From IMG/VR virus record IMGVR_UViG_3300035698_002736, positions 1-20,485 of that record: a stretch of 20,485 nt of DNA; one strand, given 5' to 3'. The notes beneath the pieces were generated by a model. It was not told where the DNA came from, did no database searches, and worked only from the letters and a program-made list of their open reading frames with translations. Position 1 is the first letter of the stretch. Every line of letters starts with the position of its first letter. Origin of the DNA: a virus. The position numbers and the translations under genes were made by a program. Below, piece after piece: positions 1 to 20,485 of this stretch.

Positions 1-2386
1 CATCACGTAGAGCCTGTGTATGTTCTTTTATTTGTTTAGTTTCAAAAGCTCGTGCATCTGTTATCTTTAATATTTCGTCTTCTAGAGATTTATCAAATTC
101 ATCTGCTAACGCACCAGTAGCAATCCCCACTTCACGTATTACTTGTGCAGCAGTTTTACCCTCTAGACTAAGATTCCGCAATGCCTCCGCAACATCATTA
201 TCCGCAATGTCAGCAGTTTTGATTAATTGCTCGATTAACTTATTTATACTCTGTTGTACCGCCTCCGGGTCTTCAATATCAAATCTATCTGTAAAGTCTC
301 CAGACTGTAAGAAGCCACCACCAAACTGATTTGTATTAAAGCCGCCCCTAAAGTCCTGCCCTGTTAAATCTAAACCCGCAGCACTTACCCCACCTAACAT
401 ACTATTAATTAATCCTGATAGGTTCTTAGCTATTGCCGGGTCGGCATTCTTAGAGCCAAAGTTAGAAACGCCGCCAGATGTTTCAAATTCCGATGCTTGC
501 GTTGCAGTACCCGGTCCGAACAAGCTACCAATTAATGCACCAACCGGCCCACCTAACATGCCCCCGATTTTAGCACCTTTAGTTCCACCCAAAGCATCGG
601 CTGCCATCGACCCAAGCCCCATGGCTACCTGTGCTGCAATTATAGCTGCACCAACTGGATTGGCTGATGCACCCGCCATTCCAGCACTACCAATAGAACT
701 TAAAAAACCACCACCACCACCGCCGCTAGCACCACCGCTACCACCAATAAGACTCGAAATATTAAAGCCGCCGCCAGCACCGCCACCACCTGAACCCATT
801 ATCTGTTGTGCAGCAATATCAGCAAAGTTCTTAATGGCTGCATTCTTTATGTTATCAAATACACGCTTGCCAACACTCTCTAGATCGTCAAAGTTCTTAA
901 TAACGTCTTGCAGTGCTTCACTTACACCACCCTGTAACTCAGTTGCGAAAGTTTCGGACTCTTTGGTTAATTCTGCTAAGTCCTGTGATTTGCCCGCTAA
1001 TTCACCGATCTTGTCTATTTCATTACTATATTGCTCGATCACTTCCGCACGAGTTAATTTCTCTGCTTTCATTACCGCAATAATAGCTTTCCGGCGTGCA
1101 ACCTCTATAGCTCTTTGTTTGTCAGATAATAATAATAGGTCGTATTCAAATTGTTGTTTTTCTAGTAAATCGGCTGATACTGTTATGGCTGTCTTCTGAT
1201 TTCCTAATAATCCGCGTAGGTTCTTGCTCAATTTTATGGTTGCCTTAGAAGATTTTACAGTTTCCTTTGTTGATTTTACAGTTTCCTTTGTTAATTCTTT
1301 TGTATTAGTTTTAGCTTCATTGATCTTTTCGTTGTAAACTTCGTCAAAAGCCTTAGCGAAATCATCATCGATAATACCTAGCCAGTTACCTAACTTAACA
1401 CCAGCATTCGTGAACTCCTCCCCTAGAACCTCAGCACCCTCTTTTATCTTACCTAGGGTGATAATTCCCATTTCCCCAGCTTTAATTAAGAGTGCAAATG
1501 TATTTCCTAATAATTGTAGTCCATTTTTAAACTCTGGTTCATTTAAAGCATCTGCAAGGCTGTTAATACTCTTCGTAACCTCATCTAAAAAGCCAGAATT
1601 TTGGGCGGCATCAGCAAAAGCATCTCTTGTTGAGTTTTTCAATTTAGCCATAGCTGACTCATAAGTATTTGACATACTTACGGCAGCACCCTCATTTTCT
1701 GCTAGTGCTTGCGTTAATGCGGGTAATATATCTTGTGCCGTTACTTTACCGGTTGCGATAAGGTCTTTTAGTTGTCCACTCTTTAGCCGTAATGCTGAGG
1801 CAACCTTAGAAAAACTACCGGGCAATCTGTCAGTAACTTGTCGTAAATCCTCAGTTGTAACCGTTCCAGCCGTCAAGGTCTGTGATAACCCTAGGAATAA
1901 TCCTTGAGCTTCACCAGAATTTAAACCGAACGCCTTAATATTGTCACCTACTAATTTAAGTATCTTTTCCATTTCACTGAGTGAAATAGCTCCATTTTTT
2001 ACGGCAGGCAATAAACGGTTGTAACCATCTGCAAGGTCGAGTAAGTCCACTGATTGTTCGGCTGATGCTTTACGTAGAAACTGCATAGCATCAGCAGCCC
2101 CCTTAATACTACCAGTTGTTGCAACAAGCCTAGCATTTAGTTGCTGCATATCACTTGCAGCCTTGATCATCTCACGCCCAACGCTAGCAATACCCAAGCC
2201 AGCAATAACACCACCTAACGCCTTGAATGAAGTACTTAATTTACCAACACCACTATCAACTGTTTTAAGGCTTTTATCCATGCCTTTAGTTGTTTTGTCG
2301 AGCGTATCACCAGCCTTTTTAAGTGTGCGATTATACTGGCTGTCATCTGCTCGTAGTGATATTACTAATTCATCAACTGTTGTCAT
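1..2386 (-). CDS. Tail tape measure protein (3' end beyond window)
   Basis: The tape measure sets tail length and is threaded inside the tail tube during assembly. The frame starts with ATG at 2386 and stays open to the window edge (about 795 codons), so the C-terminus is missing. The start (MTTVDELVISLRADDSQYNR) and the following segment, with LNARLVATTGS and DLLDLADGYNRLLPA, resemble the tape-measure N-terminal domain, roughly residues 60-270. Residues about 366-379 hold an exact 7-residue tandem repeat (STKETVK type) in a coiled-coil region. Residues about 530-615 are glycine-rich, then hydrophobic (small Ala/Gly/Met residues), as is usual for these proteins. The gene begins 14 nt inside the end of the chaperone frame, implying translational coupling. 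Length, composition and position after the chaperones make this call very likely. Confidence 0.93.
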   Translation of the reverse strand, partial: MTTVDELVISLRADDSQYNRTLKKAGDTLDKTTKGMDKSLKTVDSGVGKLSTSFKALGGVIAGLGIASVGREMIKAASDMQQLNARLVATTGSIKGAADAMQFLRKASAEQSVDLLDLADGYNRLLPAVKNGAISLSEMEKILKLVGDNIKAFGLNSGEAQGLFLGLSQTLTAGTVTTEDLRQVTDRLPGSFSKVASALRLKSGQLKDLIATGKVTAQDILPALTQALAENEGAAVSMSNTYESAMAKLKNSTRDAFADAAQNSGFLDEVTKSINSLADALNEPEFKNGLQLLGNTFALLIKAGEMGIITLGKIKEGAEVLGEEFTNAGVKLGNWLGIIDDDFAKAFDEVYNEKINEAKTNTKELTKETVKSTKETVKSSKATIKLSKNLRGLLGNQKTAITVSADLLEKQQFEYDLLLLSDKQRAIEVARRKAIIAVMKAEKLTRAEVIEQYSNEIDKIGELAGKSQDLAELTKESETFATELQGGVSEALQDVIKNFDDLESVGKRVFDNIKNAAIKNFADIAAQQIMGSGGGGAGGGFNISSLIGGSGGASGGGGGGFLSSIGSAGMAGASANPVGAAIIAAQVAMGLGSMAADALGGTKGAKIGGMLGGPVGALIGSLFGPGTATQASEFETSGGVSNFGSKNADPAIAKNLSGLINSMLGGVSAAGLDLTGQDFRGGFNTNQFGGGFLQSGDFTDRFDIEDPEAVQQSINKLIEQLIKTADIADNDVAEALRNLSLEGKTAAQVIREVGIATGALADEFDKSLEDEILKITDARAFETKQIKEHTQALRD
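1251..1292 (-). repeat. 21-bp perfect tandem repeat within tape measure gene
   Basis: Two identical 21-bp units lie at 1251-1271 and 1272-1292. They encode two copies of a heptad (TKETVKS), followed by a degenerate third (SKATIKL). A unit of seven codons fits a coiled-coil length module in a tape measure protein, where whole-heptad duplication can change length without breaking the helix. Confidence 0.85.
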
Positions 2387-3106
2387 GATACGTTTTATCC
2401 TTGATCTTTCTTAGAATATTCTTGAGTGACTTTCCTTGCTTCTCTTCTTCTGCCGTAATCTCATCTAGTCTATTGGCTTTTTCTATAATGTCATCTTTAG
2501 ATATATATTGGGGTAACTTAACGCCATGAAAGGCTGCGTGACTAGCAAGATCATTACGATAAAACTCTGTAAAACCCTCCATTGCATCAGCAACCTCCCA
2601 GACGTTGGAATCCCAGAAATCCCTAGGACTCCATTTTAAAACACCTAAACAGAACTTTCTGTACTCTTTGAAAGGAAATCGGATAGTACTTTTTTCTGGC
2701 TGTCTTGATTCTTCTGGTGTGCTTCCATTACCAGTGTCATGAACGCCAGTACTTTTTCGCGGCGTTCTTCTCGTTTTTTTTTAGGCACGGAAGTTAAACA
2801 AGTAAATTCAACTAGTAATGATCTTACTTCGTCAACTCCGAAATCCTCAACAATCCATTCGGCAAGAGAATCATCCTTAATATCATCAACCGCAGAATCA
2901 ATATAGCATCTTATTAGCTTTACTAATTCTTTGGTTTTCATATCAAATATAGTTTCCGCAATATTCGCAGGGTGCATATCGTAAGTTTCTTCAATTAACT
3001 GATAAGCTTTGAAACCAGCATACAAAGTAACGACTTGCCTCCCACATTCAATCTTAAACTTAGGGTCAACTAAATTTTCAATGTCGATATATCTTTTAAT
3101 TTCCAT
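2373..3106 (-). CDS. Tail assembly chaperone, -1 frameshift fusion (G-T-like)
   Basis: This is the predicted frameshifted product: frame 0 from ATG 3106 through the nine-A run (2774-2782), then the -1 frame to the TGA at 2373-2375, about 244 residues (111 + 133). The -1 frame has a TAA touching the A run and is then open for 133 codons. Its distinctive part, FPFKEYRKFCLGVLKWSP then RDFW, matches the GTA-type tail assembly chaperone family (Phage_TAC_6/PF09550-like, with the LxxSPxxFW signature). That segment lies upstream of the only internal ATG (2582), so a 69-residue product started there would lose the family core. Lambda gpG/gpGT is the known model of such fusions. Frameshifting is inferred from frame structure and not measured; initiation at 2582 as a separate short protein is the alternative. 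Confidence 0.72.
2645..3106 (-). CDS. Tail assembly chaperone, unshifted form (G-like)
   Basis: A 153-residue protein starting MEIKRYIDIENL, one nt after the previous gene's stop. The N-terminal ~100 residues (CGRQVVTLYAGFKAYQLIEE and following helices) resemble the GTA gp10/Phage_TAC_11-like chaperone that sits between tail tube and tape measure genes; this is recognition by pattern and position. The C-terminal 42 residues after the KKK motif are the frame-0 continuation beyond the slippery run and are highly charged (KKKREERREKV). As in lambda, most ribosomes would make this short form, which with the fusion product coats and delivers the tape measure protein. It does not become part of the virion in known systems. 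Confidence 0.75.
   Translation of the reverse strand: MEIKRYIDIENLVDPKFKIECGRQVVTLYAGFKAYQLIEETYDMHPANIAETIFDMKTKELVKLIRCYIDSAVDDIKDDSLAEWIVEDFGVDEVRSLLVEFTCLTSVPKKKREERREKVLAFMTLVMEAHQKNQDSQKKVLSDFLSKSTESSV
2774..2782 (-). promoter_or_regulatory. Slippery run for programmed -1 frameshift (A9)
   Basis: On the coding strand nine A residues follow CCT and precede CGA. Frame 0 reads CCT-AAA-AAA-AAA-CGA, so the last seven form A_AAA_AAA, a permissive X_XXY_YYZ heptamer. In the -1 frame a TAA formed by the T of CCT and the first two A residues closes the frame just upstream, and the frame is then open for 133 codons. That is the arrangement expected if the run is the shift site. I did not identify a convincing downstream pseudoknot by eye. 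Confidence 0.7.
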
Positions 3107-3107
3107 T

Positions 3108-3470
3108 CTAATCTATAACCTCCATTTTAACCGCAAGAACACTAAGTGTAGTAACGCCACTATAAGTCAATGCAACAAGCCCACTAGAGTTTTTATAAGC
3201 TTCATCACGGGTATCTAGTACCTGCCATGCACCAGAAACACTAGTAGCTACTGCATTCGCAACGGCTGCAATTCCCTTAGGAGTTCCAACGGCGGTTGCC
3301 GCACTTGTTGCTGTTATTGTTTGGCTACCTGTTGAAGCATCAAAGATATAGAGTACTGTAGTATTACTCCATGTGAATGTATCACCCCCGCCAGCCGCAG
3401 TTTCTAAGTTAGTAGTTAAATTAAGTCCTGCACCCGCTCGTGGTAAAGATTGTACTGTTAAAGCTACCAT
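3108..3470 (-). CDS. Small beta-rich virion protein, function unassigned
   Basis: A 120-residue protein rich in Thr, Ser, Ala and Val, with alternating beta-strand patterns and no transmembrane segment. The opening MVALTVQSLPRAGAGLNL, the central GGGDTFTWSNTTVLYIFDAS and the closing ALTYSGVTTLSVLAV resemble a small protein often seen among phage structural genes and annotated as hypothetical or decoration-like. It lies between the tail tube and tail chaperone genes, and its TAG is one nt from the next ATG. A structural or accessory virion role is inferred from neighbourhood and composition; the exact location in the particle cannot be read from the sequence. Confidence 0.7.
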   Translation of the reverse strand: MVALTVQSLPRAGAGLNLTTNLETAAGGGDTFTWSNTTVLYIFDASTGSQTITATSAATAVGTPKGIAAVANAVATSVSGAWQVLDTRDEAYKNSSGLVALTYSGVTTLSVLAVKMEVID

Positions 3471-3483
3471 TGTTATATACTCC

Positions 3484-3894
3484 TTATGCGTATGTTATTG
3501 TTCCACTAGAAACTAGTGAAACCGTGAAAGTTTGTGCATCATCAAAACCACCAGAAATATCAAAACTAGCAACTTGGAATCCTCCAGTTAATGTATTATT
3601 AGAAGCACCGTACAATAACTGATAATTATAAATATCGTCAGTTGTCGCATTGGTTTTTAATAATTCTTGTTGTGTTGTTTCTGTATAGACTCCAGCAATA
3701 GAAAGATCTACTGTTTTAGTTCCAGCACTCTCTAGTAACTCTCTCCAACCATTAGATGATTTATTAGTAATATCTACGCTCTGATTGTTAATTGATACTG
3801 ATGCTGTTGTTAAATTAGCAATAGTAGTATAAGTCGTACTACCAGCACTATCCTCGATCTTTAGTACCAGATCCCGTCCTTTATCTGCCGCCAT
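3484..3894 (-). CDS. Major tail tube protein (TP901-1/GTA family)
   Basis: A 136-residue protein that would polymerise into the tail tube around the tape measure. The start MAADKGRDLVLKIED, the segment VSINNQSVDITNKSSNGWRE, and LLESAGTKTVDLSIAGVY match the TP901-1-type major tail protein, which in gene transfer agents has the same layout (KGRDLLLK...VDVTN...WRELL...G). Length is normal for the family. It sits between a DUF3168-type neck gene and the chaperone pair, the standard order for these siphoviruses. A short A-rich leader (3895-3915) separates it from the upstream gene. Confidence 0.9.
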   Translation of the reverse strand: MAADKGRDLVLKIEDSAGSTTYTTIANLTTASVSINNQSVDITNKSSNGWRELLESAGTKTVDLSIAGVYTETTQQELLKTNATTDDIYNYQLLYGASNNTLTGGFQVASFDISGGFDDAQTFTVSLVSSGTITYA

Positions 3895-3915
3895 TTTTTA
3901 TAACCTTAAATTAAA

Positions 3916-4326
3916 TTAAACTTCTTTAGTTAAAGCACGGAATCTTATAACACCATGGTAAGTTGTCATATTATCCGTACGCTCTTCAAAGATATTTCCA
4001 AAATCCCATCTTAGAAATATCAATGTTTGTCCAGTTACTGATAAATTAACATCATGTAGTAAAACGTTTACCCTTGTTGTTATCTCATGTAGTAACTTTT
4101 TATCTCTACCTTGAGTGAATGCGTGTAATGTTATTAACGTATCCGCTCCATCAGTAGTTTTATCGTCAAAAGGTGTTGCGTTAAAATCCCCTATTTTTAT
4201 ATAAGGAAAAGTAGCATTGTCCGGCACTCCATCATATACAGCATTAATCATAGCCATTAGAGTACCATCACCAGTTAATGTGGTATATATAGCCTCTTGT
4301 AATTCTTCGCCTGCATAACCTGTCAT
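3916..4326 (-). CDS. DUF3168-type tail completion protein
   Basis: A 136-residue protein. The N-terminal helix (EELQEAIYTTLTGDGTLMAMINAVYDGVP), then FPYIKIGD, DTLITLHAFTQG and a C-terminal YHGVIRFRALT strand follow the DUF3168 pattern, a tail-terminator-like fold acting at the head-tail interface. The ATG at 4326 overlaps the end of the HK97 gp10-like gene (ATGA), so translation is coupled. Position just before the tail tube gene agrees with tail termination or completion. Confidence 0.85.
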   Translation of the reverse strand: MTGYAGEELQEAIYTTLTGDGTLMAMINAVYDGVPDNATFPYIKIGDFNATPFDDKTTDGADTLITLHAFTQGRDKKLLHEITTRVNVLLHDVNLSVTGQTLIFLRWDFGNIFEERTDNMTTYHGVIRFRALTKEV

Positions 4327-4766
4327 TTCTTTTTATTATCCTCTATTACTCTAGCTACTGCCTTTGCAATTGATTTGCTTATTTTTGGCTTCATGCTATG
4401 AAAAACAGGAACCCACGCCGGTCTTGCACCCATTTTACTAGTTCCGAACTCTAAGAAACTAGCATAATCTAACCTACTAAAAACATCAGCACCCAACCCA
4501 TCATCAACACGTCTGGTATTAATACTATTAACTAACTGTCCAGTATCGCTTTTCGGGGCTTCACCGGCGGCAGATGATTGATGTGTAACGGTTTTCCGTT
4601 TGTAAACTATACCACTCCTAGAACCTGTATTAATTTCCCTTTTAAGTTTTGTTTCATATTCTAACGCTAATACTGTAACAGTTTTTTCAAGCAACTTACG
4701 GTCTTCACGGGCAATCTTGCGTAGTTTAGTCATTATGGATTTACCGCCGGTTACTTCACTTTTCAC
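4323..4766 (-). CDS. HK97 gp10-like head-tail joining protein
   Basis: A 147-residue basic protein. The central pattern (GSRSGIVYKRKTVTHQSSAAGEAPKSDTGQLVNSI) and the following YASFLEFGTSKMGARPAWVP are characteristic of the HK97 gp10 family: a proline-containing AP.sDTG.L motif, then Y...lEfGt....ARP. These proteins act at the neck, between connector and tail terminator. The start overlaps the preceding adaptor gene by four nt. A later internal Met (MTKLRKIAREDRK, residue 12) could also be used, because the first 11 residues are not typical of the family. Confidence 0.88.
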   Translation of the reverse strand: MKSEVTGGKSIMTKLRKIAREDRKLLEKTVTVLALEYETKLKREINTGSRSGIVYKRKTVTHQSSAAGEAPKSDTGQLVNSINTRRVDDGLGADVFSRLDYASFLEFGTSKMGARPAWVPVFHSMKPKISKSIAKAVARVIEDNKKK

Positions 4767-5119
4767 GTTGCAGCCTCCGCACTCTCTTGAGCATTGATCT
4801 GTATATATTGACTTTCCTCATTAATATTGAAAATACCCTGTATATTAAAATATCTAGTACCGTATTTAATTCTATCTTTTGTAGTTATTGCAATATTTGC
4901 AGTGGAATATCTAACTATAATCTTATGTGTTGTCTTAAAAGCTAACTGCATTGCGTCCAACTTTTCACGTGAACTAAGGGGCTTTACCATTGCCCATAAT
5001 TCCGCATAAGTCGCCACTGTAGTATTGTCCCAACCCGCAGCCGTTGCCCCGTGCGTTAGACGTTGCACAGTTACTTTACTTTTAAAATCGCCTATTTTAT
5101 ATTCACAACACTTTGTCAT
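4763..5119 (-). CDS. Head-tail adaptor (SPP1 gp16-like)
   Basis: A 118-residue protein. IGDFKSKVTVQRLTHGATAAGW, then AELWAMVKPLSSREKLDA and IIVRYSTANIAITTKDRIKYG match the phage head-tail adaptor/stopper family: an N-terminal beta strand leading to ....W..v.....rE...a, followed by hkv.iRY.. It closes the DNA exit channel and connects portal assembly to tail in known members. ATG at 5119 overlaps the previous stop by four nt, and its own end overlaps the gp10-like gene, giving a tightly coupled set. Confidence 0.88.
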   Translation of the reverse strand: MTKCCEYKIGDFKSKVTVQRLTHGATAAGWDNTTVATYAELWAMVKPLSSREKLDAMQLAFKTTHKIIVRYSTANIAITTKDRIKYGTRYFNIQGIFNINEESQYIQINAQESAEAAT

Positions 5120-5796
5120 AACTTCATCATCTTAAAAGGCTGTAGCATTAATAAAACAATATTCGGCATACTCACTATACCAGCATCACAAGTCCCGCAA
5201 TCACCTCTATTTTCATAGATAAATGCAATCAATGTCAATATAGCTTGTTTCAACTGATCAGGGACATCAGAAGCAGCACCATAACCAGCCACGAACTGAA
5301 TTTCTATACCGTCAGAATTTCTTGTAAAATATGGAAAGCTAACGCCATCTTTTAGAGTTACACGTCCATAAGTAGGAGCTACCCCACTATATGTAGATAC
5401 TTGATAACTACTAGCACTAAATATTGTTGCAGTATCATCATTTGCATACGTTTTAATATGCGTAATAGATAGCAACGGTGGCTTCTTAATATCTATTTGT
5501 CTTGCTTTTCCATAGTCTTGGTAATAATTATACGGTCTATCTCCGCTCTCAGATATTCTACAGTTATCATAATATACATCAGGAAATCTATCATAGAACA
5601 CCTGCCAAGTTTGAGTGATCAACGCACGCCCTGTATAGTCCTCCACTGCTTGCCGAGCAACCGTAATTAATGTTGTTAATAATGTGTCTTCATCAGTACC
5701 ATCTATTTTCAGATGTGCTTTAACCTCCGCTAAAGTAACCGGCTCGGTAGCTGGTGCGGTAACTAAATTTAATCTGAATCGTTTAGTTGTAATCAT
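5116..5796 (-). CDS. Head-tail connector (gp6-like / phiE125 gp8 family)
   Basis: A 226-residue protein that would form the connector ring below the portal. The N-terminus VTAPATEPVTLAEVKAHL, then DTLLTTLITVARQAVEDYTG and LITQTWQVFYDRFP is the classic start of the gp6-like/phiE125 gp8 family. The C-terminal half contains VPDQLKQAILTLIAFIYENRGD, the helical segment that follows strand repeats in this family. No strong Shine-Dalgarno is visible before ATG 5796; a small GTG frame ends 20 nt upstream. Start of the connector-adaptor-gp10-DUF3168 series. Confidence 0.9.
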   Translation of the reverse strand: MITTKRFRLNLVTAPATEPVTLAEVKAHLKIDGTDEDTLLTTLITVARQAVEDYTGRALITQTWQVFYDRFPDVYYDNCRISESGDRPYNYYQDYGKARQIDIKKPPLLSITHIKTYANDDTATIFSASSYQVSTYSGVAPTYGRVTLKDGVSFPYFTRNSDGIEIQFVAGYGAASDVPDQLKQAILTLIAFIYENRGDCGTCDAGIVSMPNIVLLMLQPFKMMKL

Positions 5797-5816
5797 ATTA
5801 TCGTCTATTTCACTAT

Positions 5817-5933
5817 CTAATCATTAAAATTCAAACTTATACTAGATACAGTAACATCGGGTGTACCAAAATGACCAACATTTTCAACCCAAATGGCATT
5901 TTCCCCTATACGGTCGTGATTGATTAGTCCCAC
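5817..5933 (-). CDS. Possible 38-residue hidden gene (GTG start)
   Basis: A short frame begins at GTG 5933, sharing its G with the TAG of the upstream gene (TAGTG), and ends at TAG 5817-5819. It would encode 38 residues, including HDRIGENAIWVENVGHFGTP and VTVSSISLNF. The alternating hydrophobic pattern looks like translated protein, and the overlap matches the coupling used throughout this operon. It fills most of an otherwise empty 136-nt gap. There is no recognised family and the start is non-ATG, so this is a candidate only. Confidence 0.42.
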   Translation of the reverse strand: MGLINHDRIGENAIWVENVGHFGTPDVTVSSISLNFND

Positions 5934-6289
5934 TATTTACCCACCAATATACATGTTATAATACTTTCTTGTGCCTCTGTAGCATTACTAGTAATCTTAA
6001 TAAATCGATCACCAGTAAAGTCTACATCTGCCCAGCGAATATTAATGCTAGCAGCAACACTAGTGCAAGTAAACACTTGACCAGCGTCATTCTGGATAGT
6101 TGTATAAACACCGCCTAAAGTAGTACTGCTTTGGAAATTTAACTCAGTACCAGTAAAAACAGCGGGCATATTAACGCCTTTTAATACCATGCCCTGCGTG
6201 TCTATTGCCCCCGATTGAGTTGTACTAATTGCAATAGTCACCGCATTAGTTGTATCTCTAAAATCATCGTAACTTGACTTATTAGCCAT
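5933..6289 (-). CDS. Structural protein of capsid region, function unassigned
   Basis: A 118-residue Thr/Ser/Ala-rich protein, probably beta-sandwich. Residues about 28-33 read AIDTQG, followed by a variable middle, GDRFIKITSNATE and a closing hydrophobic strand. The same order (IDTQG, then GSLRFLKF, then a closing strand) occurs in the 135-residue protein at 7512-7919, suggesting divergent paralogues or two members of one decoration-like fold. It starts 17 nt after the octad-repeat protein and is cotranscribed with head genes. Virion location is inferred. Confidence 0.65.
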   Translation of the reverse strand: MANKSSYDDFRDTTNAVTIAISTTQSGAIDTQGMVLKGVNMPAVFTGTELNFQSSTTLGGVYTTIQNDAGQVFTCTSVAASINIRWADVDFTGDRFIKITSNATEAQESIITCILVGK

Positions 6290-6305
6290 GATTTAACCCC
6301 TATTA

Positions 6306-7025
6306 TTAAGATCTCCACCACAATATAACTGTACCGATCAATGTAGCAGCCGTATCACCAGAAGCAGCCCAACCATCAGCAACATTAAAGTATATTGTAT
6401 GATTATCAGCTGTTGCAATTACTAAGGGAATGCCCGCAGTTGGTGGAGCGGTTATTAATTCAACAGTACCATTACAATCATCAAACGGCTGCCCTGTTAT
6501 AACGTTCTCGAATGCAGCCGTACCACCTAACACTGCAACTACACCAGATGCTATAGTAGTTCCAATCCCACCATCTGGCGTATCAGCGTTGATATTACCT
6601 TGAGTTTGTGTAATCTTTAGTGAATACTTAGCAGAATCAATAATAATCTCACCGGCTGGTAAAGTATATAGTAATTTACCCACTGCCAGATCAGCACCAC
6701 CCGCAATTGCTGGCAATGTAGTATTAACTTGTAATTCTGTTCTATGCCAGAAAGCATCGCCATACTCAATCGCAGCCGTGCCAGCATTCGCCGTACCTAT
6801 ATTCTGCGTGGTAATTGGTGAGGAATTATTAGTTAGTGTAGATCCGGAATCTAATATCAGACTGCCGCCATTCTCTACAGTTACAATAGCCCCAGATTCC
6901 ACATTAATTACACCACCACTCTTTACGGCTATATCCCCACCGCTCAAGACATCTACACTTCCACCAATATCTGTAATAGCACCACCACTACGATTACGGT
7001 TAGTACCGTCTATATAATCACCCAT
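6306..7025 (-). CDS. Virion protein with N-terminal octad beta-repeats
   Basis: A 239-residue protein with two parts. Residues 15-70 form seven consecutive eight-residue units (for example SVDVLSGG, DIAVKSGG, VINVESGA, IVTVENGG), consensus x-hydrophobic-x-V-x-S-G-G, as expected for a small beta-solenoid or fibrous stalk. Residues about 90-239 (FWHRTELQVNTTLPAIAGGA, then GKLLYTLPAGEIII, ITQTQGNINADTP, HTIYFNVADGW) form a globular beta-rich domain of a type found in hypothetical proteins near phage capsid genes. Between the capsid and connector genes, it is best read as a capsid decoration or head-fibre-like protein; this role is inference. Confidence 0.7.
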   Translation of the reverse strand: MGDYIDGTNRNRSGGAITDIGGSVDVLSGGDIAVKSGGVINVESGAIVTVENGGSLILDSGSTLTNNSSPITTQNIGTANAGTAAIEYGDAFWHRTELQVNTTLPAIAGGADLAVGKLLYTLPAGEIIIDSAKYSLKITQTQGNINADTPDGGIGTTIASGVVAVLGGTAAFENVITGQPFDDCNGTVELITAPPTAGIPLVIATADNHTIYFNVADGWAASGDTAATLIGTVILWWRS

Positions 7026-7026
7026 A

Positions 7027-7215
7027 TTAATTACCTTTCTTTTTTGTTGATTTTTTAATATCTATAGTTACATCTACTGCCGGCTTTTCTGTAAATTCAG
7101 CAAATCCCGCATGAATTAACGCTCCTACAATAGATGGTGTAATTTTATCTTTTACGGCTAGAATGTCATTTTCTTTATAATCTCTATGATTTTGTAAGAT
7201 TTTGATATAATTCAT
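7027..7215 (-). CDS. Small capsid-region protein (62 aa)
   Basis: A 62-residue basic protein, MNYIKILQNHRDYKENDIL onward, with a Lys-rich tail. Its ATG overlaps the upstream stop (TAATG). The beginning is similar to the 81-residue protein encoded just before it (both M-x-Y-x-x-I-L-[KQ], then Y-x-[EN]-N), suggesting a tandem duplication of a small domain. Short proteins of the style ILKDxxxYKxGD...A..LI.AG.AE are common beside capsid genes, but I do not know their function. Confidence 0.65.
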   Translation of the reverse strand: MNYIKILQNHRDYKENDILAVKDKITPSIVGALIHAGFAEFTEKPAVDVTIDIKKSTKKKGN

Positions 7216-7460
7216 TACTTAGCCTTTTTAGTTTGTTTTTTAGTTCGTTTAATTGTTTTATTCTCAATAACAGGATTAATCATCTTGTTTTCAATAACAG
7301 GATTCAATTGTTTAATCTTTGGTTTGATCTCTTTAATTGCAAGTAATGACTTAAAATCTTTCGCTAGCTCTGCGTTAATCTCTACACAATCACCTTGCTT
7401 ATATGATTTAAAGATATTGTTCTCATATCCGTTTATGTCTTTTAAAATTTCTACGTACAT
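7215..7460 (-). CDS. Small capsid-region protein with 9-residue repeat (81 aa)
   Basis: An 81-residue protein, MYVEILKDINGYENNIFKS onward, with a good AAGGA ribosome site upstream of ATG 7460. After a ~48-residue N-terminal domain related to the following 62-residue protein, it carries a tandem nine-residue repeat (NPVIENKMI / NPVIENKTI) encoded by a 27-bp duplication, then a very basic tail (KRTKKQTKKAK). The basic tail could contact DNA or an acidic surface. No named family was recognised. Confidence 0.65.
   Translation of the reverse strand: MYVEILKDINGYENNIFKSYKQGDCVEINAELAKDFKSLLAIKEIKPKIKQLNPVIENKMINPVIENKTIKRTKKQTKKAK
7264..7304. repeat. 27-bp period tandem repeat in small capsid-region gene
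   Basis: The 14-mer TCAATAACAGGATT occurs at 7264-7277 and 7291-7304 on the plus strand. The period of 27 nt is nine codons and produces the NPVIENK repeat, so reading frame is preserved. Confidence 0.85.
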
Positions 7461-7478
7461 AATATATCCTTGTTAGTA

Positions 7479-7504
7479 TTGGAGTGGCGATTAAACCACC
7501 CCAA
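7479..7504 (-). terminator. Intergenic hairpin after capsid decoration gene (possible attenuator)
   Basis: On the minus strand TTGGGGTGG and CCACTCCAA form a nine-bp stem with one G-U pair around an eight-nt loop. It sits just after the stop of the 135-residue gene. No U-run follows, so it is not a standard intrinsic terminator; partial termination or mRNA 3'-end protection after the highly expressed capsid genes is more likely. Confidence 0.45.
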
Positions 7505-7511
7505 TTAATCT

Positions 7512-7919
7512 TTAGTTACCAGGAACTGGTAAAACGTTTGCATTCGCTAAAATAGCCTCTACACCCAAAGTACCGCCCGAACTTGTAGAAGTTGAAACAA
7601 AGGCGAACTTTAAGAAACGTAAACTACCAGTATAGCCGATAGTTTTGCTCGTGTTACTTACAGTTAACACCGTGTTAGCTTCTGTATTAGTTAAATCCTT
7701 ATCAGCAACGGCAGTAAAAGAACCACCAGTTGTTGCAGATTCCGTAATAAGCGGTGTATAAGTACCGTCTGTTAAAGTCCCCGCAATCGCTACAAAGGTT
7801 ATAGAATCATAACCCTGCGTATCAATCTCGCCGCCTGTTGTTGTTGTGTCACTTGTAATAGCTTGGACATTTAGTGCTATTACATCATGTAAGTTGTTCT
7901 TTTGCTCTCTATTTGGCAT
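7512..7919 (-). CDS. Probable capsid decoration protein
   Basis: A 135-residue protein lying directly downstream of the major capsid gene, with a strong ribosome site (AAGGAG) before ATG 7919. It is Thr/Gly/Ala-rich with a beta-sandwich look: EIDTQGYDSITFVAIAGTL, TDGTYTPLI, GGSFTAV, then LRFLKFAFVS. The TDGTYT...E......F..V followed by RFlrl arrangement is common in small proteins next to HK97-type capsid genes that stabilise or decorate the shell. It shares motif order with the protein at 5933-6289. Decoration is inferred from position and style, not proven. Confidence 0.68.
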   Translation of the reverse strand: MPNREQKNNLHDVIALNVQAITSDTTTTGGEIDTQGYDSITFVAIAGTLTDGTYTPLITESATTGGSFTAVADKDLTNTEANTVLTVSNTSKTIGYTGSLRFLKFAFVSTSTSSGGTLGVEAILANANVLPVPGN

Positions 7920-7934
7920 TTTTAATACTCCTTA

Positions 7935-9146
7935 TTATACAGAAAGTTTTAATAGCTTAATTGCTTGAAAGTTCTTCACTCCGCCACCAGCACGTTTAGT
8001 AGTGTAGAATTTAATATATGGTTTTTCCGTGTATGGATCACGTGTAATACGTATACCCATTCTATCAACAATTTGATAACCTTTCTTAAAGTCACCATAA
8101 GCAACCGATAAGGCAGCAGATGCAACAACTGGCATATCATCGGCAAAAACAATAGGTCTACCCAATAGCATTTGTTCGCCTGTAGTTGAGTTAGTTACAA
8201 GCGATGCCAAAAGCCTGTAATCAGAATTACCATTTTTTAATTGTAACAATTGACCTAAAGTGTGACGGTTCATTAACCATTTAGCGTTAAGTTGATAACC
8301 CTCTAATAATGAGTTTTGCAATAAGATTAAAGCATCAGAACTTAACTTACCCGCGGTACCTGAATTAATAGTTTCTAGTTTACCACGCTCATAAACACCA
8401 CGAGTAGTATCCGTTGTATTGACTGCCCACGCTGGATAATCAGTAAAGCCCCTAGGTTTCGCATTACCGTCACCAGATACAAACGCCGTATTCTCTCTTC
8501 TACCAAGTTCATCAGCAATTTTTTCAGCTAACCAAGCCTCAATATCAATTGCTGAATCATCAAGGATTTTTTGCGTAGCCTTTGGCTGTGCAAATTGCTC
8601 ATGTACGGGTATGTTGTACTTACCAATTTGAGGTGTATCAGTTTCAGTAACAGCACCCTCTTCACCAACCCATCCCCCGCTGTCTGCTTTATTATCGTCA
8701 TTTTGTATATCAAATGAATCGGTGCTAATAGCCTGAATAGACGCTATTTCTCTAATCGCAGAAGTTTCAAAGAATATCTTGCTAATAGTTGAACTCATTT
8801 CTGGTGTTACTGTGTAGCCACCGTCAGGATCTCCATTCACAGATAACGCTTTCTTCTCTATATCTGATAATGAACCGCCTTTTCTCAGGATTCTTATGAA
8901 AGCAGGATAATGTTCGTTCGATTGATTCTCATCATCTCCAAACCTAGACTTTGCGGACATAGCTCGTTTCAGATCTTGAATATCAGCACTGGAATTTGCA
9001 AATTTTTCTGAAATTTCTTTAAATTGGTTTTGCACAAAAGTATCATTTGAACCGATAGTGGTTTTCATTTCCTCTTGTTTTTGCATATAAACGGACTGCT
9101 TTTCGCCCTGATCTTTTAATAATTTTAACATTTCTTCATTACTCAT
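7935..9146 (-). CDS. Major capsid protein (HK97 family)
   Basis: A 403-residue HK97-fold shell protein. Residues 1-65 are charged and helical (coiled coil), the scaffolding delta domain that the upstream protease would remove. The mature part opens with VNGDPDGGYTVTPEM (about 103-117), the typical start of the HK97 family (G.d..GGy.vP.e), and continues with FETSAIREIASI, SGGWVGEEGA, VHEQFAQPKATQKIL and ELGRRENTAFVSGDG. The closing part includes LLGRPIVFADDMPV and VAYGDFKKGYQIVDRMGIRI, also diagnostic. Length is normal for capsids with a delta domain. It starts seven nt after the protease stop. Confidence 0.96.
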   Translation of the reverse strand: MSNEEMLKLLKDQGEKQSVYMQKQEEMKTTIGSNDTFVQNQFKEISEKFANSSADIQDLKRAMSAKSRFGDDENQSNEHYPAFIRILRKGGSLSDIEKKALSVNGDPDGGYTVTPEMSSTISKIFFETSAIREIASIQAISTDSFDIQNDDNKADSGGWVGEEGAVTETDTPQIGKYNIPVHEQFAQPKATQKILDDSAIDIEAWLAEKIADELGRRENTAFVSGDGNAKPRGFTDYPAWAVNTTDTTRGVYERGKLETINSGTAGKLSSDALILLQNSLLEGYQLNAKWLMNRHTLGQLLQLKNGNSDYRLLASLVTNSTTGEQMLLGRPIVFADDMPVVASAALSVAYGDFKKGYQIVDRMGIRITRDPYTEKPYIKFYTTKRAGGGVKNFQAIKLLKLSV

Positions 9147-9153
9147 GATGAAC

Positions 9154-9792
9154 CTATTTTTTAAATTGATTAATATTACTTTTTAATGCTTCAATAACAT
9201 CTGATTCAACATCTCGTTGCTCATCGTTTATTGCTTGATAACCTTTACTAGCTATCGTTTTAGCTAATTTCAGGCTATAACCTACATCTCGTAGGAATCT
9301 CTCGAAATCTCTTATGTTGGTTATTTTATCAGCAGATTTAACGCTTGTAATTAATGCTTGATCATTTGCGGGGAATGTAACAAGACTTATTTCAAATAAA
9401 TCTAACTTCTTGATTGTGCGTACATTTGTTTTATGGTCGTATTCAACATCTACCGGAATAAAACCAACGGACATAGAATCAATTGCCCCCATTTTTGCAA
9501 GTGTCCATACTTCATTACCGAGCGGTGTATCTGCAAATCTACCTTTAACTACTAAACCGTCTTTTGTTTCCTTAACGTCCTCATAGATACCGATTACTTT
9601 GCGTGTATCATGTTGATATAACATCTTAGGATTTCTAGTCTTTATACTTTTAGTATAAGCACCTTTAACAATAATGTCTTCATCACTATCAATATTACCG
9701 AATGTGGAAGCAAAACCCTCGAAAGTTTTACTATTGTCCTCTTCTTTAATATTAAAGTCGAATTTATATGATTTGATTATGTGATTCGTCAT
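9154..9792 (-). CDS. Prohead maturation protease (HK97 gp4 / S78 family)
   Basis: A 212-residue serine protease that cleaves the capsid delta domain and itself during head maturation. The opening FEGFASTFGNIDSDEDIIVKGAY is typical (f.GyAs.fg..D...D.i..GAf). Likely catalytic residues are His61 (MLYQHD), Ser108 (SMSVGF) and an acidic residue near Glu134 in DLFEISLVTFPAN, all in family-conserved positions. ATG 9792 overlaps the Mu F-like stop (TAATG), with AAGGAA upstream. The order protease-capsid is standard. Confidence 0.95.
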   Translation of the reverse strand: MTNHIIKSYKFDFNIKEEDNSKTFEGFASTFGNIDSDEDIIVKGAYTKSIKTRNPKMLYQHDTRKVIGIYEDVKETKDGLVVKGRFADTPLGNEVWTLAKMGAIDSMSVGFIPVDVEYDHKTNVRTIKKLDLFEISLVTFPANDQALITSVKSADKITNIRDFERFLRDVGYSLKLAKTIASKGYQAINDEQRDVESDVIEALKSNINQFKK

Positions 9793-10595
9793 TAATCTAA
9801 TTCCTTTGTTTCATAACCTAAAGCACACCGGCAATTAATAACTTGTGAAGCCCCACCGTTTGGATCGCTGGGTCTTGTCATTTGTTTACCACCAACAATA
9901 AAAAAGCCGTCTATATCTACTGCTTCATCATCTACCCTTGCGTGGTCTGGTCGAGTTCTTGAATCATCTATAGCAAGCCATATCTTTTTCATACCCAAAT
10001 CCAACTCATTATTTAGAGCCTCACTAGCTTTTAAACTAGCGAATGTAGCGGCATTATGTATTTCGGTTCTTGCTATTGTCATAGCCCTACTTCTTGCTAT
10101 TTGGTTGCCGAGCTTATCTCTAATAAGTTTTGCAATCAAATCAGTAGTTAAATCCTCTTGTTTGGCTCTCACAATTAATGCTACTAAATCCTTGCGGGTG
10201 GTATCACTTATTAATTGTGCTTGCTCGAAAGCATTTTCTTCTATCCACTGATTAATTAGAATCTCATAAGACAACTCAGCGTCTTTAGTTTCTAATTGCA
10301 AATCATTATCTTTTTTCCTAATCGATTCAAATACACGACCAGAAAATATATCGGTTGAGGTTTTGTATATATTGGCTAGCTCTTTTGCTAATTTCATTTG
10401 ATGTTTAATCGTAATCAAATTAACATTAGAGATGTTTTGGTTAATGGCGTATTCATCAGCAGCATCATTAGCGATTTCACTTAGTAACAAAAATATTATA
10501 GGTTCGGCTATATTCTCCAATTCCATCAGTAATCGGGTATGTGTAGCCTTTTCTTTTTCCTTTTCGTTTTCTTTAAGATTAATCACCATACGCAA
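9792..10595 (-). CDS. Mu F-like minor head protein (SPP1 gp7 family)
   Basis: A 267-residue protein that binds the portal and is usually present in a few copies per head. Residues 1-160 are helical and charged. The C-terminal domain (about 168-262) contains ARTEIHNA (175-182), AIDDSRTRPDHA (208-219) and VINCRCAL (252-259), the hallmark motifs of the phage Mu F-like domain, including the paired cysteines and the His. The first Met overlaps the portal end by 17 nt; residue 3 is also Met, so a start two codons later is possible. Placed between portal and protease as in many HK97-type phages. Confidence 0.93.
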   Translation of the reverse strand: MRMVINLKENEKEKEKATHTRLLMELENIAEPIIFLLLSEIANDAADEYAINQNISNVNLITIKHQMKLAKELANIYKTSTDIFSGRVFESIRKKDNDLQLETKDAELSYEILINQWIEENAFEQAQLISDTTRKDLVALIVRAKQEDLTTDLIAKLIRDKLGNQIARSRAMTIARTEIHNAATFASLKASEALNNELDLGMKKIWLAIDDSRTRPDHARVDDEAVDIDGFFIVGGKQMTRPSDPNGGASQVINCRCALGYETKELD

Positions 10596-11925
10596 GATTT
10601 GCCATTATTTTTGCTTGCTTAATGTCGTAGCCATCTTTACATAGTATATCAGTATATCTTTGTTTTGTCACGTTTTTTTCACTTGGTGGGGTATTATTAA
10701 GGATAACATCACCATCTGGTAGTGTTTCATAGCCTAGGGCGGTTCTTTTTTCGTTGATTGTAAGGAAATTTAGATCATTTAGGCTTTGTGCTTTAATAGC
10801 TCGCCTAGATGATAAAGCCTCTATTGATTCTACATCATAAGCAATCCTGATGTCATCACCATATAAGGGTGACAGTTCGCTATTTAATGTATCGAGCAAG
10901 TTATCAATGGTTGGTAGTATTGTACGCTCCCATAAATCTTGTGTTGCTTCCTTGACGCTATTATACTTGTTATCGCCTTTGATACCTAACAACATAGCTG
11001 GAACGCCAAACGCTAACGCTATATCTCTAGCACTCGAGTTCTTAGCCTCTAAGAAATCCATATCACGAGGTGACATTGACATCTCTCTCCATTCCAACCC
11101 ACCCTCTAATAGCATTGGCTTGCCTGAATTGCTAGAGCCGCTATATTGATCATCTAGATCAGCCTTTAGGCGGTTATACGCTTCGTCTCCTAATGTAGTC
11201 GGTGAATTTTCATTTATTTTTAGTTGCAATACTCCAGATGGTCTAGCACTGTTTTGCAGTAATGATAGATTCCATTTTCCAGCCTCGTTATGCTGATCAA
11301 TAGAAAATGCGGCTGGCTCTAATGATGATAACCCATCATAAATATGCAACGGATTAAATGTCTTAATATGGATAATATTACTTTTACCTATATCTGAAAT
11401 TTTACGCTTGCCATCATCGACCAACCAGACAATTTTATTACTGCTTCCAAACTCATATTGATTTATAAAGCCCCTTTTATTAGTTTTCATTTCCATATAT
11501 TGGGGTGTAAGTGATATTAGGGTCGTAGGTGGTTCACTTGAATAAGGTATTGTTGTACTGTCTATATCTGAATAGTATGATTTTTCAATAAAACTATTAC
11601 CCGCTATTAATTTGTAACTAATAACAGATTGAAAAAATTCTGCACCCGACTGATTGGGGTTTGGATTATTTAACAAATCAATCAATGGGCTTTTTGTTAA
11701 TTCTGTATCTCCATCGAACACTTTCAAATCAATATAAGCAACGCCAGTGGCAATCATATTAATACACTGATAAGCTACAGCATTTTGTTTATACCCCTCA
11801 CGAGATAGACTCTCATAGTCCCGACCTGTAAAGATGGCAGTATTTGAGTTCATCACATAAGTTTTATATGATGCGGACTTTACTTCCTTGAGTGGAGGTT
11901 GTTTTTTCTTGAACCATGGAAACAT
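10579..11925 (-). CDS. Portal protein (HK97 family)
   Basis: A 448-residue protein forming the dodecameric DNA entry ring at one capsid vertex. It starts MFPWFKKKQPPLKE; YKQNAVAYQCINMIATGVAYI, LIDLLNNPNPNQSGAEFFQSV, AGNSFIEK, IIHIKTFNP and GLSSLEPAAFSI are the expected HK97 portal signatures. The later AFGVPAMLLGIKGDNKYN and NEKRTALGYETLPDGD segments are the clip/wing region and the usual C-terminal motif (iN..R...g..pl..GD). The gene follows the large terminase after a 66-bp AT-rich gap with no obvious gene in it. Confidence 0.95.
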   Translation of the reverse strand: MFPWFKKKQPPLKEVKSASYKTYVMNSNTAIFTGRDYESLSREGYKQNAVAYQCINMIATGVAYIDLKVFDGDTELTKSPLIDLLNNPNPNQSGAEFFQSVISYKLIAGNSFIEKSYYSDIDSTTIPYSSEPPTTLISLTPQYMEMKTNKRGFINQYEFGSSNKIVWLVDDGKRKISDIGKSNIIHIKTFNPLHIYDGLSSLEPAAFSIDQHNEAGKWNLSLLQNSARPSGVLQLKINENSPTTLGDEAYNRLKADLDDQYSGSSNSGKPMLLEGGLEWREMSMSPRDMDFLEAKNSSARDIALAFGVPAMLLGIKGDNKYNSVKEATQDLWERTILPTIDNLLDTLNSELSPLYGDDIRIAYDVESIEALSSRRAIKAQSLNDLNFLTINEKRTALGYETLPDGDVILNNTPPSEKNVTKQRYTDILCKDGYDIKQAKIMANLAYGD

Positions 11926-11991
11926 TGATATTATCCTAGATTGTTATTATTAATGTTATTATAATATTTTATTGGTAATTTTGCAAGTAAA

Positions 11992-13284
11992 TCAAAGGCT
12001 TCGTATGCGTGGTACTAATATATCTTTAGTCATGAGGTGAGTTAATCCCCATACTAAAGCATCAAGCCTATCTGGCGACTTCTTGTCCTGTTGCGGATTC
12101 CACTCACACATTTGGTCTTCTAATTCTGGAAACATACCCACATGATGCACTTTGCTTTGTTCGTATAATGCACTAATAGGTTCAGCCCTTGTATACTTAC
12201 CTTTTGTAGCTCTTACGCCTGTATATGCTATATTCTTATCTTTAGTTCTAAGAATAGTTTCAATCATATCACCACCGTTATTAACCTCACCAATAATTCT
12301 ATCCGCTTGATACTGGTGATATAAATTAACTGCAACGGTAGCCCATTCATCAGGTGATGACTTTATTGTTTTATCATCTAATATATAACCTTGGTTATCG
12401 CTACCTAATCCGCACACAATAACACCAGTTTCATCACTGCCCTCCTTAGAGGTTACCGCAGGATCAATCGCCACAACTATGCGTTTTAATTCAGGGTGTT
12501 TCTTAACTCGTAGCAATTCAATAACATCACGTTGCCATAATGCGGCGGGGTTATCAAGTAATACTTCTGCATATAATTCTTGTCTGCCTAATCGAGTTCC
12601 TTCATATTTATTGATAATCTTTTTAATGAACGCATCAGCAAGGTTGTCTTTATTGTCGTATGTACTTCCTCGTGTAGTATAAGTTGTATCATCAGCCAAT
12701 AGTTGTTTAACTATCTTAATAGGGCGTGGCGTTGTTGTTATGACTGACTGTGGCTTATTTCCTAATCGCAGCCCGAACATTGCTTGATCGTATGAATCTG
12801 GATAACGCCAAGATGCAATTTCGTCTAACCATAATTTACTATGCTGCTTACCACGTAATCGCTCTGGTGCATCAGCACTAAATATTAAACTAACATTCCC
12901 ATTGGGCCATACTAACTTACTTTTATGAGCTTGGTAGATAGGTCTTTCATCTTTTGAGCATATAGCAAGGATACCACTTTCCCCCTCAATCATAATATCA
13001 CGTGCATCACTTGAAGTTGCACCCATTAAATTAATATAATTATTTGTCTTAGCCCATTCTCGTATTGTTTCTGCACCTGTTCTAGTCTTACCAAAACCAC
13101 GACCCGCAAGGATTAACCAGTCAATCCAATCACCTTCTGGTAATCGCTGTGCTGGTCTACTCCACCAATCCCAGTCGGTTGATAGTAATATGATTTCATT
13201 GTCTGTTAATTGCGATAATCTTTCTAACTTATCTTCAATCGGTAGATTCTGGAATCTCTGTGCCAATGAGTTTTGATTTTGCAT
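11992..13284 (-). CDS. terL: Terminase large subunit
   Basis: A 430-residue packaging motor with ATPase and nuclease domains. Visible motifs are Walker A GRGFGKT (61-67), Walker B LWLDE (151-155), coupling motif TTTP (183-186), and the RNase H-like nuclease acidic cluster: Asp274 (VAIDPA), Glu333 (IGEVNNGGD) and Asp406 (SPDRLDALVWGL). It translocates DNA through the portal and cuts concatemers. The order and spacing fit the Terminase_6/COG5323 type found in alphaproteobacterial phages and GTAs. The start lies 50 nt inside terS; no later Met exists before residue 88, so the overlap is probably real. Confidence 0.95.
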   Translation of the reverse strand: MQNQNSLAQRFQNLPIEDKLERLSQLTDNEIILLSTDWDWWSRPAQRLPEGDWIDWLILAGRGFGKTRTGAETIREWAKTNNYINLMGATSSDARDIMIEGESGILAICSKDERPIYQAHKSKLVWPNGNVSLIFSADAPERLRGKQHSKLWLDEIASWRYPDSYDQAMFGLRLGNKPQSVITTTPRPIKIVKQLLADDTTYTTRGSTYDNKDNLADAFIKKIINKYEGTRLGRQELYAEVLLDNPAALWQRDVIELLRVKKHPELKRIVVAIDPAVTSKEGSDETGVIVCGLGSDNQGYILDDKTIKSSPDEWATVAVNLYHQYQADRIIGEVNNGGDMIETILRTKDKNIAYTGVRATKGKYTRAEPISALYEQSKVHHVGMFPELEDQMCEWNPQQDKKSPDRLDALVWGLTHLMTKDILVPRIRSL

Positions 13285-13693
13285 TATTTAATATTTGTAA
13301 GCTTCCATCAGTGTTTTTAAGATCTACTGTATGAGTAAAAGCATTTAATCTTTTACCAATCATATCTAATGCTTTACCAACGCCATTGTGTTCGTATTTT
13401 TTACCCACTTCAATACCATCAATGTCAACTGGTATTGATTTACAAGTTTTAAGCATTTCTAAGAGTTCCCTATCTAATAACTCAATAGTTAAACCTGTTT
13501 TTTCTGATTGTTTATCACGTAATTCTTTGATAGCGGCTGCAATTGCAGGTTTAGCAAGGTTTTCTGGACCTATGACATGTGCTGTCTTTTTACTATATCC
13601 AGCCTTTATTGCGGCATCTTTAGCACATAGATCAACAAGGTATTCCTCAACGAATTTTGCTTGTTTAGGAGTTAATTTTTGTTTTTCTGTCAT
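13235..13693 (-). CDS. terS: Terminase small subunit
   Basis: A 152-residue protein that recognises packaging-site DNA and loads the large subunit. KLTPKQAKFVEEYLVD, LCAKDAAIKAGYSKKTAH and NLAKPAIAAAIKEL (about 7-60) are the Terminase_2 N-terminal helix-turn-helix pattern (lt.kq..Fv.eYl.d.na..Aa..aGYs...a...g..ll..p.v...i). The rest is helical oligomerisation region with KALDMIGKRLNAF. First gene of the late operon, immediately downstream of a sigma70-like promoter; its Shine-Dalgarno is weak. Confidence 0.92.
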   Translation of the reverse strand: MTEKQKLTPKQAKFVEEYLVDLCAKDAAIKAGYSKKTAHVIGPENLAKPAIAAAIKELRDKQSEKTGLTIELLDRELLEMLKTCKSIPVDIDGIEVGKKYEHNGVGKALDMIGKRLNAFTHTVDLKNTDGSLQILNNAKSKLIGTEIPESTD

Positions 13694-13717
13694 AGGTTTT
13701 TTATATTGATTTTCTTA

Positions 13718-13746
13718 ATTATACTACATAATAGCAATTTAATCAA
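13718..13746 (-). promoter_or_regulatory. Sigma70-like promoter of the late (terminase/structural) operon
   Basis: Minus strand TTGATT (13741-13746), a 17-nt spacer and TATAAT (13718-13723) precede terS by about 25 nt. The -10 is a perfect consensus match, the -35 matches four of six, and spacing is optimal. It lies just after two hairpins, so it would separate late transcription from the upstream regulator gene. Confidence 0.65.
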
Positions 13747-13753
13747 ATAAGTA

Positions 13754-13776
13754 GGGGTATCGCTTAGAAATACCCC
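13754..13776. terminator. Hairpin upstream of late promoter
   Basis: GGGGTAT and ATACCCC (plus strand) give a seven-bp stem around a nine-nt loop. On the minus strand the flank after the stem is T-rich but lacks a clean run. It is eight nt upstream of the -35 box. It could end transcription from the XRE gene or serve as a regulator site. Confidence 0.5.
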
Positions 13777-13782
13777 CGCCAA

Positions 13783-13804
13783 TATAGGTAACCTCTCACC
13801 TATA
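13783..13804. terminator. Second hairpin after the XRE gene
   Basis: TATAGGT and ACCTATA form a seven-bp stem with an eight-nt loop, 15 nt past the XRE stop. Together with the hairpin at 13754-13776 it makes a double barrier between regulator and late genes. AT-rich pairing makes it weaker alone. Confidence 0.4.
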
Positions 13805-13818
13805 ATATTGATAATATA

Positions 13819-14325
13819 CTATATATGCAAAGATGTATCAAGTCCATAATATTTAATGAATTTCTTTTTAGTTTCTTCTGTTATTCTACTAGCAAATCTT
13901 TCTGATTTTAATATAGTTTCGTGTGCAAATTTACTATCTTTCTTTACTTGGTTTACGGTGAAGCCCATTTCTAACCTTGCTTTTTTACAAGCTGCTGCAA
14001 ATTCTTTTGTTACCATTATTTTGACTGTATTAATATTATAGTTATTGTGTACTGGCTCAAGTTTTTGCGGTGCTTCTTTTCCGTAGATATCTCTATCCAT
14101 TATTTGTTCTTGTGGGTATAGGTCTTTCGGTTGTACTCCTAAAGCCTTTGCCAGATCGTGCATAATTATGAATGTTATCTCTTCTTTGCCCGATTCGTAG
14201 CGTAATATTTTACTATATGTTGTTGTATTTTGCATAAGATTTGCTAGTTGTTGGGCAGTTAATCTCTTTTTAACTCGTAGTTCTTGCACTACCCTTGATA
14301 CTGCCCTTTGTGTGTTTCTATTCAT
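13819..14325 (-). CDS. XRE-family transcriptional regulator
   Basis: Starting at ATG 14325 this is 168 residues; the frame extends upstream to 14373, but 14325 sits one nt after the preceding stop with GGTAAC nearby, and the earlier extension is not protein-like. Residues about 5-65 form an XRE helix-turn-helix (VSRVVQELRVKKRLTAQQLA, then YSKILRYESGKEEITF, MHDLAKALGVQPKDLYP). The C-terminal part (about 98-160: KEFAAACKKARLEMGFTVNQ, FAHETILKSERF) looks like a second, degenerate HTH. As the last gene before the late promoter it may control the early-late switch; this is inference. Confidence 0.8.
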   Translation of the reverse strand: MNRNTQRAVSRVVQELRVKKRLTAQQLANLMQNTTTYSKILRYESGKEEITFIIMHDLAKALGVQPKDLYPQEQIMDRDIYGKEAPQKLEPVHNNYNINTVKIMVTKEFAAACKKARLEMGFTVNQVKKDSKFAHETILKSERFASRITEETKKKFIKYYGLDTSLHI

Positions 14326-14326
14326 T

Positions 14327-14542
14327 TTAGTTACCTTTAGTGGCTTTCTTAATACAATCCATCGCAACACCATCAGCCGATTTAAATATAATACATATAT
14401 AATTCGGGTTTGTTTTAGGTGTTATCTCAGCTATCATCCCCCTACCCAAATTAAATCGATACCCACCATCCGCATAAGATTTAGATGTTGTTATAAATAG
14501 TAACATACATATTAAAAATATTATTTTCGGACTATTCTTCAT
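14327..14542 (-). CDS. Small exported protein with signal peptide
   Basis: A 71-residue protein. MKNSPKIIFLICMLLFITTSKSYADGGY is a textbook Sec signal: two Lys, a hydrophobic core about 7-18, and cleavage probably after SYA (residue 24). The mature ~47 residues contain PNYICIIFKSADGVAMDCIK, with two cysteines that could form a disulfide in the periplasm. It overlaps neither neighbour but is one nt from the XRE start, so the two are coupled. Similar short two-Cys exported proteins occur in phages and prophages with unknown role; a lysogenic-conversion or exclusion function is possible but unproven. Confidence 0.72.
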   Translation of the reverse strand: MKNSPKIIFLICMLLFITTSKSYADGGYRFNLGRGMIAEITPKTNPNYICIIFKSADGVAMDCIKKATKGN

Positions 14543-14605
14543 CTTTTTTATCCTTTTTTATTAGCTTGTGATATAATATCGTTATATGTTTCCCACTTCC
14601 AAACA

Positions 14606-14968
14606 TCACTTAACCTCTCTTTCAATAACCCGCAATAGATCAGATATTCCTTTCATTATCTTTCGATTATCAATTGACGCTATGTATCTTGCTATCTCAA
14701 GCTGCATACGTTTTGTGGTATTGGGTTTATAGGTTTTTTCACTCGTAAAGAAATACGCAATGGGTGTTTCTAATGCTTCGGCAATTTTGTATAACCTCCC
14801 AGCAGAAATACGGTTATGTGCTTTTTCATATTTGTGCATTTGTTGATGAGTGACCCCGATTTGAGTAGCTAATTGTTCACGTGATAATCCTTTGGCACGC
14901 CGTAAATTACCTACTATATTTCCTATTTCGATGTCGAACGTTGTTGTTTGTTTTGGGTTTTCAGTCAT
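14606..14968 (-). CDS. XRE-family regulator (second)
   Basis: From ATG 14968 (120 residues, MTENPKQTTTFDIEIGN); the longer frame to 15124 overlaps another gene and begins with an unlikely hydrophobic stretch. Residues about 14-72 are a clear HTH_3 domain: VGNLRRAKGLSREQLATQIG, VTHQQMHKYEKAHNRISAGR, LYKIAEALETPIAYFF. This pattern is very common in alphaproteobacterial XRE proteins. The start overlaps the preceding stop as ATGACTGA, with an AGAGGACAAAG leader resembling those of two neighbouring genes. A repressor or Cro-like role is plausible; targets are unknown. Confidence 0.88.
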   Translation of the reverse strand: MTENPKQTTTFDIEIGNIVGNLRRAKGLSREQLATQIGVTHQQMHKYEKAHNRISAGRLYKIAEALETPIAYFFTSEKTYKPNTTKRMQLEIARYIASIDNRKIMKGISDLLRVIEREVK

Positions 14969-15152
14969 CTTTGTCCTCTTTTTGGTGGTTTTGTGGTTTT
15001 TGTTGTGGCATCCAGTGGGTGAAATCCTCAATCTCGTAATCAAAAAAGTAATCATGACCACAATCACGTAAAATAATATTGTCCTGTAAATACAAAGTGT
15101 AAGAATGAAACTCTCTGTACTCATTTCTAATCATTACCCATAATCCCCACAC
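14961..15152 (-). CDS. DUF551-like C-terminal part, cut off by in-frame stop
   Basis: Starting at GTG 15152 it has 63 residues; ATG 15134 would give 57. It ends EIEDFTHWMPQQKPQ and a charged tail. THWMPxxxP is the hallmark end of DUF551 domains, whose usual start (W.PI.....) appears at the end of the preceding gene (EWQPIENLE). The two lie in the same frame, separated only by TAA at 15165-15167 and four sense codons. It is therefore either the remnant of a gene broken by a nonsense change or a separately initiated half. Function of DUF551 proteins is unknown. Confidence 0.55.
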   Translation of the reverse strand: MWGLWVMIRNEYREFHSYTLYLQDNIILRDCGHDYFFDYEIEDFTHWMPQQKPQNHQKEDKDD

Positions 15153-15164
15153 TCCATAATCAGC

Positions 15165-15545
15165 TTACTTCTCCAACTCTAAGTTTTCTATAGGTTGCCA
15201 CTCCTGTTGTTTTTCTAGTGCTACTAATTCCTGATACCTTGCACTAGGTATGCGAATCATCGGGATTGCTTGTAGATCCTTTTTTAACTTTTCAACTTCT
15301 ATACCATTGGGGCAGTGTTTCTCTAATTCAAACGGATCAACCACACCGCCTGTGATAATTTCCTCCAGTTCCTCGATGCGGGCTTGCTGGTCTTGGGTTG
15401 TTTGTAATAAATTATGTAAATACTTTCTAGATAACTTAGCGTACTCAACTGAATGAATATTCCCTCGGCAAGCATGTGATTTCCAATAATCACCTATAAT
15501 CTCATCGATAGAATTAACTCTTTCCTCTAATGTCTTATCAGTCAT
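15165..15545 (-). CDS. Coiled-coil accessory protein with DUF551-like N-terminal stub
   Basis: A 126-residue protein. Residues about 45-65 are a coiled coil containing QDQQARIEELEE, also present in the next upstream gene. The C-terminus reads IPSARYQELVALEKQQEWQP then IENLELEK before TAA; EWQPIE resembles the opening of DUF551 domains, and the matching end lies in frame beyond the stop. The full frame to 14961 would be about 194 residues with the stop counted. The start (ATGACTGATAAG) overlaps the upstream stop by eight nt and uses a GGAGAACAAAG leader. Function unknown; small modular early proteins of this kind vary between related phages. Confidence 0.65.
   Translation of the reverse strand: MTDKTLEERVNSIDEIIGDYWKSHACRGNIHSVEYAKLSRKYLHNLLQTTQDQQARIEELEEIITGGVVDPFELEKHCPNGIEVEKLKKDLQAIPMIRIPSARYQELVALEKQQEWQPIENLELEK
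15362..15395 (-). repeat. 34-bp shared module, copy 1
   Basis: 31 of 34 bases match the segment at 15675-15708. It encodes the DQQARIEELEE coiled-coil block in the gene at 15165-15545. Nucleotide identity this high between genes otherwise unlike each other suggests recombination or recent duplication rather than coiled-coil convergence. Confidence 0.8.
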
Positions 15546-15888
15546 CTTTGTTCTCCTGTTTCGATTCTAAGCACATATTAACTTCTTCTAACATACTATC
15601 CACTGTATAATTAGATCTTGACATTCTATTATCGGTTAGATGGCATAAGAATATTTTGAATCTATCCTCTATTTCCTCTAGCTCCTCGATGCGAGCTTGC
15701 TGGTCTTGTACATAGTTCTCCTTTGGTGGTTGTTCTATATAATCCCATAAACCTAACCTATCAGCTAATATATAAGCTGTTTTTTCTATATCATGAGCAT
15801 AAAATCTAGAATTACCCTCATAATTAGCAGCTTCAATCTTTGCTATTCTATCTTTAATAGTTATAATTAATTGTTCTTTACTTGTCAT
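15538..15888 (-). CDS. Coiled-coil accessory protein (116 aa)
   Basis: A 116-residue charged protein, MTSKEQLIITIKDRIAKIE onward, with helical segments and the DQQARIEELEE block near residues 62-72. YAHDIEKTAYILADRLGLWD and the Gly-poor composition suggest a soluble helical protein. The end QENKDD is nearly the same as the ends of the two flanking proteins because all three share the sequence spanning the next gene's ribosome site and start. No named family was recognised. Confidence 0.6.
   Translation of the reverse strand: MTSKEQLIITIKDRIAKIEAANYEGNSRFYAHDIEKTAYILADRLGLWDYIEQPPKENYVQDQQARIEELEEIEDRFKIFLCHLTDNRMSRSNYTVDSMLEEVNMCLESKQENKDD
15675..15708 (-). repeat. 34-bp shared module, copy 2
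   Basis: Partner of the block at 15362-15395, with three mismatches in 34. It encodes DQQARIEELEE in the gene at 15538-15888. Confidence 0.8.
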
Positions 15889-16120
15889 CTTTGTTCTCCT
15901 TTTGGGCTTCTAATGAATCAAGTTCTTTTTTCTTCCGAGTTATTATTTTATGTTGAGTTCGAGCTTTTTTAATATGTTTATCATATAAATCTATGTGATC
16001 GTTTATGGATCTCCTTATTTCTTTTTCGATCTGCTCCATAAGTTTTTTAGTTTCTGTTTTCGCTAATTTTTGTGAAAGCATGATTTCTTTATCTGTCATT
16101 TGTTCTATTGATTTAGTCAT
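15878..16120 (-). CDS. Small coiled-coil protein (80 aa)
   Basis: An 80-residue, highly charged helical protein (MTKSIEQMTDKEIMLSQKLA, then KKLMEQIEKEIRRSINDHID, ending KENKDDK). It has no cysteines, membrane segments or recognised domain. The start has AAAAAAGGAATGCA upstream. Its last 11 nt overlap the next gene. It is first in the short run of accessory genes after a candidate promoter (16151-16179). Confidence 0.6.
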   Translation of the reverse strand: MTKSIEQMTDKEIMLSQKLAKTETKKLMEQIEKEIRRSINDHIDLYDKHIKKARTQHKIITRKKKELDSLEAQKENKDDK

Positions 16121-16150
16121 TGCATTCCTTTTTTATATTTGCGTAATTCA

Positions 16151-16179
16151 ACTGTAGCATGATAAATCTTAGGTTGCAA
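16151..16179 (-). promoter_or_regulatory. Candidate promoter for accessory gene run
   Basis: Minus strand TTGCAA (16174-16179), 17-nt spacer and TACAGT (16151-16156), each four of six matches to consensus, about 31 nt before ATG 16120. It lies in the 114-bp gap 16121-16234, which holds no other gene. Confidence 0.35.
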
Positions 16180-16234
16180 GTGTTATCTTTATAAAACTAT
16201 GCCCAAAACTAATAATTTAGGGTTTTCTTTCGGG

Positions 16235-16465
16235 TTATGGTCTCTGTATACCTTTCTTTTCTAGTATTTTGACAACTTTTTCTTCGATCTTTTCTCCAAG
16301 AATCTCAATTATTAAATTATCAAACTCACCATTACGGAAACTATTTTTTATGTTAGCTTCAAGCTCTTTTCGTACCATTGCTGACAAATTGGTTTCTTTA
16401 GGTTCGCTTTCTTCGCGACATTGCCTCCTAGCCCAATCAAAAAAATCTGAATTATCATAATTCAT
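16235..16465 (-). CDS. Small hypothetical protein (76 aa)
   Basis: A 76-residue protein: MNYDNSDFFDWARRQC at the N-terminus, then a charged helical part (SAMVRKELEANIKNSF, IIEILGEKIEEKVVKILEKK). Soluble, probably helical hairpin or coiled coil. Ribosome site AGAGG precedes ATG 16465. A tiny upstream frame (16462-16506) ends with TGA overlapping this start. No family recognised. Confidence 0.6.
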   Translation of the reverse strand: MNYDNSDFFDWARRQCREESEPKETNLSAMVRKELEANIKNSFRNGEFDNLIIEILGEKIEEKVVKILEKKGIQRP

Positions 16466-16506
16466 TTTAAAACCTCTTTCATATTATTAATTCCTCTTTT
16501 AAACAT
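16462..16506 (-). CDS. Possible 14-residue leader peptide
   Basis: ATG 16506 has AAGGA five nt upstream and reads MFKRGINNMKEVLK, then a TGA that overlaps the next ATG (ATGA). Such a frame could couple translation of the 76-residue gene. It is very short and composition gives little support. Confidence 0.25.
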   Translation of the reverse strand: MFKRGINNMKEVLK

Positions 16507-16579
16507 GTTTTCCTTGCTGTATTTATCCCTAGCTACACCATACTACATAAAATTATAATTACCTGTTATTATACGCCTC

Positions 16580-17326
16580 TCAGGCTGTTGAATCACCAAA
16601 GAAAGTCTTAAAACTCCACCCCCTACCGAAACGTGAGGCAATTCTACAAGCAAAATTCTCATTTATCCATTTTGCTTCGAATAATTTTGGTTCAACGTTG
16701 ATTATTGTCTTTTCTTCCTCGTTGAACTCCACAATTGCAGAATTCTTAAACCATAATTTATAATCCCTTTCACCAACTTCACGTAAAATTTGATTGTGTA
16801 CGTTTTGAAATGTTTTCGTTGAAATGATTTGCTGGCAATTTGTCAATCCTGTTGATTCTTGCTCCACCCTTAACGAGGATTTTTTTTTATTTTTAATTTT
16901 TTTCTTCTTAACAGTCTTAACAGTATTGTTTATGTCTTCCTGTCGTTCTCCTGTCGTCTTCCTGTCGTCTTCCTGTCGTTCTTTTCCTCGGTATTGACTA
17001 TAGTTTACTATAGCTATCTTATTGATAACGCCGGTTTTTATAATTTTAATCTGTTGTCTGCTTTCTAGCAATTTTATAAAATTTTTCAATTTTGTCCGTG
17101 ACCATTTCCATCTTTTACATAATGTCTCTTCTGAACGTGCGACCTCACCTTTTTCCACAATAACTAGGTTATTTCTTATGTAAAATTCTCTTGGTTTTTC
17201 GCAGTGTCGAGCAAGTAATAATAACTCAACCCAAGCTTGGCTTTTTGTGAATGGTTCTGATAACCACATGGGATTATCCATTATTTTCCTATGAATCCCC
17301 ATCCAGCCTTGCTCTTCATCAGTCAT
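16580..17326 (-). CDS. Phage replication initiator (winged helix + DnaA-N-like)
   Basis: A 248-residue protein. Residues 1-112 (GWMGIHRKIMDNPMWLSEPF, TKSQAWVELLLLA, KGEVARSEETLCKRWKWSRT and following) form a DNA-binding winged-helix domain typical of phage replisome organisers. Residues 113-158 are a hydrophilic, Lys/Arg-rich linker. Residues about 172-242 (NQILREVGERDYKLWFKNSA, then VEPKLFEAKWINENF) resemble the DnaA N-terminal domain, which contacts helicase or partner proteins. The gene carries 11-bp iterons and an AT-rich tract in the linker-coding part, so the origin may lie within the gene as in lambda O. No helicase or loader gene is seen in the window. The exact family name is uncertain. 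Confidence 0.8.
   Translation of the reverse strand: MTDEEQGWMGIHRKIMDNPMWLSEPFTKSQAWVELLLLARHCEKPREFYIRNNLVIVEKGEVARSEETLCKRWKWSRTKLKNFIKLLESRQQIKIIKTGVINKIAIVNYSQYRGKERQEDDRKTTGERQEDINNTVKTVKKKKIKNKKKSSLRVEQESTGLTNCQQIISTKTFQNVHNQILREVGERDYKLWFKNSAIVEFNEEEKTIINVEPKLFEAKWINENFACRIASRFGRGWSFKTFFGDSTA
16880..16910. other. AT-rich tract, candidate DNA unwinding element
   Basis: A 31-bp stretch with only two C residues, mostly T on the plus strand, lies about 24 bp from the iterons and is joined to them by two exact tandem copies of CTTAACAGT (16907-16924). It encodes a Lys/Asn-rich linker in the replication protein. Confidence 0.55.
16934..16977. repeat. Four 11-bp iterons, candidate replication origin
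   Basis: Four contiguous units: GTCTTCCTGTC at 16934-16944, 16956-16966 and 16967-16977, and the variant GTTCTCCTGTC at 16945-16955 (plus strand). The 11-bp period is not a codon multiple, so the encoded residues differ from unit to unit (RQED, DRKT, TGER, RQED); conservation is therefore at the DNA level. Eleven bp is close to one helical turn, placing units on one face. Lies in the initiator gene beside an AT-rich tract, as in lambda ori. Confidence 0.7.
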
Positions 17327-17520
17327 ATCTAACCTATTATATTGCTTTTATTAATTGCTTTTATTAACCGAATAGTGTACAGTAGATATATTAACGTGTA
17401 GTAGTATGTTATTGTGTTTGTGTACTATGTTATGTTAGGTCACCCTTGGTGAAATAACTACCCCTCAAGCCCTCTAACCACCTGTTATTGTTTGTAATAT
17501 TATGTTGGGGGGGCTTGTTT
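17327..17520. other. Noncoding gap between methyltransferase and replication genes
   Basis: 194 bp without a plausible gene. It holds a perfect 13-bp tandem repeat (ATTGCTTTTATTA at 17341-17353 and 17354-17366) and a small inverted repeat TCACC-CTT-GGTGA (17440-17452) that could bind a regulator. A run of seven G on the plus strand lies near the methyltransferase end. A TATAAT occurs at 17336-17341 (minus) but has no good -35 and is very close to the ATG. Confidence 0.55.
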
Positions 17521-18141
17521 TTAAGAAAACTTAAACAAGTCCGGGGTTTGGTTAATGTAGCAATCTAATATATAACGACCAACTTCCGGTAATACGCAGT
17601 TCCGCAAAATTCTCCTGCAATCAATATTTTTATAACTAGATAAATCATACCCCATAATCTTTGCAGATTCCGTGATTTTCATATTGTGTTTAGCTATTGA
17701 ATGGCTGTAGTCCCTAATATAAAAATTAGCCCAAAATAAATGCCTGTCTCGTTCTTGTGCTGGTATTAATGGTTCATAGTATGGCTTGACATTTTCCACA
17801 CAATGACCACCATTAGAATAATATTGTAATAATAATATTTCTTGATACAACGACATATTAGTATAAACTGGTAACATATCGTCTTTTACGCCCGATACAG
17901 CTATTGCGTGCCTAGCCCTGCTATGCGTGGGGCATGGTGGAGAACTCCATATAAAATCGAAATGCATATAATTATTTATCAAGTAATCATGGGCATCACC
18001 AATAACCATTTTATCATTAGGGAAGTAATCACTATATATTCTAGCAATACTTTCATCATATTCAACCGCAGTAACATCATGTTCATCACCCCATGACTTA
18101 CGATTACCACCAATACCCGCATATAAATTAAGAATTTTCAT
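17521..18141 (-). CDS. Compact C5-cytosine DNA methyltransferase
   Basis: A 206-residue enzyme transferring a methyl group from SAM to cytosine C5. Motif I is LNLYAGIGGNRKSW (4-17), the acidic motif II is AVEYDE (25-30), motif IV with catalytic Cys70 is SSPPCPTHSRA (66-76), motif VI is VENV (115-118), motif VIII is QERDR (129-133), and the end NCVLPEVGRYI (181-191) matches motif X. All catalytic parts are present, yet the protein is much shorter than usual (300+), with little room between VIII and X for a target recognition domain. No restriction enzyme gene is adjacent, so it is an orphan methylase, perhaps for self-protection or regulation. Such compact forms are known in phages. Confidence 0.88.
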   Translation of the reverse strand: MKILNLYAGIGGNRKSWGDEHDVTAVEYDESIARIYSDYFPNDKMVIGDAHDYLINNYMHFDFIWSSPPCPTHSRARHAIAVSGVKDDMLPVYTNMSLYQEILLLQYYSNGGHCVENVKPYYEPLIPAQERDRHLFWANFYIRDYSHSIAKHNMKITESAKIMGYDLSSYKNIDCRRILRNCVLPEVGRYILDCYINQTPDLFKFS

Positions 18142-18174
18142 AACTAACCTTATTTTGTATTATCTCTAGTGGTT

Positions 18175-18200
18175 ATATGCCTCAGCTAGCTGAAGCATAT
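18175..18200. other. 26-bp near-perfect palindrome
   Basis: Arms ATATGCCTCAGCT and AGCTGAAGCATAT are inverse complements except for one position, with no central spacer. It lies between the 234-residue gene and the methyltransferase gene. It can act as a protein-binding operator or form an RNA hairpin in the early transcript. There is no U-run, so simple termination is unlikely. Confidence 0.6.
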
Positions 18201-18203
18201 TAT

Positions 18204-18908
18204 TTACACCCCTAACCTATCAACATGATCATTACCCACACCCGATGCACTCCAGATCTCTTCAGGAGTCCTAGTCTCTATTACCTCGCCAGTTTCTTGA
18301 TTTAGTGTTTCGATAATCACCACTTTCTCAAGTTCGGGTTGTGCAGTGTGTGGGGTCAATGCAGTATTTAACTTTTCGTACAGCTCGCCATCTAAAGTAT
18401 CTAAAGTATCTAAACATTGCTTTATACCCTTGTCCGTAACTTTATCACCATTTAACCAAGCAATAGCTTTTTCAACCTTTTCTTCAATAGATAGTTCTAC
18501 TGGTTTAGGTTTCTTCATCTGCAACGGCTCGATTGTAAATATAGCTTTTCTACCACGACCAGCAGTTAAAGATAAAACCTCACGCTTATTAATATGACTC
18601 ATAGCCTTAATACGTAACCCACCAACTAAATCAGCACGGAAACGCACACTAGCATCACGATATAACTCGATAGAACGTCCAATATAATTATTCATATCAT
18701 ACCCCCATAATGTAAGCATAACACGCCCCATACTTTTACACGGTTTCCATGGTTTACCATTATCACCCTCAAAGAAAATACTAATAGGTTGATCTACACC
18801 AATATTCATATCAAAATTAGTGATTGTTATTATTTTTGTAGCCCCACAGATTAAAGCATCTGCATTTAACTGATCACTTTTCGGTTTTAAAGCTTCTCTT
18901 ATATCCAT
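18204..18908 (-). CDS. Conserved phage protein paired with exonuclease
   Basis: A 234-residue protein. The first ~130 residues (MDIREALKPKSDQLNADALI, ISIFFEGDNGKPWKPCKSMG, RVMLTLWGYDMNNYIGRSIE, LYRDASVRFRADLVGGLRIK, AMSHI) look like a conserved protein frequently found beside YqaJ-type exonucleases in alphaproteobacterial phages; this is recognition without a search. The C-terminal part is charged and less ordered. Its gene starts where the exonuclease gene stops. Two-component recombination systems pair an exonuclease with an annealing or ssDNA-binding protein, so this may play that part, but no RecT, Erf or Rad52 motif is visible. Confidence 0.65.
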   Translation of the reverse strand: MDIREALKPKSDQLNADALICGATKIITITNFDMNIGVDQPISIFFEGDNGKPWKPCKSMGRVMLTLWGYDMNNYIGRSIELYRDASVRFRADLVGGLRIKAMSHINKREVLSLTAGRGRKAIFTIEPLQMKKPKPVELSIEEKVEKAIAWLNGDKVTDKGIKQCLDTLDTLDGELYEKLNTALTPHTAQPELEKVVIIETLNQETGEVIETRTPEEIWSASGVGNDHVDRLGV

Positions 18909-19573
18909 TATATTATCTCCTTACATTCTGTTGCTATTGTAGTTTCTATACCGTCAGTTGAATTATATTTCGCAACTATATTATTAACCATTTCTTCGAA
19001 CTGTCGTCCTGCTAGAATAATCTTAGCAATTGTTTCTTCATTACGGTCAACCCTAATAGGTTTAAATTTCATACCCTCATTAAAGGCTACAAAATCCATG
19101 TATTCCAGTTCAGCAGCTAGCATATTACCCTGCATTTGGAGCATGTATTTACCGTTGATTTTGCCGTCAACTAACACCTCCAGTAGTCCCTTGGCTTGCG
19201 GACATTTAACCTCAACACCACCATTACTACCCACAATTAATCCATCAGGTGAAGCACCAAACTGAAAACCAAAACTATCATTCTGAACAAATCCAACGCT
19301 ATTTGTTTTATTAAAGTGCTGATTGTACAAATATATAGCTTCACTTTCTAACTCATTACCCCGCTCCATATCAGCAGATACGTAACTATCCTCTTGCACT
19401 CCCTTAATACGTTCAGCAGCGTTAATTAGGGCTTGTGTTCTAGCACCATACCCCATTTCTAATTTAGACGGTGTTAGGATATCGCCTATATTACTTGCAG
19501 TTAGACGCCCACATCTTAAAGCATGCCATTCAGGCGTACCTTGCTCTATCTTATCATGTATGATTTTAGCCAT
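18908..19573 (-). CDS. YqaJ/lambda-exo-type recombination exonuclease
   Basis: A 221-residue nuclease of the PD-(D/E)xK fold that resects double-stranded DNA 5' to 3' for phage recombination. QGTPEWHALRCGRLTASNIG (11-30) is the YqaJ signature; MERGNELESEAI (69-80) carries the helix-one Glu, ASPDGLI (107-113) the metal-binding Asp110, VEVKCP (120-125) Glu121 and Lys123, and YMLQMQGNM (143-151) the conserved Gln. These match the active-site order of lambda exonuclease. Stop and next start share bases (coupled). Confidence 0.93.
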   Translation of the reverse strand: MAKIIHDKIEQGTPEWHALRCGRLTASNIGDILTPSKLEMGYGARTQALINAAERIKGVQEDSYVSADMERGNELESEAIYLYNQHFNKTNSVGFVQNDSFGFQFGASPDGLIVGSNGGVEVKCPQAKGLLEVLVDGKINGKYMLQMQGNMLAAELEYMDFVAFNEGMKFKPIRVDRNEETIAKIILAGRQFEEMVNNIVAKYNSTDGIETTIATECKEII

Positions 19574-19575
19574 TA

Positions 19576-19893
19576 TTAAAACTCCTCTCTTGCTGCTCTA
19601 ATTTCATTATCCATATATATACCGTATGTATATTCTTCTTCATTACACGGTATTTGTTGTAAATGCTGTATCTCAATATCTAACCCATCATCGTAATTTT
19701 CTAGATCTACTTGACCACCAGTCATGATGCATTTAAGGTCGCATGCTTCTGCTAAATTCAACATAACGCATTCTATATAGTTAGAATCGTTATGCTTCCT
19801 CAGGTCTTTTGCTGCACTTTCTAATGAGTCATAATATCGGTAGTCTTCGTCCTTTACATGAACAAGATATAATAGTTGTATTTCATCAAACAT
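19576..19893 (-). CDS. Acidic early protein, unknown function (105 aa)
   Basis: First leftward early gene, 105 residues, strongly acidic (LVHVKDEDYRYYDSLESAAK, DLENYDDGLDIEIQHL, and EEEYTYGIYMDNE). Three cysteines are scattered and no domain is recognised. GGGAGACG precedes ATG 19893. It ends two nt before the exonuclease ATG. Acidic early phage proteins can mimic DNA or inhibit host enzymes, but nothing here shows that directly. Confidence 0.7.
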   Translation of the reverse strand: MFDEIQLLYLVHVKDEDYRYYDSLESAAKDLRKHNDSNYIECVMLNLAEACDLKCIMTGGQVDLENYDDGLDIEIQHLQQIPCNEEEYTYGIYMDNEIRAAREEF

Positions 19894-19924
19894 ATCGTCT
19901 CCCTTTTTATTATTGTATTAACTC

Positions 19925-20012
19925 TAGGTAAACACGCTATAAATTAGCTGTCAAGCCTAAGGTTAACACGCCATAGTAGAGCTGTCAATATTATTTGTGT
20001 CAAATGTTGACA
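19925..20012. promoter_or_regulatory. Divergent operator/promoter region with TGTCAA repeats
   Basis: Two imperfect ~30-bp direct repeats (19925-19954 and 19958-19988) each contain AACACGC and end GCTGTCAA, 34 bp apart. A third TGTCAA (19998-20003) is followed by an inverted copy: TGTCAA-ATG-TTGACA (19998-20012). Thus four half-sites lie in the gap between the leftward early operon and the rightward regulator. TTGACA also serves as -35 in both directions: rightward TTGACA (20007-20012), 17 nt, TAGAGT (20030-20035); leftward TTGACA (19998-20003), 19 nt, TACTAT (19973-19978). This is the likely repressor operator. Confidence 0.65.
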
Positions 20013-20065
20013 AATAAACCACAATAGGTTAGAGTATAGATATTGAACATTTAGGAGTTAAAAAT

Positions 20066-20374
20066 ATGATGGATACATCACCAATAGATGCACCAGAGAG
20101 ATTACGCTATTTGATATACATTAAGTTCGCTAACATTAGTAGATTCGCCGAAATGTCGTGCTATAGTAGGCAGGGTATAAGTTTAATACTAAATAAACAC
20201 CGTAAACTATCATCTAAAGCCTTGATTGAATTCAGTAGATTATTAGATGTTGATATGGAAGTTATGTTGGATAAAAAAGAATTTGAGAAATATATAAAAA
20301 AGTGTAGACAACTGTTGACAAGATCAGATTCTAGTGTTATGCTAGGGTTATCGCAAACAACAAAAGGAGACTAA
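20066..20374 (+). CDS. Cro/XRE-like HTH regulator
   Basis: A 102-residue protein with TAGGAG eight nt before the ATG; MM at the start allows a one-codon shift. Residues about 10-65 (RLRYLIYIKFANISRFAEMS, CYSRQGISLILNKHRKLSSK, ALIEFSRLLDVDMEVML) form a helix-turn-helix domain with a short C-terminal helical tail. It is transcribed away from the early operon across the TGTCAA array, the usual arrangement for a repressor or Cro. It lacks a LexA/CI-type protease domain, so it may be Cro-like or a protease-less repressor. Confidence 0.72.
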   Translation: MMDTSPIDAPERLRYLIYIKFANISRFAEMSCYSRQGISLILNKHRKLSSKALIEFSRLLDVDMEVMLDKKEFEKYIKKCRQLLTRSDSSVMLGLSQTTKGD

Positions 20375-20376
20375 CA

Positions 20377-20485
20377 ATGACTAATGAAATAACGAAAGAA
20401 CAACTTGATGCTATCCAGAAAAACCTTGAGGGATTATCGCCAAATGAGCAACGCCTAGTTGTTCTTACGATATGTAATACTCACG
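20377..20485 (+). CDS. Unknown protein, 5' part only
   Basis: ATG at 20377 follows AAGGAG and the previous stop by two nt, and reads MTNEITKEQLDAIQKNLEGL, then SPNEQRLVVLTICNTH to the window edge (36 codons, open). Charged N-terminal helix; no family can be named from this fragment. It is cotranscribed with the upstream HTH gene. Confidence 0.7.
   Translation, partial: MTNEITKEQLDAIQKNLEGLSPNEQRLVVLTICNTH

Follow-up and report, generated by a model that had tools for sequence, protein, structure and literature searches.

The window analyzed here, a 20,485-base virus record whose structural genes are all read on the minus strand, contains a tail gene that is overlapped in the -1 frame by a second coding part with no conventional start. 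The question raised by this locus is how that second part is expressed. An earlier note, made from the letters of the window, proposed that a programmed -1 frameshift at a run of nine A's joins two tail chaperone domains of the kinds known from gene transfer agents (GTAs). We examined the frames, the two domains, and the corresponding genes of related phages and GTAs.

Frame structure and gene order

The structural genes were found in the order terminase, portal, capsid, connector genes, tail terminator, major tail protein, small tail protein, chaperone gene, and tape measure. The features needed here are as follows.

3484..3894, minus strand: major tail (tube) protein (PF06199, E 2.1e-28)
3108..3470, minus strand: small tail protein between the tail tube and chaperone genes (phrog_16194, E 1.3e-7)
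2645..3106, minus strand: zero-frame ORF of 153 aa, putative gpG-like tail chaperone with a GTA gp10-like N domain (hhalign to a gp10 alignment; gene position)
2781..2783, minus strand: TAA shutting the -1 frame on the 5' side of the nine-A run, which it abuts
2774..2782, minus strand: nine-A run, codons AAA AAA AAA, with the slippery heptamer A AAA AAA at 2774-2780
2741..2767, minus strand: candidate stimulatory stem-loop GAACGCCG..UGGCGUUC, 8-bp stem, 6 nt after the run
2373..2774, minus strand: -1 frame continuation, putative gpT-like part, 133 residues plus a stop at 2375-2373
2565..2681, minus strand: Phage_TAC_6-like core RFPFKEYRKFCLGVLKWSPRDFWDSNVWEVADAMEGFTE (hhalign, BLASTP against phage L018, sub-threshold Pfam)
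2..2386, minus strand: tape measure protein (TMP_3; PF20155, E 1.8e-32), continuing past the window edge

The chaperone gene lies between the major tail protein and the tape measure, as G/GT genes do, with one small tail protein intervening, and the start of the tape measure overlaps the 3' end of the -1 ORF. The zero frame ends with a TAG at 2645-2647, and the nine A's are its codons 109-111, with CCT directly 5' of them. Because the -1 frame TAA at 2783-2781 abuts the run, the -1 frame can be entered only at or after the A's; it then overlaps the zero frame for 42 codons after the slip site. There was no ATG, GTG, or TTG in the -1 frame upstream of an ATG at 2582, which is itself downstream of the LGVLKWSPRDFW core, and the zero-frame TAG overlaps no start codon of the -1 frame. 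The coordinates and frames in the earlier note (the TAA abutting the run and 133 open codons to 2373) were therefore confirmed on the minus strand, as was its placement of the LGVLKWSPRDFW core ahead of any ATG in that frame, to which the absence of GTG and TTG can be added. Its predicted product of about 244 residues agrees with the frame arithmetic, by which slippage at the run would yield 111 + 133 = 244 aa.

A AAA AAA at the run was the only zero-frame A7 heptamer in the 4,396 structural-gene codons of the window and the only canonical X XXY YYZ zero-frame site inside the -1 overlap. Two A9 runs occur on the minus strand of the window; the second, at 16880-16888, is within a 248-aa ORF (17326-16580). 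The probability of the -1 frame being open by chance was 0.028 over the 42-codon overlap (codon shuffle) and 0.0009 over the 88 further -1 codons (base shuffle). Openness of the zero frame over the overlap was uninformative, as that frame was always open when only the -1 frame was taken to be coding. Within the 42-codon overlap, a small sample, base composition by codon position resembled that of a gene when taken in the zero-frame phase (0.57/0.31/0.40), but did not when taken in the -1 phase (0.40/0.57/0.31); beyond the zero-frame stop, composition in the -1 frame was gene-like.

The stem-loop formed by GAACGCCG and UGGCGUUC, which the earlier note had omitted, has a predicted energy of -11.8 kcal/mol (z -1.65), placing it in the lowest 4% of 45-nt windows, and a stem as good at that spacing was found at 0.9% of positions. 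Its geometry is typical of a frameshift stimulator, with modest statistical support.

Identity of the two halves

Direct family searches of Pfam, PHROGs, and NCBIfam returned no usable match for either half. No close relative of the gene was found in viral contigs scanned with each half or in phages searched with the fusion by tblastn, and PDB sequence profiles gave no credible relative. Single-sequence AlphaFold models were of poor quality (pLDDT 48 and 51). We, therefore, sought relatives through the major tail protein, the portal, and g10.

The earlier note had offered PF09550 as a check on the -1 product. Pfam placed that product below the curated cut-off (E 0.24; 12.3 bits compared to 23.4), and a PF09550 genome search of the contig found no match. 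At the profile level the assignment held: against alignment A4, built from the second domains of twelve relatives with members passing the PF09550 cut-off, hhalign gave a probability of 96.9 (E 1.9e-10), and the control, the C-terminal 44 residues of the zero frame, had no hhalign match. BLASTP also aligned the -1 product, at 33% identity (E 7e-10), with the second domain of phage L018, whose portal is 43% identical to that of the window. The predicted -1 product is, by profile comparison, a Phage_TAC_6 relative.

Membership of the N-terminal part in PF11836, also proposed earlier, fared less well. The zero-frame product had no Pfam match to PF11836 at E 10. Residues 17-96 matched gp10 alignment A3 weakly by hhalign (probability 45, E 2.2e-4), and an unrelated neighbour used as a control did not match. 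These data are suggestive, at the level of sequence profiles, of a resemblance between the N part and GTA gp10 (PF11836).

Arrangement of the two domains in phages and gene transfer agents

Slippage of the G/GT kind is widely conserved in long-tailed phages (PMC5009743), and the TP901-1 slippery sequence GGGAAAG has been studied by mutation (PMC4493119). Lambda gpG/gpGT and TP901-1 gpG/gpT are both chaperones made by -1 programmed frameshifting; the window differs from them in its A9 run (A AAA AAA), in having 42 more zero-frame codons beyond the slip site, and in its TAC_6-like second domain. A Rhodobacter phage genome paper describes a frameshift as "usually found" in tail chaperone genes (PMC8601537).

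In contigs and phages reached through the major tail protein, the corresponding position between tail tube and tape measure is occupied by a PF11836 protein and, after it, a PF09550 protein. Relative to the first domain, the second is usually read in the -1 frame, and a zero-frame heptamer comes shortly 5' of the first stop. The arrangements were as follows.

L002: A AAA AAG followed by TAA; -1 join
L004 (Oceanospirillum phage vB_OliS_GJ44): A AAA AAG followed by TAG; -1 join
L010 (Marinomonas phage P12026): A AAA AAG; -1 join
L005 and L008: G GGA AAC; -1 join
L006: G GGA AAA with a hairpin of -20 kcal/mol; -1 join
L009: A AAC CCT; -1 join
L012: C CCA AAG; -1 join
L003: C CCT TTA; start annotated at the g10 stop
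L011: -1 arrangement, no canonical heptamer
L001 (IMG/VR): in-frame fusion in a single open frame, both domains by Pfam
L007 (Rhodobacter phage RcapNL gene 16): in-frame fusion in a single open frame, only PF11836 reaching the Pfam threshold

Annotated records among the -1-joined relatives list two separate genes. This is so for vB_OliS_GJ44 and P12026, which, like the window, have the TAC_6-type frame in -1; their heptamer is in the first gene, 0 to about 20 codons before its stop compared to 42 in the window. In L018 the second domain (17190-17390) is in the -1 frame, a canonical heptamer is absent, and a TTG occurs 14 nt past the g10 stop. The -1-frame second domain of L022 (18800-19051) has neither a canonical heptamer nor any standard start before the domain.

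These relatives bear on whether the ribosome is what slips. Bacterial polymerases are known to slip on runs of nine A's, and RNA polymerase adding an A within the A9 run would leave part of the mRNA encoding the fusion directly, with the same protein resulting. We regard such transcriptional slippage as possible but unlikely, given that the heptamers at which most relatives connect these domains (AAACCCT, GGGAAAC, CCCTTTG, AAAAAAG) are no long homopolymers and that the window has a hairpin at ribosomal spacing. The varied non-homopolymeric sites of the relatives favour the ribosome as the device of this family.

The in-frame fusions raise a different scenario. L001 and RcapNL gene 16 have a gp10-type domain followed by a TAC_6-type domain, like the window, but in one frame with no shift needed. 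The window is a publicly available virus contig, and a homopolymer assembly or sequencing error could have hidden a true A10 run and a simple fusion of this type. This is very improbable in our judgment, the composition of the overlap being what a zero frame in use up to its stop would give (small sample). The RcapNL gene (3929-4501, 190 aa, gp10 plus TAC in frame) has an A7 run at 4265-4271 between its domains, where slippage, as in dnaX, would cut the product short and could provide the short form.

The RcGTA genes g10 (rcc01692, PF11836) and g10.1/g10.5 (rcc01693, TIGR02216/PF09550) correspond to the putative domains of the window in kind, order, and place. They are described as separate genes or as tail chaperones 1 and 2, with frameshifting unmentioned (PMC11409702, PMC9765227, PMC7296036), and no report of frameshifting or slippage in GTA g10 was found in the literature searched, which was largely that outside subscription journals. 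The window does not have the make-up of a GTA cluster (short tape measure, GTA-type head-tail cluster, bacterial chromosome). Example GTA-type loci had tape measures of about 180-260 aa, compared to more than 795 aa in the window, which is a virus record, and had DUF2460 downstream where checked.

We analyzed 80 GTA-type g10 loci, mostly from Hyphomicrobiales, and added 27 loci from 192 sampled alphaproteobacterial genomes, some of which may be prophages. In the first set, a TAC_6 domain was detectable in 79 loci, and in 75 of these it was in the -1 frame of g10, as in the window. Two architectures were seen, each in about half of the GTA-type loci examined. In the first, most g10 products have about 102-112 aa, and the g10 stop codon overlaps the ATG or GTG start of the second gene (ATGA/GTGA), so that the -1 relation is forced by the overlap itself; this overlapping start is what the window does not have. 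In the second, g10 measures 110-159 aa, a start ahead of the domain is missing from most of the second genes, and the final g10 codons hold a zero-frame slippery heptamer (AAACCCT, CCCTTTG, CCCTTTC/TTTCCCT, GGGAAAC, or AAAAAAT). In examples of this startless class both domains pass Pfam, and TIGR02216 labels the second "rcc01693 family". Ancylobacter and Filomicrobium provide instances of the startless type.

Across the 80 loci, the final 66 nt of g10 contained 58 zero-frame heptamers, compared to 6 and 3 in the two remaining frames. Heptamers were present in 25 of the 27 loci without any start compared to 17 of 48 others (Fisher p 8e-7, with related loci counted as independent). Across all loci, g10 tails without ATG or GTG had 0.047 zero-frame heptamers per codon (40 heptamers; 3 and 3 in the other frames), as opposed to 0.0021 per codon in g9 and g12 and 0.0020 in the g10 core, making slippery heptamers about 22 times commoner in startless tails than in neighbouring genes; these rates exclude PFPW-encoding sites and count related loci as independent. 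For the GTA clade with CCCTTTCCCTGG, we considered whether the heptamer is there only because the -1 frame encodes a conserved PFPW motif; the enrichment persisted after such sites were excluded. A tree built from g9 and g12 requires 12-13 changes between the two modes of expression. Independent, well-supported pairs on the tree pointed in the same direction without significance (median p 0.22; low power).

Other arrangements also occurred. Five loci of GTA type or prophages (L112, L129, L130, L150, and L154) had no start and no canonical X XXY YYZ site; several of them have CGCCCTCC or a similar sequence near the g10 end, and they may represent non-canonical slip sites or missed starts. In L141 and L143 the second gene is in the frame of g10 with its own ATG past the g10 stop, a third alphaproteobacterial arrangement.

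The contrast drawn in the earlier note, in which the GTA pair is simply two separate genes and joining is peculiar to the phage, did not survive these comparisons: about half of the GTA-type loci are startless with a zero-frame slippery site, and in-frame fusions exist as well. It had named, as evidence against slippage, relatives whose second domain is provided with a start and lacks a slippery run; these do make up part of the family, and no such start is present in the window. Production of the TAC_6 part as a separate protein, from a rare non-ATG start or by termination-reinitiation, is what the ATG or GTG at the g10 stop in about half of GTA-type relatives would suggest, and it is the scenario in which we place almost no confidence for the window, where no ATG, GTG, or TTG precedes the core and the TAG overlaps no -1 start. 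Taken across these loci, alphaproteobacterial GTAs and related phages probably set the ratio of two chaperones by -1 frameshifting or stop-start overlap, used interchangeably and swapped about a dozen times, with g10/g10.1 being one frameshift gene in about half of the lineages.

Proposed expression and its meaning

We conclude, with a probability of roughly 0.85, that the minus-strand gene at 3106-2373 encodes a tail assembly chaperone of the lambda G/GT type and is expressed by -1 slippage at the A9 run. Most ribosomes would read the zero frame and make the 153-aa product. A minority would slip back one base on AAA AAA AAA (A AAA AAA), assisted by the downstream hairpin, and would make a protein of about 244 aa with a gp10-like domain and a TAC_6-like domain. 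If the two forms act like their lambda counterparts, coating of the tape measure would fall to the short one and recruitment of tail tube subunits to the long one.

We infer slippage, its efficiency, and these roles from the frames and the absent start, the lone canonical heptamer, the hairpin at 6-nt spacing, the TAC_6 homology, the gp10 resemblance, and the gene order, together with independent relatives that have a -1 second domain and a zero-frame heptamer and the heptamers in startless GTA g10 tails. The joining of a TAC_6-like domain to an upstream chaperone by a -1 shift, as first suggested for this locus, is thus supported by the TAC_6 profile, the L018 match, and the heptamers of relatives. 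Counting against it are the weak homology of the N domain, the modest z-score of the hairpin, and L018 itself, the nearest TAC relative, with its missing canonical heptamer and its TTG after the g10 stop.

The G/GT frameshift itself is already known, and the gene of the window would add one more case. For the window, this reading accounts for a second domain that had gone unannotated and predicts that the chaperone comes in a long and a short form. For many GTAs, it would mean that g10 and g10.1 have been misdescribed as two independent genes. If slippage has been kept in long-domesticated GTA particles, tail assembly would still be selected for a controlled chaperone ratio. The point that merits testing is that GTAs have repeatedly exchanged one mode of expression for another; swaps among frameshift, stop-start overlap, and in-frame fusion would be a natural experiment on the importance of the G:GT ratio.
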